Shown piece by piece: positions 1-64,000 of a stretch of 64,000 bases of DNA. This DNA comes from Hyphomicrobiales bacterium (lineage in GTDB: Bacteria > Pseudomonadota > Alphaproteobacteria > Rhizobiales > Beijerinckiaceae). The DNA is taken from NCBI GenBank assembly GCA_900470095.1, contig UBZM01000024.1, positions 77,142 to 141,141 of the forward strand. The letters run 5' to 3'. Below the pieces are notes generated by a model. The model was not told where the DNA came from, searched no databases, and worked only from the letters and a program-made list of their open reading frames with translations. Each line of letters starts with the position of its first letter. The stretch's first letter is position 1. The position numbers and the translations under genes were made by a program.

Positions 1-2
1 AT

Positions 3-281
3 GTCGCGGATTCGACGATCACGCTTTTCAGGCGGCTGGCGCGTGGCGAGAAGGTCTGGGAGGCGCATCGCAGCCATTTTTACCAGCAGGCGACCGTCAA
101 CGGCTTCAGCGTTCGGGAGGTCGTGATACAGGTCGCGCTGCTCAATCTTGCCCTGATCGCGCTTGCAGCGCTCAGCATCGCCCTTCCCGCGCTTTGGCAA
201 CAGCTCATCTGTCTCGCGCTTGCGGCGATGCTGACCGGGTTGCTGCTGCGGCGCTTCGCCAGCAAGCGGATCCGGCCGTGA
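3..281 (+). CDS. Glycosyltransferase family 4 / WecA-MraY-type sugar-phosphate transferase, C-terminal end (5' truncated by window)
   Basis: An open frame enters from the window edge and gives 92 residues before TGA. The segment TLFRRLARGEKVWEAHRSHF matches the cytoplasmic C-terminal signature of the WecA/MraY polyprenyl-phosphate sugar-1-phosphate transferases, in which an Asp/Arg-rich loop and HR-HFYQ lie between the last membrane helices. About 45 hydrophobic residues (two likely helices) and a basic tail follow. The family transfers a sugar-1-phosphate to undecaprenyl phosphate, starting lipid-linked glycan synthesis in the inner membrane. Its stop overlaps the GTG of the next gene (GTGA), so the two are probably translationally coupled in a surface-polysaccharide operon. 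The upstream start is outside the window, so the exact subfamily is not settled. Confidence 0.75.
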   Translation, partial: VADSTITLFRRLARGEKVWEAHRSHFYQQATVNGFSVREVVIQVALLNLALIALAALSIALPALWQQLICLALAAMLTGLLLRRFASKRIRP

Positions 282-1201
282 GCGAACGCGTTCTCGTTAC
301 GGGAGCAAGCGGCTTCATCGGCCCACATGTCGTCGCCGGCCTTCATGCGAAGGGATACAGCGTCCGGGTCGCCCAGCGGCGCGAGAGCCCCGTAGATGAG
401 GGCATCGAGCGCGTGGTGATCGGCGATCTCTCCGAACCGGTGGATTGGCGCCCGGCTGTGGCAGGCGTCCGCCATGTCGTCCATCTCGCCGGCCTCGCCC
501 ATGCCGGGCCGGGTCTCGATGAATCGCTCTACCGGCGAATCAACACCGAGGCGACGCTCGCGCTGGCCGAAGCAACTCAGTCGGCAGGCGCCGAACGATT
601 TATCTATATCTCTTCCATCAAGGCTCTCACGGGAGCCTTTGACGGCCATTTTCGCGAGAGCGACCCGCCAGCCCCAGACGATGCCTATGGCCGCTCCAAG
701 CTGGCAGCGGAGCGGGGACTCGCCGCGCTCGGTCTCGATTGGATCTCGTTAAGGCCGGTTCTGGTCTATGGGCCCGGCGTCAAAGCGAATATGGCGTCGC
801 TCCTGAAGCTGGCGCGTCTGCCGATACCCTTGCCCCTCGGCGGTCTCGATGCCCCGCGCTCGCTGCTCGCCATCGAGAATCTCGTCGACGCGATCCTCTT
901 CGCGCTGACACCCGCCTGCCCGGCACGGCGTAGCTATACAGTTGCCGACCCCGAGCCCGTCAGCGTGGCCGATATGATGGCAGCGATGCGCTCCGGCCTC
1001 GGGCGCAAGCCGAGCCTCCTGCCCATTCCAGCGGCTCTCCTGAAGCAAGCGGCGCGGCTGGCCGGGAAGGAACAGGCCTTCGCCAAGCTCAGTGGCGGGC
1101 TCGTCGCGCGCCCCGAGGGGCTGATCAGGGCCGGTTGGCGGCCACCGGCAGCGACGCTTCCGGCACTGGCGCAGTTGGCTGCGGCTGCTGACGCAGCTTG
1201 A
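278..1201 (+). CDS. NAD-dependent epimerase/dehydratase (extended SDR)
   Basis: This 307-residue protein begins at GTG 278, which overlaps the previous stop, and the Rossmann motif TGASGFIG falls at residues 8-15 as expected for an extended short-chain dehydrogenase. Ser112/Ser113 and the Y137-x3-K141 pair supply the catalytic triad. Family members epimerise, reduce or dehydrate nucleotide-diphosphate or lipid-linked sugars. Coupling to a WecA-type transferase suggests it makes the sugar that primes the glycan, like the epimerase/reductase partners of WbpL; the substrate is inference. Its 3' end overlaps the convergent dehydratase gene by 77 bp. An upstream in-frame start at 194 would add a 28-residue extension inside the previous gene and is not favoured. 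Confidence 0.85.
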   Translation: MSERVLVTGASGFIGPHVVAGLHAKGYSVRVAQRRESPVDEGIERVVIGDLSEPVDWRPAVAGVRHVVHLAGLAHAGPGLDESLYRRINTEATLALAEATQSAGAERFIYISSIKALTGAFDGHFRESDPPAPDDAYGRSKLAAERGLAALGLDWISLRPVLVYGPGVKANMASLLKLARLPIPLPLGGLDAPRSLLAIENLVDAILFALTPACPARRSYTVADPEPVSVADMMAAMRSGLGRKPSLLPIPAALLKQAARLAGKEQAFAKLSGGLVARPEGLIRAGWRPPAATLPALAQLAAAADAA

Positions 1202-3089
1202 AATCCGGAATTGCCTCCTCCAGCACGGCCTCGGCCGCACGGCGATCCTCCGCCTTGATGGCGGCTTCCAGGCGCGAGAACCAGCCCTGCATGCGGGCGC
1301 GCCCCGCGAAGCTCGGCTTCGCCGCCATGACGCCGTCGAGCCCGGTCTCGGCCATCGGCTCGTCATGCGCGAAGAGAATCTCGTTCAGGCGCTCGCCCGG
1401 GCGGACACCGGTGATCGCGATTTCGATATCGACGCCCGGCTCATAGCCAGCGAGCCGAATCATGCGCTCGGCCAGATCCATGATCCTGACCGGCTGGCCC
1501 ATCTTGAGCACATAGACGGCCGCGCGCTCGGTTTCTGGCCCTGCGGCGCGGGCATGCGACGCGGCGGTCAGGACGAGATCGCACGCTTCGCGGATCGTCA
1601 TGAAGTAGCGGATCATCTCCGGGCTGGTCACAGTCAGCGGACCGCCGCGCTTGATCTGCGCTTTGAACTTCGGAACCACCGAGCCGACCGAGCCCAGCAC
1701 GTTGCCGAAGCGCACCGCAACAAGGCGCATGCCGGAGGCTGCTGCGACGAACTCGGCATCGCGCGACTGGGCATACATCTCGGCGAAACGCTTGGTCGCT
1801 CCCAGCATCGAGACGGGCTCGATCGCCTTGTCGGTCGAGATCATCACGAAAATCTTGGCGTCGGCCGCGATTGCCGCATCGATGACATGCATCGAGCCAA
1901 AGACATTGGTCTTGATGCCCTCCGCCCAGTCGGCCTCGAGATAAGGCACATGTTTCAACGCCGCGGCGTGGATCACGATGTCGGGGGCAAACGCCGTGAA
2001 GAGCGGCGTGATCCGGGCGCGATCGCGCACATCGGCAAGCGCTCCCGAGATCGTCGTCTCCAGCCGATGCGCTGCGAGTTCCTCCGTGATCTGGAACAGC
2101 GCCGGCTCCGAGCTCTCGACCACCAGGAGTTCCGAAGCGCCAAAGGCTGCGCAGCGCAGGCAGATCTCCGAACCGATCGAGCCACCACCACCCGTGACGA
2201 TAACGCGCTTGCCCTTCAGGAAGGCGCCCAGACGGTCGCGATCGATCTTGACCGAGGGGCGGACGAGCAGGTCCTCGATCTCCAGCGGAGCAAGCTCGGT
2301 CTCGCTCCCGCCTTCGCCGAAGGAATCGAGCCGCGAGATCGGCAAGGCGAGCCTGCGCGTCCGAGCGAGCCATTTGTCCGGCTCGGCTTCGGGCGCCAAG
2401 GCGCTCGAGGTGGCGACGATACGACGGAATGGCTCACCGCGTTCGGCCGCGTCACCAGCGACCGTCTCGATCTGAGACAGCAGACCCAGCACGGGAACGC
2501 CGCGGATCGACTGGCCGAGATCATCGGCGCGCGGGGACAGAATGCCCGCAGGCTTCAATTTGCGCATGGTCCCGGCTTCCATGGCGCGAATGACCATCTC
2601 AACCTCGACGCCACGGCCGAGCAGCAGCGCGGGCAGCGCCGCGTCGCGCACGGCATGCTGCTTGGAACGGGAATATTTAAGGTAGCGATAGGCGAGGCGC
2701 GGGCCGCCGAGCAGCGCGTTCTGCACAAGCCAGTAGAGTGCGATGGTGATCTTGCCGAAATAGAAGGCGCCGTAGAGGCTCGGCGACAGCAGGAGATAGT
2801 CAATCACCAGCAGCGACAGCGACAGGACGGTAACCGCCTTGACGATGTTCGACAGGTCCGGAAGCGAGGCGAAACGCCATTTCGAGCGGTAAAGCGAGAA
2901 AAACCAGTAAACTGCGCCGGCATAGGCGACGAAAAACGGCAGGAAGCTCGGCAGATAGCGCAGATGCTCATCGAGCTGCCAGCCCTCGAATCGCACCACG
3001 AAAACGGAGACGATCGCCAGCGCCGTGACCAGAAGATCATGGACGATGACGGCGAGCTTCTTGGTATTCTGCTTGGTGAATAGGGCCAT
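1125..3089 (-). CDS. Membrane-anchored nucleoside-diphosphate-sugar 4,6-dehydratase (FlaA1/CapD/WbpM family)
   Basis: The 654-residue product has about four membrane helices in residues 10-130, a CoA-binding-like Rossmann domain to about residue 230, and a C-terminal Polysacc_synt_2 domain with TGGGGSIGSE at residues 299-308. This is the full WbpM/PglF architecture. Relatives act at the inner membrane on UDP-GlcNAc, producing a 4-keto-6-deoxy sugar for O-antigen, capsule or glycan-linked proteins. The segment STDKAIEPVSMLGATKR carries the active-site Lys433; the position usually Tyr or Met appears to be Leu429. It lies downstream of the TetR gene (75-bp gap) and could be co-transcribed with it. 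Its last 77 bp overlap the convergent epimerase gene. Confidence 0.9.
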   Translation of the reverse strand: MALFTKQNTKKLAVIVHDLLVTALAIVSVFVVRFEGWQLDEHLRYLPSFLPFFVAYAGAVYWFFSLYRSKWRFASLPDLSNIVKAVTVLSLSLLVIDYLLLSPSLYGAFYFGKITIALYWLVQNALLGGPRLAYRYLKYSRSKQHAVRDAALPALLLGRGVEVEMVIRAMEAGTMRKLKPAGILSPRADDLGQSIRGVPVLGLLSQIETVAGDAAERGEPFRRIVATSSALAPEAEPDKWLARTRRLALPISRLDSFGEGGSETELAPLEIEDLLVRPSVKIDRDRLGAFLKGKRVIVTGGGGSIGSEICLRCAAFGASELLVVESSEPALFQITEELAAHRLETTISGALADVRDRARITPLFTAFAPDIVIHAAALKHVPYLEADWAEGIKTNVFGSMHVIDAAIAADAKIFVMISTDKAIEPVSMLGATKRFAEMYAQSRDAEFVAAASGMRLVAVRFGNVLGSVGSVVPKFKAQIKRGGPLTVTSPEMIRYFMTIREACDLVLTAASHARAAGPETERAAVYVLKMGQPVRIMDLAERMIRLAGYEPGVDIEIAITGVRPGERLNEILFAHDEPMAETGLDGVMAAKPSFAGRARMQGWFSRLEAAIKAEDRRAAEAVLEEAIPDFKLRQQPQPTAPVPEASLPVAANRP

Positions 3090-3164
3090 GGCCGGCGGGG
3101 TATCCCGCTCCCGTGCCGCCTTGTCAACGCGAAGCGGCAGGCAAGGAGCGCAGTGCGCGCGAAA

Positions 3165-3776
3165 TCAGGCCTCCGCGTGCGAGACCTTGGCGCGCGAATA
3201 GCCGAGGCCAGCGAGAATAAAATCGACCATCTCCTCGATGCTCGGCCCCGGCAGGCTCAGGCATTGCGAGATCAGCATCGGATGGCAGAAGGGCGTCATC
3301 GCAAAACGCACGCAGGCGGTGGCGACTTGCGGGTCCATCGGTCGGAATTCGCCCGAGTCGATGCCTTCCGCGACGACACCGCGCAGGATGCCGTCATAGC
3401 GCCCGATATGGGCCTGGACGACCTCCCAGCTCTCCTCCATCGCAGCGGCGACCATCTCGTGCACCTTGTGGTGGTCGAGATAACGCAGGGAGTTGATGCG
3501 GTTGTTGGTGATCAGGATATCCCGAAGCCGCTCGGCCGCGGAACGCTTTTCCCGCGCGATCGCCGTAACGGCCGCTTCCATCTCGCCCATATAGCGCTCG
3601 GCGACGGCCTCATTGATGGATTTCTTGGAGTCGAAGAACCGATAGACATTGGCGGGACTCATCCGCAGTGCCTTGGCGATGTCCGCCACCGTGGTCTTCT
3701 GGTAGCCGATGTCACGAAAGAAGCGCTCCGCCGTATCGACGATGCACTGCCTCGTATCCCGCTCAAGATGACTCAA
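3165..3776 (-). CDS. TetR/AcrR family transcriptional regulator
   Basis: This 203-residue protein has a typical N-terminal TetR DNA-binding domain: AERFFRDIGYQKTTVADIAK leads into the recognition helix ALRMSPANVYRFFDSK at about residues 36-51. A divergent helical ligand domain follows. The first available start codon is TTG at 3776; the frame is closed by TGA 48 bp upstream with no ATG or GTG between. A promoter-like pair (TTGACG and CATAAT on the minus strand, 3845-3850 and 3824-3829) is overlapped by two palindromes, which suggests autoregulation. No divergent gene starts nearby, so the targets are probably itself and possibly the dehydratase downstream. The inducer is unknown. Confidence 0.9.
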   Translation of the reverse strand: MSHLERDTRQCIVDTAERFFRDIGYQKTTVADIAKALRMSPANVYRFFDSKKSINEAVAERYMGEMEAAVTAIAREKRSAAERLRDILITNNRINSLRYLDHHKVHEMVAAAMEESWEVVQAHIGRYDGILRGVVAEGIDSGEFRPMDPQVATACVRFAMTPFCHPMLISQCLSLPGPSIEEMVDFILAGLGYSRAKVSHAEA

Positions 3777-3823
3777 CTCGGTTTCTCGTTCAGTTGCTCG
3801 GCGATTTCGGGTGGGAATTGTTC

Positions 3824-3863
3824 ATTATGATGAATTTCGTCATTCGTCAACTCCATGACGAAT
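3824..3863 (-). promoter_or_regulatory. Candidate TetR promoter with tandem operator palindromes
   Basis: Two dyads overlap here. One is ATTCGTCA (3842-3849), a 6-bp spacer, then TGACGAAT (3856-3863), a perfect 8-bp inverted repeat. The other is a 17-bp imperfect palindrome at 3827-3843 with one mismatched pair. On the minus strand TTGACG and CATAAT, spaced by 15 bp, sit inside them, 48 bp before the TTG start of the regulator. A repressor bound here would block its own promoter. Confidence 0.55.
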
Positions 3864-4004
3864 AAAGACTTTAGCCAAATCTTCCTGACGTCTCTGACCG
3901 GTAGACGGCAAAACTGACCAGTTTGTCAATCCGCCCCGGGGCCGGTAGACCGGGGTGCGGTGAAAGTGTCGCAGGCCAAGCTGCGCGCGTTCGGTCCGCT
4001 TCCA

Positions 4005-5492
4005 TCAGGTCGACCGCACGCGCTCCTGCGCGAGAGCCCAGATCGCGTCGATGTCGAGATGCCGGGCCAGATGTTGGGCCAGACGGTCGAGCACCAGCTC
4101 GACTTCATCCTCGTAATTCAGCGTCGAAGACAGCGTTCTGCCTGCGAGACTGGCAAGAACGGCGGCACGGACGGCATCAGAGGCAAAGGCGCCATGCAGA
4201 TAGGTCCCGATCACACGCCCGTCGGACGAGGCTGCTCCTTCCCGGCGGTCACCGACCCGAAAGGGCGCGCGCTGCGTATCGGGCCCGTCGGTGCGGCCAA
4301 GATGAATCTCGTAAGCGCGACCTGACGATGCGCTGGGCGCATGGGTGAAATCGACTTCGCGCACGGTCTTGCCAGGCTCCAGCACGGTCTCGACCTCGAG
4401 CATGCCGAGACCTGGAGCCTCACCTGACGGCCCCTCCAGACCATGAGGATCCCGCACGGTACGCCCAAGCATCTGGTAGCCGCCGCAGAGGCCGATGACA
4501 TGCCCTCCGCGCCGGCGATGGCCGGCGAGATCGACATCCCAGCCCTCCTCACGCAGCGCCGCGAGATCACGGAGCGTCGTCTTGGAGCCTGGCAGGATGA
4601 CAAGATCGGCGTCGGCTGGCAGCGGCGTGCCGCGGGTCACCATGACCAGTTCGACGGCAGCCTCCAGTTTCAGCGGGTCGAGATCGTCGAAATTGGCGAT
4701 TCCCGGCAGCACCGGCACGGCGACCTTGAGCGTGGCTCCGGCCTTGCGCGCGCCGGAAGTCAGATCGAGCCCGTCCTCGGCCGGCAGGCGAGACGCTTCA
4801 GCGAACCAGGGCACAATGCCGAGGCAAGGCCAGCTCGTCGCTTGCGAAATCGTGGTGATGCCGTCCTTGAAGAGCGCGGCGTCGCCGCGAAAGCGGTTGA
4901 TGGCAAAGGCCCGAATCATGTCGCGGTCGGCCATATCGAGCACGGCATGGGTGCCGACGAGACTGGCGATCACACCGCCGCGATCAATGTCGCCGATCAG
5001 CAGCGCGGGAACGCCGGCCGCGCGCGCAAAACCGAGATTGGCGATGTCTCGCGCACGCAGATTGGTCTCGGCTGGCGACCCGGCTCCCTCGACGAGAACG
5101 AGATCGGCCCCGGCGCTGAGGCGCTCAAAACTCTCCAGCACTTTCGGCAGGAAATCGCCGCGCCTCGCAAAATCGCCGGACGCGAGGTGGCCTGCGACTC
5201 GGCCCTGCAGCACGATCTGGCTGCCTGTATCGCTCTCCGGCTTGAGAAGCACCGGGTTCATGTCGACATGCGGTGGCACGCGGGCGGCGCGGGCCTGAAG
5301 GGCCTGGGCGCGGCCGATCTCGCCTGAAGCGGTCGCCGCGGCATTGTTCGACATGTTCTGTGGCTTGAACGGCCGCACCCTGAGGCCGCGATCGGCAAAG
5401 AGGCGACATAGTCCAGCGACGAGCAGCGACTTCCCGACATTCGAGCCAGTGCCGAGAACCATCAGGGCGGGGGTGGATTTGGGCGCTGCCAT
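4005..5492 (-). CDS. cobQ: Cobyric acid synthase CobQ
   Basis: CobQ uses glutamine and ATP to amidate four carboxylates of adenosylcobyrinic acid a,c-diamide in late cobalamin synthesis. The 495-residue protein has the usual length and two-domain layout. An N-terminal dethiobiotin-synthetase-like ATPase has GTGSNVGKS at residues 14-22 and [10 protein letters not shown] near residue 44. A C-terminal class I glutamine amidotransferase has the nucleophile Cys336 in GLCGGYQML and His433 in GTYLHGAF. The gene stands alone here, without other cob genes. I see no cobalamin riboswitch in the 282 bp upstream. The 140 bp between its stop and the TetR operator contains nothing I can name. Confidence 0.96.
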
Positions 5493-5646
5493 GGCACTTG
5501 CTTAGGCGGCGCTCAGGGCGCGGGCAAGCAGGCGGCGATGGAGAGGGAGGGTCACCGGTTCACGCCAATATCCCGCAGCTCCAAAGGGGCGAAGAAACCG
5601 CGGGCGCCCGTCGTGAACCGGCGAAACGGAGATAAGCATTGACCGC

Positions 5647-5668
5647 TGATGAATGTCAACATTCATCA
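5647..5668. promoter_or_regulatory. 22-bp perfect palindrome upstream of the aminotransferase (candidate operator)
   Basis: TGATGAATGT (5647-5656), the dinucleotide CA, and ACATTCATCA (5659-5668) form a perfect 10-bp inverted repeat with a 2-bp centre. It lies 3-8 bp after a TTGACC word (5639-5644) and before the AT-rich CATATT (5672-5677), so it sits in a promoter-like position about 107 bp upstream of the aminotransferase ATG. The symmetry and spacing fit a dimeric HTH repressor site. No regulator gene is adjacent. Confidence 0.5.
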
Positions 5669-5688
5669 TTCCATATTCTGTCAGGAGC

Positions 5689-5778
5689 ATGAGGCCTTGG
5701 CTGAGCCGGTGCACAGGGCAGCGGGACATGGTAGAGGCCCAAGCTCTCTCGCACCCAAACCCGACAAGATTGCGATGA
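5689..5778 (+). CDS. Possible 29-residue leader peptide coupled to the aminotransferase
   Basis: An ATG at 5689 follows AGGAG (5683-5687) with close spacing and opens a 29-codon frame rich in Arg, Pro and Ser. Its TGA (5776-5778) overlaps the aminotransferase ATG (5775-5777) as ATGA. The Shine-Dalgarno sequence is better than anything directly before the aminotransferase, so translation may be coupled through this small frame. The peptide resembles nothing I recognise and could be a chance frame. Confidence 0.3.
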   Translation: MRPWLSRCTGQRDMVEAQALSHPNPTRLR

Positions 5779-6926
5779 ACCCGATCTTCTCCGCCCTTCA
5801 GACCAGCGTCTTTGAAGTGATGTCGCGTCTCGCGCGCGAGACCGGCGCCGTGAATCTCGGCCAGGGCTTTCCCGACGATCCGGGCCCCGAGGATGTGCGG
5901 CGAAAAGCCGCCGAGGCAGTGATGACCGGCTGGAATCAATACCCGCCGATGATGGGCCTGCCGGAGCTGCGTCAGGCCTGCGCCACACATTACAAGCGCT
6001 GGCAGGACCTCGATCTCGATCCCGACAGCGAAGTGATGATCACTTCGGGGGCAACCGAGGCGATCGCCGGCGCCCTGATGGCGCTGATCACGCCCGGTGA
6101 CGAGGTCGTGCTGTTCGAGCCGATGTACGACGCCTATGTGCCACTGGTGCGGCGGGCGGGCGGCATTCCGAAATTCGTGACCCTGACTCCGCCGGCTTTC
6201 GGTCTGAGCGAGGAGGCGTTGGCCCAGGCCTTTTCCCCAAAGACCCGGGTCGTGCTGTTCAACAACCCGCTGAATCCGACCGCGACGATCTTCAGTGCTG
6301 CCGATCTCGATCTGCTCGCCGATTTCTGCATCCGGCATGACGCCATCGCGATCTGCGACGAGGTCTGGGAGCATGTCGTCTTCGACGGTCGCAGGCACGC
6401 ACCGCTGATGGCGCGGCCGGGCATGCGCGAGCGCACAGTGAAGATTTCATCGGCCGGGAAGATCTTCTCGCTGACCGGATGGAAGGTCGGGATGGTGATG
6501 GCGGCGCCCAATCTGATGCGCGTGCTCGCCAAGGCACATCAATACATCACGTTTACCACCCCGCCGAACCTGCAGGTCGCGGTCGCCTATGGGCTCGGCA
6601 AGGACGACGCCTATTTCGATGGGATGCGCGCCGATTTCCAGCGCTCGCGCGATCGCTTCGCCAGCGGGCTGCAGGGTCTCGGCTTCAGCGTGCTGCCGAG
6701 CGTCGGCACCTATTTTCTCAATGTCGACATCGCCCCGCTCGGCGAGAGCGACGACACGGCGTTCTGTCAGAGACTGGTCACGGAGAACGGGGTCGCGGCG
6801 ATCCCGGTCAGCGCCTTCTATGCGGAGGGCGCAGTCAAGACCGTGGTGCGCTTCTGCTTTGCCAAGCATGACGCGACACTCGATGCGGCGCTGGAGCGGC
6901 TTGCGGCCTGGAGGAAGGCAGCCTGA
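5775..6926 (+). CDS. PLP-dependent class I/II aminotransferase (kynurenine/methionine aminotransferase-like)
   Basis: The 383-residue protein is a fold-type I aminotransferase of the group that includes kynurenine-oxoglutarate transaminase and the YbdL methionine aminotransferase. The N-terminal stretch VNLGQGFPDD is typical of that group, SGATEA (residues 91-96) contacts the cofactor phosphate, NNPLNPT and CDEVWEH carry the Asn and Asp that bind the pyridine ring, and Lys229 in SSAGKIFSLTGWK is the Schiff-base lysine. The start at 5775 matches family N-termini; a longer frame from 5649 would cross the palindrome region. It converts an amino acid plus a 2-oxo acid, but substrate preference cannot be read here. 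Confidence 0.9.
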   Translation: MNPIFSALQTSVFEVMSRLARETGAVNLGQGFPDDPGPEDVRRKAAEAVMTGWNQYPPMMGLPELRQACATHYKRWQDLDLDPDSEVMITSGATEAIAGALMALITPGDEVVLFEPMYDAYVPLVRRAGGIPKFVTLTPPAFGLSEEALAQAFSPKTRVVLFNNPLNPTATIFSAADLDLLADFCIRHDAIAICDEVWEHVVFDGRRHAPLMARPGMRERTVKISSAGKIFSLTGWKVGMVMAAPNLMRVLAKAHQYITFTTPPNLQVAVAYGLGKDDAYFDGMRADFQRSRDRFASGLQGLGFSVLPSVGTYFLNVDIAPLGESDDTAFCQRLVTENGVAAIPVSAFYAEGAVKTVVRFCFAKHDATLDAALERLAAWRKAA

Positions 6927-6939
6927 GCTGCGGCCGCTC

Positions 6940-8292
6940 TCAGCCCTTGCGCAGTATCTCGACCAGCCTGCCGGCCTTGATCAGCGGCGCCTCGAGGCCT
7001 TTGGCGTTCGCGGCGTGTCCACTGGCCCGCAAGGCTTCGATCGCCGACATGATCTGAGCGAGGGCCTGCTCGGCCAAGCCTCGATCACGGCGGCGTTCGG
7101 CGAGATGCAGGGAAGCCTGTCCGTGACTGGCCATGGTTGCCGCCCAAAGGGAGGGTACTGTCTCGCGCCGGCGCTCCTCAAGCGCGGCAGAGAACAAGGC
7201 GATGGCCTCTTCGAGCACGACGGGCTCGCTATAACGCTCGCCCATGGCCGCTAGCACCCCACCCATCTGATGCTGCAACTCGGCCCAGCGCAGAGGCTCC
7301 CGCGCCCTGTCGACGGTCTTGGCAACCCTGTTGAAGCCGTTGAAAGCCCGCTCGAGCAGGGCGAGGTCCTTCCGGCGCGAACCGAGATCGGCGCGCGCGC
7401 GAGAAATCAAGTGCTCGGCCTCGAGCCAGCGCGCCTCATCGCGACTTCGATCCCAGCGAGCAAGGACATCGGCGAACGCTGCAACCGCTTCTTCCAGCAG
7501 ATCATCGTCCGCGCTGGCCTCGCCCAGCATCGAGGCAAGTCGGCCAAAGCGGACCTTCAATCCATGCCAGAGGGCCGGCGCCTCATCCCGGCGGAGGTCC
7601 TCTAATGCCGCCCGGCAACGGCCGAGCGCCTCGACGCGTAGTTTGCCATCGCCGGACATCTCCGCGAGGCCCTCGAGCGCGGCGGCGAATGCGTCCTGGG
7701 CCCCGGCGAAGGCGACCGTATCCTCGAGGCTGTCGACCCCCTCGAGCACACGGCGCAGCAAGCCAGTGGCCGCGTCATAGCCGTCTCGCCCACCGAAATC
7801 CTCGCTGATCCGCGCCAGCGCTTTCGCCTGGGAGAGAGCCAGGTCCCGACTGCGATCGAGATCGGCCAGACCGATGAGGGCGGACGCTTCGCCATAGCGG
7901 GCAGCGGCCTCGCGATAGGCCTCCGACGTCATGCGCAGAAAGCTGATCGCCGCCCGGTCGGTGCGGTTCCCGCCGGCCGTGAGCCGCTGGGCGACCGTCA
8001 GTGCCGAGAGGTCGGTCGAGCCGACGATCACATGGAGCTCGGCCTGCGCCAAGGCCTTGTCCGCATCTGCGAAGCGGCCGGCGGCAAGCGCTGCCGCCGC
8101 CTCGCTTCGCAGATGCCGGGTGGCCTCGTCGCCAAGTGGATCGCCGAGTCGACCTGCCACTGCGAGGAAATCCTGCGCCTTGCGGTCAAGCAGCGCTTCC
8201 TCGGGAAGCGCTGCGCCGGGTCGGCGCAGCCAATCGGCAACCATGGCCGGCAGCGCCACTGGCGGCAGGCCGTAGCGCACGGTGACGCGCAC
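6940..8292 (-). CDS. Uncharacterised TPR-like helical repeat protein
   Basis: I do not recognise this 450-residue protein. It is strongly alpha-helical, Ala/Leu/Glu/Arg-rich and charged, with repeated segments of about 40-50 residues (for example LWHGLKVRFGRLASMLGEAS and RWAELQHQMGGVLAAMGERY) that look like degenerate tetratricopeptide repeats, in which W..L....G..L..LGE is the usual helix A pattern. There is no signal peptide or catalytic motif, so a cytoplasmic scaffold or interaction role is the best guess. The annotated start is GTG 8292. The frame is open further upstream right back to the RidA stop (8359-8361) without another standard start codon, so the true N-terminus is uncertain. 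It is the last gene of a leftward run after yqaA-like and ridA-like genes. Confidence 0.6.
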   Translation of the reverse strand: MRVTVRYGLPPVALPAMVADWLRRPGAALPEEALLDRKAQDFLAVAGRLGDPLGDEATRHLRSEAAAALAAGRFADADKALAQAELHVIVGSTDLSALTVAQRLTAGGNRTDRAAISFLRMTSEAYREAAARYGEASALIGLADLDRSRDLALSQAKALARISEDFGGRDGYDAATGLLRRVLEGVDSLEDTVAFAGAQDAFAAALEGLAEMSGDGKLRVEALGRCRAALEDLRRDEAPALWHGLKVRFGRLASMLGEASADDDLLEEAVAAFADVLARWDRSRDEARWLEAEHLISRARADLGSRRKDLALLERAFNGFNRVAKTVDRAREPLRWAELQHQMGGVLAAMGERYSEPVVLEEAIALFSAALEERRRETVPSLWAATMASHGQASLHLAERRRDRGLAEQALAQIMSAIEALRASGHAANAKGLEAPLIKAGRLVEILRKG

Positions 8293-8358
8293 TAGAAGCG
8301 GCGCGATCTCCTCCGACCCGCTGATGGCATCCTCCCGTTCCGGATCAGCCCTGGCGTC

Positions 8359-8709
8359 TCACTTCGCGGCGATGACCGCGATCTCGACCGTGAACTGCGG
8401 CGCGGCAAGCTTGGCCTCGACGGTGGCGCGACCGGGAGTCTGACCAGCGACGACCCACTTGTCCCAGACGCCGTTCATCTCGGCGAAGGTCGACATGTCG
8501 GAGAGCCAGATATTGACCATCAGCAGCTTGGTCTTGTCGGTGCCGGCTTCGGCCAGCAGGCCGTCAATGATGCCGAGGATGTCGGCGGTCTGCTCGGCAA
8601 CGCTCTTGCCGGCAGCCTTATCGGCAACCTGACCGGCGAGATAGACGGTGTTGCCATGCACGACGGCCTTGGACATGCGGGGGCCGATACCGATGCGCTG
8701 GATGCTCAT
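8359..8709 (-). CDS. RidA family protein (enamine/imine deaminase-like)
   Basis: RidA/YjgF proteins are small homotrimers that hydrolyse reactive enamine/imine intermediates released by PLP enzymes. This 116-residue copy has the fold's hallmarks: VVHGNTVYLAGQVADK near the N-terminus, EQTADILGIIDGLLAEAG in the helix, and TPGRATVEAKLA before the C-terminal strand. The catalytic Arg of archetypal RidA proteins lies in this RATVE segment. The start at 8709 is chosen because AGGAG lies 7-8 bases before it; an upstream frame to 8766 adds 19 atypical residues. A PLP aminotransferase lies nearby on the other strand, which fits the role loosely. Confidence 0.88.
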   Translation of the reverse strand: MSIQRIGIGPRMSKAVVHGNTVYLAGQVADKAAGKSVAEQTADILGIIDGLLAEAGTDKTKLLMVNIWLSDMSTFAEMNGVWDKWVVAGQTPGRATVEAKLAAPQFTVEIAVIAAK

Positions 8710-8780
8710 GATCAGATCTCCTGAAGTAAGGGGCTTGCTGGTAGCCCGAGACATCCGCACACGCAAATCTCTAAAGCCAA

Positions 8781-8797
8781 AAAGCTGAAGCAGCTTT
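8781..8797 (-). terminator. Hairpin with U-tract after the YqaA-like gene
   Basis: On the minus strand AAAGCTG, a 3-base loop and CAGCTTT form a 7-bp stem whose 3' arm runs into TTTTT (8779-8783 region). It lies 40 bp past the YqaA-like stop and before ridA, so ridA probably has its own promoter. The stem is short. Confidence 0.4.
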
Positions 8798-8836
8798 CGC
8801 GCAAAAGCCGGTACGCGCGTTGCCTTAAGCCAAAGG

Positions 8837-9283
8837 CTATGACGCTGCGACCCAGCCGGCCCAGAGCGCAGCGTAGCGCGCCGCCTTGCCGATGAACACG
8901 AGCAGGGTGAAGCGGCCGAGCGGATAGTTCATCGTTCCGGCGACGACCGTCAGCGGGTCGCCGACAATCGGCAGCCAGGCAAGAAGCAAGGACGGCCAGC
9001 CAAAACGGCCGAACCAGGCCTGGGCGCGGCCGAGCTTCGCAGGGTCCGGACGCAGCCTGGCGGGCAATCTCTCCAGCCCACCTTGCGTGATCAGCCGGCC
9101 GATCCACCAGTTGAGGACCGAGCCCGCAGTGTTCGCGAGGCTCGCGACCACGAACAGCGCCAGCGGTTCGGCGCTCCGTGCGGCGAGCAGGCCGACAAAG
9201 ACCGCCTCCGACTGCGCCGGCAGGATCGAGGCCGCGACGAAGGCGGCGCCCGCCATCGCCGCGAGCGCGGACAAAGCCTCCAT
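8837..9283 (-). CDS. YqaA/DedA-like small inner-membrane protein
   Basis: The 148-residue product has four or five hydrophobic segments and the arrangement of the YqaA branch of the DedA/SNARE-associated superfamily. Typical elements are ILPAQSEAVFVGLL near the N-terminus, ANTAGSVLNWWIGR in the middle and the re-entrant PIVGDPLTVVAGTMNYPL near the C-terminus. DedA relatives are undecaprenyl-phosphate or phospholipid flippases and support membrane homeostasis; the exact function of the YqaA branch is not established. It starts 9 bp after the coaA stop and may be the last gene of the his-coaA transcription unit. Confidence 0.82.
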   Translation of the reverse strand: MEALSALAAMAGAAFVAASILPAQSEAVFVGLLAARSAEPLALFVVASLANTAGSVLNWWIGRLITQGGLERLPARLRPDPAKLGRAQAWFGRFGWPSLLLAWLPIVGDPLTVVAGTMNYPLGRFTLLVFIGKAARYAALWAGWVAAS

Positions 9284-9292
9284 GCCGGTTTC

Positions 9293-10267
9293 TCAGAGGC
9301 GGCGCAGCGCGACCTGCTGGATGCGATGGCTCGCGCCCTTGGTCAGGATCAGGCTGGCGCGCTGGCGCGTCGGCAGGATGTTCTCCTGCAGGTTCGGCAT
9401 GTTGATCCCGGTCCACAAACTCTCGGCGATCGACAGGGCCTCCTCCTCGCCGATCTCGGCATATTTGCGGAAGAAGGAGCGTGGATCGCGGAAGGCGGTC
9501 TGGCGCAGCGTCATGAAGCGGTTGACGTACCAGCGGTGCAGGTCGTCCTCATGCGCGTCGAGATAGACCGAGAAATCGAAATAGTCGGAGACGAAGGGGA
9601 TGACCTTGCCGTCCTTCGGCATCCGGCTCGGTTGCAGGACGTTGAGGCCTTCGAGGATCAGGATATCGGGCCGCTCGACGGTGACCTGCTCACCGGGAAC
9701 GACGTCGTAGACAAGGTGCGAATAGACCGGCGCCAAGACCGCAGGCCTGCCTGCTTTCACATCGGAGAGGAAACGCAGGATGGCCGAGCTGTCATAGCTT
9801 TCCGGAAAGCCCTTGCGCTGCATCAACCCGCGCCGCTCGAGTTCGGCATTGGGCAGCAGGAAGCCGTCGGTGGTGACGAGTTCGACCTTGGGCGTGTTCG
9901 GCCAGCGCGAGAGCAGCGCCTTCAACACGCGCGCCGTGGTCGACTTGCCGACCGCGACCGAGCCGGCGACCCCGATGATATAGGGCACCTTGACCTCGGC
10001 TTCCGCCAGCAGAAAGCGCTGCGTCGCCTTGAACAGGCCCTGCGTGGCGGCAACGTAAAGCGACAGCAGCCGCGACAGCGGCAGGTAGATCGCGACGATC
10101 TCGTCCAGCGAGATCGGATCATTGATCGATTGCAGCTTGGTCAGGTCGTCGACCGAGAGGGTCAGCGGCGTGTCGGCACGCAAATGCGCCCACTCGTCCC
10201 GTGTGAAGGTCCGATAGGGTGAAACCAGATCGGGATCGGCCGCGGCCGGGATCAGACGTTGGTCCAT
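9293..10267 (-). CDS. coaA: Type I pantothenate kinase
   Basis: CoaA phosphorylates pantothenate, the first and rate-limiting step of coenzyme A synthesis. The P-loop [12 protein letters not shown] lies at about residues 100-111, followed by [10 protein letters not shown] and the acceptor region GFPESYD, all diagnostic of the bacterial type I enzyme. From ATG 10267 the protein is 324 residues, close to the 316 of E. coli; a TTG at 10303 would add 12 residues. It follows hisE by about 110 bp in the same direction, as in other rhizobia. The 73-109 bp before it contains an imperfect GC-rich hairpin at 10346-10368 with no clear U-tract, so readthrough from hisE is possible. Confidence 0.95.
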
Positions 10268-10376
10268 GCTGCCGCGATCCGCATTCCAGACTTCGAGATT
10301 CAAGGCTCGGACATCCTCGACTGGACACTAAGCATGCTGCCTTCCGAAAGCCGGCTCCGGCCTTCGGCACCATGTC

Positions 10377-10697
10377 TCAGGGTTTCCTCGCCGCCTTTTC
10401 AGCCAGACCGGACCGGGCGGTACGGGCCTCAAGCTGGCTCAACACATCTTGCAATGCAACATCGCGCGACGAAAGCACGACCAAGAGATGATAAAGCAAA
10501 TCGGCACTTTCGGCGATCAAAGCCTGCTTGTCGCCTTGCACAGCTGCAATCACGGTTTCGACAGCCTCTTCGCCGAGCTTCTTGGCGGCGCGCTCCGGCC
10601 CGGCAGCCAGGAGCTTGGCGGTCCAGGACTCCTCGGGGGAGGCCCTTCCACGCTCGGCGACGATCTTTTCGAGGTCGGACAGTGTAAAGCCGCTCAT
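10377..10697 (-). CDS. hisE: Phosphoribosyl-ATP pyrophosphatase
   Basis: HisE hydrolyses phosphoribosyl-ATP to phosphoribosyl-AMP, the second step of histidine synthesis. The 106-residue protein has the MazG-like all-helical fold: [20 protein letters not shown] followed by EAVETVIAA and [13 protein letters not shown] carry the acidic metal ligands (EE...E, ESADLLYH). It starts 3 bp after the hisF stop, so it is translated in the same operon. In this lineage HisE and HisI are separate proteins; hisI is not in this window. Confidence 0.96.
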
Positions 10698-10700
10698 CGC

Positions 10701-11465
10701 TCAATCCAGCCGCATCGCCAGCCCTGCCGCCGCCATATGGGCTTTGGCCTGGGGGATGGTGAAAGTACCGAAGTGGAAGATCGAGGCCGCCAGCACGGCA
10801 CTGGCATGGCCCTCCCGCACGCCATCGACGAGATGGTCGAGCGTGCCGACACCGCCGGACGCGATGACGGGCACGGAAACCGCATCGGCAATCCTGCTGG
10901 TCAGGTCGAGGTCGAAGCCGGCCCCGGTGCCGTCGCGGTCCATCGAGGTCAGCAGCAACTCGCCGGCGCCGAGCGAGACGACCTCACGGGCATAGGCGAC
11001 GGCATCGAGCCCAGTCGCATTGCGGCCGCCATGGGTGAAGATCTCCCAGCGCTCCGGTGCCACCTTCTTGGCGTCGATCGCGACGACGATGCACTGGTCG
11101 CCGAACTTCTCCGCCGCTTCCTTGACGAAGGCGCGCCGCTGCACGGCCGCCGTCATGATCGCGACCTTGTCGGCCCCGGCCAAGAGCAGCTTGCGGATAT
11201 CGTCGACCGTGCGGACGCCGCCGCCCACGGTGAGCGGCATGAAGCAGGCCTCTGCGGTGCGCGTCACCACATCGAACAGGATGCCGCGATCCTCATGGCT
11301 CGCCGTGATGTCGAGGAAGCAGAGTTCGTCCGCGCCGGCCGCGTCATAGGCCTTGGCGGCCTCGACCGGATCACCGGCATCGACGAGATCGACGAATTTC
11401 ACGCCCTTGACGACACGGCCGTCCTTGACGTCGAGGCAGGGGATGATGCGGGTTTTCAGGCTCAT
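10701..11465 (-). CDS. hisF: Imidazole glycerol phosphate synthase, cyclase subunit
   Basis: HisF joins HisH to convert PRFAR and ammonia to imidazole glycerol phosphate and AICAR. The 254-residue (beta/alpha)8 barrel starts with [18 protein letters not shown], containing the catalytic Asp11, and has Asp130 in VVAIDAKKV. The phosphate-binding loops PLTVGGGVR and [14 protein letters not shown] are intact. Its start overlaps the hisA stop by 4 bp and the gene ends 3 bp before hisE, so the his genes are tightly coupled. Confidence 0.97.
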
Positions 11466-12217
11466 GCCGCCTTCCCCTTGTCCGCCTGCGCGATCCGCGC
11501 CAGCGCCGCAGCCGGATCGAGGCGCCCGTCATAGAGCGCGCGGCCCGTGATCGCACCTTCCAGGATGGCGGCGTCCGGCGCGCAGAGGCGCTCGATATCG
11601 GCCATGGAGGCGAGCCCGCCCGACGCGATCACCGGAATGGTCAGTGCCCCGGCGAGCGCGATCGTGCCGTTCCAGTTGATGCCCTGGAGCATCCCGTCGC
11701 GCGCGATGTCGGTGTAGATGATCGCAGCGACGCCTGCATCCTCGAAGCGGCGGCCAAGATCCACCGCGGCGAGCGAAGAGGTTTCGGCCCAGCCTTCGAC
11801 CGCGACGAAACCGTCGCGCGCATCGATGCCGACTGCGACCTGGCCCGGAAAGGCCCTCGCCGCCTCGCGCACGAATGCCGGATCGCGCACCGCGGCCGTG
11901 CCGATGATGACGCGGCGCACGCCCTTGCCGAGCCAGCCCTCGACGGTCGCGATGTCGCGAATGCCGCCGCCGAGCTGCACCGGAAACGCGACCCGGCCGA
12001 GGATGGCCTCGACAGCTCCAGCATTCATCGGCTTGCCGGCAAAGGCGCCGTCGAGATCGACGACATGGAGCCATTCGAAACCCTGCGCCTCGAATTCCGC
12101 GGCTTGCGCGGCCGGATCGTCATTGAAGACGGTCGCCTGGGCCATGTCGCCCTGCTTCAGGCGGACGCAGCGTCCGTCCTTGAGATCGATGGCGGGGAAC
12201 AGAATCACGGTGTCCAT
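11462..12217 (-). CDS. hisA: Phosphoribosylformimino-AICAR-P isomerase (ProFAR isomerase)
   Basis: HisA performs the Amadori rearrangement of ProFAR to PRFAR in histidine synthesis. The 251-residue barrel begins [19 protein letters not shown] with the catalytic Asp in PAIDLKDG. It has VDLDGAFAG after strand two and the phosphate loops VQLGGGIRD and [11 protein letters not shown]. The gene overlaps hisH upstream by 13 bp and hisF downstream by 4 bp, which implies strong translational coupling. Confidence 0.97.
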
Positions 12218-12861
12218 CCCAAGAAATTGCTAATCAGCTTCAGTCCGAGCTTCTGACTCTTCTCGGGGTGGAACTGCGTGCCGGCGATGTTGCCGCGCGC
12301 TACCATTGCCGTGACGGGTCCGCCATACTCGGTCAGCGCCAGCACGTCCTCGGCCCGCTCCGGCGTCAGCGCGTAGGAATGCACGAAATAGGCATGCAGG
12401 CCGCCCGGGCCGGTCTCGATGCCAGCGAGCAACGGATGCTCGTCCTGCGCGTGCAGATTGTTCCAGCCCATATGCGGGATCTTGAGGCTCTCGTCGGTCG
12501 GCCTGATCAGGGCGACATCGCCCGGAATCCAGCCGAGGCCGTCCGTCACCGTATATTCGAGCCCTCGGCTTGCGAGGAGCTGCATGCCGACGCAGATGCC
12601 GAGAAAGGGGCGCTGCTTGCCGCGGACGACGTCCTCGAGAACTTCGACCATGCCGGAGACGGCATCGAGCCCGCAGCGACAATCGGCGAAGGCGCCGACA
12701 CCCGGCAGGACGATGCGATCGGCCGCACGCACGACCGCGGGATCACTGGTGACGCGAATAGTAGCGGCAACGCCGGACTCGGCTGCCGCGCGCTCAAAGG
12801 CCTTGGCGGCCGAGTGCAGGTTGCCGGATCCGTAATCGATGATGGCGACGGATTGGGTCAT
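12205..12861 (-). CDS. hisH: Imidazole glycerol phosphate synthase, glutaminase subunit
   Basis: HisH is the class I glutamine amidotransferase that feeds ammonia through the HisF barrel. The 218-residue protein contains the oxyanion strand [11 protein letters not shown], the nucleophile in [10 protein letters not shown] and the His-Glu pair in [10 protein letters not shown], so the catalytic triad is complete. It overlaps the DUF2628 gene upstream by 4 bp (ATGA) and hisA downstream by 13 bp. Confidence 0.97.
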
Positions 12862-13346
12862 CGGCCTTGCGCCTCAGGAAAGAGTCCGATCACCGGAACG
12901 GCGCTTGAGGACTGGAAACGCGGAGGAACCGGCGCGGCTTCGCGCGGAGCCGGCGCAGGCAGGCTTTCGAGAGCCCGCTCGAAATAGCGTCGTTCGGCGC
13001 TCGCGAGATCGGGAGCCTCGATCACATCGGCAAGCCGCCAGCCTTTCCGCAGCAGCTTGCGCGCGATCAGGTTCCGGCCTTCAAGCCCGAGGAAGAGTCC
13101 GATGACGAATTGCGCCAGCAGGGCCGCACCGCTGGCGAGCCCGAGATCGCGCTGCGCGTAATACACGGCAGCCCAGACCAGCGCGAAGAGGAGCGTCGCC
13201 AGCCAGAGCCGCTTCGCCAGCAGCCAGAAGCCCGTGAAGAGGAAGGCTGCCCAGGAGAATGTCTCGGGCAGGAGCCGCGCCTGCTCGATATCGTCGCGCT
13301 CGCTGCCGGAACCGGGCGGCGGAATCAGGACCGTATAGAACGCCAT
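12858..13346 (-). CDS. DUF2628 membrane protein within the his operon
   Basis: This 162-residue protein matches the DUF2628 family. [20 protein letters not shown] (about residues 28-47) and the two following hydrophobic stretches ([18 protein letters not shown] and a segment near residue 75) form about three membrane helices, and [17 protein letters not shown] is the conserved cytoplasmic motif. The C-terminal 40 residues are Pro/Ala-rich and variable. No function is established. Its place between hisB and hisH is conserved in rhizobia; this could reflect operon history and does not prove a role in histidine synthesis. Confidence 0.85.
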
Positions 13347-13357
13347 GTCATGGCCCC

Positions 13358-13945
13358 TTATAACGCGCCCTTGGTGGACGGCACGCGGCCACCTTCCCGC
13401 GGATCGACTTCCAGCGCGTGGCGCAGCGCCCGCGCCAACCCCTTGAAGCAGCTCTCGGCGATATGATGAGCATTGTCGCCGTAGAGTGTCTCGACATGCA
13501 GGGTCAGGCCCGCATTGATCGCAAAGGCCTGGAAGAACTCGCGCACCAGCTCGGTATCGAACGTGCCGATCTTCTCGGCCTTGAAGCTCGTGCGGAACAC
13601 CAGAAAAGGCCGGCCGGAGACATCGACGGCGACGCGGGTCAGCGTCTCGTCCATCGGCAGATGCACGTCGGCGTAGCGGCGGATGCCCTTCTTGTCGCCG
13701 AGCGCCTGCTTTACCGCCTCGCCGAGCGCGATGCCCGCATCCTCGACCGAATGGTGATCATCGATATGGGTGTCGCCTTTCACCGTGACCGCAAGATCGA
13801 TCAGCGAATGGCGGGCAAAGAGATCGAGCATATGGTCGAAGAAGCCGACGCCCGTCGCGATCTCGGCCTTGCCCGTGCCGTCGAGCGAGAGCTTGACCGA
13901 GATATCGGTTTCATTGGTGCGGCGCTTCACTTCGCCCGAACGCAT
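13358..13945 (-). CDS. hisB: Imidazoleglycerol-phosphate dehydratase
   Basis: HisB (monofunctional, 195 residues) dehydrates imidazole glycerol phosphate to imidazole acetol phosphate using two Mn ions. The metal-binding repeats are present: [14 protein letters not shown] and [16 protein letters not shown] in the first half, and the related [20 protein letters not shown] near the C-terminus. It lacks the N-terminal phosphatase domain of enterobacterial HisB, as is usual in alphaproteobacteria. It is the first gene of the leftward run hisB-DUF2628-hisH-hisA-hisF-hisE, and the operon promoter should lie in the gap before hslV. Confidence 0.97.
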
Positions 13946-14189
13946 TTGAAAAGCCCTTGTGACCTTGCTGGCCGGTGCTTTAGCGCGCTTTCCGCTCGAC
14001 TGAAATCAGCCGAGCGACAAGAATTCGCGCCAAAGTGGCTGCTGAAGCATGTTCTCGTGGCAAAAGTGCATCCCACTTCTGCGGGACATGCTCTAGCAGC
14101 GCGTTGACGCTCACGCCACCCGGCCGATTGTGCAGCGCCTGAAAAGCCCTACATCTGGCGGACGGCCGGAAACACTGGAAGACGCTCTG
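13946..14189. promoter_or_regulatory. Divergent intergenic region between hisB and hslV
   Basis: These 244 bp must hold the promoters of the leftward his operon and the rightward hslVU-murJ run. I see no sigma-32 promoter I would defend; TTGACG (14104-14109) is a possible -35 for hslV but has only a weak -10 partner. A palindromic repeat (14046-14092) occupies the middle. Confidence 0.3.
14046..14092. repeat. Dispersed palindromic intergenic repeat, copy 1
   Basis: AGCATG (14046-14051) pairs with CATGCT (14087-14092), and an inner AAGTG/CACTT pair closes a second stem. The layout (AGCATG ends, inner CACTTnnnCGGG word) is shared with copies at 39621-39664 and 41815-41863. I interpret these as members of the recurrent GC-rich palindromes scattered in rhizobial intergenic DNA. 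Confidence 0.5.
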
Positions 14190-14759
14190 ATGGATAACGA
14201 CAATAAGGCCCCCGTGATGCATGCCACCACCATCCTGATGGTGCGCAAGGGCGGGCGCGTGGTGATCGGCGGCGACGGGCAGGTCTCGCTCGGCCCGACC
14301 ATCATGAAGGGTAACGCCAAGAAGGTGCGCCGCCTCGCCAAGGGTGCGGTGATCGCCGGCTTCGCGGGCGCAACAGCCGATGCCTTCACCCTGTTCGAAC
14401 GGCTGGAGACCAAGCTCGAGCAATACCCGACGCAATTGCTGCGCGCATGCGTCGAGCTCGCCAAGGATTGGCGCACCGACCGCTATCTGCGCCGGCTGGA
14501 AGCGATGCTGCTGGTCGCCGACAAGGAGGTCAGCCTGCTGATCTCCGGCACGGGCGACGTGCTGGAGCCGGAAGCGGGCGAACATGGCTCGGTGATGGCC
14601 ATCGGCTCCGGCGGCAATTTCGCCCTGGCAGCAGCGCGCGCACTGGTCGATGTCGAGCCCGACGCCGAGACGATCGTGCGTAAGGCGATGAAGATCGCCG
14701 GAGACATCTGCGTCTACACCAACCACAGCCTCGTCATCGAGAGCCTCGACATCGCCTGA
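14190..14759 (+). CDS. hslV: ATP-dependent protease subunit HslV
   Basis: HslV (ClpQ) is the proteasome-like peptidase of the HslUV heat-shock protease in the cytoplasm. The predicted mature N-terminal Thr is residue 13 in [12 protein letters not shown], so a 12-residue propeptide is removed autocatalytically. GGDGQVSLG and the metal-site region GDICVYTNH near the C-terminus are as in the family. Start 14190 gives 189 residues; ATG 14217 is a shorter alternative. Its stop overlaps the hslU start (TGATG). Confidence 0.96.
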
Positions 14760-16096
14760 TGTCCGCTGACGCCCAATCGGAAGTATCCATGACCTCTTTT
14801 TCCCCCCGCGAGATCGTCTCAGAGCTCGACCGCTTCATCGTCGGCCAGAAGGATGCCAAGCGCGCCGTCGCCATCGCATTGCGCAACCGCTGGCGCCGTC
14901 AGCAGCTCGAAGGGCCGCTGCGCGAAGAGGTCGCGCCCAAGAACATCCTGATGATCGGGCCGACCGGCTGCGGCAAGACCGAGATCGCGCGTCGGCTGGC
15001 GCGCCTCGCCAATGCGCCCTTCCTCAAGGTCGAGGCGACCAAGTTCACCGAGGTCGGCTATGTCGGCCGCGACGTCGAATCGATCATTCGCGATCTCGTC
15101 GAGATCGGCATCAGCCTCGTCCGCGAGGCACGGCGCAAGGATGTCCAGGCCAAGGCGCATCTTGCGGCCGAGGAGCGCGTGCTCGACGCGCTGGTGGGGT
15201 CGACGGCCAGTCCGGCGACCCGCGATTCCTTCCGTCGCAAGCTGCGCGCGAACGAACTCGACGAGAAGGAGATCGAGGTCGAGATCGCCTCTGGCGCCAG
15301 CTCGACCCCGATGTTCGAATTGCCCGGCATGCCCGGCGCCTCGATCGGAGCGATCTCGCTCGGGGACATGTTCGGCAAGGCTTTCGGCCAGAAGGGCAAA
15401 CCGCGGCGCGTCCTCGTCAAGGATGCCTATGGCCCGCTGATCGCCGAGGAGAGCGACAAGCTGATCGACCAGGATGCAATCGTCCAGGATGCGATCCGGG
15501 AGGTCGAGAATAACGGCATCGTCTTCCTCGACGAGATCGACAAGATCTGCGCTAGGGAAGGCCGAGGCGGCGCAGATGTCTCGCGTGAAGGCGTGCAGCG
15601 CGACCTGCTGCCGCTGATCGAGGGCACCACGGTTGCAACCAAGCACGGGCCGGTGAAGAGCGACCACATCCTGTTCATCGCGTCAGGCGCCTTCCATGTC
15701 TCCCGCCCATCCGACCTGCTGCCCGAGTTGCAGGGGCGCCTGCCGATCCGCGTCGAATTGCAGCCCCTCGATGTCGAGGATTTCAAGCGCATCCTGACCG
15801 AGACCGAGGCGAGCCTAATCAAGCAGACGGTGGCGCTGATGGCGACGGAGGAGGTCACCGTCGGCTTCACCCCGGACGCGATCGACGCCATTGCCCGCAT
15901 CGCGGTGGCGGTGAACTCCACGGTCGAGAATATCGGGGCGCGCCGGCTCCAGACCGTGATCGAGCGGATTCTGGACGAGATTTCCTTCACGGCCACAGAT
16001 CGCTCGGGCGAGACCGTGACGATCGACGCTCCTTATGTCGAAGCGCGGATCGGTGATCTCGCCAAGAATGCGGATCTGAGCCGGTTCATCCTGTGA
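14759..16096 (+). CDS. hslU: ATP-dependent protease ATPase subunit HslU
   Basis: HslU (ClpY) is the AAA+ unfoldase that feeds substrates into HslV. The 445-residue protein starts its core with [20 protein letters not shown], the Walker A box is GPTGCGKTE (about residues 67-75), and Walker B is [12 protein letters not shown]. The variable I-domain lies at about residues 110-240, and sensor 2 is in [15 protein letters not shown]. The C-terminus ends in SRFIL, the tail that inserts into HslV pockets. The start codon overlaps the hslV stop and its stop overlaps the GTG of murJ. Confidence 0.97.
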
Positions 16097-17688
16097 CGCA
16101 GCCTCCGGCGGAGCCGAGCCCTGCCAGGCGGCGCCTTGCGCGCGATTCGGCAGTGGTCGGCGCTGCCACGGTGCTGTCGCGCCTGCTCGGCTTCGCCAGA
16201 GATGTGCTGATCGCGCGACTGCTCGGTGCCGGCCCGGTCGCGGATGCCTTCCTGGCAGCCCTGCGCCTGCCCAATCTGGTCCGGCGCGTGCTCGGCGAAG
16301 GCGGGCTGAACGCGCCCTTCGTACCGCTCTATCTCGACATCAAAGCTTCGCGCGGCGAAGCGGCGGCTCGTGGCTTCGCCGGAGAGGCCACGGCGCATCT
16401 CGGCCTGCTGCTGCTGGTCCTGATCGCATTCGGCGAGATTTTCACGCCCTGGCTGGTGCTGGGGCTGGCCGGCGGCTTTGCGAACGAGCCCGAAACGCTT
16501 GCGCTGGCCACCCATTTCACCCGGCTGATGCTGCCCTTCCTGCTGCTGACGACGCTCGCGGCATTGCTGGCGGCGCTGCTCAATGCCGAGCGCCGGTTCA
16601 CCACGGCGGCTCTCGCGCCGGCATTGATGAACGCCGTCCTGCTCGGCGTGCTGCTGGTCCAGCTCTCGCGCGGCGCGGAGGCCATGGCGAGCGCGAGCCT
16701 GCTCGCCATATTCGTCAGCCTGACCGGTTTCGCCCATCTCGGCCTGATCCTGCTCCGATTGCGCAAGATCGGACTGCCGCGAGCGAGCCTGCGCTGGTCG
16801 CCTGACATGAGCCGCCTCATGCGCACGGGCGGTGCGACGCTGCTCGCGGCTTCGAGCGCGCAACTCGTCCTGCTCGTCGCGACCCAGATCGCCTCGACAG
16901 AGAGCGGAGCGGTGGCGGCCCTCTATTACGCCGACCGTATCTTCCAGCTGCCGCTTGGCTTCGTCGGAGTCGCGATGGGCACCGTGGTGCTCTCCGAAAT
17001 GGCGGCGAGTCGTGAGAATGCGCAGGACGATGCCACGCTCGGTCGCGCGCTGGCGCTCGGTCTCGCACTTGCCGTGCCGGCGGCCGTCGCGTTGGCGGCG
17101 CTGGCCGAGCCGATCGTATCGGTGCTGTTCGAGCATGGCCGCTTCGGCGCCGACGATCGGGCGCGCACAGCGGGAGCGCTGGCAGCTTTCGCGCTCGGTC
17201 TTCCCTTCGCGGTGATGGCAAAGGTCTTCGCTCAGGTCTATTTCGTCCGGCGCATGCCGCGTGTCCCGCTGCTCGCCGGGGTGGCTGCCGTCCTGGTGGC
17301 CGTTTTCTCCGGCTACGGCGCCGAGCGCGGCCAGGATGCCGCGACTGTCGCCGCGCTCGCAGCAAGCCTTGCCTTTGTGGCCCAGGCCGTTCTGCTGTCG
17401 CTCCATCTGCGGCGCCAGGGCCTATGGCAGCCGAGCCTTGCAAGCCTGCGGCCGATTATCGCCATACTGGGCGCCAGCGCCCTCATGCTGGGCGCGCTCC
17501 TCCTGCTTCTGCCGGCGTTGACGGCCTCGCTCGCCCCAGGCGAGCCCATGCCGTTGCGCGTTGCGTCCCTGGCCGCGCTCTGTCTTGGCGGCCTTGCGAC
17601 CTACGGCCTTGCTGGCGCCCTCTTCGGCGCTTTCGGCCTGCCGCACTTGCGCCTTGCCCGCGCTTCCGCCAGAACGCCGCGTTCGTGA
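16093..17688 (+). CDS. murJ: Lipid II flippase MurJ (MviN family)
   Basis: MurJ flips lipid-linked peptidoglycan precursor across the inner membrane. The 531-residue protein is strongly hydrophobic with about 14 predicted helices. The N-terminal signature [20 protein letters not shown] and [20 protein letters not shown] contains the functional arginines and the conserved GEG motif. The start is GTG 16093, overlapping the hslU stop, which implies coupling to the protease operon. The last 15 residues are basic. Confidence 0.96.
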
Positions 17689-17715
17689 CACCCGCTCGCG
17701 ACAATGGAGCGCCTG

Positions 17716-18765
17716 ATGGCCGAATTTCCCCAGCGCGTCTTTTCCGGCATGCAGCCGACCTCGACGCTTCACCTCGGCAATTATCTCGGCGCGCTCACGA
17801 ACTGGGTCGCGATGCAGGAGAGCTATGACTGCGTCTATTGCGTGGTTGATATGCACGCCATCACGGTCTGGCAGGACCCTGCCGAGCTGACGCGCGCCAT
17901 CCGCGAGGTCACCGCGGCCTATCTCGCGGCCGGAGTCGACCCGAAGAAGAGCATCATCTTCAACCAGAGCCAGGTCGCGCAGCACGCCGAACTCGCCTGG
18001 GTGTTCAACTGCGTTGCCCGCCTCGGCTGGCTCAATCGCATGACCCAGTTCAAGGAGAAAGCCGGCAAGGACCGCGAGAACGCCTCGGTCGGGCTCTACG
18101 CCTATCCGAATCTGATGGCGGCCGACATCCTGCTCTACAAGGCGACGCATGTACCGGTCGGCGAGGACCAGAAGCAGCATCTCGAACTGGCGCGCGATAT
18201 CGCGCAGAAATTCAACAATGACTTCGCCGAGCAGATCGCCGCTCGCAGCCTCGGCACAGGCGAGCTCGGCTTCTTCCCGCTGCCCGAGCCGATGATCCAG
18301 GGCCCGGCGCCGCGCGTGATGAGCCTGCGCGACGGCACCAAGAAGATGTCCAAGTCGGACGCATCCGACTATTCCCGCATCAATCTGACCGATGACGCCG
18401 AGACCATCGCGCAGAAGGTGCGCAAGGCGAAGACCGATCCCGAGGCATTGCCGTCCGAGGAGAAGGGCCTTGAAGGCCGGCCCGAGGCCGAGAATCTCGT
18501 CGGCATCTATGCCGGCCTGAGCGGTGAAAGCAGGGCGCAGGTGCTCGGGCAGTTTGGCGGCGGACAGTTCTCGGCCTTCAAGGCGGCGCTTGTCGATCTC
18601 GCCGTGACGAAGCTGGCGCCGATCGCCGGCGAGATGCGCCACCTGCTCGCTGACCCCTCCCATATCGATGGTATTCTTGGGCAAGGCGCCGAGCGGGCAG
18701 CAGAAATTGCCGCCCCGATCATGCGCGACGTCAAGGACGTGGTCGGCTTCGTCCGCGGGCGGTGA
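17716..18765 (+). CDS. trpS: Tryptophanyl-tRNA synthetase
   Basis: TrpS charges tRNA-Trp with tryptophan. This class I synthetase (349 residues from 17716) has the HIGH-like motif [14 protein letters not shown] near the N-terminus and [10 protein letters not shown] near residue 211. MTQFKEK and [20 protein letters not shown] are family signatures. ATG 17716 is preferred because GGAG lies 5 bases before it; an ATG at 17704 would add four residues. It follows murJ by 27 bp and is probably in the same transcript. Confidence 0.97.
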
Positions 18766-18839
18766 CGCGCCTGGGCTTGCGCTGACGTTGCGGCGCAGGC
18801 CACCATGGGCTCTCCCGAAGCGGCGGCAGGTTTGAATCG

Positions 18840-19334
18840 ATGGTGACGCGACGGCGGTCCTATGAAACGGGCCATCGCCCGAAATTCCTCGCGGTGGTCG
18901 ACGATAGCGAAGAATGCGCCAAGGCCGTGCGCTTCGCCGCGCGCCGATGCGCGCGCATCGGCGCCTCGATCGTGCTGCTCGGCGTCGTCACACCGCCCGA
19001 GCACGAGACCTGGCTGGGTGTCGGTGAGGTGATGCAGGCCGAGGCGGAGGCGGAAGCCGAAAAGCTGCTGGACGATGCTGCAGCAACCGTGCGCGCGCTT
19101 GCCGGGCTCGAACCCGAGAAGGTTGTCCGCACCGGCGTGAAGTCGGACGAACTCGTGAAGCTGATCGAGGCCGACGAGGACATCTCGCTGCTGGTGCTCG
19201 CCGCCGGCACCGGCCGCGACGGTCCGGGCCCGTTGGTCAGCGCGCTGGCCGGCAAATCGGCCGGCACCTTCCCGATCCCGGTTGCAATCGTGCCCGGCCA
19301 TCTGGAGGACGAGGAGATCGACGCGCTGGCCTGA
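18840..19334 (+). CDS. Universal stress protein (UspA family)
   Basis: The 164-residue protein has one Usp domain: FLAVVDDSEECAKAVRFAAR at the N-terminus, a central charged helix, and the phosphate-binding region LLVLAAGTGRDGPGPLVSAL near the C-terminus. That region is a variant of the G-2x-G-9x-G(S/T) motif. Usp proteins are cytoplasmic dimers that accumulate under starvation or stress; ATP binding varies. The trpS-usp-nfuA order is common in rhizobia. The gene is 74 bp after trpS. Confidence 0.88.
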   Translation: MVTRRRSYETGHRPKFLAVVDDSEECAKAVRFAARRCARIGASIVLLGVVTPPEHETWLGVGEVMQAEAEAEAEKLLDDAAATVRALAGLEPEKVVRTGVKSDELVKLIEADEDISLLVLAAGTGRDGPGPLVSALAGKSAGTFPIPVAIVPGHLEDEEIDALA

Positions 19335-19429
19335 GCTGCAAGGCAGGGTTGGCGCTGGAATGATTCCAGCAACGCGCCTATATCGGGCTCAGGAACGGCG
19401 GCCTTGACCCGCCGGCACCGGAGGCCACG

Positions 19430-19990
19430 ATGTTCATCCAGACTGAAGCCACGCCGAACCCGGCGACATTGAAATTCCTGCCCGGACGCGCCGTCATGGC
19501 GGAGGGCACATTGGAGCTGCGCGACGCCGAACAGGCTGACCGCTCGCCGCTGGCCTCGCGCCTGTTCGCCGTCAGCGGGGTCTCCGGCGTCTTCCTCGGT
19601 TCCGATTTCATCACGGTCACCAAGTCAGGCGGCGAATGGCCGCATCTCAAGCCCGCGATCCTCGGCGCGATCATGGAGCATTTCATGTCGGGCGCGCCGG
19701 TCCTCTCGGACGGCTCAAAGGCCGATGTCACGGACGAAGGCGAATTCTTCGCGCCGGAGGACGCCGCCACCGTCGAGACGATCAAGGATCTGCTGGAGAC
19801 ACGCATCCGCCCGGCAGTTGCCGGTGATGGCGGAGACATCACCTTCCGCGGCTTCAAGGACGGCGTCGTCTATCTCGCGATGAAGGGGTCCTGCTCGGGC
19901 TGCCCGTCCTCGACTGCAACGTTGAAGCACGGCATCCAGAATCTGCTGCGCCACTTCCTTCCGGATGTGCGCGAAGTCGAGGCCGTCTGA
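19430..19990 (+). CDS. NifU-like Fe-S scaffold/carrier (Nfu family)
   Basis: The product (186 residues) has an N-terminal Nfu_N domain (MFIQTEATPNPATLKFLPGR) and a C-terminal NifU domain with the CxxC cluster ligand in GSCSGCPSSTATLKHGI at about residues 155-165. Nfu proteins receive a 4Fe-4S cluster and hand it to apo-enzymes; MiaB, encoded 2.3 kb downstream, is a known type of client. It starts 95 bp after the usp gene, with a weak hairpin between them. Confidence 0.93.
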   Translation: MFIQTEATPNPATLKFLPGRAVMAEGTLELRDAEQADRSPLASRLFAVSGVSGVFLGSDFITVTKSGGEWPHLKPAILGAIMEHFMSGAPVLSDGSKADVTDEGEFFAPEDAATVETIKDLLETRIRPAVAGDGGDITFRGFKDGVVYLAMKGSCSGCPSSTATLKHGIQNLLRHFLPDVREVEAV

Positions 19991-20003
19991 TATTATTCGC
20001 CTG

Positions 20004-20050
20004 GGCATGATCTTGTCCGAACGCCGTTTTGCATTCCTCAGGATCGTGAC
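20004..20050. repeat. Possible degenerate copy of the dispersed palindrome
   Basis: GGCATGATC near 20004 faces GGATCGTG near 20041 across a spacer containing TTGTCCGA and TTTTGCA. The end words resemble the other copies, but the stem is imperfect. Confidence 0.3.
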
Positions 20051-20053
20051 CTG

Positions 20054-20737
20054 ATGCGCATCCTCGCCATCGACACCGCGCTTGGCGCCTGTTCCGCCTG
20101 TGTCCTCGACATGGGTGAAACCGCGCCCCTCGCACGCGAACAGGTTGCGATGGATCGCGGCCATGCCGAGGCATTGATGCCGCTGATCGAGCGGGTGATG
20201 CACGCCGTCGAAGGCGGGTTCTCCTCGCTCGACCGGGTTGCCGTCACCATCGGGCCGGGCAGTTACACCGGCCTGCGCGTCGGAATCAGCGCCGCGCGCG
20301 CTATCGCGCTGGCTGCGGGAATTCCCGCCGTCGGAGTAACGACGCTGGCGGCAACCGCCGCGCCACTCATCGGAAAGGAGTCGGGCCGCGTCATCGCCGC
20401 CGCGCTCGACGCCAAGCATGGCCAGGTCTGGTTCCAGGCACTGAGCTCGCAGGGCAAGCAGCTCGTTTCGATACGGCAGGTCAATTACCGGGACGCTGCG
20501 CGCTCGATCGGGGCGGGCCCGGTCAGTCTCGTCGGCTCGTCTGCGCTCGCCGTTGCGAATGAGGCCTGGGCGATCGGGCTCGACGCGCTGGTGATCGACG
20601 ATGCCAAGGCTCCGGATGTGACCTGGGTCGCACGACTAGGCCTTCTCGCCGATCCTGCCGCCGCGCCGCCGCGCCCGCTCTATCTCAAGGAGCCGGAAAC
20701 GACGCCGCAGGATCGCGCCCGCTTGCCGCGGCGCTGA
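20054..20737 (+). CDS. tsaB: tRNA threonylcarbamoyladenosine biosynthesis protein TsaB
   Basis: TsaB is the partner of TsaD and TsaE in adding threonylcarbamoyl to A37 of ANN-decoding tRNAs. The 227-residue protein has the ASKHA fold start ILAIDTALGACSACVLD and the signature GPGSYTGLRVGISAARAIA at about residues 72-90. It lacks the TsaD metal-binding histidines, so it is the non-catalytic paralogue. The rimI-like gene follows about 40 bp later, a common pairing. Confidence 0.94.
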   Translation: MRILAIDTALGACSACVLDMGETAPLAREQVAMDRGHAEALMPLIERVMHAVEGGFSSLDRVAVTIGPGSYTGLRVGISAARAIALAAGIPAVGVTTLAATAAPLIGKESGRVIAAALDAKHGQVWFQALSSQGKQLVSIRQVNYRDAARSIGAGPVSLVGSSALAVANEAWAIGLDALVIDDAKAPDVTWVARLGLLADPAAAPPRPLYLKEPETTPQDRARLPRR

Positions 20738-20774
20738 CGGAGACCGTTTCGAGGTTTTGCCGGCTCCCGGGAAC

Positions 20775-21287
20775 ATGCGATCAAGCGGCATGGATTGGCT
20801 GCGTAAACTTCTGCACCCTCATGCTGCGCCGGCGCGTACAGCGCGCCTTGACGTGCGGCATGCACGCCATGTTGCGGCGCTTCATCATCTCGGCGGCTTT
20901 GCCCGTGGCTGGGAGCCCGGCGAATGCGCCGGGCTTCTGGTGGACGGTGCAGTCGTCGCCGACGGCGTGTTCGCCGGAAACGAGCCCAATCCCGCCGGCT
21001 TCGTGATGTCTCGACGGGCCGTGGACGAGGCCGAGATCCTGAGCATCGTCGTCTCGCCCCGGCAGCGGGGCAGCGGCCTGGGTCGCGCATTGCTCTCGGC
21101 CCATCTCAGCCAACTTGGCGGCATGGGCGTCGCCCATGTCTATCTCGAGGTGGAGGATGGCAACGCCGCTGCCGACCGGCTCTACCGGCATTTCGGCTTT
21201 CGCGAGGTCGGGCGGCGCAAGGGCTACTATCCCAAGGCCGACGGCACGCGCGCCACCGCCGTCACCATGCGGCTCGATCTCGCGTGA
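20775..21287 (+). CDS. rimI: Ribosomal-protein-alanine N-acetyltransferase RimI-like (GNAT)
   Basis: This GNAT protein (170 residues from ATG 20775) contains ILSIVVSPRQRGSGLGRALL, the acetyl-CoA pyrophosphate-binding loop, and LEVEDGNAAADRLYRHFGF, the C-terminal helix and Y/F motif typical of RimI. Next to tsaB it is expected to acetylate the N-terminal alanine of ribosomal protein S18. ATG 20790 (starting MDWLRK) is an alternative with a poorer ribosome-binding site. The YYPKADGTRATAVTM segment matches the family end. Confidence 0.87.
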   Translation: MRSSGMDWLRKLLHPHAAPARTARLDVRHARHVAALHHLGGFARGWEPGECAGLLVDGAVVADGVFAGNEPNPAGFVMSRRAVDEAEILSIVVSPRQRGSGLGRALLSAHLSQLGGMGVAHVYLEVEDGNAAADRLYRHFGFREVGRRKGYYPKADGTRATAVTMRLDLA

Positions 21288-21372
21288 CAGTGACAGCCAC
21301 GTCGTCCATGAAGTGCACCGGATTTCTGTCCTTCACACTTTCGCGATCCGCGCGACGGGAGCCACGCCCCGC

Positions 21373-22179
21373 ATGAATGGTCTCCGCCCCGGCGCGATCC
21401 TGCGGCTCGTCCTGCTTGGTCTCGGCACGACCGCACTGATTCCTGCGCAGCTCGTCGCATTGCGCTTTGGGCCACAACATGGCTGGACCCTGCCGCGGTG
21501 GTTTCATCGGCTGGCCTGCACCTGTCTGGGCGTGCGGCGGCGTGTCCGCGGCACCCCGCCACCAAAGGGCGCAGGTGGACTGATCGTCGCCAACCATGTC
21601 TCCTGGCTCGACATTCCCGTCATTGGCGCCGTGCAACCGCTTTCCTTCGTTGCCAAGGCCGAGGTTGCGACCTGGCCGGTGATTGGCTTCCTGGCCTCGG
21701 TGCAGCGCACTCTGTTCATCGACCGAACGCGCAAGACCGCAACGGCCGGCATCACCGCCGAGATGGGCAAGCGCATATCAGACGGGCAAGCGGTCGTGCT
21801 CTTCGCCGAAGGCACGACCGGGGACGGCACGAGGACGCTGCCGCTGCGGTCTTCGCTGCTCGGCGCCGTTCACGAAGCGCTCGGTCGCAACGACAATAAT
21901 GGCGACATCACCGTCTATCCGCTCTCGATCACCTATACCGGCTTTCACGGGATGGCGGGCGGGCGCGTCGAGCGTTCGTCGCTGGCTTGGTATGGCGATA
22001 CGGAACTCGCACCCCATCTTAAGGCCATGCTCAATGCCGGCGCGATCGATGTCGAGCTCGCTTGGGGCGAGCCGATCCGCATGGGCCACGAGACCTCGCG
22101 GAAGGTCGCGACCCGGCGGGCGGAGCAGGCGATCCGCCGCGCTCGCCGCGAGGCGGTGACCGGACGGCCGCTCGCGTGA
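21373..22179 (+). CDS. 1-acyl-sn-glycerol-3-phosphate acyltransferase (PlsC-like)
   Basis: The protein (268 residues from ATG 21373) has a hydrophobic N-terminal anchor (residues 8-30) and the acyltransferase blocks NHVSWLD (HX4D, block I), RTLFIDR (block II) and FAEGTTGDG (block III). It should acylate lysophosphatidate or a lyso-lipid at the inner membrane in phospholipid synthesis. The start is placed where homology begins; the open frame extends upstream through rimI but reads as shadow. In several rhizobia a Fur/Mur regulator gene lies between rimI and this gene; here only 85 bp separate them. Confidence 0.92.
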   Translation: MNGLRPGAILRLVLLGLGTTALIPAQLVALRFGPQHGWTLPRWFHRLACTCLGVRRRVRGTPPPKGAGGLIVANHVSWLDIPVIGAVQPLSFVAKAEVATWPVIGFLASVQRTLFIDRTRKTATAGITAEMGKRISDGQAVVLFAEGTTGDGTRTLPLRSSLLGAVHEALGRNDNNGDITVYPLSITYTGFHGMAGGRVERSSLAWYGDTELAPHLKAMLNAGAIDVELAWGEPIRMGHETSRKVATRRAEQAIRRARREAVTGRPLA

Positions 22180-22273
22180 AGGTCATTGTGCGTATTGGCG
22201 CGGATGTTGCTTTGTGAAGGATGGGTCGCGCGAGGTCATTTTCACGGCGCGCGATCCAGAGTAAGGAGACGGT

Positions 22274-23650
22274 TTGGAGACCCGATCCGAAACGATGAAG
22301 AAAGTCCACATCAAGTCCTTCGGCTGCCAGATGAACGTCTATGACGGGCAGCGCATGGCCGATATCCTGGCCGCGCAAGGCTACGAGGAAACGGCGGCGC
22401 CGGAAGGCGCGGACCTCATTCTGCTCAACACCTGTCATATCCGCGACCGCGCGGTGCAGAAGGTTTATACCGAGCTCGGCAAGCTGCGCGACCTGAAGAA
22501 TGGTCAGAATGCCGCTGGCCAGGAGACGAGAATCGTCGTCGCCGGCTGCGTCGCCCAGGCCGAAGGTGCGGAAATCCAGCGCCGGCAGCCCGCCGTGGAC
22601 CTCGTCGTCGGCCCGCAAGCCTATCACCGGCTCCCCGAGCTGCTGGCGGAGGCGAAGCGCAAGCGCGTCGTCGACACGGACCTCCCGATCGACGACAAGT
22701 TTGGCTTTCTGCCCGCGCCCAAACCGGCGGCTATCCGGGGCCGCGGCATCTCCGCCTTCGTCACCATCCAGGAAGGCTGCGACAAGTTCTGCGCGTTCTG
22801 CGTCGTCCCCTATACGCGCGGCGCCGAGTTCTCGCGGCCGGTCACGGCGCTGGTGAGCGAGATCGAGCGGCTGGCGGATGCCGGCGTGCGCGACGTCACC
22901 CTGATCGGCCAGAACGTCAATGCCTATCATGGCGAAGGCCCCGACGGACAGATCTGGGGCCTGGCGCGGCTGATGCAGCGCGTTGCCGAGATCGCAGGCA
23001 TTGTCCGCATTCGCTACACGACGAGCCACCCGCGCGACATGGATGACGAGCTGATCGCCGCCCATCGCGACCTGCCGCAGGTCATGCCGTTCCTGCATCT
23101 GCCGGTGCAGGCGGGCTCGGACCGCATCCTCGCAGCCATGAACCGCAAGCACACGGCAGACGAGTATCGCCGGCTGATCGAGCGCGTGCGCCAGGCGCGT
23201 CCCGATATCGCGTTGTCCTCCGACTTCATCGTCGGCTTCCCCGGCGAGACCGAGGCGGATTTCGCCGAGACGCTGCGGCTGGTCGAGGATATCGGCTTCG
23301 CTTCGAGCTACACCTTCAAATACTCGCCCCGTCCAGGCACGCCCGCGGCCGAGCTGGACCACCAGATCGCGCCGGAGGAGATGAGCGAGCGCCTGCACCG
23401 CCTGCAGGAGCGCGTCGAGCATCACCGGCAGGCCTTCAACCATGCCATGGTCGGCCGCACCGTCGATGTCCTGTTGGAACGTGTCGGACGTCACCCCGGA
23501 CAGCTTGCGGGGAAATCGCCATACCTTCAGGCTGTGCAGATCGACACCAAGACGAATCAGATCGGCGACATGGTGAGGGTGCTGATCGAACGGGCTGGCT
23601 CCAATTCGCTGTTCGGCCGCGAGGCTGGGCCAGAGGAGCTCGCCGCGTGA
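22274..23650 (+). CDS. miaB: tRNA-2-methylthio-N6-dimethylallyladenosine synthase MiaB
   Basis: MiaB is the radical-SAM methylthiotransferase that converts i6A37 to ms2i6A37 in tRNA. The 458-residue protein has an N-terminal UPF0004 domain with cluster cysteines (SFGCQMN, NTCHIRD, VAGCVAQ), the radical-SAM CxxxCxxC motif in [17 protein letters not shown], and a C-terminal TRAM domain. The start is TTG 22274, chosen because AAGGAG ends five bases before it; ATG 22295 has no such site. It heads the miaB-phoH-ybeY-corC-lnt run. Confidence 0.96.
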
Positions 23651-23792
23651 GCGCCAGATCACCAGGCCCAGCGTTCGTGCCAGTTCTCAATGCCTGTCAT
23701 CAGGATGAGATCGACGCGTCCGGATATGCCGAAGGACTACCCGGCCTCACGCCCCTGTTCGGCCGGGCACGCGCGCCAGGGAGACGACTCTA

Positions 23793-24959
23793 TTGGCACA
23801 GACTGACCAGGTGACCCCGAGATCCGATCGAGAGCCGCGCCGCGAGGGCGCATCGCCACGCGTCGAGAGCCTGACGCGCGACGGGGTCCCCGCCACGGAA
23901 GTCGTGTTATCCTTCGAGGATAATCGGCTGGCCAGTCTGGTCTTCGGTCAATACGACCAGAATCTGGCGCATCTTGAGCGCCGGCTCGGTGTCGTGATCA
24001 GCCCGAACGGCAACCATGTCACCGTCAAGGGCCCGCGCGAGACGGCCGAGCAGGCCGGGCGCGTGCTGAAGACGCTCTATACCCGCGCCAAGGCGGGCGC
24101 GCCGCTCAATCTCGGCGAGGTCGACGGCGCCATCGAGGAAAGCAACGTCCAGCGTTCGCTGTTCCCGGCGGAGAATACCGGCAAGGCCTCCTTCGAAGCG
24201 ATCGTCACCCGCAAGCGCGGCCCGGTGCGGGCTCGCAATGCGGCCCAGGATGCGTATCTGCGCCAGCTCAAGCGCCACGAGCTCGTGCTCGCGGAGGGGC
24301 CGGCCGGCACTGGCAAGACCTGGCTCGCTGTCGGGCATGCCGTCTCGCTGATCGAGCAAGGCGTGGTCGAGCGCATGGTCCTGTCACGTCCGGCGGTCGA
24401 GGCAGGCGAGCGCCTCGGCTTTCTGCCCGGCGACATGCGCGAGAAGGTCGATCCCTATCTGCGTCCGATCTATGACGCGCTGAACGACTTCATGGAGGCG
24501 CGACATGTCGAGCGCGCCCTGCAAACCGGCATGATCGAGATCGCTCCGCTCGCTTTCATGCGCGGACGGACGCTGACCAATGCTGTCGTGCTGCTCGACG
24601 AGGCTCAGAATGCGACCTCCGTGCAGATGAAGATGTTCCTCACCCGGCTCGGCGAGGGTTCGCGCATGATCATCACGGGCGACCCGAGCCAGATCGATCT
24701 GCCACCGGGACAGCGCTCGGGATTGGTCGAGGCCGTGAGGCTGTTGTCCGGCGTCGAAGGCGTCGGCCATGCCCGCTTCGAGGAAGGCGACGTGGTTCGG
24801 CACGATCTCGTGCGCCGAATCGTGATGGCTTACGAGGATGCCTCCCGCCGAGAGCGGGATGAGCGCGAGGAGCGCGCCCGTTCCGTCGTCGCCGAGGCGC
24901 CGCCTGAGGACCACAGCGAAGGCCTGCGCCGCACATTGTCGCGGGAGAGGCCGCGATGA
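23793..24959 (+). CDS. PhoH family ATPase
   Basis: The product (388 residues) starts at TTG 23793 with GGGAG about 8 bases ahead. An N-terminal KH-like region (LVFGQYDQNLAHLERRLGV) precedes the PhoH domain, which has Walker A GPAGTGKTWLA and Walker B AVVLLDEAQNAT. PhoH-like proteins are predicted RNA helicase/ATPases that work with YbeY in rRNA maturation and RNA decay, and ybeY follows directly with a 4-bp overlap. The last 40 residues are charged and variable. Confidence 0.92.
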   Translation: MAQTDQVTPRSDREPRREGASPRVESLTRDGVPATEVVLSFEDNRLASLVFGQYDQNLAHLERRLGVVISPNGNHVTVKGPRETAEQAGRVLKTLYTRAKAGAPLNLGEVDGAIEESNVQRSLFPAENTGKASFEAIVTRKRGPVRARNAAQDAYLRQLKRHELVLAEGPAGTGKTWLAVGHAVSLIEQGVVERMVLSRPAVEAGERLGFLPGDMREKVDPYLRPIYDALNDFMEARHVERALQTGMIEIAPLAFMRGRTLTNAVVLLDEAQNATSVQMKMFLTRLGEGSRMIITGDPSQIDLPPGQRSGLVEAVRLLSGVEGVGHARFEEGDVVRHDLVRRIVMAYEDASRRERDEREERARSVVAEAPPEDHSEGLRRTLSRERPR

Positions 24960-25525
24960 ACGACCGACCTCGTTCGCGGCGCGCGGCGCCGCGAACGCAA
25001 AGCCTTGCGATCGATATCCGCCTGCAGTCGCGCCGCTGGCGCGAGCTCGCGGATTTGCGTGAGCGCGTCGCCCAGGCAACAGAGGCGGCGCTCACCGTCG
25101 CCGCCATCAAGCCGCTGGCCGAAGCAGAGCTCAGCCTTCTCTTCACCGACGACAAGCGCATCCGCATCGTCAACCGCGACTGGCGTGGTTTCGACAAGGC
25201 GACGAATGTGCTCTCCTTTCCGGCCGCAACGCCAGAGCGGATCGGATCGAGCCCCGTCCTCGGCGATATCGTGCTGGCCTATGAAACCGTCGCGCGCGAA
25301 GCCGAGAGCGAAGGCAAGAGCATGGGCGACCATCTCAGCCATCTCGTCATCCACGGCCTCCTGCATCTGCTGGGCGAGGATCACGAGACCGAAGCCGAAG
25401 CAACGCGGATGGAAGGGCTCGAGATCGCCGCGCTCGCGAGCCTTGGCATCGCCAATCCCTATGCCGGCACCGAACCAGAAGCCGCTCCAGCGGCACAGAC
25501 CAAGGCAGATCACCCCGTACCATGA
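24956..25525 (+). CDS. ybeY: Endoribonuclease YbeY
   Basis: YbeY is a zinc endoribonuclease needed for 16S rRNA 3'-end maturation and 70S quality control. The 189-residue protein contains the metal motif HLVIHGLLHLLGEDH (H-x3-H-x5-H) and the upstream ATNVLSFP segment. The start overlaps the phoH stop (ATGA) and the stop overlaps the next ATG, so phoH, ybeY and the CBS-domain gene are coupled. About 20 Ala/Pro-rich residues at the C-terminus extend past the catalytic domain. Confidence 0.95.
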   Translation: MNDRPRSRRAAPRTQSLAIDIRLQSRRWRELADLRERVAQATEAALTVAAIKPLAEAELSLLFTDDKRIRIVNRDWRGFDKATNVLSFPAATPERIGSSPVLGDIVLAYETVAREAESEGKSMGDHLSHLVIHGLLHLLGEDHETEAEATRMEGLEIAALASLGIANPYAGTEPEAAPAAQTKADHPVP

Positions 25526-26505
25526 GCGACGACAGTAGACCCTCCCCAAGCGAACCTCCCAGTCGCGGCCTGGCGCAATGGCTGAGCCATTTCCTCGACC
25601 GGCTGGGCCTGCGGAACGGGGCAACGATTCGTGAGGACATTACCGAAGCACTCGCCCAGGGGAGTGGCCAGCTCGCCGATCTGAGCCCGCAGGAGCGGGC
25701 GATGCTCTCAAATGTTCTGAGCCTGCGCGAGCGCCGCATCGCCGATGTCATGGTGCCGCGCGCCGACATCATTGCGGTCCAGTCCGAGGCAACACTTGGC
25801 GAATTGCTGGCCCTGTTCCGCACCGCCGGCCATTCGCGCCTCCCGGTCTATGGCGAGACGCTCGATGACCCCCGCGGCATGGTCCATATCCGCGATTTTC
25901 TCGACTTCATCGCAGCCCGCGCCAAACCTGGTCGCCGTGGCGCACAGCCCGGAACCGCCGGCCCCAATCTCGGTGCGATCGATCTCTCCGTCACCCTGGC
26001 TTCCGCCAAGATCCTGCGGCCCGTGCTCTATGTGCCGCCGTCGATGCCTGCCGTCGACCTGCTGGTCAGGATGCAGGCCACCCGCACGCATATCGCCCTG
26101 GTCATCGATGAGTATGGCGGCACCGATGGCCTGGTCTCGATCGAGGATCTGGTCGAGATCGTGGTCGGCGATATCGAGGACGAGCATGATCTCGACACCG
26201 CGCCGACGATCGCAGTGGCTGGCGAGAACCGTTTCACCGCCGATGCCCGCGCGACGCTAGAAGATCTCAAGGACGCCACGGGGATCGACCTCTCCGAGAC
26301 TGATGTCGCCGAAGACGTCGACACGCTCGGCGGCCTCATCGTCACGCTCGCCGGGCATGTCCCGGCGCGGGGCGAGTTGATCCAGGGACCCGAGGGACTC
26401 GCCTTCGAGATTCTCGACGCCGATCCGCGCCGCATCAAGCGGCTGCGCATCCATCGGAATGTTCCTGCCGCCCCCGAGGCTCAAGCGGCGACGGACCCCG
26501 GCTGA
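25522..26505 (+). CDS. CorC/HlyC family CBS-domain protein
   Basis: The 327-residue protein has two CBS domains ([20 protein letters not shown] and the second around residues 150-210, including [20 protein letters not shown]) and a C-terminal CorC_HlyC transporter-associated domain ([17 protein letters not shown]). It lacks the DUF21 membrane domain, like CorC/YbeX. The family is linked to Mg/Co efflux and to ribosome homeostasis near ybeY; the old hemolysin name is not informative. It overlaps ybeY and its stop shares a base with the lnt start. Confidence 0.93.
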
Positions 26506-28100
26506 TGCGTTTCGCTGCACTGGCAGACAGGGTCATCCTCGCCTGGGGCTGGCCGAAGCGCCTGATCGCGCTCATCGCGGGTGCCAGCGGCGCCCTCGCC
26601 CTGCCGCCACTCGATCTCTGGCCACTGATCGTCGTGCCGATGACCATTGCGGTGTGGCTGATCGACGGCGCAGTCGGCACGAGCCGCGGGGCGCGCTTCC
26701 GGGCTGCCATGGCGGCCGGCTGGTGGTGGGGTTTTGGCTTCTTTCTCGCGGGGTTGTGGTGGCTTGGTGCTGCCTTTCTCGTCGAGGCCGATAAGTTCGC
26801 CTGGGCCATGCCGCTCGGCGTCATCGCCCTGCCCGCCTTCCTCGCCGTCTTTCCGGCCCTGGCCTTCGGCACCGCCCGCCTGGTCTGGCCGCATGGCAGC
26901 GGCCGCATCCTCATCCTCGCCGTCGCGCTCGCCTTGAGCGAGTGGCTGCGCGGGCATGTGCTGACGGGCTTTCCCTGGAACGTCTACGGCATGATGCTGG
27001 CCGGTCAGCCATGGATTGCCCAGTTCGCCTCGGTCGCCGGCCTTTACGGCCTGACCTTGGTGGCGGTCGCGCTCGGCGCCGCACCAGCGGTGCTAGGCAC
27101 CGGCAAGCCCGGCCCGGAGCGCTGGCAGGCGCCAGTTCTGGCGCTCGCGGTCCTGTGCGGGCTGCTCGGCTTTGGTGCTTGGCGCATTCCGTCTGCGCCA
27201 TCCCCCACCGTCCCCGGCGTGAAACTCCGTCTGATGCAGCCCAATCTGCCGCAGGACGCCAAGTTCAATCCGCGCAATGGCGAAGCGATCCTCAACCGTT
27301 ATCTTGCGCTCAGCGACCGGGCGACAAGTCCCACGACTCTGGGCGTCCAGGACGTCACCCATCTGATCTGGCCGGAATCGGCCTTTCCTTTCCTGCTCGG
27401 CCGAACCCCCGGAGCACTTTCGCGGATCGCGGCCCTTCTGCCGCCCAACACGACCTTGATCACCGGCGCAGCCCGCGCCGGCGAAACGCTGCCGGGCGAA
27501 AGTCGGCCCCCGATCTTTAATTCGGTCCAGGTTGTCGACGATCAGGGCGTGATCGTCGCGAGCTATGACAAAGTCCATCTCGTGCCGTTCGGGGAGTACC
27601 TGCCCGCCTTCCTCGAGACATTGATCCGCAGCGTCGGGCTGTCCGAATTCGTCGCCATTCCCGGCGGTTTCACCGCCGGGGCGCGCCGGACACCGCTCGC
27701 GGTGCGCGGGTTGCCGCCGGTCGCATCGCTGATCTGCTATGAGGCCGTGTTTCCCGGTGAGGTGATGCCCCAGGGGCCGAGACCCGGCTTCATGCTCAAT
27801 CTCACCAATGACGGCTGGTTCGGCCAGACGAGCGGCCCTTACCAGCATCTCGCCCAGGCCCGGCTGCGGGCCGTCGAACAGGGATTGCCCTTGGTGCGCG
27901 TCGCCAATACCGGCATATCCGCCGTCATCGACGCCTATGGCCGGATCACCGGCAGCCTTCCGCTCGGGACGGAAGGGGTGCTCGACTCCGCCTTGCCCAG
28001 TCACGCCTCTGTTACGCCTTACGCGCAGCTCGGGGATGTCTTTTTTGCAGGCCTTGTTGTAATATTCTTGCTTGTCTCGCGCTTGCGACGTTCAAAATAA
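26505..28100 (+). CDS. lnt: Apolipoprotein N-acyltransferase
   Basis: Lnt adds the third acyl chain to the N-terminal cysteine of lipoproteins in the inner membrane. The 531-residue protein has six to seven membrane segments followed by a nitrilase-type periplasmic domain. The catalytic triad is visible: Glu in LIWPESAFPFLL, Lys in SYDKVHLVPFGEYLP and Cys in ASLICYEAVFPGEV. The last hydrophobic segment (FFAGLVVIFLLVSRL) anchors the C-terminus. The start overlaps the corC-like stop by one base. Confidence 0.96.
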   Translation: MRFAALADRVILAWGWPKRLIALIAGASGALALPPLDLWPLIVVPMTIAVWLIDGAVGTSRGARFRAAMAAGWWWGFGFFLAGLWWLGAAFLVEADKFAWAMPLGVIALPAFLAVFPALAFGTARLVWPHGSGRILILAVALALSEWLRGHVLTGFPWNVYGMMLAGQPWIAQFASVAGLYGLTLVAVALGAAPAVLGTGKPGPERWQAPVLALAVLCGLLGFGAWRIPSAPSPTVPGVKLRLMQPNLPQDAKFNPRNGEAILNRYLALSDRATSPTTLGVQDVTHLIWPESAFPFLLGRTPGALSRIAALLPPNTTLITGAARAGETLPGESRPPIFNSVQVVDDQGVIVASYDKVHLVPFGEYLPAFLETLIRSVGLSEFVAIPGGFTAGARRTPLAVRGLPPVASLICYEAVFPGEVMPQGPRPGFMLNLTNDGWFGQTSGPYQHLAQARLRAVEQGLPLVRVANTGISAVIDAYGRITGSLPLGTEGVLDSALPSHASVTPYAQLGDVFFAGLVVIFLLVSRLRRSK

Positions 28101-28239
28101 TTCCAACTGGAACTATTCCCAGCACCGAAGATGTCGGTTAAGAAGCAATTTAGTTGAAGCTAGTGTATTGTATTTGACCATAGGACACTGCCGGATTGCG
28201 GCTTCGGCAGAATGCCCCTGATCCGAGGCCCGTCGATCC

Positions 28240-28653
28240 ATGCTGAAGAAAATCCCCAATCCGATCGATCGCCATGTCGGCAGCCGCGTCCGGATGCGCC
28301 GCATGCTTGCCGGCGTCAGCCAGGAAAAGCTTGGCGAAGCACTTGGGCTGACCTTCCAGCAGGTCCAGAAATACGAAAAAGGCGCAAACCGCATCAGCGC
28401 CAGCCGCTTGCAGCAGATCGCCAAGATGCTGGATGTGCCAGTCTCCTTTTTCTTTGAGGGCGCCCCGTCTGGCGACATGCCATCGGGAGGCTTCTCGGAC
28501 GCCGCCTCCACGACCTATATTTCGGATTTCCTGGCGACCAGCGAAGGCGTGCAACTCACCAAGGCCTTCGTGCGCATTAAAAATGGGCAGGTGCGGCGCC
28601 GGGTTATCGATCTGGTTGAGGCCATTGCCGAGGAACACGCCGAAAAGCCGTGA
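28240..28653 (+). CDS. XRE/Cro-CI family transcriptional regulator (lnt-metK intergenic type)
   Basis: The 137-residue protein has an N-terminal HTH_3 domain: VGSRVRMRRMLAGVSQEKLG, ALGLTFQQVQKYEKGANR as recognition helix, then LQQIAKMLDVPVSFFFEG (residues about 11-70). The C-terminal half (TYISDFLATSEGVQLTKAFV) is conserved in the rhizobial family that sits between lnt and metK. Its targets are not established. The 139 bp before it is AT-richer than its surroundings, with TTGAAG (28154-28159) and an AT run, so it likely has its own promoter. Palindromes follow its stop. Confidence 0.9.
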   Translation: MLKKIPNPIDRHVGSRVRMRRMLAGVSQEKLGEALGLTFQQVQKYEKGANRISASRLQQIAKMLDVPVSFFFEGAPSGDMPSGGFSDAASTTYISDFLATSEGVQLTKAFVRIKNGQVRRRVIDLVEAIAEEHAEKP

Positions 28654-28667
28654 TTGAGGCGGCTCAG

Positions 28668-28685
28668 CGTTCGTCTTGACGAACG
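28668..28685. terminator. Perfect 8-bp inverted repeat after the XRE gene (hairpin or operator)
   Basis: CGTTCGTC, TT, GACGAACG form an uninterrupted dyad followed by TTTCTCCC. As RNA it would fold as a 7-bp stem closed by a CUUG tetraloop, so it could be a weak terminator for the XRE gene. As DNA it could be a dimeric operator; a related half-site dyad (GCGAAC, 2 bp, GTTCGC) lies at 28719-28732. Confidence 0.45.
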
Positions 28686-28718
28686 TTTCTCCCGATAAAC
28701 GGATTTGAGCGCTTGACG

Positions 28719-28732
28719 GCGAACACGTTCGC
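28719..28732. promoter_or_regulatory. Second GTTCG-type dyad in the metK leader
   Basis: GCGAAC (28719-28724), AC, GTTCGC (28727-28732) form a 6-bp inverted repeat with the same GAAC/GTTC half-site as the palindrome 34 bp upstream. It overlaps a TTGACG word (28714-28719) that could be a -35 for metK. Confidence 0.35.
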
Positions 28733-28794
28733 TGCAAGAACGCTGCGCCCCGCACCGGCAGGGTCCGTGCTGGCGGCCACCAGCTTGCCCGTGC

Positions 28795-30018
28795 ATGAAG
28801 GATCCTTCGTCCGTGTCACGCCAGAACTACCTCTTCACCAGCGAGTCCGTTTCCGAAGGTCATCCTGACAAGGTTTGCGACCGGATTTCCGACGAGGTCG
28901 TCGATCTGTTCTTCAAGGAAGCCGTCAAGGCCGGGATGGATCCGTCCCAGGTGCGCGTCGCCTGCGAGACCCTGGCCACGACGAACCGCGTCGTCATCGC
29001 CGGTGAGGTCCGCACCTCGCTCGACGAGAAGGCGCTGAAGAGCAAGGTCAAGTCGGCAGCCCGCAAGGCGATCCGCGCGATCGGCTACGAGCAGGACGGC
29101 TTCCACTGGAAGAAATGCAAGATCGACGTGCTGCTGCACTCGCAATCCGCCGACATCGCCCAGGGCGTCGACGCCGCCGGCAACAAGGAAGAAGGCGCGG
29201 GCGACCAGGGCATCATGTTCGGCTATGCCTGCCGCGAGACGCCCGAGCTGATGCCGGCGCCGATCTACTACGCCCACAAGATCCTCGAAGTCCTGGCCAA
29301 GGCCCGCCATGCGGGTGAAGGTCCGGCTGCCAAGCTCGGCCCCGATGCCAAGAGCCAGGTCACCGTCAAGTACGAGAACGGCAAGCCGGTCGGTGTCACG
29401 CAGATCGTGCTCTCGACCCAGCATCTCGACGACACGCTGAGCTCTGCGGATGTCCGCAAGATCGTCGAGCCGCATATCCGCGAGACGCTGCCCGAGGGCT
29501 GGATCTCGAAGGACACCGTCTGGCACGTCAATCCGACGGGCAAGTTCGTGATCGGCGGCCCCGATGGTGATGCCGGCCTCACCGGCCGCAAGATCATCGT
29601 CGACACCTATGGCGGCGCCGCCCCGCATGGCGGTGGTGCGTTCTCCGGCAAGGATCCGACCAAGGTCGATCGTTCGGCTGCCTATGCTGCGCGCTACCTC
29701 GCCAAGAACGTGGTTGCCGCCAAGCTCGCCGAGCGCTGCACGATCCAGCTCTCCTACGCCATCGGCGTTGCCAAGCCGCTCTCGATCTATGTCGACCTGC
29801 ATGGCACCGGCAAGGTCGACGAGGCCAAGCTCGAAAAGGCTCTGGGCGAAGTGATGGATCTCAGCCCGCGCGGCATCCGGACCCATCTCAACCTCAACAA
29901 GCCGATCTATGCGAAGTCTGCCTCCTATGGCCATTTCGGCCGGAAGGCCGGCCGCGATGGCAGCTTCTCCTGGGAGAAGACCGACCTGATCGACACGCTG
30001 AAGAAGGCCGTGGCCTGA
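28795..30018 (+). CDS. metK: S-adenosylmethionine synthetase
   Basis: MetK makes SAM from methionine and ATP. The 407-residue protein has the N-terminal [20 protein letters not shown] signature, the [12 protein letters not shown] hexapeptide region and the phosphate loop [19 protein letters not shown] near residue 280. SAM feeds MiaB and TrmB, both encoded in this cluster. No SAM-II or SAM/SAH-type leader is apparent in the 141 bp upstream, only two short dyads. A strong terminator follows. Confidence 0.97.
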
Positions 30019-30063
30019 TCCAGCGCGGATGTTATGACGGGGTTCGGTCTACCGGATCCCGGA

Positions 30064-30091
30064 AAGGCCGGAGCGAAACCGCTCCGGCCTT
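30064..30091 (+). terminator. Rho-independent terminator after metK
   Basis: AAGGCCGGAGC (30064-30074), loop GAAACC, GCTCCGGCCTT (30081-30091) is a perfect 11-bp stem followed by TTGCTTT. It ends the metK transcript 46 bp after the stop codon. Confidence 0.85.
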
Positions 30092-30125
30092 TTGCTTTCG
30101 CCGGTGACGACGGGGGTTTGGGATC

Positions 30126-30830
30126 ATGAGCGAAGAACGAGACCTGGAGAGAGATCTCGAGCGAGCCTTCTTCGGCCGGCGCAAGGGCAAGCCCCTGCGT
30201 GAAGGTCAAAGCGTGCTGATCGAGGGCACCCTGCCGCGACTGCGCCTGCCCGAAGGCGAGATCCTGGATCTGAAGGCGCTGTTCCCCAAGCCCGTCGAGG
30301 CGGTGCGGCTGGAAATCGGCTTTGGCGGCGGCGAACATCTGCTCTCCCGCATGCGGGAGAGCCCGGAGATCGGCTTCATCGGCTGCGAGCCTTTCGTCAA
30401 CGGCATGGCGAAGTTCCTGGCGGTGATCGAGCGGGAAGGCCTTACCAATATCCGGCTCTGGGATGGCGATGCAGCGCTGATGCTGCCGCGCCTGCCTGAA
30501 GGCGGCCTCGATGCGATCGACCTGCTCTATCCCGACCCCTGGCCGAAGCGCAGGCAACGCAAGCGCCGTTTCGTCTCGGAGCGGACGCTCGCCCTGTTCG
30601 CCCGGGCGCTGAGGAAGGGTGGGCGTTTCCGCTTCGCCAGCGATATCGACGATTACGTCGGCTGGACCTTGTCCCGGCTGCTGCACTCACCCGATTTCGA
30701 CTGGGCCGACACGCGCGCCGACGACTGGCGCCAACCCTATCCGGGCTGGATCCGCACACGATACGAGGCCAAGGCGATCGCTGCCGGGCGCGTGCCGAGC
30801 TATCTCACTGCACGCCGTCGCGCATCCTGA
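30126..30830 (+). CDS. trmB: tRNA (guanine-N7-)-methyltransferase
   Basis: TrmB methylates G46 of tRNA using SAM. The 234-residue protein has the SAM loop LEIGFGGGEHLL and the family motif DLLYPDPWPKRRQRKRRFV, followed by GGRFRFASDIDDYVGW. It lies 107 bp past metK, downstream of that gene's terminator, so it is probably transcribed independently or by readthrough. Its last 26 bp overlap the convergent DUF2336 gene. Confidence 0.95.
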   Translation: MSEERDLERDLERAFFGRRKGKPLREGQSVLIEGTLPRLRLPEGEILDLKALFPKPVEAVRLEIGFGGGEHLLSRMRESPEIGFIGCEPFVNGMAKFLAVIEREGLTNIRLWDGDAALMLPRLPEGGLDAIDLLYPDPWPKRRQRKRRFVSERTLALFARALRKGGRFRFASDIDDYVGWTLSRLLHSPDFDWADTRADDWRQPYPGWIRTRYEAKAIAAGRVPSYLTARRRAS

Positions 30831-31893
30831 GGAAGCCGAGGACGCGCTGCGCCGTCACCGGCGTCAGGTTGCGGAAGTTCTGCCGGGCCCGCTCGACCGC
30901 CGGTGCCGATTTGCCATCGCCCTTGCGCAACGTGATCAGCGCACGGGTGGTCTCCCAGGACCAGCCGAGCCCCCGGCCGACGAGCAGCACGGCATCGCGA
31001 TCGGGACCGAGGATGATCTGCTCCGTCGCCTGCAGGCCGAGCCTCGCCAGGATGGCAACGCCGCAGATGGCGTGTTCGATCGCGCCCGAAGCGGCGAGCT
31101 CGGCGACCTTGGCCTCGTCCAGCTTGCCCTCATCATGGAAGGCCTTGATATCGGCCAGCGCGGCGCTGAACTTGCCGAGATCGTCCTGAAGCTGGTCTTG
31201 CGAGGCGACCGCATCGGCGCTGCGCTCGACAGCGCGATCGACGGCACCGCCCATCGCCGGCTCGAACGTCGCGGCGAGCCTGCGGCGAGCCGAGTTCTTC
31301 GCAGCCAGTGTCAATTGCTCGACCAGCTCTGCCGGGATGTCGCTCCGGCTTCCCAGCGTCGCCTGCAGGCCGTCATCCTGGACTGCCCGCATCACCAGCA
31401 CGCCCATGCCGTGCCGCGAGAAGCGGGCGGTCTGGTTGGCCGCAACCGCATGGGTCACGACACGGCCGCCCCGCAGGATGAGGAAATCCGTGACCGGTTC
31501 GGCAAGATCCGGACGCTCGGTGATCGCGAGCATATGATCGCGCCCCTTTGCGGCGGAGATCGCAACCAGATCCTGATCTGACAGCACGGGCGAGCCGACC
31601 AGAACCGGGCGCGCAACCGCGATCTCATCGAGCGCAAGCTGCCGCACCACGCCGCCTGGCGCATTCGGCACGACGGACAGCCGTTCGGACAATTCGACAC
31701 GCGCGCGGGTTTCGATGGCGCGGGCCAGCCTGCCGATCACCACGTCGAAGACGCTGATCTGGTCGTCGCCCATTGTTGCGGCCGTGCTGACGAAGAGATC
31801 GGTCAGGCGCATCAGGATCTGGACGCGCTCGTCGCCCGAGCCACGCGACATCGTCGCTTCAAGATCACGCAACAGCGCGCTGACCGAACTCAT
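30805..31893 (-). CDS. DUF2336 domain-containing protein
   Basis: This 362-residue protein matches the alphaproteobacterial DUF2336 family: a helical, HEAT-like repeat protein with RLTDLFVSTAATMGDDQISVFDVVIGRL near the N-terminus, LALDEIAVARPVLVGSPVLSD in the first repeat and the RARQNFRNLTPVTAQRVLGF tail. No enzymatic motif or export signal is present, so a cytoplasmic interaction role is likely; function is unknown. It is inserted leftward between trmB and rimP, converges on trmB with a 26-bp overlap, and diverges from the rimP leader. Confidence 0.85.
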   Translation of the reverse strand: MSSVSALLRDLEATMSRGSGDERVQILMRLTDLFVSTAATMGDDQISVFDVVIGRLARAIETRARVELSERLSVVPNAPGGVVRQLALDEIAVARPVLVGSPVLSDQDLVAISAAKGRDHMLAITERPDLAEPVTDFLILRGGRVVTHAVAANQTARFSRHGMGVLVMRAVQDDGLQATLGSRSDIPAELVEQLTLAAKNSARRRLAATFEPAMGGAVDRAVERSADAVASQDQLQDDLGKFSAALADIKAFHDEGKLDEAKVAELAASGAIEHAICGVAILARLGLQATEQIILGPDRDAVLLVGRGLGWSWETTRALITLRKGDGKSAPAVERARQNFRNLTPVTAQRVLGFLRMRDGVQ

Positions 31894-32190
31894 AACGCAA
31901 CCTCTTTACGCACCATTAGCCGACGCTAGACGAGAAGAATGACCAGCCGGTTAGCGCAATTGCATAAAGCCGGGCGCGGAAAGGGCGCACCATTGCCGTT
32001 ACATGGCGTTCCTTTCGACACCCTGCTTCCTGCCAGGACAGCTTTGATCTTGCATGCCCGGCCGTTGCGGACTAAATAGCGACGCAACAGCTCTGGTTTC
32101 GGTGTAAGCCGATGATCAAGAGCGGGCCGGCCGGCCCGCTCTTTTTTGTTGGCCGCAAGCCCTGCCGGAGCGAAGGCAGGCAGTCCGAAC
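31894..32190. other. rimP leader / divergent intergenic region
   Basis: The 297 bp between the DUF2336 start and rimP hold a promoter-like pair on the plus strand (TTGCAT 32050-32055, 17-bp spacer, TAAATA 32073-32078), a GTTGCG/CGCAAC dyad around 32064-32088, and a strong terminator at 32118-32147. I can fold no tRNA here, although enterobacteria carry metY at this place. Confidence 0.45.
32118..32147 (+). terminator. Strong rho-independent terminator upstream of rimP (attenuator or small-RNA end)
   Basis: AAGAGCGGGCC (32118-32128), loop GGCC, GGCCCGCTCTT (32133-32143) plus T-tract to 32147 is a perfect 11-bp intrinsic terminator reading rightward. The nearest rightward gene upstream (trmB) ends 1.29 kb earlier and is separated by a leftward gene, so this terminator should act on a short transcript starting in the rimP leader. 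Confidence 0.85.
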
Positions 32191-32871
32191 ATGAACGAGC
32201 CGACAGCAGCAGATCAGGACAGACGCGTGGTGACCGAAAGCGGTGTGGCCGCGCGTGTCGCTGCCATCATCGAGCCGGCGATCATCGATCTCGGCTACAG
32301 GCTGGTGCGCGTGCGCGTCTCCGGCCAGAACGGTTGCACCGTGCAGATCATGGCCGAACTCCCGGACGGCACGATGACCGTCGAGGGTTGCGAAGCGGTG
32401 AGTCAGGCGGTTTCGCCGGCGCTCGACGTCGACGATCCCATCCAGGCCGCGTATCATCTCGAGGTGTCGTCGCCGGGGATCGACAGGCCGCTGGTGCGCC
32501 CGAGCGATTTCGCGCGCTGGTCCGGCCACCTTGCCAAGATCGACACGCACGAGCCGGTCGGCGGTCGCAAGCGCTTCCGTGGCATTCTGCGCGGCGTTGA
32601 GGGTGATACGGCCCTGCTCTCGCGCGACGATGCGAAGACCGAGGAAGAGCGCGACGTCGCGATTCCGATGAACGCCATTGGCGAAGCGCGGCTTGTTCTG
32701 ACCGACGCTCTGGTCACCGAATCACTGCGGCGGGGCAAGTCTGGCCTGCCGCCCGAGATGCCGCCGGCGGACGAGATCGCCAGCCCGAAGAAGGGCAGGG
32801 GCAAATCACTGGGACCGCGCCCGGGCACACAGCCCAAGCCGGCTCCGCAGAACGACAACGAAGAGGAGTGA
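32191..32871 (+). CDS. rimP: Ribosome maturation factor RimP
   Basis: RimP helps assemble the 30S subunit. The 226-residue protein (start 32191) has the N-terminal domain with [20 protein letters not shown] and the conserved [24 protein letters not shown] junction, then a C-terminal SH3-like domain to about residue 175. A Pro/Lys-rich tail of about 45 residues is added. It leads the rimP-nusA-rnpM-infB operon, and its stop overlaps a GTG 9 bp before the nusA start. Confidence 0.95.
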
Positions 32872-32876
32872 GCGTC

Positions 32877-34466
32877 ATGGCTGTTAGCGCCAACAGGCTC
32901 GAACTGCTGCAGATCGCGGATGCCGTCGCCCGCGAGAAATCGATCGATCGGCAGATCGTCGTCGACGCGATGCAGGACGCCATCGCCAAGGCCGCTCGCT
33001 CGCGTTACGGCGCCGAGACCGACGTTCATGCCGAGATCAACACCAAGTCGGGCGAACTTCGCCTGGCGCGCCACCTGCAGGTCGTCGAGCAGGTCGAGAA
33101 TACCTCGACCGAGATCACGCTCGCCGAAGCCAAGCGCCACAATCCGGCAGCCCAGGTCGGCGACGTCATCTCCGATCCGCTGCCGCCCTTCGATTTCGGC
33201 CGCATCGCCGCTCAATCGGCCAAGCAGGTCATCGTGCAGAAGGTGCGCGAGGCCGAGCGCGATCGCCAGTATGACGAGTACAAGGATCGCATCGGCGAGA
33301 TCGTCAACGGCGCAGTGAAGCGCGTCGAGTACGGCAATGTCTTCGTCGATCTCGGCCGGGGTGAAGCCATCATCCGTCGCGACGAGATGATCCCGCGCGA
33401 GACCTTCAAGGTCGGCGACCGCGCCCGTGCCTATGTCTACGACGTGCGCCGCGAGCCGCGTGGCCCGCAGATCTTCCTGTCGCGCACGCATCCGCAGTTC
33501 ATGGCCAAGCTGTTCGGCCAGGAAGTGCCTGAGATCTATGACGGCATCGTCGAGGTGAAGGCTGTCGCCCGCGACCCGGGCTCGCGCGCCAAGATCGCCG
33601 TGATCAGCCGCGATTCCTCGATCGATCCCGTCGGCGCCTGCGTCGGCATGAGGGGCTCGCGCGTGCAGGCCGTCGTCGGCGAGTTGCAGGGCGAAAAGAT
33701 CGACATCATCCCGTGGTCGCCGGATGTCGCGACCTTCGTCGTCAATGCGCTGCAGCCGGCTGAAGTCGCGAAGGTCGTGCTCGACGAAGAGGCGGACAAG
33801 ATCGAGGTCGTGGTTCCCGACGAGCAGCTCTCGCTCGCCATCGGCCGCCGCGGTCAGAACGTCCGCCTCGCCTCGCAGCTGACCGGCTGGGATATCGACA
33901 TCCTGACCGAGGCCGAGGAATCGGAGCGCCGCCAGAAGGAATTCCTGCAGCGCACCGAGACCTTCATGAACGCGCTGAATGTCGACGAGACCGTCGGCCA
34001 GCTTCTGGCCTCGGAAGGCTTCCGCTCGGTCGAGGAGGTCGCCTATGTCGACCTCGCCGAACTCGCCTCGATCGAAGGATTCGACGAGGAGACGGCGGGC
34101 GAGATTCAGGCGCGTGCCCAGGAATACCTTGCGACGGTCGAAGCCGAGCTTGACGACAAGCGTCGTGCTCTGGGTGTCGAGGACGCATTGCGCGAAGTCG
34201 AAGGCATCACCACATCCATGATGGTCGCGCTCGGCGAGAACGATGTGAAGTCCGTCGAGGATTTGGCGGGCTGCGCGACCGACGATCTCGTTGGCTGGAC
34301 CGAACGCAAGGACGGCGAGAGCACACGCCATTCCGGCTATCTCGATGGGTTCGACCTGTCGCGCCAGGATGCCGAAGCCATCATCATGGCGGCACGCATC
34401 AAGGCTGGCTGGGTCGAGGCTCCCACTGAGGAACCCGAGGCCGATAGCGAAGCGGCCGAGGCCTGA
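32877..34466 (+). CDS. nusA: Transcription termination/antitermination protein NusA
   Basis: NusA binds RNA polymerase and nascent RNA, modulating pausing, termination and antitermination. The 529-residue protein has the N-terminal RNAP-binding domain (residues 1-130), an S1 domain (IGEIVNGAVKRVEYGNVFVD), two KH domains (with IGRRGQNVRLASQL in KH2) and two C-terminal acidic repeats up to residue 510. ATG 32877 is preferred because AAGAGGAG ends 8 bases before it; a GTG at 32868 would overlap the ribosome-binding site. Confidence 0.97.
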   Translation: MAVSANRLELLQIADAVAREKSIDRQIVVDAMQDAIAKAARSRYGAETDVHAEINTKSGELRLARHLQVVEQVENTSTEITLAEAKRHNPAAQVGDVISDPLPPFDFGRIAAQSAKQVIVQKVREAERDRQYDEYKDRIGEIVNGAVKRVEYGNVFVDLGRGEAIIRRDEMIPRETFKVGDRARAYVYDVRREPRGPQIFLSRTHPQFMAKLFGQEVPEIYDGIVEVKAVARDPGSRAKIAVISRDSSIDPVGACVGMRGSRVQAVVGELQGEKIDIIPWSPDVATFVVNALQPAEVAKVVLDEEADKIEVVVPDEQLSLAIGRRGQNVRLASQLTGWDIDILTEAEESERRQKEFLQRTETFMNALNVDETVGQLLASEGFRSVEEVAYVDLAELASIEGFDEETAGEIQARAQEYLATVEAELDDKRRALGVEDALREVEGITTSMMVALGENDVKSVEDLAGCATDDLVGWTERKDGESTRHSGYLDGFDLSRQDAEAIIMAARIKAGWVEAPTEEPEADSEAAEA

Positions 34467-34481
34467 GCCAGGGCACGCGTG

Positions 34482-35210
34482 ATGAAAAGGCCGGAAGCGG
34501 CGCGGCCCGCGCACAAGGACGGCCCTGAGCGCAGCTGCGTCGTGACCCGCATGGTCAAGGCGCCGGAGGATTTGATCCGGTTCGTGGTCAGCCCCGACGG
34601 GGTTCTCACGCCGGATTTGCGCCGCAAGCTTCCGGGCCGCGGCGTCTGGACGAGCCTCAGCGCGGCGACGGTCGCCGAGGCGATCAAGCGCAAGGCCTTC
34701 GAGCGCTCGCTCAAGACCAAGGTCACGATACCGCCTGATCTTGCGGTTATGATCGATGGCTTGATGCATCGCGACGCGGTCCAGGCGCTGGCCATGGCCA
34801 ACAAGGCGGGACTGGTTTCGTCCGGTTTTGCCAAGGTCGAGGCTTCTATTGGATCGGGGCGGCTCGCCGCGGTCATCGAAGCCAGCGATGGTGCCGAGGA
34901 TGGCCGACGCAAGATTGGACAGGCTCTCAGGCGGGTCGCGGCAGCGCGAGCCGAGGATGGGCTGAAGGTCCGAAACACACCTGTCGTCGCAGAATTCGCG
35001 GCGGCTGATTTGGAATTGGCGTTGGGGCGGTCACATGTGATACATGCGGCCCTTGCTCCGGGACCGGCGGCCGAGGGTTTCCTCTCCCGCTGGCGTCGGC
35101 TCGTCCGTTACCGGACGGGCGATGCCGGTGCGTTGGGCCCGGAAAGCCCGACGGATTTCGACGAGACAGACGAACACACGACCGAACCGGCAGGACCGAA
35201 AGCGGAATGA
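34482..35210 (+). CDS. YlxR/DUF448 RNA-binding protein with L7Ae-like C-terminal domain
   Basis: The 242-residue protein begins with a YlxR (DUF448, now called RnpM) domain: [20 protein letters not shown], then [13 protein letters not shown] second domain of the L7Ae/YlxQ-like fold follows (residues about 85-180, including [18 protein letters not shown]). Bacillus YlxR associates with RNase P RNA; the long two-domain form is normal in alphaproteobacteria. It lies between nusA and infB, with a 4-bp overlap into infB. ATG 34482 was chosen over a GTG three bases earlier. Confidence 0.9.
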
Positions 35211-38065
35211 GCGATACCAAAAACCCGGGCGACAAGACTTTGACGGTCAGCCCTCCGAAGACCCTGACGCTGAAGCGGCCGATCGAGCAGAGCACGGTTC
35301 GGCAAAGCTTCTCGCATGGGCGCTCGAAGCAGGTCGTCGTCGAGGTCAAGCGCCGCGTCGGTGGGCCCGAAGTCAAGGAAGCGCCGGTGGCTCGCGCACC
35401 GCAGCCGGCCGTGCAGCCTGCTGCCCCGCGTCCGGTCGTACCACAGCCGGCCCCCGCGGCTCCGAAGCCGGGCGGCATGCTGCTGCGCACCCTTTCGGAC
35501 GACGAGAAGGATGCGCGTCAGCGCGCCCTGTCCGACTCGCGAGCCCGTGAGCTCGACGAGCGCCGTCAGGCCGAAGAGGAAGCACGCCAGCGCGCGCTTG
35601 TTGCGGAACGCGAGCGGGCCGAGCGCGAGGCGGCACTTGCCCGCCAGCGCGAGGAAGAAGAGCGCCGTCGTCAGGAAGACGAGCAGAAGCGTCGCGCCGA
35701 AGTCGCCGCTCGTCAGCGCGATGATGCTCAGGCCGCCCGTCCGGCAGCTCCCCAGCAGCCGCGTGAGCAGGTCTCGGCCCCGGCCCCATCGGCTCCGCCG
35801 CAGCAGCAGGCGCAGCCGTCCCAGCCTTCAACCTACGCTCCCGCCGCACGGCCCGCATCCGGCCCACGCGAGTTCGGTGGCGCCCGTCCGCAGATGCGCG
35901 ATGTAGGAGCCCGTCCGCCGCGGCTCGACTCGCGTCCTGCACGGGTCGACGCGCCGCGTCCGCCCCGTGCCGGTGATCCGAGCGCTCCCGCAGAGCCGGC
36001 TGTCGTCCGCCCGGCCCGCCAGGCCCCTTCGGCCGGCGCCCCGCGCAGCCGCCCCGATGATGGTGAGGCCAGGCCCGCGTTCCGTCGCCCCGGCGGCGCA
36101 CCCGGCGCTGCCAATCGCGGCGCGCCGACCCCTGCCCCGAAGACGCCCAAGGCCGGCGAGAAGCCGCGTGGCCGCCTGACGCTCTCGACCGCTACCGGCG
36201 GTGATGACGAGCGGACACGGTCGGTTGCAGCCTTCCGCCGCCGCGTCCAGCGCATGACCGGGCACCGTGCCTCGGACGTCGCCAAGGAACGCGTGATGCG
36301 TGAGGTGATCATCCCCGAGACGATCACCATCCAGGAACTCGCCAACCGCATGACCGAGCGTGGCGTCGACGTCATCCGCCTGCTGATGAAGCAGGGTGCG
36401 ATGCACAAGATCACCGACGTGATCGACGCCGACACCGCTCAACTGGTGGCCGAGGAAATGGGCCACACCGTCAAGCGCGTCGCCGAATCCGACGTCGAAG
36501 AGGGCCTGTTCGATACGCCCGACACCGATGAGATGCTGACGCAGCGTCCGCCGGTCGTGACCATCATGGGCCATGTCGACCACGGCAAGACCTCGCTCCT
36601 CGATGCGATCCGCCAGACTCATGTCGTGACCGGCGAAGCCGGTGGCATCACCCAGCATATCGGCGCCTATCAGGTGACGACGCCGACCGGCTCGAAGGTG
36701 ACCTTCATCGATACCCCGGGCCACGCCGCCTTCACGGCGATGCGTGCGCGCGGCGCCAAGGTGACGGATATCGTCGTTCTCGTGGTGGCGGCCGACGACG
36801 GCGTGATGCCGCAGACGGTCGAGGCCATCAACCACGCCAAGGCGGCCAAGGTTCCGCTGATCGTGGCGATCAACAAGATCGACAAGCCCGACGCCAACCC
36901 GGACCGCGTGCGCTCCGAGCTGCTGCAATACGAGATCCAGGTCGAGACGCTGGGCGGCGAGACGCTGGAAATCGAGGTTTCGGCCAAGACCGGCCAGAAC
37001 CTCGACAAGCTTCTCGAGGCTATCTCCCTGCAGGCTGAACTGCTCGATCTCAAGGCCAATCCCGATCGCGCTGCCGAAGGCACCGTGATCGAGGCGAAGC
37101 TCGATCGTGGCCGCGGCCCAGTCGCGACCGTGCTCGTCCAGCGCGGTACGCTGCGCACCGGCGACATCGTCGTGGCGGGCTCGGAATGGGGCCGCGTGCG
37201 TGCCCTGATCGGCGACACCGGTGCCCAGATCAAGGAGGCGCCCCCGTCGCTGCCGGTCGAGGTTCTCGGCTTCAACGGCACGCCTGAGGCCGGCGACCGC
37301 GTCGCGGTGGTCGAATCCGAAGCGCGTGCCCGCGAGGTCACCGATTACCGTGAGCGCCAGAAGCGCGACCGCATCGCGGCTCGTGGGGGTGGATCGGCAG
37401 CCGGACGCTCGCTCGCCGAGATGATGCGCGATCTCAAGGAAGGCGCCGGCCGCAAGGAGTTCCCGCTCGTCGTCAAGGGCGACGTGCAGGGTTCGGTCGA
37501 GGCCATCGTCGGCACGCTCGAGAAGGTCGGCAACGACGAGGTGCGCGCACGCGTCCTGCAGTCCGGTGTCGGCGGCATCACCGAATCCGATATCACGCTC
37601 GCCCAGGCTTCCGGCGCGGCCGTGATCGGCTTCAACGTGCGTGCCCACAAGGAAGCGCGCGAGGCGGCCGAACGGGCCGGCGTCGAAATCCGCTACTACA
37701 ACATCATCTACAACCTCGTGGATGACGTGAAGGCGGCGATGTCGGGCCTGCTGGCTCCGACCCTGCGCGAGACGATGCTCGGCAACGCCCAGATCCTCGA
37801 GATCTTCAACGTCTCGAAGGTCGGCAAGATCGCCGGCTGCCGCGTCACCGACGGCACGATCGAACGCGGCGCGAATGTCCGCCTGATCCGCGACAATGTC
37901 GTGGTCCACGAGGGCAAGCTCTCGCAGCTCAAGCGCTTTAAGGACGACGCCAAGGAAGTGGTTGCCGGCCAGGAATGCGGCATGTCCTTCGAGAATTATC
38001 AGGACATGCGCGCAGGCGACGTGATCGAGTGCTATCGCGTCGAGGAGATCAAGCGGACGCTGTGA
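35207..38065 (+). CDS. infB: Translation initiation factor IF-2
   Basis: IF-2 is the GTPase that delivers initiator tRNA to the 30S subunit. The long form (952 residues) has an IF-2-associated N-terminal segment ([20 protein letters not shown]), an approximately 300-residue Arg/Glu coiled region and Ala/Pro/Arg-rich linker, the IF2_N fold near residue 370, and the G domain with [20 protein letters not shown] and NKID. The C-terminal domains II-IV end with the fMet-tRNA-binding domain. Low-complexity linker codons are biased but match the operon. The start overlaps the YlxR stop. Confidence 0.97.
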
Positions 38066-38071
38066 TCCGTC

Positions 38072-38094
38072 GTGGCCGGGTTTGTCCCGACCAC
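38072..38094. repeat. REP-like GC palindrome A between infB and rbfA
   Basis: GTGGCCGGG (38072-38080), loop TTTGT, CCCGACCAC (38086-38094) pair except at one position. The sequence shares its core with the palindrome 39 bp downstream. Confidence 0.5.
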
Positions 38095-38132
38095 CTGACG
38101 ATGACGAGCGCACGCTCCTTCGCAGAACCTTG

Positions 38133-38165
38133 ACGTCATGGCCGGGCCGAGCCCGGCCATGACGT
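38133..38165. repeat. REP-like GC palindrome B between infB and rbfA
   Basis: ACGTCATGGCCGGGC (38133-38147), loop CGA, GCCCGGCCATGACGT (38151-38165) is a perfect 15-bp inverted repeat. Only TTCTA follows, so it is a poor intrinsic terminator but would form a very stable RNA hairpin between infB and rbfA. Confidence 0.65.
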
Positions 38166-38211
38166 TTCTACGATCCACGCTCATCCGGTCCGAGTCCGGA
38201 GATCGAGAACC

Positions 38212-38643
38212 ATGGCAAAACCAGCAAAACCTAGCGGCCCCTCGCAGCGACAATTGCGCGTCGGCGAACTAATCCGTCACGCACTGGCCGAGATGCTCGC
38301 CCGCGGCGACATTCACGACGACGTGCTGGCGAAGCATGTCATCACCGTGCCGGAGGTGCGCCTCTCGCCCGATCTCAAGCTCGCGACGGCCTACATCATG
38401 CCGCTCGGCGGCAACGACATCGCGCCGGTCCTGAAGGCGCTCGATGGTCACAAGCGCTATATCCGGGGCGAGATCGCCCATCGGGTGAACCTGAAATACG
38501 CGCCCGATATCCGTTTCCGTCAGGATGAGAGCTTCTCGGAGGCCGAGCGCATCGATGCGCTGCTCGATTCCGACACGGTGCGCCGCGACACGCTGCGCCA
38601 GCCCCTGAAGATCAACCAAGACGACCATCATGACGACGAATGA
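38212..38643 (+). CDS. rbfA: Ribosome-binding factor A
   Basis: RbfA is a KH-like 30S assembly and cold-shock factor that binds helix 1 of 16S rRNA. The 143-residue protein has [20 protein letters not shown] at the N-terminus, [17 protein letters not shown], and the family end [20 protein letters not shown]. It lies 146 bp after infB, across two REP-like palindromes, and overlaps truB by 14 bp. Confidence 0.96.
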
Positions 38644-39568
38644 CGAGACACTGGCGCCTCCGCACGCACAGCAGCCGCGCCCGAAGAAGCGCGACGTGCA
38701 TGGCTGGGTGGTGCTCGACAAGCCCGTCGGCATGACCTCGACTCACGCGGTCAGCGTGGTCAAACGTGCCTTCAGCGCCAAGAAGGCCGGCCATGCCGGT
38801 ACGCTCGACCCGCTCGCTTCAGGCCTGCTGCCAATCGCGCTGGGCGAGGCGACCAAGACCGTCCCCTTCGTCATGGATGGCCGGAAGGCCTATCAGTTCA
38901 CCGTCGCCTGGGGCTCGCAGACCGAGACCGACGATACCGAAGGCCGCGTGATTGCGACCTCGGAGCTGCGCCCGCAGGAAGACGCCATCGCGGCCCTGCT
39001 GCCGCTCTTCACGGGCACGATCCTGCAAACGCCTCCCAAATACTCCGCGATCAAGATCGCCGGCGAGCGCGCCTATGACCTCGCCCGGGATGGTGAAGAA
39101 GTGGTGCTGCAGCCGCGGCCGGTGGAGATCGATGCGCTGTCGATCGTCAGCCATGACGGCGCGACGACGACCTTCGAGGCCGAATGCGGCAAGGGCACCT
39201 ATGTACGCGCCATTGCCCGCGATCTCGGCGTTGCGCTGGGCTGCCTTGGGCATGTCGCGCATCTCAGGCGCACCCGCGTCGGTCCCTTCACGGTGACCGA
39301 GGCGACAACCGTCGAGACGCTGCGCAGCAGCCAGGAAGAAGCTGAGGGCGCACTCCGGCCGGTCGCAGCGGCGCTTGAGCTCATTCCGGAGATCGTGGTC
39401 CATCGCGACGCGGCCCTGCGGCTGAAGCGTGGCCAGAGCGCGCTGCTGCGCGGCCGCGATGCGCCGATCGAGGCCGAGGCCGTCTATGCCACCAGCGGCG
39501 GCGTGCTGATCGCCACTGGCTCGATCAGCAACGGCGAGCTGGTGCCGCACCGGGTCTTCAATCTCTAA
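38630..39568 (+). CDS. truB: tRNA pseudouridine(55) synthase
   Basis: TruB makes pseudouridine 55 in the T-loop of tRNAs. The 312-residue protein has [12 protein letters not shown], the catalytic Asp in [20 protein letters not shown], and [15 protein letters not shown]. The start lies inside the rbfA end (14-bp overlap). An imperfect hairpin (TGGGGTCGGAT 39573-39583 with ATCCGATCCCA 39589-39599) follows the stop, without a clear T-tract. Confidence 0.96.
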
Positions 39569-39620
39569 TCCATGGGGTCGGATCTTGTATCCGATCCCAC
39601 GATTCAACCCTCTGCGTTTG

Positions 39621-39664
39621 CATCGGCTTTTTTCGAAAGCCGGAAACCACTTTTCGGGCCGATG
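39621..39664. repeat. Dispersed palindromic intergenic repeat, copy 2
   Basis: CATCGGC (39621-39627) pairs with GCCGATG (39658-39664), with an inner CGAAA/TTTTCG pair. It shares the 12-base word CACTTTTCGGGC with the copy at 41815-41863. It lies at the left edge of the accessory insertion between truB and rpsO. Confidence 0.55.
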
Positions 39665-39666
39665 TT

Positions 39667-40062
39667 TTAGGCCGGAACGAAACTGACCTGCGTGGCGCGC
39701 AAGCGCGGCGCGCCGAATAGGAGGCTGTACTCCCGGCTGAACTGCGACGGGCTTTCATAACTCACCCTGAAGCCCGCCGAGGCGGCATCGAGTGCCGCTC
39801 CCAGGATCAGTCGCCGCGCCTCCTGAAGCCAGAGTTGCTTCTGGTACTACAGCGGGGCTCATCGCGGTCACCGCCTTGAAATGCTGGTGCAGGACGGAAG
39901 GGTCATGCACGCCTCCGCCTCAACCCTCTCGAGGCTGAACGACTTGTCATAGTTGAGCTTGATCCAGCCCATCGCCCGGTTGACCTGCTGCAGCTTGCCT
40001 TCGCCATGGGCGATCTGGCGCAGCCGCGCACCGGCTTCACCGCTGAGCAGGCGGGCACCGCC
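39667..40062 (-). pseudogene. AraC family regulator remnant (two frameshifts, one stop, N-terminus lost)
   Basis: Reading leftward, ARLRQIAHGEGKLQQVNRAM and NYDKSFSLERVEAEACM begin an AraC HTH domain. One missing base near 39898 shifts the frame to SVLHQHFKAVTAMSP, an extra base in a C run near 39858 shifts again, and the next codons read L-stop-YQKQ where the family has LQYQKQ, a CAG to TAG change. The frame then runs on to [20 protein letters not shown] and [20 protein letters not shown] before a normal TAA at 39667. The cupin-like N-terminal domain of this AraC subfamily is absent. The gene is therefore decayed. Confidence 0.8.
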
Positions 40063-40064
40063 CC

Positions 40065-40202
40065 TCATGCCTATGGCTATGGCGTTCACTACGAATCGAC
40101 CGGTCGCGTCTCTATTTCGAAGACGATACCGGCCTCGTTGCGCCGGGCGAACTGCGCCGCGGCGGCCCGCATCTCGGCGGCCGCCGCTACGAGAAAGCCT
40201 GA
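40065..40202 (+). pseudogene. Unassigned rightward coding remnant at the AraC break
   Basis: Immediately beyond the AraC remnant, the plus strand reads AYGYGVHYESTGR, then after a one-base shift LYFEDDTGLVAPGELRRGG and PHLGGRRYEKA before TGA at 40200. It looks like the broken 3' end of a gene, but I do not recognise the family and it may be chance. Confidence 0.25.
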
Positions 40203-40217
40203 ATTGCTCGCGATGGT

Positions 40218-40829
40218 TCAGTAACCGACGGTGAAGCGCTGGCGCGAATGGGCCGGCTTCTCAAGTTCGTCGACCAGTGCGACCGCGTAGTCCTCAGCCG
40301 AAATTGCGCTCTTGCCCTGCGCATCGACCAGAAGCTGATCCTTGCCGAGGCGGAATGTGCCGGTGCGCATGCCGGGCTGGATCAGGGCCGAGGGTGACAG
40401 GAACGTCCAGTCCAGTTTGCTCTCACTCTTGAGCAGGTCGAGGAAGGTGCCGCCCTTCTTCGCCTCGGCCAGATAGATCGCCGGGAACTCCGGCGTGTCG
40501 AACAGCTGTTTGCCTGGCGCGACTTCGAGACTGCCTGCACCGCCGACAACGAGATAGCGCTTCACGCCGGACTGCTTGACGGCAGCCAGCAGAACCGCCG
40601 GGTCGCTTGCGGTGAAATGCACGGCGCTGATCACCGCGTCATGGCCAGCGAGCACGCTGGCCAGCCCGTCGCGATCGAAGACATCGCCCTTCAGCGCGGT
40701 CACTCCAGCCGCCGCTGCGACCTTTTCAGGGTTGCGGGTGATCGCCGAAACCGCGTGTCCGCGGGCGGACAGCTCGGCCAGAAGGCGCGAGCCGATGAAG
40801 CCGGTGGCGCCAATGAGAGCGATTTTCAT
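40218..40829 (-). CDS. NAD(P)H-binding atypical SDR oxidoreductase
   Basis: This 203-residue protein starts MKIALIGATGFIGSRLL, the GxxGxxG nucleotide loop (residues 7-13), and keeps DVFDRDGLASVLAGHDAVIS and YLVVGGAGSLEV, typical of the NAD(P)-binding (NmrA/YwnB-like) proteins of the atypical SDR class. The canonical Tyr-Lys pair is not evident. It is probably a cytoplasmic reductase or redox sensor. It is divergent from an HxlR-type regulator with a symmetrical dyad between them, an arrangement typical of quinone/aldehyde-responsive modules. AAGG lies 8 bases before the ATG. Confidence 0.87.
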   Translation of the reverse strand: MKIALIGATGFIGSRLLAELSARGHAVSAITRNPEKVAAAAGVTALKGDVFDRDGLASVLAGHDAVISAVHFTASDPAVLLAAVKQSGVKRYLVVGGAGSLEVAPGKQLFDTPEFPAIYLAEAKKGGTFLDLLKSESKLDWTFLSPSALIQPGMRTGTFRLGKDQLLVDAQGKSAISAEDYAVALVDELEKPAHSRQRFTVGY

Positions 40830-40844
40830 GAGATCTGCCTTCAG

Positions 40845-40883
40845 CTAGTATCTTTCAGGAACCAACATCCTGTGTGATACTAG
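40845..40883. promoter_or_regulatory. 39-bp nested dyad: candidate HxlR operator
   Basis: CTAGTATC (40845-40852), three bases, CAGGA (40856-40860), seven bases, TCCTG (40868-40872), three bases, GATACTAG (40876-40883) are mirror-symmetric about 40864. The site is 16-54 bp upstream of the oxidoreductase ATG and 69 bp upstream of the HxlR ATG, so one bound dimer or tetramer could control both genes. Confidence 0.65.
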
Positions 40884-40951
40884 ATGGAGGCAGCGTGGAG
40901 CCTCGTAAAGAAGGCACTTTCACGCGACATGGTCACCTCGGGGAAACCACG

Positions 40952-41338
40952 ATGCTGCAACGCCCGGACGCCTTCAACGCCCAATGCCCGACACGTCAGG
41001 TCCTCGACCGCATCGGCGACAAATGGGCGGTGCTGATCCTGATCCTGCTCGGAGAGGGGACCTTGCGCTTCAACGAGCTGCGCCGACGCATCGACAACAT
41101 CTCGCAGAAGATGCTCTCGCAGACATTGCGGAGCCTGGAGCGCGATGGGTTGATCAGCCGCGAGGCCTTCGCCACCGTGCCCGTGACTGTCGAGTATTCG
41201 CTGACCGAGCTCGGCGGCACGCTTGCCGCGACCGTGCGCGGATTGACGTGCTGGGCCGAGACCCATATCGGCGAGGTCGAGGAAGCGCAGAGGCGCTACG
41301 ACCGGGGTCTGCCCCGGCCTGCCTCGTCGCCGCGCTAG
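40952..41338 (+). CDS. HxlR family winged-helix regulator
   Basis: The 128-residue protein (from ATG 40952) has CPTRQVLDRIGDKWAVLILI with the single conserved Cys near the N-terminus, RFNELRRRIDNISQKMLSQT as the winged-helix core and LERDGLISREAFATVPVTVE as the wing. HxlR proteins often sense electrophiles, aldehydes or thiol stress through that cysteine. A GTG at 40874 lies within the operator-like dyad, so the later ATG (GGGGA 7 bases ahead) is preferred. It is divergent from an NAD(P)-binding oxidoreductase that is probably its target. Confidence 0.9.
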   Translation: MLQRPDAFNAQCPTRQVLDRIGDKWAVLILILLGEGTLRFNELRRRIDNISQKMLSQTLRSLERDGLISREAFATVPVTVEYSLTELGGTLAATVRGLTCWAETHIGEVEEAQRRYDRGLPRPASSPR

Positions 41339-41491
41339 CGTTTTACCCAGATTCGTGTATATCCCGCGCCAACCGGCCTTGCGGCTGGCTGCGCATCTCC
41401 TCCACGATGAGGTGGATTGCGGGTTCCGGACCTTGCTGGACGACATCCCGGCCTGGCCCGCCAGATCAACATCCAACCGAAGGATCACACG
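41339..41491 (+). promoter_or_regulatory. rpsO leader with two hairpins (candidate S15 autoregulatory element)
   Basis: A GTATAT word (41356-41361) could be a -10. A GC-rich hairpin at about 41366-41394 is followed by TCCAC (41401-41405), six bases, GTGGA (41412-41416). S15 represses its own mRNA through structured leaders in several phyla including alphaproteobacteria; assignment here is inference. Confidence 0.35.
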
Positions 41492-41761
41492 ATGTCGATT
41501 ACGCCGGAGCGCAAGACCGCGCTCGTGAAGGAACATGCCACCAAGCCGAATGACACCGGTTCGCCGGAGGTCCAGGTCGCGATCCTGACGGAGCGCATCA
41601 ATAACCTGACCGGTCACTTCAAGTCGCATGTCAAGGACAACCACTCGCGTCGCGGCCTGCTGAAGCTGGTTTCGCAGCGCCGTTCGTTGCTCGACTATCT
41701 CAAGGGCAAGAGCGAAGCGCGCTACAGGACGCTGATCGAGAAGCTCGGCATCCGCCGCTGA
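41492..41761 (+). CDS. rpsO: 30S ribosomal protein S15
   Basis: S15 binds the central domain of 16S rRNA early in 30S assembly. The 89-residue protein has the normal length and sequence: [40 protein letters not shown] and the C-terminal [15 protein letters not shown] 41492 is the family start. It is followed by its own terminator and then pnp, the usual rpsO-pnp pair; here truB lies 1.9 kb upstream instead of adjacent. Confidence 0.98.
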
Positions 41762-41778
41762 TCGATCGTAAGAGCTTC

Positions 41779-41811
41779 CCGCCCGGCACCGATCGGTTCC
41801 GGGCGGTTTTT
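41779..41811 (+). terminator. Rho-independent terminator after rpsO
   Basis: CCGCCCGG (41779-41786) pairs with CCGGGCGG (41799-41806); inside, ACC and GGT extend the stem around a GATC loop, and TTTTT (41807-41811) follows. It should end most rpsO transcripts 17 bp past the stop. Confidence 0.9.
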
Positions 41812-41814
41812 CCA

Positions 41815-41863
41815 GAGCATGATGCCGAAGGGTGGGAATCACTTTTCGGGCGACATAATGCTC
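41815..41863. repeat. Dispersed palindromic intergenic repeat, copy 3
   Basis: GAGCAT (41815-41820) pairs with ATGCTC (41858-41863), with inner CGAA/TTCG and GTG/CAC pairs. It carries the CACTTTTCGGGC word of copy 2 and lies immediately after the rpsO terminator. Confidence 0.6.
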
Positions 41864-42079
41864 CTACTCCAGGGTCTGGCCGCAATGGTGCGGCGCCCTG
41901 ACTTCAACGCGGCGGCCGCATGGGTGGCTTAGCCGCAGGCCTCCGCCGGACGCCCCGACGTCCATGGCAGGATCGCCGAGCGCTCGGGCGCAATGCTCAC
42001 CGTCACCCGAGCTTTCCGCCGTCTTGCCCATGGGCTTGAGACGTCCGGACGTGTGCCACATCCGATCCGAAAGAGAACC
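41864..42079. other. pnp leader, no gene recognised
   Basis: These 216 bp between the repeat and the pnp ATG hold no credible gene. Several GC-rich self-complementary words (GACGTCC and GGACGT among them) suggest RNA structure, as in the autoregulated enterobacterial pnp leader, but I cannot define a fold. Confidence 0.3.
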
Positions 42080-44254
42080 ATGTTCGACATCCAAACCGAA
42101 GAGCTGATCTGGGGCGGGCGCAAGCTCGTGCTCGAAACCGGCAAGGTCGCCCGCCAAGCCGACGGCGCCGTGCTCGCCACCTATGGCGAGACCGTCGTGC
42201 TCGCCACCGTCGTCTCGGCCAAGGAGCCGAAGCCAGGCTTCGACTTCTTCCCGCTGACCGTGAACTACCAGGAAAAGACCTTCGCCGCCGGCCGCATCCC
42301 GGGCGGCTATTTCAAGCGCGAAGGCCGCCCGAGCGAGAAGGAGACCCTGGTCTCCCGCCTGATCGACCGGCCGATCCGCCCGCTTTTCGCTGACGGCTAC
42401 AAGAACGACACCCAGGTGGTCTGCACCGTGCTCCAGCATGACCTGGAGAACGATCCCGACATCGTCGCGATGGTCGCAGCTTCGGCCGCGCTGACCCTCT
42501 CCGGCGTGCCCTTCATGGGCCCGGTCGGCGCCGCCCGCGTCGGTTATTTCGACGGCGCCTACAAGCTCAACCCGCTGGTCGACGAGATCAAGGAATCGAG
42601 CCTCGACCTCGTCGTCGCCGGTACCCAGGACGCCGTCCTGATGGTCGAGTCGGAAGCCAAGGAACTCTCCGAAGAGATCATGCTCGGCGCCGTGATGTTC
42701 GGCCACAAGCATTTCCAGCCGGTGATCGACGCCATCATCCGTCTCGCTGAAAAGGCCGCCAAGGAGCCGCGCGACTTCCAGCCGGCCGACCAGTCGGCGA
42801 TCCTTGATGCCGTGCTCAAGGTCGGCGAAGCCGAGCTCCGCGCCGCCTACAAGATCACCGCCAAGGCAGAGCGCTATAAGGCTGTCGACGCCGTCAAGGC
42901 GAAGGTCGTCGAGGCGCTGGTCTCGGCTGAGCCAGATGGCGTGAAGACCTTCACCAAGGAGCAGGTCGCCGGCCAGTTCAAGGAAGCCCAGGCCAAGATC
43001 GTGCGCTGGAACATCCTCGACGACGGCATCCGCATCGACGGTCGCGACGTCAAGACGGTCCGCAAGATCGTGGCGGAAGCCGGCATCCTGCCGCGCACCC
43101 ACGGCTCGTCGCTGTTCACCCGCGGCGAAACCCAGGCGCTGGTCGTGACCACGCTCGGCACCGGCGACGACGAGCAGTTCATCGACTCGCTGGAAGGCAC
43201 CTACAAGGAAACCTTCCTGCTGCACTACAATTTCCCTCCCTACTCCGTCGGCGAGACCGGCCGGATGGGTTCGCCCGGCCGCCGCGAGATCGGCCATGGC
43301 AAGCTCGCCTGGCGCGCGATCCGTCCGATGCTGCCGGCCAAGGGCGAGTTCCCCTACACGATCCGCGTCGTCTCGGAGATCACCGAGTCGAACGGCTCCT
43401 CCTCGATGGCCACCGTCTGCGGCACCTCGCTGGCGCTGATGGATGCCGGCGTGCCGCTGAAGGCTCCGGTTGCGGGCATCGCCATGGGCCTGATCCTGGA
43501 AGGCGAGCGCTTCGCGGTGCTCTCCGACATCCTCGGCGACGAGGATCATCTCGGCGACATGGACTTCAAGGTGGCCGGTACCGCTGCGGGCATCACCTCG
43601 CTGCAGATGGACATCAAGATCGCCGGCATCACCGAGGAGATCATGCAGGTCGCGCTTGGCCAGGCCAAGGGCGGTCGTGACCACATCCTCGGCGAGATGT
43701 CCAAGGCGCTCTCCACCTCGCGCGCCCAGCTCGGCGAATATGCCCCGCGCATCGAGACGATGAAGATCCCGGTCGACAAGATCCGTGAAGTCATCGGTTC
43801 GGGCGGCAAGGTCATCCGCGAGATCGTCGAGAAGACCGGCGCCAAGGTGAACATCGAGGACGACGGCACCATCAAGATCGCCTCGGCCGACGGCAAGTCG
43901 ATCGAAGCCGCGATCAAGTGGATCAAGTCGATCGTCTCGGAAGCCGAGCCCGGCATGATCTATGACGGCACCGTGGTGAAGATCATGGAGTTCGGCGCCT
44001 TCGTGAACTTCTTCGGCGCCAAGGACGGCCTTGTTCACATTTCCGAGCTGGCCGCCCAGCGCGTCCAGAAGGTCTCGGACGTCGTCAAGGAAGGCGACAA
44101 GGTCAAGGTGAAGTTCCTCGGCCAGGACGAGCGCGGCAAGATCCGCCTCTCGATGAAGGTCGTCGACCAGGAGACGGGCGAGGATCTGACCGAGAAGCTC
44201 AAGGCTGCCCGCGACGCCGAGAAGGCCCGCGAGAAGCAGTCCGCCAGCGAGTAA
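42080..44254 (+). CDS. pnp: Polynucleotide phosphorylase
   Basis: PNPase is a trimeric 3'-5' phosphorolytic exoribonuclease central to mRNA decay. The 724-residue protein has two RNase PH domains (the first starting [20 protein letters not shown]; the second with [20 protein letters not shown]), a KH domain with [12 protein letters not shown] near residue 575, and an S1 domain starting [23 protein letters not shown] 42080 is preferred over an upstream frame to 41993 that has atypical residues. AGAGA precedes it. Confidence 0.98.
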
Positions 44255-44281
44255 GCTCCGGCTTCATCGACTGACTAAAGG

Positions 44282-44312
44282 ACGCCCTGCATCTCACGAT
44301 GCGGGGCGTTTT
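44282..44312 (+). terminator. Rho-independent terminator after pnp
   Basis: ACGCCCTGCAT (44282-44292), loop CTCACG, ATGCGGGGCGT (44299-44309) pair fully with one G-U, followed by TTTTCTGTTTT. It lies 27 bp after the pnp stop. Confidence 0.87.
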
Positions 44313-44390
44313 CTGTTTTGCGGTGCGAAGAGGGCTGGCGCTCTCGCTCGCCTGGCAATAGTCTAGACTTATTGGTTCTTGGAGATCGGC

Positions 44391-45026
44391 ATGACCGACC
44401 ACAGCATCACGTCGCTCGAGACGCTCGCCGCCCGATATCCCAACCCAGTCGCGCCGGCCTCGATCGCCAAGGAGATCGACCATGTCGACGAGAACTATGC
44501 TGCGCTGATCGCCGCCTCGCCCTTCATGGTGCTCGCAACCAACGGTCCGGAGGGCCTGGATTGTTCGCCGCGCGGGGATTTGCCGGGCTTTGTCACGGTC
44601 CGGGACGCGAAAACGCTCCTGATTCCGGACAGAAAGGGCAATAACCGCCTGGATTCGTTAAGAAATATCCTGTTCGACCCGAGAATCGGAATGCTCTTTC
44701 TGATCCCCGGTTACGGCGAAACCCTTCGGGTGAACGGCACAGCGACCCTGTCGACCGACCCCGAGCTCTGCGCGCGCTTCGAGATGGCCGGAAAGCTGCC
44801 GGCCTGCGTGATCGTGGTCGATGTGGAACGGGTCTACTTCCAATGCTCACGCGCCGTGGTCCGGGCCGACCTTTGGAACCCGGCCAAGCATGCCGAGAGG
44901 CGTGAGCTGCCAAGCGCCGGACAGATCCTGCGTGACATCACGGCGCGGAATGAGGCGATCGAGACCTTTGACGGCGCTGCCTATGACAAGGCGCTGCCGG
45001 AGCGCGTGAAGGCGACGCTCTACTGA
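44391..45026 (+). CDS. Pyridoxamine 5'-phosphate oxidase-related FMN-binding protein (DR2398/MSMEG_1061 type)
   Basis: The 211-residue protein belongs to the PPOX-like split-barrel flavoproteins: ASPFMVLATNGPEGLDCSPR and GDLPGFVTVRDAKTLLIPDR, then RKGNNRLDSLRNILFDPRIG, which binds FMN phosphate, and YGETLRVNGTATLS. It probably reduces a cofactor or xenobiotic using FMN; the substrate is unknown. ATG 44391 is preferred (GGAG 8-10 bases before). A 10-bp palindrome AGTCTAGACT (44360-44369) lies upstream and may be an operator. Confidence 0.88.
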   Translation: MTDHSITSLETLAARYPNPVAPASIAKEIDHVDENYAALIAASPFMVLATNGPEGLDCSPRGDLPGFVTVRDAKTLLIPDRKGNNRLDSLRNILFDPRIGMLFLIPGYGETLRVNGTATLSTDPELCARFEMAGKLPACVIVVDVERVYFQCSRAVVRADLWNPAKHAERRELPSAGQILRDITARNEAIETFDGAAYDKALPERVKATLY

Positions 45027-45054
45027 ATCGTCCTGCGCGGCGTTCCTGCCGAGC

Positions 45055-45076
45055 AGCCGCGTCTTGTGACGCGGCT
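45055..45076. repeat. Hairpin between convergent flavoprotein and adenosine kinase genes
   Basis: AGCCGCGTC (45055-45063), loop TTGT, GACGCGGCT (45068-45076) form a perfect 9-bp stem without a T-tract on either strand. It may help end both converging transcripts. Confidence 0.5.
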
Positions 45077-45085
45077 CATGAAAAA

Positions 45086-45122
45086 GGGTGTCAAGCTCGG
45101 GGCCGGCCCGACCATGACACCC
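45086..45122. repeat. REP-like palindrome C between convergent genes
   Basis: GGGTGTCA (45086-45093) pairs with TGACACCC (45115-45122), and CGGGGCC/GGCCCG words extend the stem inside. The core is the same GTCA...GGCCGG...TGAC pattern as the palindromes between infB and rbfA. Confidence 0.55.
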
Positions 45123-45143
45123 CGAGCCTGAAACCCGATCAGT

Positions 45144-46142
45144 TCACAGCAGGCCGTTGTCGCCCGCCAGCACCTTCAGGTTCACATCCGGCCTTGCGCC
45201 GACATGGCTGATGATCTCGGCAGCGGCGAGCGCGCCGAGCCGCAGCGAGTCCCGCACCTCGCGACCCGAGGTCAGGCCGAAGAGGAAGCCCGCGGCGAAG
45301 AGGTCGCCAGCGCCGGTCGAATCGACGATGCGCTCCACCGGGAAGACCGGTTCGGCCACGATGCCGTCCGGCGTCACCGCCAGAGCGCCCTTCTCCGAGC
45401 GCGTCACCGCCGCAACGATATTCTCCGCGCGCAGCGCAGCGAGCGCGCTGTCGAAGTCGCCGGTCTGGTAGAGGCTCTTCAGCTCGTGCTCATTCGCGAA
45501 GACGATATCGACCAGCCGGTTGCGGATCAGCCCGAGGAATTCGTCGCGATAACGATCGACGCAGAAGGAATCCGAGAGGGTGATCGCGACACGGCCGCCA
45601 GCTGCATGGGCAAACTCCGAGGCCTTGCGGAAGGCTTCCTTGGCCGCCGGCGGATCCCAGAGATAGCCCTCGAGATAGATGATGTCGGCGTTCTGGACCG
45701 TATCCTTGTCGACATCCGCGACAGTCAGGCCCTGACAGGCACCAAGATAGGTGTTCATCGTGCGCTCGCCATCAGGCGTGACGAAGATGAAGGACCGCGC
45801 CGTCGCCGGACCGTCGGCGGCGAAAGCGGTATCGAAGCTGACGCCCTGCGAGGTCAGGTCATGACGGTAGAGCTTGCCGAGCTCGTCCTGCTTCACCTTG
45901 CCGATGAAGGCGCCCTTGCCGCCAAAGGAGGCAAGGCCCGCGATGGTGTTGGCGGCGGAACCACCCGAGATGACCTTGGCCGGGCCCATTGCCGCGTAGA
46001 GCGTCTCGGCACGGGGCTCGTCGATCAGCATCATCGCGCCCTTGGTCAGCTCATGCGCGACCAGAAAATCCTCTTCCGCGCGAGCGATGACATCGACGAT
46101 GGCGTTGCCGAGCGCCAGGACATCATAACGGGCATTTTTCAT
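45144..46142 (-). CDS. Adenosine kinase (PfkB/ribokinase family)
   Basis: The 332-residue protein is a PfkB-family carbohydrate kinase of the adenosine kinase group common in rhizobia. YDVLALGNAIVDVIARAEE opens the fold, VISGGSAANTIAGLASFGG is PfkB signature 1, and VDSTGAGDLFAAGFLFGL is signature 2 with the catalytic Asp of GAGD. It should phosphorylate adenosine to AMP in purine salvage, but guanosine or another sugar cannot be excluded. It converges on the flavoprotein gene. Confidence 0.9.
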   Translation of the reverse strand: MKNARYDVLALGNAIVDVIARAEEDFLVAHELTKGAMMLIDEPRAETLYAAMGPAKVISGGSAANTIAGLASFGGKGAFIGKVKQDELGKLYRHDLTSQGVSFDTAFAADGPATARSFIFVTPDGERTMNTYLGACQGLTVADVDKDTVQNADIIYLEGYLWDPPAAKEAFRKASEFAHAAGGRVAITLSDSFCVDRYRDEFLGLIRNRLVDIVFANEHELKSLYQTGDFDSALAALRAENIVAAVTRSEKGALAVTPDGIVAEPVFPVERIVDSTGAGDLFAAGFLFGLTSGREVRDSLRLGALAAAEIISHVGARPDVNLKVLAGDNGLL

Positions 46143-46209
46143 GAAGGAGTTCCGTGGGTTGGCGAGGATAGGACGAATGATGGGCGTTTCGCATCAGGAC
46201 CCGATGCGG

Positions 46210-46584
46210 TCAAGCGCGGCCGCGCCGGCGGCTGGCTTGGTCAAGCACGGCGCGCAGCGCGGCAAGTTCGTCGGGACCGAGTTCGGCGATCTCAAGGGCA
46301 AGCCGGTTGGCGACCAGCGTCGCCTCCGGTGCGAGTCCCGCAGTATCGACCGTGATGCGGGGGTGGGAGAGCTCGGCGAGACGAACGAGTTCGTCAGCCT
46401 CGTCCCAGATCACGCCGAGCAGATGGATCACGCCCTGGATCAGCGCAAAGGTCGGCTGGCCGCGCTTGCCATGCTCAAGGGCCGAGAGATAGGCCGGAGT
46501 GACCCCCAGCGCCGCCGCCATTCCGGCCAGCGTCACGCCGCGCGCTGCGCGCAGCTCCCGAACGCGCTGGCCAAAGGGTGTCAC
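46210..46584 (-). CDS. XRE family transcriptional regulator
   Basis: This 124-residue protein has an N-terminal HTH_XRE domain: FGQRVRELRAARGVTLAGMA, AALGVTPAYLSALEHGKRGQ as the recognition helix. The C-terminal region (VIHLLGVIWDEADELVRLAE, then ELGPDELAALRAVLDQA) is helical and conserved in this rhizobial family. The GTG start at 46584 overlaps the Smr gene stop (GTGA), so it is the last gene of the Tim44-MltA-Smr-XRE leftward run. Targets are unknown. Confidence 0.9.
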   Translation of the reverse strand: MTPFGQRVRELRAARGVTLAGMAAALGVTPAYLSALEHGKRGQPTFALIQGVIHLLGVIWDEADELVRLAELSHPRITVDTAGLAPEATLVANRLALEIAELGPDELAALRAVLDQASRRRGRA

Positions 46585-47138
46585 GCGCCGCTCTCACGGT
46601 GCCGGCGCAGACGGATATAAAGCGCGCCGGCGCCGCCATGGCGCTGCTCTGCCTCCTCGAAGCCGACGACGAAAGGGCGCAGATCCGGTAGCCGCAACCA
46701 GTGCGGCACGCTGCGGCGCAGGACGCCACGCTCTTCGCCGAAGATCGCGTCGCCCGCGGCGCCCTTGCCCGTGACGACCAGAGCCAGCCTGGTGCCGCGC
46801 GCCTGCTCGCGGCGCAAAAAGGCACATAAAGCTGCATGAGCAGCATCCTGCCGCAGGCCATGCAGGTCAATCACCGCCTCGACGGATTGGGTTCCACGAC
46901 GCAACTGGGTGCGCAGGCGGCGCTCGAGCGGCGCCAGTGGCGGCGGGGTGGTCCTGGCCGGTTTGACGGCGACGATCAGGACGGGGTCGGCAGCCTCAGT
47001 AGGAGGTGGCACTGGGGCCGCTGTGGGCTCCTCAGGGGGCGGCGCGGCACGCCCCGGCAGTGGCGTCACCGAACGCGCAACCTGCCGCCACAGGGCAATG
47101 TCGGCCTCCGACAAGGTCTTCTCGCGACGGCGGCGCAT
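46581..47138 (-). CDS. Smr domain-containing protein
   Basis: The 185-residue protein has an N-terminal basic/Pro-rich stretch (residues 1-75) and a C-terminal Smr domain with VIDLHGLRQDAAHAALCAFL, the DLHG motif, and LALVVTGKGAAG, the TGKG-type loop. Smr domains are nicking or ribosome-rescue endonucleases (MutS2, SmrA/B); this stand-alone alphaproteobacterial form lacks MutS parts. The function here is unproven. It begins 3 bp after the mltA stop. Confidence 0.9.
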   Translation of the reverse strand: MRRRREKTLSEADIALWRQVARSVTPLPGRAAPPPEEPTAAPVPPPTEAADPVLIVAVKPARTTPPPLAPLERRLRTQLRRGTQSVEAVIDLHGLRQDAAHAALCAFLRREQARGTRLALVVTGKGAAGDAIFGEERGVLRRSVPHWLRLPDLRPFVVGFEEAEQRHGGAGALYIRLRRHRESGA

Positions 47139-47141
47139 CGC

Positions 47142-48347
47142 TCAGCGCGCCTCCGCCCGCGGCCAGAGCACCGTGAAGTCAAAGGAATGGCGGACCAGCC
47201 CGGCGCGATGACCTGCCGCCTGGCCCGAACCAACAAACAGGTCGACCCGCGACGGTCCGACAATGGCCGATCCCGTATCCTGCGCAATCATCAGGCGTGA
47301 CAGCCGCTCCATGTCGCCGCTGCCCGTGGGAATTGTCGCATCGATCCAGGCCGGCAATCCGTAGGGCCAGATAGCGCGGTCGACGGCGATGCTACGCAGC
47401 GGCGTCAGAGCCAGACCCGCGCCGCCAATCGGCCCCGACGCGGCCGGCAAGTCGTCCTTGCGGGCAAAGAAGACGAAGGAACGGTTCAGCCGGATCAGAT
47501 CGCGGGCAAAACCCGCATCGGCCTTCAACCGGGCGACCAGCTTGTCCATGGTCATCTCGGCCGGCGGGATGTTCTCGCGCTCGCTGAGCACCCGGCCGAG
47601 CGAGGTATAGGCGTGGCCGTTGCGACCGGAATAGACCAGCCGCACGACCCTGCCGTCCTGCAACCGAACCCGGCCGGAGCCTTGCACCTGCAAGACGAAG
47701 CGGTCGACCGGATCGCGCAGCCACGCGATTTCCAGGCCCTGCCCATCGAGCGCGCCGCTCTCGATCGCCGCCCGATCGGGATAAGGTTCGAGGCCCCTGG
47801 AGGTACGGCGGGCGGCCGACAAGTCAGGTTCCAGCCCAGGCCAGGCGTCGCCTGCAAGTCGCGTCACCAGATCCGCAGGGCGGGCATAAAGCGGCGTCGG
47901 GAACTGGGCGGAGCGGGTGAGCGAGCCCTCGAACTCCGGCTCGAAATAGCCGGTCATGAAGCCGCGCTCGGCGCCGCTCGGCCGGATGCGCCAGAAACTG
48001 AAACGCTCCTCGAAGAAGCGACGCGCCGCTGTCCGATCGACCGGCCCGCGGGCCGTCAGCCTGCCGGCTTCGGCGCAGATACCGGCGAGGGCGGCGGGGA
48101 TCGGCGCGCCTTGCCGAAGCGGCGGATCGGCGGCGCAGCCCGCTGCGAAAATCGCAAGCGCAATGCGGTGATCGTCATCGCGCCATCCTGGAATGGCGCC
48201 GGGAGAGACGGAATCTGCACGGGCGCCAGGCGGCAAGCTGGGACCGGCGGGCGCCTGTGTCATTGCAGCGGACAACATGGCGGCCACCAGCGCAAGGCGC
48301 CCGAGGCCACGCGTCACGCGCCGGCTTCGGTCGCGACCAAAAGCCAA
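47142..48347 (-). CDS. mltA: MltA-family lytic murein transglycosylase
   Basis: The 401-residue protein starts with a signal peptide (RLALVAAMLSAAMTQAPA) and then the MltA domain with FMTGYFEPEFEGSLTRS and TPLYARPADLV. The C-terminal 3D domain contains IAQDTGSAIVGPSRVDLFVG, with the catalytic Asp expected in the DTG or DLF part. It cleaves peptidoglycan glycan strands to 1,6-anhydro-muropeptides in the periplasm. No lipobox is obvious. Its start overlaps the Tim44-like gene by 34 bp. Confidence 0.92.
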   Translation of the reverse strand: MAFGRDRSRRVTRGLGRLALVAAMLSAAMTQAPAGPSLPPGARADSVSPGAIPGWRDDDHRIALAIFAAGCAADPPLRQGAPIPAALAGICAEAGRLTARGPVDRTAARRFFEERFSFWRIRPSGAERGFMTGYFEPEFEGSLTRSAQFPTPLYARPADLVTRLAGDAWPGLEPDLSAARRTSRGLEPYPDRAAIESGALDGQGLEIAWLRDPVDRFVLQVQGSGRVRLQDGRVVRLVYSGRNGHAYTSLGRVLSERENIPPAEMTMDKLVARLKADAGFARDLIRLNRSFVFFARKDDLPAASGPIGGAGLALTPLRSIAVDRAIWPYGLPAWIDATIPTGSGDMERLSRLMIAQDTGSAIVGPSRVDLFVGSGQAAGHRAGLVRHSFDFTVLWPRAEAR

Positions 48348-49045
48348 TTCGGGTCGCGGCTGCCGAGCTGGCGCGAGAAGGTCCAGATATCGTTGACCTC
48401 CGAGACCGCCTCGGCGCTGCCATCCACCACGACGCCCTGCGCATCACGGACAACACTGATCAGCTGCGAGACGAAAGCGATCGTCACCTGAGCCGTCTTG
48501 CCCTTGACGTCGACGGCCGTGATTTCGGCCTTGTCGATCGAAACGAAGGAGGATTCCGCCTTCTCGCCGCGCTTCTCGCGATCGGTGATCGCCTGCTCGA
48601 AGCCATCATAGACCTCCTTGGCGAGGAGGCCCTTCAGGACCTTGCGGTCACCGCGGGCGAAAGCGGTGACGATGGTCTCATAAGCGGATTTCGCACCCTG
48701 CAGGAAACCCTTCGGGTCGAAATCCTGCTCCTGGCGAACGATGGCCTCGATGCCGGCAATGATCGGCGAATCCGCAGGCGCAATATCCTTCCAGCGCTCG
48801 GCCGCCGGAACGACCGTCGCGGCGGGATCATTGGCTGCGCCCGGCAGGCGAATGACATTGTCGCGCTTGGCTTCGGGAGCGCCGGGCTGATCGGGACGCA
48901 TCGGCGGTGTCTCACGCCGGGCGAAGGGATCCTTTGGCGGCTGCTCGCTGCCGGTCTTCTGGCCAAGCACGGAGCGAAGCTTCCAGGCGACGAAAACGGC
49001 CAGAGCCAGGAAGACCAAAGTCGTCATGTCGAAGGAATTTTGCAT
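48314..49045 (-). CDS. Tim44-like domain-containing protein (TimA type)
   Basis: The 243-residue protein has an N-terminal membrane anchor (MTTLVFLALAVFVAWKLRSV), a Pro/charged linker to about residue 90, and a Tim44 domain (FLQGAKSAYETIVTAFARGD, VYDGFEQAITDREKRGEKAE, and SRDPNWLLVATEAGA at the C-terminus). Alphaproteobacterial TimA is related to the mitochondrial Tim44 import factor and is membrane associated; its role in bacteria is unsettled. It is divergent from secB, an arrangement conserved in the group. Confidence 0.92.
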   Translation of the reverse strand: MQNSFDMTTLVFLALAVFVAWKLRSVLGQKTGSEQPPKDPFARRETPPMRPDQPGAPEAKRDNVIRLPGAANDPAATVVPAAERWKDIAPADSPIIAGIEAIVRQEQDFDPKGFLQGAKSAYETIVTAFARGDRKVLKGLLAKEVYDGFEQAITDREKRGEKAESSFVSIDKAEITAVDVKGKTAQVTIAFVSQLISVVRDAQGVVVDGSAEAVSEVNDIWTFSRQLGSRDPNWLLVATEAGA

Positions 49046-49290
49046 CGAACGCTGATCCGGAACCCCAGTGACCGCCTCGCATCAACGGCGGCGGTCGGCC
49101 GGCCGCCGCATGCGATATGGTGATCAAGGCTCGTAACATCCACCCCCGAGCTTGTGAAGGCGGCTTCTTGTGCCTGAGGAAGCTCCATGATAGCCGACGC
49201 AGGCATTGCACCGGGGAGCGGTGCGCAGTCCCGGGCGCCGGCAAGGCGTGGGATTTCCCGATTAAAGCCTGCCAGACGATGATGGGACCG
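49046..49290. other. Divergent timA-secB intergenic region
   Basis: The 245 bp must contain leftward and rightward promoters. A GC dyad (GGCGGC and GCCGCC words around 49090-49110) and AT-poor sequence are visible; I can define no promoter. An open frame to the left of secB in phase with it is shadow. Confidence 0.3.
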
Positions 49291-49788
49291 ATGGCCAACG
49301 ACATCCCCAACGGCAACGGCGCGAGCGAGGCAAACGCTCAGCCGAGCATGAATGCGCTGATCCAGTACACCAAGGACTTCTCCTTCGAGAATCCGAAGGC
49401 GCCCCGCGCGCTCGGCCAGCAGAACGAGCAGGGCCCGCAGATGTCCCTGCAGGTCAATGTCTCGACCACCGCGCTGTCGGAAACCGATTACGAGACCGTG
49501 CTCCAGCTCGAGGGCAAGGCCGTCCTGAACAACGAGACGCTGTTTGCGTTCGATCTCAGCTATGCCGGTGTGTTTCGGCTGCTGAACATCCCGCAGGAGC
49601 ACATTCATCCCGTTCTCGTGATCGATTGTGCGCGGCTGCTGTTCCCGTTCGCCCGCCAGATCATCGCGGATGCGGTCCAGACCGGCGGCTTCCCGCCCTT
49701 CTATGTTCCGCAGATCGATTTCGCGATGCTGTATCAGCAGCGCATGCAGGAGCTTCAGGCCCAGCAGCCGCAGGCGCCCAACGCCTGA
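49291..49788 (+). CDS. secB: Protein-export chaperone SecB
   Basis: SecB keeps precursor proteins unfolded and delivers them to SecA. The 165-residue protein has the conserved core LIQYTKDFSFENPKAPRAL, LQVNVSTTALSETDYETVLQ, YAGVFRLLNIPQEHIHPVLV and LLFPFARQIIADAVQTGGFP, with a Gln/Pro/Ala tail. ATG 49291 (GGGA 5-8 bases ahead) is preferred over ATG 49279. An intrinsic terminator follows. Confidence 0.97.
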   Translation: MANDIPNGNGASEANAQPSMNALIQYTKDFSFENPKAPRALGQQNEQGPQMSLQVNVSTTALSETDYETVLQLEGKAVLNNETLFAFDLSYAGVFRLLNIPQEHIHPVLVIDCARLLFPFARQIIADAVQTGGFPPFYVPQIDFAMLYQQRMQELQAQQPQAPNA

Positions 49789-49821
49789 GCCAGCCTGCTG
49801 CCTCTGCAAGCCAACGATATC

Positions 49822-49847
49822 GAAAGGGCCCTCGCGGGCCCTTTCTT
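49822..49847 (+). terminator. Rho-independent terminator after secB
   Basis: GAAAGGGCCC (49822-49831), TCGC, GGGCCCTTTC (49836-49845) is a perfect 10-bp stem followed by TTGCATTTC. It lies 34 bp past the secB stop. Confidence 0.85.
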
Positions 49848-49927
49848 GCATTTCAATCAATAATCGCGCGCGTTTCGCAACGCCTTGCGCATCGGCAAGG
49901 CAGCCTCCATCTCCCACGTTCATTGAA

Positions 49928-49955
49928 GCGGGCGCCAATCCGGCGCCCGCCTTTT
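49928..49955 (+). terminator. Second hairpin terminator between secB and terC
   Basis: GCGGGCGCC (49928-49936), AATCC, GGCGCCCGC (49942-49950) is a perfect 9-bp stem followed by CTTTTGC. It lies 82 bp beyond the secB terminator and 17 bp before terC, with no gene between, so it either ends a small RNA or attenuates terC. Confidence 0.75.
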
Positions 49956-49971
49956 GCTATGTGGAGACCCG

Positions 49972-50712
49972 ATGGACCATCTGATGACGCTTGCTGCCGA
50001 CCCCGCCGTCTGGGCGGCTCTCGGGGCACTGATCGCCATGGAGGTTGTCCTCGGCATCGACAATCTGATCTTCATCTCGATCCTGACCAACAAACTGCCC
50101 GAGGAGCAACGCTCGCTCGGCCGCAAGATCGGCATCGGGCTCGCCCTGTTCATGCGTCTCGCACTGCTCGGCACCGTCGCCTTCATCGTGCAATTGACGG
50201 AGCCGATCGTTTCGCTCTTCGGCAAGGCCTTCTCCTGGCGCGATTTCATCCTGATCGCCGGCGGCCTCTTCCTGGTCTGGAAGGCGACGACGGAAATCCA
50301 TCACAAGGTCGACGTCAATCACGGACCCGATGTGTTCGACGGCGGCCGGGCTGCAACCGTGACCTTCGGCGCCGCGATCTTCCAGATCCTGCTGCTTGAT
50401 CTCGTCTTCTCGATCGACAGCATCATCACAGCCGTCGGCATGACCGAGCACATACCGGTGATGATGATTGCGGTGATCGTCGCCGTGCTGGTGATGCTGC
50501 TCGCCGCCGACCCGCTGGCGAAGTTCATCGAAAAGAACCCGACGATCGTGATGCTGGCGCTCGGCTTCCTGCTGATGATCGGCGCCACGCTGATCGGCGA
50601 GGGTTTCGGCGCCCATATCCCGAAGGGCTATATCTACGCCGCCATGGCCTTCTCGGCGCTGATCGAGGGCCTCAACATGATGTCGCGTCGCGCCGATCGC
50701 CGCCGCGACTGA
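49972..50712 (+). CDS. TerC family integral membrane protein
   Basis: The 246-residue protein has seven predicted helices and the TerC signatures [19 protein letters not shown] and [12 protein letters not shown], each with the conserved acidic residue in a GIDN or SID-type motif. The family is linked to metal (Mn or Ca) efflux and to exoenzyme metallation; tellurite resistance is only the historical name. GGAG lies 7 bases before ATG 49972. It is inserted between secB and the dnaQ-coaE-aroE block and stands alone. Confidence 0.92.
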
Positions 50713-50740
50713 CCGACGAAGCTGAGCCGCGTGAGGCGGC

Positions 50741-51448
50741 TCAGCTCTCCTTGGCCAGACCGAGATAGCCGCTCCAGAGCGGTGTCTTCAGGGTCAGGAT
50801 GAAGCTCTCATGAGCGGCCATTGCCGCCTCGTCGAGGCAGGACGCGAGCGGGCGCTGGCGCTGCGGCCGCTCTGAAAGATCGGCGAGACCATTGCCGGGA
50901 CCGGCAGCAGTGACCACGCCAAGTCCGAGATCGGCCTGTTTGCCGCCGATCAGTTCGATATAGACCTCGGCGAGAATCTCGGAATCGAGCAGCGCGCCGT
51001 GCTGGGTACGCCTGGTATTGTCGATGCCGTAGCGCTGGCAAAGCGCATCGAGACTGTTCGAGGCCCCGGGATGCTTCCGCCGCGCCATCGCCAGCGTATC
51101 GACGACCAGCGAAGGCTCGATCGGGCCCCGGCCGACGCGCTTCATCTCCATGTTCAGGAAGCCGACGTCGAAGGACGCGTTGTGGATGACGAGCCGTGCG
51201 CCATCGATGAAGGCCGCAAACTCCTCGGCAATGGCCGCGAAGACGGGTTTGTCCGCCAGGAAGGCATCGGACAGTCCGTGGACCTTGAAGGCGCCTTCCG
51301 CCATCGCCCGCTCGGGGTTGATGTATTGATGGAAGGTCCGGCCAGATGGGCAGTGATTGACCAGTTCGACGCAGCCGATTTCAACGACGCGATCGCCGCC
51401 ATTGGCTTCGACGCCGGTCGTCTCGGTATCGAGGACGATCTCACGCAT
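50741..51448 (-). CDS. dnaQ: DNA polymerase III epsilon subunit (3'-5' proofreading exonuclease)
   Basis: DnaQ proofreads replication as part of the Pol III core. The 235-residue protein has the DEDDh exonuclease motifs: VLDTETTG near residue 6 (Exo I), [16 protein letters not shown] (Exo II), and [20 protein letters not shown] (Exo III with the His). The C-terminal approximately 60 residues should bind the alpha subunit. ATG 51448 is favoured; the longer frame runs into coaE. It overlaps coaE by 8 bp. Confidence 0.96.
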
Positions 51449-52067
51449 GCCTGGACGCCTTTTCTTGCCGGCTCCGGCCAGGACGGCCGGCCAATGCCTG
51501 GAGGATAGAGCGGACCTGCCTGCGTGCCACCAGCAAGCCATGGGAGGTGTCCACAAGGAAGTGGGCATGCCGGCGCTTCTCGGCATCCGGCATCTGGCGC
51601 GCCAGGATCCCGTCCAGCTTTTCCGCCGTCATTTCCGGGCGCGCCAGGACGCGGGCGCGCTGCACTGCGGCTGATGCCGTGATCACGACGACGGCGTCAC
51701 AGCGGTTTCCGGCTCCAACCTCTAGAAGGAGCGGCACATCGAGGACGGCGATATCGCTCCCCGCTGCAATGCAGTTCTTGATGAAAGCGATCTCTTCCTC
51801 CCGCACCAGAGGATGGATGATCGCTTCCAGCGCGCGCAGGGCTTCGGGCTTGCCCACAACCGTGGCGGAGAGTCGGGCACGATCGACGGCCCCGTTCACC
51901 ACAGCCCCCGGAAAGGCCGCCGCGATCGGTGCGACCGCCCTGCCCCGGTAGAGCGCATGGACGGTGGCATCGGCATCATGGACGGGCACACCGTGGGCCC
52001 GGAACATCTCCGAGGTGGTCGACTTTCCCATGCCGATCGAGCCGGTCAGTCCCAGGATGAAGGTCAT
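51441..52067 (-). CDS. coaE: Dephospho-CoA kinase
   Basis: CoaE phosphorylates dephospho-CoA to CoA, the final step. The 208-residue kinase has the P-loop [12 protein letters not shown] at residues 6-17, [14 protein letters not shown] and [16 protein letters not shown]. CoaA, the first enzyme of the same pathway, is encoded at 9.3-10.3 kb. It lies between aroE (15 bp) and dnaQ (8-bp overlap) in the leftward origin-proximal run. Confidence 0.96.
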
Positions 52068-52082
52068 GCGGCACCCAGCGAA

Positions 52083-52916
52083 TCAGGCGCCCAGGATATC
52101 GGCTTCGAGCCGGGCCCGCAGCGCTGGCGTGACCTTCGGGGTCACACCGAACCAGCGCGCGAAACCGGGGACGGCCTGATGCAGCAGCATGCCGAGGCCA
52201 TCGACCGGAACACCGCCGCGACGTTCCGCCTCTTTGAGCAGGGGCGTCCGCAACGGCACGTAGACGATGTCGTCAACGATCGTTCCGGGGTGCAGCCTGG
52301 TGAGAGCGAGATCGAGCGGCGGCTTGCCGTTCATGCCAAGCGCCGTCGTGTTGACGATCAGATCGGCCGCTTCGACCAAGTCATGACGCCTTGACCAGTC
52401 CTGCGCCTCGACCGGAGCTCCGAGCGCCCGGGCGAGTTCCGTGGCTCGTTCCGCGCTGCGGTTGACGAGGACGATCCGCCCGAGGCCGCGTGCCTTCAGT
52501 CCAAAGCCGATGGCGCGGGCTGCGCCGCCCGAGCCAAGAATGAGAGCTGTCCGGACCCGCTGGCTCCAGCCGGGTACGCTGCCGTCGAGATGGGCGAGGA
52601 AGCCGGCTGCATCGGTGTTGTCGCCGAATAGGCGACCATCGTCACGCCAGATCGTATTCACCGCACCCATCGCGCGGGCGACGGGGCTGAGGTCATCGAC
52701 CAGCACCAGCGACGCCTCCTTGTGCGGAACCGTGACGTTGCCGCCCGCGAATTCTCCGCTCCTGACCCGGGCAATGAATGACGGGAGCGCAGCCGGTGCG
52801 ACATCGATGCGTTCATAGGATCCATCGAGCCCATGCTCAGCGATCCAGCTGCCGTGAATGAGCGGCGAGCGTGAATGGGCGATCGGGTGACCGATGACGA
52901 AGCAGCGACGGGTCAT
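52083..52916 (-). CDS. aroE: Shikimate dehydrogenase
   Basis: AroE reduces 3-dehydroshikimate to shikimate with NADPH. The 277-residue protein has HPIAHSRSPLIH at the N-terminus, the catalytic Lys-Asp pair in NVTVPHKE and GDNTDAAGFLAHLD, and the nucleotide-binding GSGGAARAIGFGL. It lies 18 bp after maf and 15 bp before coaE. Confidence 0.96.
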   Translation of the reverse strand: MTRRCFVIGHPIAHSRSPLIHGSWIAEHGLDGSYERIDVAPAALPSFIARVRSGEFAGGNVTVPHKEASLVLVDDLSPVARAMGAVNTIWRDDGRLFGDNTDAAGFLAHLDGSVPGWSQRVRTALILGSGGAARAIGFGLKARGLGRIVLVNRSAERATELARALGAPVEAQDWSRRHDLVEAADLIVNTTALGMNGKPPLDLALTRLHPGTIVDDIVYVPLRTPLLKEAERRGGVPVDGLGMLLHQAVPGFARWFGVTPKVTPALRARLEADILGA

Positions 52917-52934
52917 GGAATTCAGATGTCCGGA

Positions 52935-53561
52935 TCAATCGATGAGAGCACCCTGCTTGCGCAGGGCTTCGAGTACGGCAAGGAGCGGAAGGCCGAGAAT
53001 GGTGAAATGGTCGCCCTCTATCGTAGCGAAGAGCTGGGAGCCGAGGCCCTCGAGCTGATAGCCGCCAACGCTGGTCAGGATCGCCGGGCCAGCGAGTTCG
53101 ACATAGGTCGCGATGAAATCCAGCTCCAGTCGCCGCATCGTCAGCCGTGCAGTCTGCCCGCCTTCAGCCAGGATCTCGCCGTCGCGTGCCAGCACAAAGG
53201 CGGAATGGAGCTCGTGCGCACGCCCGGCCAGAGTGGCGATCTGCGCAGCGGCGTCAGCGAGATTCTCTGGTTTGTGAAAGATCTGCCCCTCGCAGGTCAA
53301 CGTCTGGTCGGCCCCGAGCACGAAGCGGCCAGGCTTCATAACCGAGACATGCAACGCCTTGGCGCAGGCAAGCGCCGCTGCGATCGCCTCGCCCTCGACA
53401 CCCTGTGCGAGCAGCGGCCCCTCGGCAGCTCGCTCGTCGATATCCGGCTTCAAGGTGTCGACAGGGATCCCGGCCGCACGCAGCATGCCTGCCCGGGTCG
53501 CACTGCCGGAAGCAAGCAGCAGAGGCTCCGCCGGACGCCAGAGAGAGTGGCTCTTCGTCAT
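52935..53561 (-). CDS. Maf family nucleoside triphosphate pyrophosphatase
   Basis: The 208-residue protein has [18 protein letters not shown], the first Maf motif, PDIDERAAE, and [20 protein letters not shown], the second. Maf proteins hydrolyse non-canonical or pyrimidine nucleoside triphosphates and affect septation. ATG 53561 overlaps the ppsR stop (ATGA), so it is translated with that gene. The longer frame to 53672 lies in ppsR and is not used. YhdE versus YceF subtype is not assigned here. Confidence 0.93.
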
Positions 53562-54388
53562 GTCGCGATGAACTTCATGCGATGGTCGCGCAACAGGTCG
53601 AGGATGGCTGCCGCCGTCTCCTCGATCGAGCGCCGGGTGACATCGATCACCGGCCAGCCCCGGCGGGCACAAAGCTTGCGCGACTGTGCGATCTCATCGG
53701 CAACGGCTGTCGGGTCGACATAGGGCGTCTCATCATCCGCCTTCATCGAGAGCAGCCGGTTCTGCCGAATCTGCACAATGCGCTCGGCACTGGCGACCAA
53801 CCCGACGATCAGCGGCTTTCGGAGCCGCTCGAGCTCGGCCGGCAAAGGCACATGGGGGACAAGCGGCACATTGGCGGTCTTGATACCGCGATTGGCGAGA
53901 TAGATGCTGGTCGGGGTCTTCGAGGTGCGGCTGATGCCGACGAGAATGATGTCCGCGCTTTCCAGGTCGCCACCGAGCTGACCGTCGTCATGCATCAGCG
54001 TGTAGTTCATCGCGTCGATGCGGCGAAAATATTCGGCGTTGAGCACATGCTGCGCGCCCGGCCGCGGCGACCCCGCCTGACCGAGATAGGACTGGAACAA
54101 GGACAACACCGGGTTCAGCACCGACAGGCAGGGGCAGCCGAGCTCCTGGCAGAATTTCTCGAGCCGCTCCGCCCACTCCGCTTCGACGAGAGTGTAGAGC
54201 ACGACCCCTGGCGAGGATTCGATCTCCGCCAGGACGCGCGCAAGCTGCGCCTCTGAGCGCACCAGCGGATAGACATGCTCGATGGCCGAGACCGATTCAT
54301 ATTGGGCGGCGGCGGCCCGGCTGACCGCAATCAGGGTCTCGCCGGTGGCATCTGACACCAGATGCAAATGAAAATAGTTGCGCGCCAC
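53558..54388 (-). CDS. ppsR: Pyruvate, water dikinase / PPDK regulatory protein (DUF299)
   Basis: This bifunctional kinase/phosphorylase (DUF299) switches PEP synthase or pyruvate phosphate dikinase on and off by phosphorylating a threonine next to the catalytic histidine. The 276-residue protein starts at GTG 54388 and has [20 protein letters not shown] and the P-loop-like [20 protein letters not shown]. Its position facing hemE across the putative origin is the same as in Caulobacter and rhizobia. Confidence 0.94.
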
Positions 54389-54515
54389 GTGGGCTCCCGG
54401 GGCTTAACGAAGTTGCAACCTCTAGCGCGCCATATCGGCAATGCAAATCGTCGTCCTGGACCGGGACCCCCCAGCGCTAGCCGCGATGAGGGGTCACGCT
54501 GGTCATGGGGACTGC

Positions 54516-54524
54516 TGTGGACAA
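54516..54524 (-). promoter_or_regulatory. DnaA-box-like site 1
   Basis: TGTGGACAA reads TTGTCCACA on the minus strand, one mismatch from TTATCCACA. Confidence 0.6.
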
Positions 54525-54610
54525 CCGAACATCCGGCCGGCGCCCCGGAGCGCGACTGTATAAGTCCCTCTTTCCATCAACAGGCTGGCCCCTGGGGACA
54601 CGTGGGGCGA

Positions 54611-54626
54611 TGTTTCACGTGAATCA
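54611..54626. promoter_or_regulatory. parS-like site 1 (in oriC)
   Basis: TGTTTCACGTGAATCA matches the ParB site TGTTTCACGTGAAACA at 15 of 16 positions and keeps the central TTTCACGTGAA. Confidence 0.7.
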
Positions 54627-54737
54627 TTTTAACGATCGGCGGCCCCGACGCCGATTCTGATTTCTTACTAATCAGTTAAGGCGCCCTACCCCCCGGGTGA
54701 TTCCAGCCTGCGACATCGGCTCGCCTTGTGGACCGGT

Positions 54738-54746
54738 TGTGGACAA
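54738..54746 (-). promoter_or_regulatory. DnaA-box-like site 2
   Basis: A second TGTGGACAA (TTGTCCACA on the minus strand) lies 222 bp from the first in the same orientation, with a degenerate TGTGGACCG 3 bp to its left. Confidence 0.6.
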
Positions 54747-54779
54747 AGTTGGGCCGGGCTATTTGCCCCTGACCAAGAG

Positions 54780-54822
54780 TCAAAACAAAAGAATCTCTCT
54801 CTAAGATTCTTTTAAGATTCAG
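54780..54822. other. AT-rich repeat tract, candidate DNA unwinding element
   Basis: The segment contains GAATC at 54791, AAGATTC at about 54803 and AAGATTC again at about 54814, giving inverted and direct repeats in sequence much richer in A and T than the rest of the window. It adjoins DnaA-like box 2, as DUE elements do. Confidence 0.5.
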
Positions 54823-54847
54823 ACCTGAACGGCTGACCGGAGTGGGC

Positions 54848-55879
54848 ATGGCGAACGACGATCCGGCTTTCCTGCGGAGCCTTTCGGGCGAGGTGATGGC
54901 AACGCCGCCGATCTGGCTGATGCGCCAGGCTGGACGCTATCTGCCGGAGTACCGCGAGGTCCGTGCCAAGGCAGGTGGCTTTCTCGAGCTTTGCTACAAT
55001 CCGGCCTTTGCCACCGAAGTGACCCTTCAGCCGATCCGTCGTTTCGATTTCGACGCAGCGATCCTGTTCTGCGACATCCTCGTCGTGCCCCATGCGCTCG
55101 GCCAGAAGCTCTGGTTCGTCCAGGGAGAAGGCCCACGGTTGGAGCCAGTGGGCAACGCAAAGAGGCTTGGCGAGATCCATGAGGAGATCGACCAGGACGT
55201 GCTGGCGCCGGTCTACGAAACGGTTGCCAAGGTCAAGGCTGCCCTGCCTGACAAGACTGGCTTCATCGGTTTCTGCGGGGCGCCTTGGACAGTCGCGACC
55301 TACATGGTGGCGGGGCGGGGCACGCCGGATCAGGGTCCGGCCAAAGAACTCTTCACCCGTGACCCGGAGCTGTTCGCCCGGTTGATCGATCGGATCGTGA
55401 TCGCGTCCATCGCTCATCTCAACGCTCAGATCGATGGCGGCGTTGATGCGGTGCAGATTTTCGACAGCTGGGCGGGCTCGCTTGGCGAGGCTGATTTCGC
55501 GCGCTGGTGCATTGCTCCGACCAAGCGGATCGTCGACGGGGTCCGGGCGCGTCATCCCAAGGCAAAGATCATCGGCTTTCCCCGGGGCGCCGGCCGCCTG
55601 ATCCCCAGTTATGTCAGGGCGACCGGGGTTGATGCTGTCGGGCTCGAGACGGATATCGATCGCGAATTTGCGCGGACGCAGATCCAATCGCTTGCGCCGA
55701 TCCAGGGTCATCTTGACCCGCAACTTCTCCGGGCTGGTGGTGCCGATCTGGAGCGGGAGGTCGAGGCGATCCGTACGTCCTTCGGCGCTGGTCCGTTCGT
55801 TTTCAATCTTGGGCACGGCATCCTGCCGGATACGCCGATCGCTCATGTCGAGCGTTTGGTTGCGGCTGTCAGGTCATGA
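54848..55879 (+). CDS. hemE: Uroporphyrinogen decarboxylase
   Basis: HemE decarboxylates uroporphyrinogen III to coproporphyrinogen III in heme synthesis. The 343-residue protein has PIWLMRQAGRYLPEYR, the substrate-binding arginine segment, FCGAPWTVATYMVAGR and FNLGHGILPDTP. ATG 54848 is preferred to GTG 54842 because GGAG lies 6-7 bases before it. It is the first gene to the right of the putative oriC, as in Caulobacter. Confidence 0.97.
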   Translation: MANDDPAFLRSLSGEVMATPPIWLMRQAGRYLPEYREVRAKAGGFLELCYNPAFATEVTLQPIRRFDFDAAILFCDILVVPHALGQKLWFVQGEGPRLEPVGNAKRLGEIHEEIDQDVLAPVYETVAKVKAALPDKTGFIGFCGAPWTVATYMVAGRGTPDQGPAKELFTRDPELFARLIDRIVIASIAHLNAQIDGGVDAVQIFDSWAGSLGEADFARWCIAPTKRIVDGVRARHPKAKIIGFPRGAGRLIPSYVRATGVDAVGLETDIDREFARTQIQSLAPIQGHLDPQLLRAGGADLEREVEAIRTSFGAGPFVFNLGHGILPDTPIAHVERLVAAVRS

Positions 55880-55892
55880 TGAGGTTGCAGTG

Positions 55893-56318
55893 ATGCTGAT
55901 CGAATGGATCAAGGCATTTCACGTGATGGCGGTCATCTCCTGGATGGCCGGCATGCTCTATTTGCCTCGGCTGATGGTTTATCATGCGGAGGCGCAGACC
56001 GGCTCCGTGCAGTCCGAGACCTTCAAGATCATGGAGCGCCGGCTGCTCAAGGGCATCATCAATCCGGCGATGATCGCGACCTGGGTCCTGGGCCTGTACC
56101 TTGCCTGGGCGATCTACGGCTTCAAGGGTGGCTGGTTGCACGGCAAGATTCTGCTCGTGGTCATCCTCTCCGGCATCCATGGCATCCTGGTCGGACGGGT
56201 CAGGGCCTTTGCCGAAGATCGCAACGACAAGTCAGCGCGCTATTACCGGATCATCAACGAGGTGCCGGCCCTGCTGATGGTCGGAATCGTGATCCTGGTC
56301 ATCGTCAAGCCGTTCTGA
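55893..56318 (+). CDS. hemJ: Protoporphyrinogen IX oxidase HemJ
   Basis: HemJ oxidises protoporphyrinogen IX to protoporphyrin IX in most alphaproteobacteria. The 141-residue membrane protein has about four helices, AFHVMAVISWMAGMLYLPRL with the conserved heme-ligand His, and INEVPALLMVGIVILVIVKP. ATG 55893 is 13 bp after hemE, and the two are coupled. The segment encoding FHV contains TTTCACGTGA by coding constraint. Confidence 0.95.
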   Translation: MLIEWIKAFHVMAVISWMAGMLYLPRLMVYHAEAQTGSVQSETFKIMERRLLKGIINPAMIATWVLGLYLAWAIYGFKGGWLHGKILLVVILSGIHGILVGRVRAFAEDRNDKSARYYRIINEVPALLMVGIVILVIVKPF

Positions 56319-56443
56319 GCGATGCCGACGTTTCCGGCTTGAGAGTCCACCGGAAACCAGCTATCAAGCGCGACGCGACTTTTTGCGTCCTCCCTGTTGT
56401 CGATGGTTTGTGAGCTGGCTGCCGGTGCAGACGCTCATGATGC

Positions 56444-56512
56444 GCATCCCCTGCGCACTGGCCCTTCCAGGCCCTGTCGAGCCCTCCACTGAGTCCCTGA
56501 CCTCCGCCATTC
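56444..56512 (+). promoter_or_regulatory. C-rich, G-poor rho leader (candidate rut/autoattenuation site)
   Basis: The 69 bp just upstream of rho contain roughly 33 C and 14 G with regular YC dinucleotides. Rho loads on such unstructured C-rich RNA, and rho is autoregulated by attenuation in enterobacteria. The 224-bp gap otherwise has only a short GACGC/GCGTC hairpin near 56371-56390. Confidence 0.4.
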
Positions 56513-56542
56513 GTGTGGGGGCGTTTACGATCCGGGTGCCCC

Positions 56543-57808
56543 ATGCGGGAAATCAAGCTTCACGAACTCAAGGTCAAATCGCCGACCGAGCTTCTTGCCT
56601 TCGCCGAAGGCATGGAGGTCGAGAACGCCAGCACGATGCGCAAGCAGGAGCTGATGTTCGCGATCCTCAAGCAGTTGGCCGCCAAGGAAACCGAGATTCT
56701 CGGCGAGGGCGTGGTCGAGGTCCTGCAGGATGGATTCGGCTTCCTGCGCTCCTCCGACTCGAACTATTTGCCGGGTCCGGACGACATCTACGTTTCGCCT
56801 TCGCAGATCCGCAAGTTCGGCCTGCGCACGGGTGATACGGTTGAAGGGCCGATCCGAGGGCCCAAGGATGGCGAGCGCTATTTTGCGCTGCTCAAGGTCA
56901 ACACGATCAATTTCGAGGACCCTGAGAAGATCCGGCACAAGATCCATTTCGACAACCTGACGCCGCTTTATCCGGACGAGCGTCTGCGGCTGGAAGTCCA
57001 GGATCCGACGAAGAAGGACTTCTCGCCTCGCGTCATCGACATCGTGGCTCCGATCGGCAAGGGCCAGCGCGCCTTGATCGTGGCGCCGCCGCGTACCGGT
57101 AAGACGGTGCTGCTGCAGAACATCGCGCAGTCGATCACCAACAATCATCCCGAGTGCTATCTGATCGTGCTGCTGATCGACGAGCGGCCCGAGGAAGTCA
57201 CCGACATGCAGCGTTCGGTGAAGGGTGAGGTCGTGTCCTCGACCTTCGACGAGCCGGCCACGCGCCACGTTCAGGTCGCGGAGATGGTCATCGAGAAGGC
57301 CAAGCGCCTGGTGGAGCATGGCCGCGATGTCGTGATCCTGCTCGACTCGATCACGCGCCTCGGCCGTGCCTACAACACCGTCGTCCCCTCTTCCGGCAAG
57401 GTCTTGACCGGTGGTGTCGATGCCAACGCCCTGCAGCGGCCGAAGCGTTTCTTCGGCGCGGCGCGCAATATCGAGGAAGGCGGTTCGCTGACCATCGTCG
57501 CGACCGCGCTGATCGATACCGGCAGCCGCATGGACGAAGTCATCTTCGAAGAGTTCAAGGGCACCGGTAACTCGGAAATCGTGCTTGACCGCAAGGTGGC
57601 CGACAAGCGCATCTTCCCGGCGATCGACATCCTCAAGTCGGGCACCCGCAAGGAAGAGCTGATCACCCCGAAGGATGTGCTGCAGAAGACCTATGTGCTG
57701 CGCCGCATCCTGAATCCGATGGGACCGCAGGACGCGATCGAGTTCCTGATCGACAAGCTGCGGCAGACCAAGCAGAACTCCGAATTCTTCGACTCGATGA
57801 ACACCTGA
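56543..57808 (+). CDS. rho: Transcription termination factor Rho
   Basis: Rho is the hexameric RNA-dependent ATPase for factor-dependent termination. The 421-residue protein has an N-terminal domain ([20 protein letters not shown]), the cold-shock RNA-binding domain ([20 protein letters not shown]), Walker [16 protein letters not shown], Walker [17 protein letters not shown] and the Q and R loops. It is shorter than enterobacterial forms with insertions and is otherwise complete. ATG 56543 is the family start. Confidence 0.98.
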
Positions 57809-57870
57809 TCGGATCGGGAATCGCCGCGCCGCATGAGGCGCGCAGCGTCGGAGTCCAACACATTCAGCGA

Positions 57871-57903
57871 GGCGGGTCGGCAGTCATGCCGAACCCGCCT
57901 TTC
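57871..57903 (+). terminator. Rho-independent terminator after rho
   Basis: GGCGGGTCGGC (57871-57881), AGTCAT, GCCGAACCCGCC (57888-57899) pair with one bulged A, followed by TTTCTTG. It also lies 20 bp from the end of the convergent YyaL gene. Confidence 0.75.
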
Positions 57904-57919
57904 TTGTTTGGATCCGAGG

Positions 57920-59923
57920 TCACCGCCCAGCAGCAATGGCATCCTGCAATTGATTCGGATCCGTTACGGGAGGCAGGCAACGCCCGGCGAAGCAGATGAA
58001 GGCGGCACCGCTGCCTGCAAGACGCGCCATGGAAGCGGCTGGGTGATCCGATGCCAGCGCGCTGGCATCGGGGCAGTCGACGATCATCGTCGTCGTGTAG
58101 GGCAACGCCAGCGCGGCTTCGCGAAGCCGTTCACGCTCGGGTCCGGCCAGGACGATCTCGACGCCGTGCCGCGCCAGATCATAGGCATTGAGTATGGAGC
58201 CATGGGCGATGGGCGCGCGCTCGGCAGCGGCCAATACTGCTGCGAGAAACTGTTCGGCCTGGGCCCTATCGGTCGAGGCTCCCGTCTTGGTCGCCAGACG
58301 AAGCAGGTTCCCTGCATGCAGGCCATTGGCGTTGGGAACTGCATCATCATGAGTCGGCCTCGGTAGGACCGGAAGAGCGATGCTGTCACCCAGAGTCATA
58401 CCAAGTAGACTCGTATCGGCGTGGCGGTAGTGCCGCCAGAGATGGGCCGACCAACGCAGGGCGTGGTCTAGGAAATGTTGTTCCGATGTGGCGTCGTGGA
58501 GCGCGAGGGCCGCATCGATCATCGCTGCGTGATCGAGCGCAAAGCCCGGGGCGATCAGCCGGCCCGCGCGGTAGGAGTGAGCGAGACCATCGCCATGTCT
58601 CATTGATTCGGTGACGAAATGGTAAGTTCGTCGGGCAAGGCCCAGCCAGGTGGGCTCGGCGAGCAGCCTGGAGGCACGGGCGAGCGCTGCGATCACCAGC
58701 CCATTCCAGTCGGCCAGGATCTTGTCGTCGCGGGTGGGAGGGACCCGGCGAGCTCGCAACGCCAGGAGCTGGCGCCGAATGTTGGCCAATTGCTGCTCGG
58801 ATGCCGGATCGGGATCGGGCGTGTCGAGCCGGTTGAGGATCGTGACCCCTTCCCAGTTGCCATGGGCGGTGACGTCATAGTGTCGGGCGAAGAGCCCTGC
58901 GTCCGCTGGTGCGAGATGGCTGGCCAGTTCCGGTGCGGTCCAGACATAGAACTTGCCTTCGACCCCCTCGGAATCGGCATCGAGGCTGGAGGCGAAGGCA
59001 CCCTCCCGCAGCAACATATCCCGCTCAAGCCAGGTGACGATGCCCTGGGCCGCGCTGCGCGCCAGTGGATCGCCGCTGCGCTTCGCCTCGAGCGCATAGA
59101 GTCCGAGAAGCTGGGCATTGTCATAAAGCATCTTCTCGAAATGCGGCACGAGCCAGCGCTCGTCGACCGAGTATCGGGCAAAGCCGCCGCCGAGGTGATC
59201 GTGAATGCCGCCACGCGCCATGCGTTCCAGGGTGCGGGTCGCCGGCAGGAGCGTGGTCGCATTCCCAGTGCGGCTGCCGTGACGCCAAAGCAGCTCGGTC
59301 AGGCCAGGGTTGGGGAATTTCGGTGCGCCGCGCAGCCCACCATGATGCGGATCGAAGGATTGGGCGATCTCGCTGGCGATCGGGTCGAGGCCAGGTTCGT
59401 ATTGGGCTTCTGCCCTGGCCGCGGTCTCACTCTGCTGGAGTGCAGCCTTGATCGCGGAGGCATTGCGCGCGATCCGCTCGGGCTCCTGTGCATGGATGGC
59501 CGCGATCTGCTGCAGCACCTGGATGAAGGAGGGCCGTCCATAGCGCGCGGTTGGCGGAAAATAGGTGCCGCCCCAGAAGGGCTGAGCGTCGGCCGTGAGG
59601 AACATGGTCAGCGGCCAGCCCCCCTGTTCGCCCAGGCTGTGCAACGCACTCATGTAGACGTGATCGATATCGGGTCGCTCCTCCCGGTCGACCTTGATGT
59701 TGACGAAGAGCGCGTTCATCAGCGCCGCGGTTGCAGGGTCCTCGAAGCTCTCATGCGCCATGACATGACACCAGTGACAGGCGGCATAGCCGACCGAGAG
59801 CAGGACCGGGCGGCCGCTTGACTTTGCTTCGGCAAAAGCTTCTTCGCTCCATTCCCACCAATGGACGGGGTTGTCCTTGTGCTGCAGGAGATAGGGGCTG
59901 GCCGCGGCTCCTAGACGATTCAT
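57920..59923 (-). CDS. Thioredoxin-domain protein (YyaL/SSP411/DUF255 family)
   Basis: The 667-residue protein has an N-terminal DsbH-like thioredoxin domain starting [20 protein letters not shown], with the motif [18 protein letters not shown] (CHWC at about residues 49-52), followed by a six-hairpin glycosidase-like region that includes [20 protein letters not shown] and [20 protein letters not shown]. The family is widespread, cytosolic by prediction and of unknown physiological function; the human homologue is SPATA20. It converges on rho and diverges from mnmE with a 49-bp gap. Confidence 0.92.
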
Positions 59924-59972
59924 CGACGGGTCTCCCAGGCAAATCAGCGTCGCTACGGAAAGATGTCTCCCT

Positions 59973-61289
59973 ATGACGACCGGACAGGATTACCCCACGA
60001 TTGTGGCTCTATCGTCGGCCAATGGTCGTGCCGGAGTGGCAGTCCTGCGGGTATCCGGACCTCGAGTTCGATTCGTCCTCGAAACGATTTCGGGCGTTAT
60101 CCCCAACCCGAGGCATGCGGTGCTTCGGCATTTGCGCCACCCGGCCTCCCGCGAGGTGATCGATTCGGCTTTGGTCCTGTTCTTTCCCGGGCCAGCAAGC
60201 TTCACTGGCGAGGATGTCGCCGAGTTCCATATCCATGGCTCGCGTGCGGTGATGGCGGCCCTGCTCTCGGCACTGACCAGCCTGCCAGGGCTTCGCTTGG
60301 CGGAGGCCGGAGAGTTCACCCGGCGGGCCTTTGAGGCCGGAAAGCTCGATCTTGCAGCGGTCGAGGGCCTGGCAGACCTGATCGATTCGGAGACGGAATG
60401 GCAGCGTCGACAGGCGCTTCGGCAAATGGATGGGGCCCTCGGTCATGCGGCTGCGCTGTGGCGAGACCAGTTGATCGGCGCCATGTCCCTGCTGGAGGCC
60501 GAGATCGATTTTTCGGATGAAGGCGATGTTTCGGGAGAGCTGCTCGAGAACGCGATTGCCGCCGTCGAACAGGTACTGGCGAGCCTGCGCGACGCCCTGG
60601 GGTCGTTTCGGATGGGCGAGCGTGTTCGCGAGGGATTTGTCGTCGTGCTGGCGGGGCCGCCCAATGCGGGCAAGTCGAGTCTGCTGAACGCCCTCGCCCG
60701 TCGCGACGTGGCAATCGTCTCGCCGCAGCCTGGCACGACCCGAGACATGATTGAAGTCAGGCTCGATCTGGCCGGTTTCCCGGTTACGTTGATCGATACG
60801 GCGGGTTTACGCGAGAGCGTCGATCCGATCGAGGCAGAAGGTGTTCGCCGGGCGAACGCTCTGGCCGAGAAGGCGGATCTGGTGCTGAGACTTCGCGCAG
60901 TCGATTCGCAGCCGGACCGAAGGGCCGTTGAGCCGCAGGACCTGATGTTAGCCACCAAGTGCGATTTGCCCGGGCAAGTCCGCGTCGGCGAGCTGGCGCT
61001 CTCCGTGCAAAGCGGTGTCGGTCTCGATGCGCTCTTGAGGAGCATCTCCGAGCGGCTCGGTGCGCTGACCAATCCCGAGCCCGCATTGTTGACCCGCGAG
61101 CGACAGCGCGTAGCGGTTACGGATGCGGTCGCGGCGCTGCAGCGGGCCGCAGCTTCCGGGCACGGCCAGGTCGAACTGCTGGCCGAGGATGTCAGGATCG
61201 CCGTGCGCGCGCTCGAACGACTCGTGGGGCGGATCGACGTCGAGGATGTGCTGGACCGACTGTTTTCCGGCTTCTGCATCGGGAAGTAG
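59973..61289 (+). CDS. mnmE: tRNA uridine-5-carboxymethylaminomethyl modification GTPase MnmE
   Basis: MnmE, with MnmG, installs the cmnm5 group on U34 of tRNAs. The 438-residue protein has the N-terminal tetrahydrofolate domain ([20 protein letters not shown]), a helical domain interrupted by the G domain with GPPNAGKSS (228-236) and DTAG (275-278), and the C-terminal CIGK with the key Cys435. The G4 motif reads TKCD (328-331) instead of the usual NKxD. The parS site lies 15 bp past the stop. Confidence 0.95.
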
Positions 61290-61304
61290 AGAAACCCTGC
61301 GCGG

Positions 61305-61320
61305 CGTTTCACGTGAAACT
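61305..61320. promoter_or_regulatory. parS-like site 2 (mnmE-mnmG gap)
   Basis: CGTTTCACGTGAAACT contains the perfect 14-bp palindrome GTTTCACGTGAAAC (61306-61319), 14 of 16 matches to the ParB consensus. Confidence 0.8.
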
Positions 61321-61374
61321 CTCGGCTGAGAGATCACAAGAATCTTGACCCCTGGCACGGTGTTGGCTAGCGAC

Positions 61375-63270
61375 ATGCGCATGTCCCATTCCATTGCCAC
61401 TGATCGCTACGACGTCATCGTCGTAGGTGGCGGCCATGCCGGCGCCGAAGCGGCGGCGGCGGCTGCGCGTCTTGGTGCGCGCACGGCGCTGCTGACCCAT
61501 CAGCGCGAGACGATTGGCGTGATGTCCTGCAATCCTGCGATCGGCGGGTTGGGCAAGGGCCATCTCGTGCGCGAGATCGATGCGCTCGACGGTATCATGG
61601 CCCGCGCAGCTGACCGTGCCGGCATTCAGTTCCGAATGCTGAACCGCCGCAAGGGCCCGGCCGTTCGCGGCCCGCGTGCACAGGCCGACCGCAAGCTCTA
61701 CCGGAGCGCGGTCCAGAATCTTCTTGCCGAACACGATCATCTCGAGATCGTTGTCGGCGAGGCCTTCGACCTCGATATTGCGAATGGCACCGTTCAAGCT
61801 GTCATTCTGTCGGACGGCCGTCGATTCGCCTGCGGAACGGTTGTCCTGACGACTGGCACTTTCCTGCGTGGATTGATCCATATCGGCGAGAAGACAATTC
61901 CGGCAGGACGTGTTGGGGAAGCCCCGTCGCTTGGTCTATCGGCTACGCTGGAGCGTCATGCGTTTCCGCTTGGTCGCCTCAAGACGGGTACGCCGCCACG
62001 GCTGGATGGGCGCACGATCGCCTGGTCCGCGCTGGAGATGCAGGCCGGTGACGATCCGCCGGAGCCGTTCTCTGCGCTGACCGACCTGATTACGACGCCG
62101 CAGATTTGCTGCGGCATCACCCGCACCACGCTGGCCTCGCACGAATTGATCCGCGCCAATCTCCATCGCGCGCCGATGTTTTCGGGCCAGATCGAGGGCC
62201 GAGGGCCACGCTATTGCCCATCGATCGAGGATAAGGTCGGCCGCTTCGGGGATCGCGACGGCCACCAGATCTTTCTGGAGCCGGAGGGGCTCGATGATCC
62301 CACCGTCTATCCCAACGGTATCTCGACCTCCTTGCCGGAAGATGTACAGCTCGACTTGCTGAGGACGATTCCTGGGCTTGAAGATGCAGCCATGCTGCGT
62401 CCTGGCTATGCGATCGAGTATGATTTCGTCGATCCTCGCGCTTTGAAGAACACGCTTGAGACGCGCGCGATCGCTGGTCTGTTTCTCGCGGGCCAGATCA
62501 ACGGAACGACCGGCTATGAGGAGGCGGCGGCCCAGGGGCTCTTTGCGGGCCTCAATGCGGCACGGCGTGCCAGTGGTGCAGAGCCGGTCGCGATGGATCG
62601 GACCACCTCCTATATCGGCGTGCTGGTTGATGACCTCGTTACCCGCGGCGTGACCGAGCCCTATCGCATGTTCACCTCGCGCGCGGAGTTCAGGCTGTCG
62701 CTGCGAGTCGATAATGCCGATGAGCGGCTAACCTCTTTGGGTATCGCGCTTGGCTTGGTCGGTGGCGAGCGTGAACGCCGGTTCCGGGCCAAGGCGGAGC
62801 AAATTGACGGATTGCGTGAGCAATTGAAGAACCTCCGGCTATCGCCACAACAGGCCGACCAGGCCGGCCTGCAGTTGAACAGGGATGGCGTGCGGCGTAG
62901 CGCTTATCAGCTCCTCTCCTATCCAGATATCAGCTTCGAGCACCTGACGGCGATCTGGCCCGAGCTCGGCGCCTACCCTTCCTTTGTGGCGTCGCGGGTT
63001 ACGGCCGATGCGACCTATGCGGTCTATCTCGACCGGCAGGCTGCCGAGATCGGCGCCTATCAGCGCGATCAAGCGCTGGAGGTTCCGGCGGATCTCGATC
63101 TTGATGGCATTTCCGGGCTCTCGAATGAACTGAAGGCGAAGCTGTCGCAGCAGCGCCCGGCCAATCTCGCGCAAGCATCACGGATCGAAGGCATGACTCC
63201 TGCTGCACTGACTTTGCTGGCGGCCCATGCGCGGCGGGATCGCAAGCGCGCGACTGATACGGCGGCCTGA
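61375..63270 (+). CDS. mnmG: tRNA uridine-5-carboxymethylaminomethyl modification enzyme MnmG
   Basis: MnmG (GidA) is the FAD- and NADH-dependent partner of MnmE. From ATG 61375 it has 631 residues. [20 protein letters not shown] is the FAD-binding loop, [20 protein letters not shown] is signature 1 and [19 protein letters not shown] is signature 2. ATG 61381 is an equally possible start; an upstream TTG (61345) is less likely. It is 85 bp after mnmE, with parS site 2 between. Confidence 0.95.
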
Positions 63271-63273
63271 GTC

Positions 63274-63921
63274 GTGTCTGTTGACAACGATGACCGCGCC
63301 CGCGCTCTGCGCTTGACTCCTGTTTCACGTGAAACACAGGAGCGGCTCGCGCTGCTGGTCGCAGAGCTGGTCAAATGGCAAAATGCGAAGAACCTGGTCT
63401 CTTCAGCAACGCTTGCGGATGTCTGGACGCGGCACATCGCTGATTCGCTCCAGCTCTTCGCATTGGCGCCTGACGCCAGGGCTTGGCTCGATCTCGGCTC
63501 AGGCGGTGGATTTCCCGGGCTTGTGATCGGGATCTGTCTTGCCGAGCAAGGGCAAGGTCGGATCCATCTGGTCGAGAGCAATGCTCGCAAATGCGCCTTT
63601 TTGCGCCACGCGGCCCGGGTGACCGGTGCGCCTGTGACGGTTCATGCCTCGCGGATCGAGGATATCGTTGGGGAGTTCACAGAAAAAGTCGACGTCGTGA
63701 CGGCCCGGGCGCTCGCACCGCTCCCGATTCTGCTAGGATGGTGCAAGGAGTTGTTGAGAACCGGGACACTTGGGCTCTTTCCCAAGGGACAATATCTAGA
63801 TGCTGAATTGACCGAAGCGTCTAAATATTGGAAGATTCAGGCCTCGACAGTTGTCTCCGTGACAGATCCGGCAGCTCGCATTCTGTTGATTCGCGAGGCC
63901 GAGCAGCGGGCCGATACATGA
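63274..63921 (+). CDS. rsmG: 16S rRNA (guanine(527)-N7)-methyltransferase RsmG
   Basis: RsmG (GidB) methylates G527 of 16S rRNA, and loss gives low-level streptomycin resistance. The 215-residue protein (GTG start) has LVKWQNAKNLVSSATLADVW, DLGSGGGFPGLVIGICLAE as the SAM loop and VVTARALAPLPILLGWCKEL. Codons 17-21 encode VSRET and contain a perfect parS. The stop overlaps the parA start (ATGA). Confidence 0.96.
   Translation: MSVDNDDRARALRLTPVSRETQERLALLVAELVKWQNAKNLVSSATLADVWTRHIADSLQLFALAPDARAWLDLGSGGGFPGLVIGICLAEQGQGRIHLVESNARKCAFLRHAARVTGAPVTVHASRIEDIVGEFTEKVDVVTARALAPLPILLGWCKELLRTGTLGLFPKGQYLDAELTEASKYWKIQASTVVSVTDPAARILLIREAEQRADT
63321..63336. promoter_or_regulatory. parS site 3 (perfect, inside rsmG)
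   Basis: TGTTTCACGTGAAACA matches the ParB consensus at all 16 positions and is palindromic. It is read as codons for VSRET within rsmG, 582 bp before parA. Confidence 0.9.
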
Positions 63922-64000
63922 CCGATCTGACTCCCATTACCCTTCCTCGCCGGCCACGTGTGCTGGTGCTCGCCAACCAGAAGGGCGGCGTCGGCAAGAC
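63918..64000 (+). CDS. parA: Chromosome partitioning ATPase ParA, N-terminal end (3' truncated by window)
   Basis: The last 83 bases open a frame beginning MTDLTPITLPRRPRVLVLAN and reaching QKGGVGKT, the deviant Walker A box of ParA/Soj ATPases, at about residues 21-28. ParA and ParB move newly replicated origins via parS. The start overlaps the rsmG stop, and parB is expected just past the window. Only the first 27 codons are visible. Confidence 0.93.
   Translation, partial: MTDLTPITLPRRPRVLVLANQKGGVGK

Follow-up and report, generated by a model that had tools for sequence, protein, structure and literature searches.

The window, namely the whole 64-kb stretch of DNA analyzed here, contained an intergenic region at 54389..54841 between two divergently oriented genes, as the initial annotation had described. 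The gene on the left boundary (53558..54388, minus strand) was ppsR, encoding a protein of the DUF299/COG1806 type (Kinase-PPPase, PF03618, E-value of 1.2e-90), and that on the right boundary (54842..55879, plus strand) was hemE (URO-D, PF01208, E-value of 3.3e-107), both identified as open reading frames with Pfam matches. The gap had been given a length of 459 bp, which holds when hemE starts from the ATG at 54848, but it becomes 453 bp when the GTG at 54842 is the start codon. The genes rightward of the gap were in the order of hemE, rho, mnmE, mnmG, rsmG, parA, and parB, and those leftward, read outward, were ppsR, maf, aroE, coaE, and dnaQ. The identities of PpsR, HemE, ParB, ParA, and RsmG were confirmed by Pfam, while the remaining neighbors were named by eye from their translations. 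The start of parA (AAA_31 domain, Pfam-checked) occupied 63918..64000 on the plus strand, and parB continued after parA (contig C99, L152:783-1661; PF02195, PF17762, and PF23552), so that the parA-parB pair was located on the hemE side of the gap. An Rfam scan of 53500-56000 at gathering thresholds gave no match, and a sigma-70 promoter scan of 54300-54900 found none, a result that says little in this bacterial group. Two terminator-like stem-loops were detected in the gap at 54599-54621 and 54634-54656, with 0.5 expected from shuffles, and one of them takes a part of the parS palindrome described below as an arm.

The gap contained two identical DnaA-like boxes TTGTCCACA in the same orientation on the minus strand, at 54516..54524 and 54738..54746, each reading TGTGGACAA on the plus strand, with no other copies in the window. 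A motif scan also found a degenerate DnaA-like box on the minus strand at 54727..54735, read as TGTGGACCG on the plus strand. The identical pair and the third, degenerate box had both been noted in the initial annotation, and they were confirmed here. The general DnaA box is TTWTNCACA, from which each TGTGGACAA differed by one mismatch; sites of this quality numbered 11 in the window, with 0.08 expected in the gap. The gap thus held two DnaA boxes at one mismatch and one degenerate box. When the whole genome (7,174,110 bases in 122 contigs) was searched, TGTGGACAA gave eight matches including the two in the gap, and as the reversed-pattern control also gave eight, single boxes were no more frequent than by chance, and it was only the occurrence of a pair within a 453-bp gap beside hemE that stood out. 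The first box fitted TGKGGAYAA in each of the 30 same-genus gaps listed; of 30 further genomes from the genus, 8 had no exact TGTGGACAA upstream of hemE, one stretch being only 213 bp long.

The AT-rich tract pointed out previously was borne out at 54777..54821 as a candidate unwinding element. The AT content reached 75% over 40 bp at 54782, a value attained by a fraction of 3e-5 of the 40-mers in the window, and a perfect 10-bp dyad, AAAAGAATCT/AGATTCTTTT, was present within the tract at 54787-54813. The CTGATT/AATCAG dyad was likewise read from the sequence at 54657-54662 and 54670-54675, where it overlapped a CtrA-like 15-mer, TTACTAATCAGTTAA, with one mismatch on the plus strand (54665..54679). 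A second CtrA-like 15-mer, also with one mismatch, was located at 54801-54815 and overlapped the AT-rich tract. The perfect form TTAAN7TTAA was found in 27 of 30 same-genus gaps and nowhere in the 64-kb window. No IHF-like sequence WATCAANNNNTTR was present in the gap at one mismatch or fewer, the consensus being that of E. coli, which may not fit this group.

Seven GANTC motifs were located in the gap, all within the 200 bp of 54621-54820, against a total of 149 in the window. They were GAATC inside a half-site of parS (54621..54625), GATTC at 54653..54657 and 54699..54703, all three from a motif scan, and four sites in or beside the AT-rich tract (54777, 54791, 54805, and 54816). The initial annotation had noticed repeated GATTC words next to the second box, which are indeed present, but it missed this cluster of CcrM sites. 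The cluster was the densest in the window, the next separate 200-bp cluster having four sites, and dinucleotide shuffles of the gap gave a mean of 2.0 GANTC, with seven or more in 11 out of 5000. The excess was also seen in relatives. The 30 same-genus gaps contained 183 GANTC versus a shuffled mean of 70, which corresponded to 12.99/kb versus 0.78-4.33/kb for seven other palindromes of equal composition; the numbers were 86 versus 41 in 21 family gaps, and 204 versus 100 in 51 named gaps. These 102 gaps were drawn from 134 loci, of which 32, including many of Bradyrhizobium type and some short ones, were dropped as no ppsR match was found beside hemE. The densest among 76 gaps tabulated were those between ppsR and hemE of Sphingomonas (L074 and L087), with eleven GANTC in 306 bp and without parS.

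The genome encoded GcrA and a methylase of CcrM type (N6_N4_Mtase PF01555 and RAMA), and the GANTC sites in the gap are accordingly predicted methylation sites. The CcrM-type gene (L262, G000:C19) overlapped the end of a convergent mutY-like ORF (HhH-GPD and NUDIX_4 by Pfam), an arrangement also seen in Caulobacter.

As the genome was in 122 contigs, GC skew was measured in G057, a genome of the same genus having HemE of 96% identity and a contig of 6,832,823 bp, for which 20 stretches of 20 kb were sampled. The skew was negative in all eight stretches sampled from 0.35 to 2.20 Mb and positive in the five from 2.204 to 3.0 Mb, the first of which began at the end of hemE. The values on either side of the locus were -0.011 and then +0.040, which are averages over 20 kb and not of the gap itself. 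Elsewhere in G057, the first 20 kb was slightly positive (+0.009), the stretch at 3.5 Mb was negative and out of line, those at 4.0, 4.5, and 5.0 Mb were positive, and those at 5.5 and 6.0 Mb were negative. In the 152-kb contig carrying the locus, the skew was -0.015 over the left 131 kb and +0.043 over the right 20 kb, and cumulative skew reached its minimum at position 50456 of the window, 4 kb left of the gap, where it was only slightly deeper than at the gap (-1325 versus -1300). The accessible text of PMC1914354 describes the origins of Caulobacter and Rickettsia as bounded by hemE and COG1806/DUF299 genes, and the boundary given for Caulobacter in the initial annotation is in print. These data support the origin call made there, which passed the skew check proposed with it as far as the sampled stretches of G057 and the single contig reach. 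Chromosome replication very probably starts in the gap at 54389-54841, a hemE/ppsR oriC of Caulobacter type. The origin in itself is nothing out of the ordinary, and what sets the locus apart is the CcrM site embedded in its parS-like site.

The parS-like site of the initial annotation was confirmed at 54611..54626 on the plus strand as TGTTTCACGTGAATCA, one mismatch from the canonical TGTTTCACGTGAAACA, while its strong conservation and its built-in CcrM site had escaped notice. One half-site was the canonical TGTTTCAC, and the other was GTGAATCA, in which the single departure from canonical parS, T at position 14, generates GANTC. The site was approximately 9 kb from parA. Within the genome, five parS-like sites with two mismatches or fewer were found, three of which were clustered within 8.7 kb on this contig: the site in the gap, CGTTTCACGTGAAACT with two mismatches between mnmE and mnmG (61305..61320, plus strand), and the canonical TGTTTCACGTGAAACA inside the start of rsmG (GidB, PF02527; 63321..63336). 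The other two were 2-mismatch sites in another contig (G000:C63:6118-6133 and 55138-55153; L011 and L012), one being of the GANTC kind and one GTGAAGCG. No query protein of the origin region matched within 1.5 kb of them, and they possibly belong to another part of the origin region or to a second replicon. That the gap is the origin and that its parS-like site is a real parS bearing a CcrM site are, taken together, probable on the sequence features described.

The conservation of this site was pronounced. Among 61 genomes of the genus, 54 carried TGTTTCACGTGAATCA unchanged upstream of hemE, namely all 30 loci first fetched as the best HemE matches and 24 of 30 further genomes, the 61st genome being G041. 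The seven same-genus-labeled genomes in which parS was missing were six of the further 30 (one examined over 213 bp only) and G041, and their HemE was either fragmented or no more than 54% identical. Seven genomes under this label (G041, G044, G047, G054, G031, G026, and G034) had HemE matches of 46-63% identity, some of them fragmented, and no parS upstream of hemE where testable; the shared genus label seems here to cover a separate lineage. When 31 gaps (the 30 and L014) were aligned, a block of 18 bases, TGTTTCACGTGAATCATT, was invariant, the next longest invariant run being six. A site with the TCACGTGA core was present in 33 of the 102 gaps, all of the GANTC kind, and in none of the 21 family gaps. 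The 33 comprised the 30 same-genus gaps, L014, and L039 and L047, in the latter two of which GAGTC replaced GAATC. L014/G004 and L039/G443 look like duplicate pairs and were kept from double counting.

The distribution of the two forms by place was analyzed in 60 origin regions, each of 20 kb except for a single one of 11 kb. Forty were chosen around a known GANTC-parS, 15 around a canonical site, and five by the same genus label, four of them with a known gap site. The regions contained 221 sites with three mismatches or fewer, and when the less canonical half was oriented to the right, the right half-sites were GTGAAAC in 96, GTGAATC in 89, GTGAGTC in 16, and others in 20. Non-canonical right half-sites were thus GAATC (89) or GAGTC (16) in 105 of 125, a ratio biased by the choice of 40 of the 60 regions for the GANTC form and of four more known to hold it. 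The GANTC count is also slightly low, because two sites counted as canonical, TGATTCACGTGAAACG in L214 and L231, carry GATTC in the other half. Among the 104 sites matching neither search pattern exactly, 49 were canonical, 35 were GANTC, and 20 were others. The 15 regions chosen around a canonical site had 34 sites, namely 27 canonical, five others, and two GANTC, both of the last being in L248 and one of them in its gap between ppsR and hemE.

GANTC and canonical sites numbered 9 and 0 in the ppsR-hemE gap, 4 and 0 inside hemE, 15 and 4 between rho and mnmE, 49 and 44 between mnmE and mnmG, and 10 and 38 in rsmG. Fisher's test of the gap versus rsmG gave 1e-5, with relatives that are not independent and regions not chosen blind. 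The idea that GANTC-parS is a feature of the oriC gap only was rejected, as the form was also present in rsmG, mnmE-mnmG, and rho-mnmE. In four genomes of another family (L233, L234, L235, and L237), a GANTC-type parS, TGTTTCACGTGAATCT, was located inside hemE at about +320, where it was the listed site nearest to the start of hemE in each.

Across the order, the GANTC form TGTTTCACGTGANTCA was found in 169 of 397 genomes and 61 of 141 genera, with one match of the reversed-pattern control, and canonical parS in 198 of 397 genomes; these counts are per genome, and relatives are not independent. In a sample of the phylum (299 genomes requested with at least 90% completeness), the GANTC form was present in 21 of 41 genomes of this order, in 0 of 72 from other alphaproteobacterial orders, and in 2 of 186 from other classes. 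A universal presence in Alphaproteobacteria was thereby rejected; the other orders mostly have CcrM, according to the available part of PMC11514494. The form also did not track the presence of CcrM, since the RAMA methylase was found in all of eight genomes tested, six of which lacked TGTTTCACGTGANTCA and had canonical sites, giving no separation. CcrM by itself does not bring the variant.

We propose, with a probability of roughly 0.4, that many of the chromosomal centromere sites of Hyphomicrobiales, including every parS seen in the origin gap, have become CcrM sites in one of their two halves and would act as a methylation-sensitive centromere, in which hemimethylation would gate ParB loading at an origin just replicated and couple initiation to the start of segregation, with a reset by late CcrM. 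The strongest competitor is a simple tolerance, namely that ParB of Hyphomicrobiales accepts or prefers T at position 14 in one half-site, and GANTC is a by-product without regulatory meaning. We consider this unlikely, though the likeliest of the alternatives. It agrees with the near confinement of the form to one order in the phylum sample and with the existence of lineages having a CcrM-type methylase yet canonical sites only. The substitution pattern bears on both readings. C or G at position 14 (TGTTTCACGTGANSCA) was rare, occurring in 20 of 397 genomes at 20 sites (19 G and one C; the reversed control gave four matches in three genomes), which argues against mere tolerance, and the drift expected in GC-rich genomes would be toward G or C, not T. 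Position 13 was altered with A14 kept (TGTTTCACGTGABACA) in only 1 of 288 genomes, yet GAGTC was present in at least 13 of the same genomes; the N of GANTC thus appears to be looser only when GANTC is present. C15 was kept in 105 of 106 T14 sites, as GANTC requires, a base that may matter to ParB too. T14 sites occurring in nearly as many genomes of the order as canonical ones, C or G at 14 being rare, and position 13 loosening (to G, in the sites listed) together with T14 are what one would see if GANTC as such were preserved. On the side of tolerance, N13 was only A or G among the sites of the order listed, suggesting that ParB may still read that base, and the substitution pattern would fit just as well with a ParB that still requires a purine at 13.

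A second explanation, which we regard as somewhat less likely again, assigns the GANTC cluster of the gap, including the one in parS, to a methylation-dependent control via GcrA, either of the initiation of replication or of the transcription of hemE, and not to ParB. Its attraction lies in the seven GANTC in 200 bp, of which four lie within or next to the AT-rich tract, in the GANTC excess over the sampled alphaproteobacterial ppsR-hemE gaps, and in the presence of GcrA. The accessible text of PMC3973325 also describes several GANTC sites in the Caulobacter origin and the accumulation of extra chromosome copies upon CcrM over-expression. This explanation, however, leaves unexplained the GANTC-parS outside the gap, in rsmG, mnmE-mnmG, and rho-mnmE, as well as the invariant 18-base block of parS. 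It is highly improbable that the origin lies elsewhere and that the gap is no more than a region of divergent promoters. In favor of this are the cumulative skew minimum 4 kb leftward in the contig, the division of the genome into 122 contigs, and the 20-kb resolution at which the skew of G057 was sampled. Against it, the skew changed around the locus in G057, parAB and three of the five genomic parS-like sites lie alongside the gap, the hemE/ppsR boundary is as in Caulobacter (accessible text of PMC1914354), and the sigma-70-type scan of the gap gave no promoter, which says little in this group.

In the preferred reading, DnaA would bind the TTGTCCACA boxes and open the AT-rich tract beside hemE, while CtrA would likely bind the TTAA-N7-TTAA-like sites and hold DnaA off. 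The parS in the gap would serve the ParB encoded approximately 10 kb away. The sequence, its position, its conservation, and the substitution pattern are observations; binding of DnaA, CtrA, and ParB, methylation of the site, and an effect of this methylation are our inferences. Until the origin fires, both strands of the GANTC-parS would carry a methyl group in the ParB half-site, one on the adenine of position 12 and, on the complementary strand, one on that of position 14. Initiation would leave the site hemimethylated, a state that would last until the late-cycle return of CcrM. ParB nucleation would then differ between an origin freshly copied and one not yet copied, and bound ParB may conversely shield the site from CcrM. 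The gating step taken alone, in which the methylation state governs ParB loading at the origin, is put forward tentatively, at slightly less than even chance.

The type of origin is already known, and no published description of a parS with an embedded CcrM site was found. The accessible parts of PMC11514494, PMC3973325, PMC6090056, PMC9239152, PMC5172544, PMC3708114, PMC9040568, PMC1914354, PMC13342612, PMC5815017, and PMC7383237 contain no description of a CcrM site inside a parS half-site; the available text of PMC5172544 uses GANTCs "at the parS locus" of Caulobacter as a control for methylation and does not state if these are inside parS. A search for the variant parS core as a text string found no paper, with supplements lying outside the search, so that absence from print is not proved. 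If true, a parS with a CcrM half-site would connect origin firing directly and physically with the first step of segregation, bearing on the role of CcrM methylation at alphaproteobacterial origins. Even if methylation is irrelevant, a definition of parS for this order that omits the GTGARTCA half-site would miss many centromere-like sites.

Caulobacter has its parS cluster approximately 8 kb from the origin. Compared with Cori of Caulobacter crescentus, the present locus differs in having parS inside the gap and in having fewer DnaA boxes than the five reported for Cori; no IHF-like site was found here at one mismatch or fewer from the E. coli consensus. The two origins share the boundary genes, DnaA-type and CtrA-type sites, an AT-rich tract of about 40 bp, and several GANTC, as described in the accessible parts of PMC1914354 and PMC3973325. 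With the chromosomal parS TGTTTCACGTGAAACA of ParABS systems, the site shares 15 of 16 bases, the palindromic core, the proximity to parAB, and the place in the origin region, whereas T at position 14 in one half-site gives GANTC and makes the palindrome imperfect. Among the secondary replicons of Alphaproteobacteria, those of repABC type also have their CcrM sites gathered at the loci for replication and partition, but GANTC there lies within promoters, within ori, or some 500 bp away from a parS, as far as the available texts of PMC11514494, PMC9040568, and PMC6090056 describe. Here, in contrast, GANTC lies inside the parS half-site, on a chromosome and with a chromosomal ParB. In E. coli, oriC holds a cluster of GATC sites and works with SeqA, these origin-packed methylation sites being hemimethylated after initiation. 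The packing of methylation sites in the origin is shared with the present locus, where hemimethylation after initiation would likewise be expected; the methylase and the motif are different, and here the mark lies in the centromere site.
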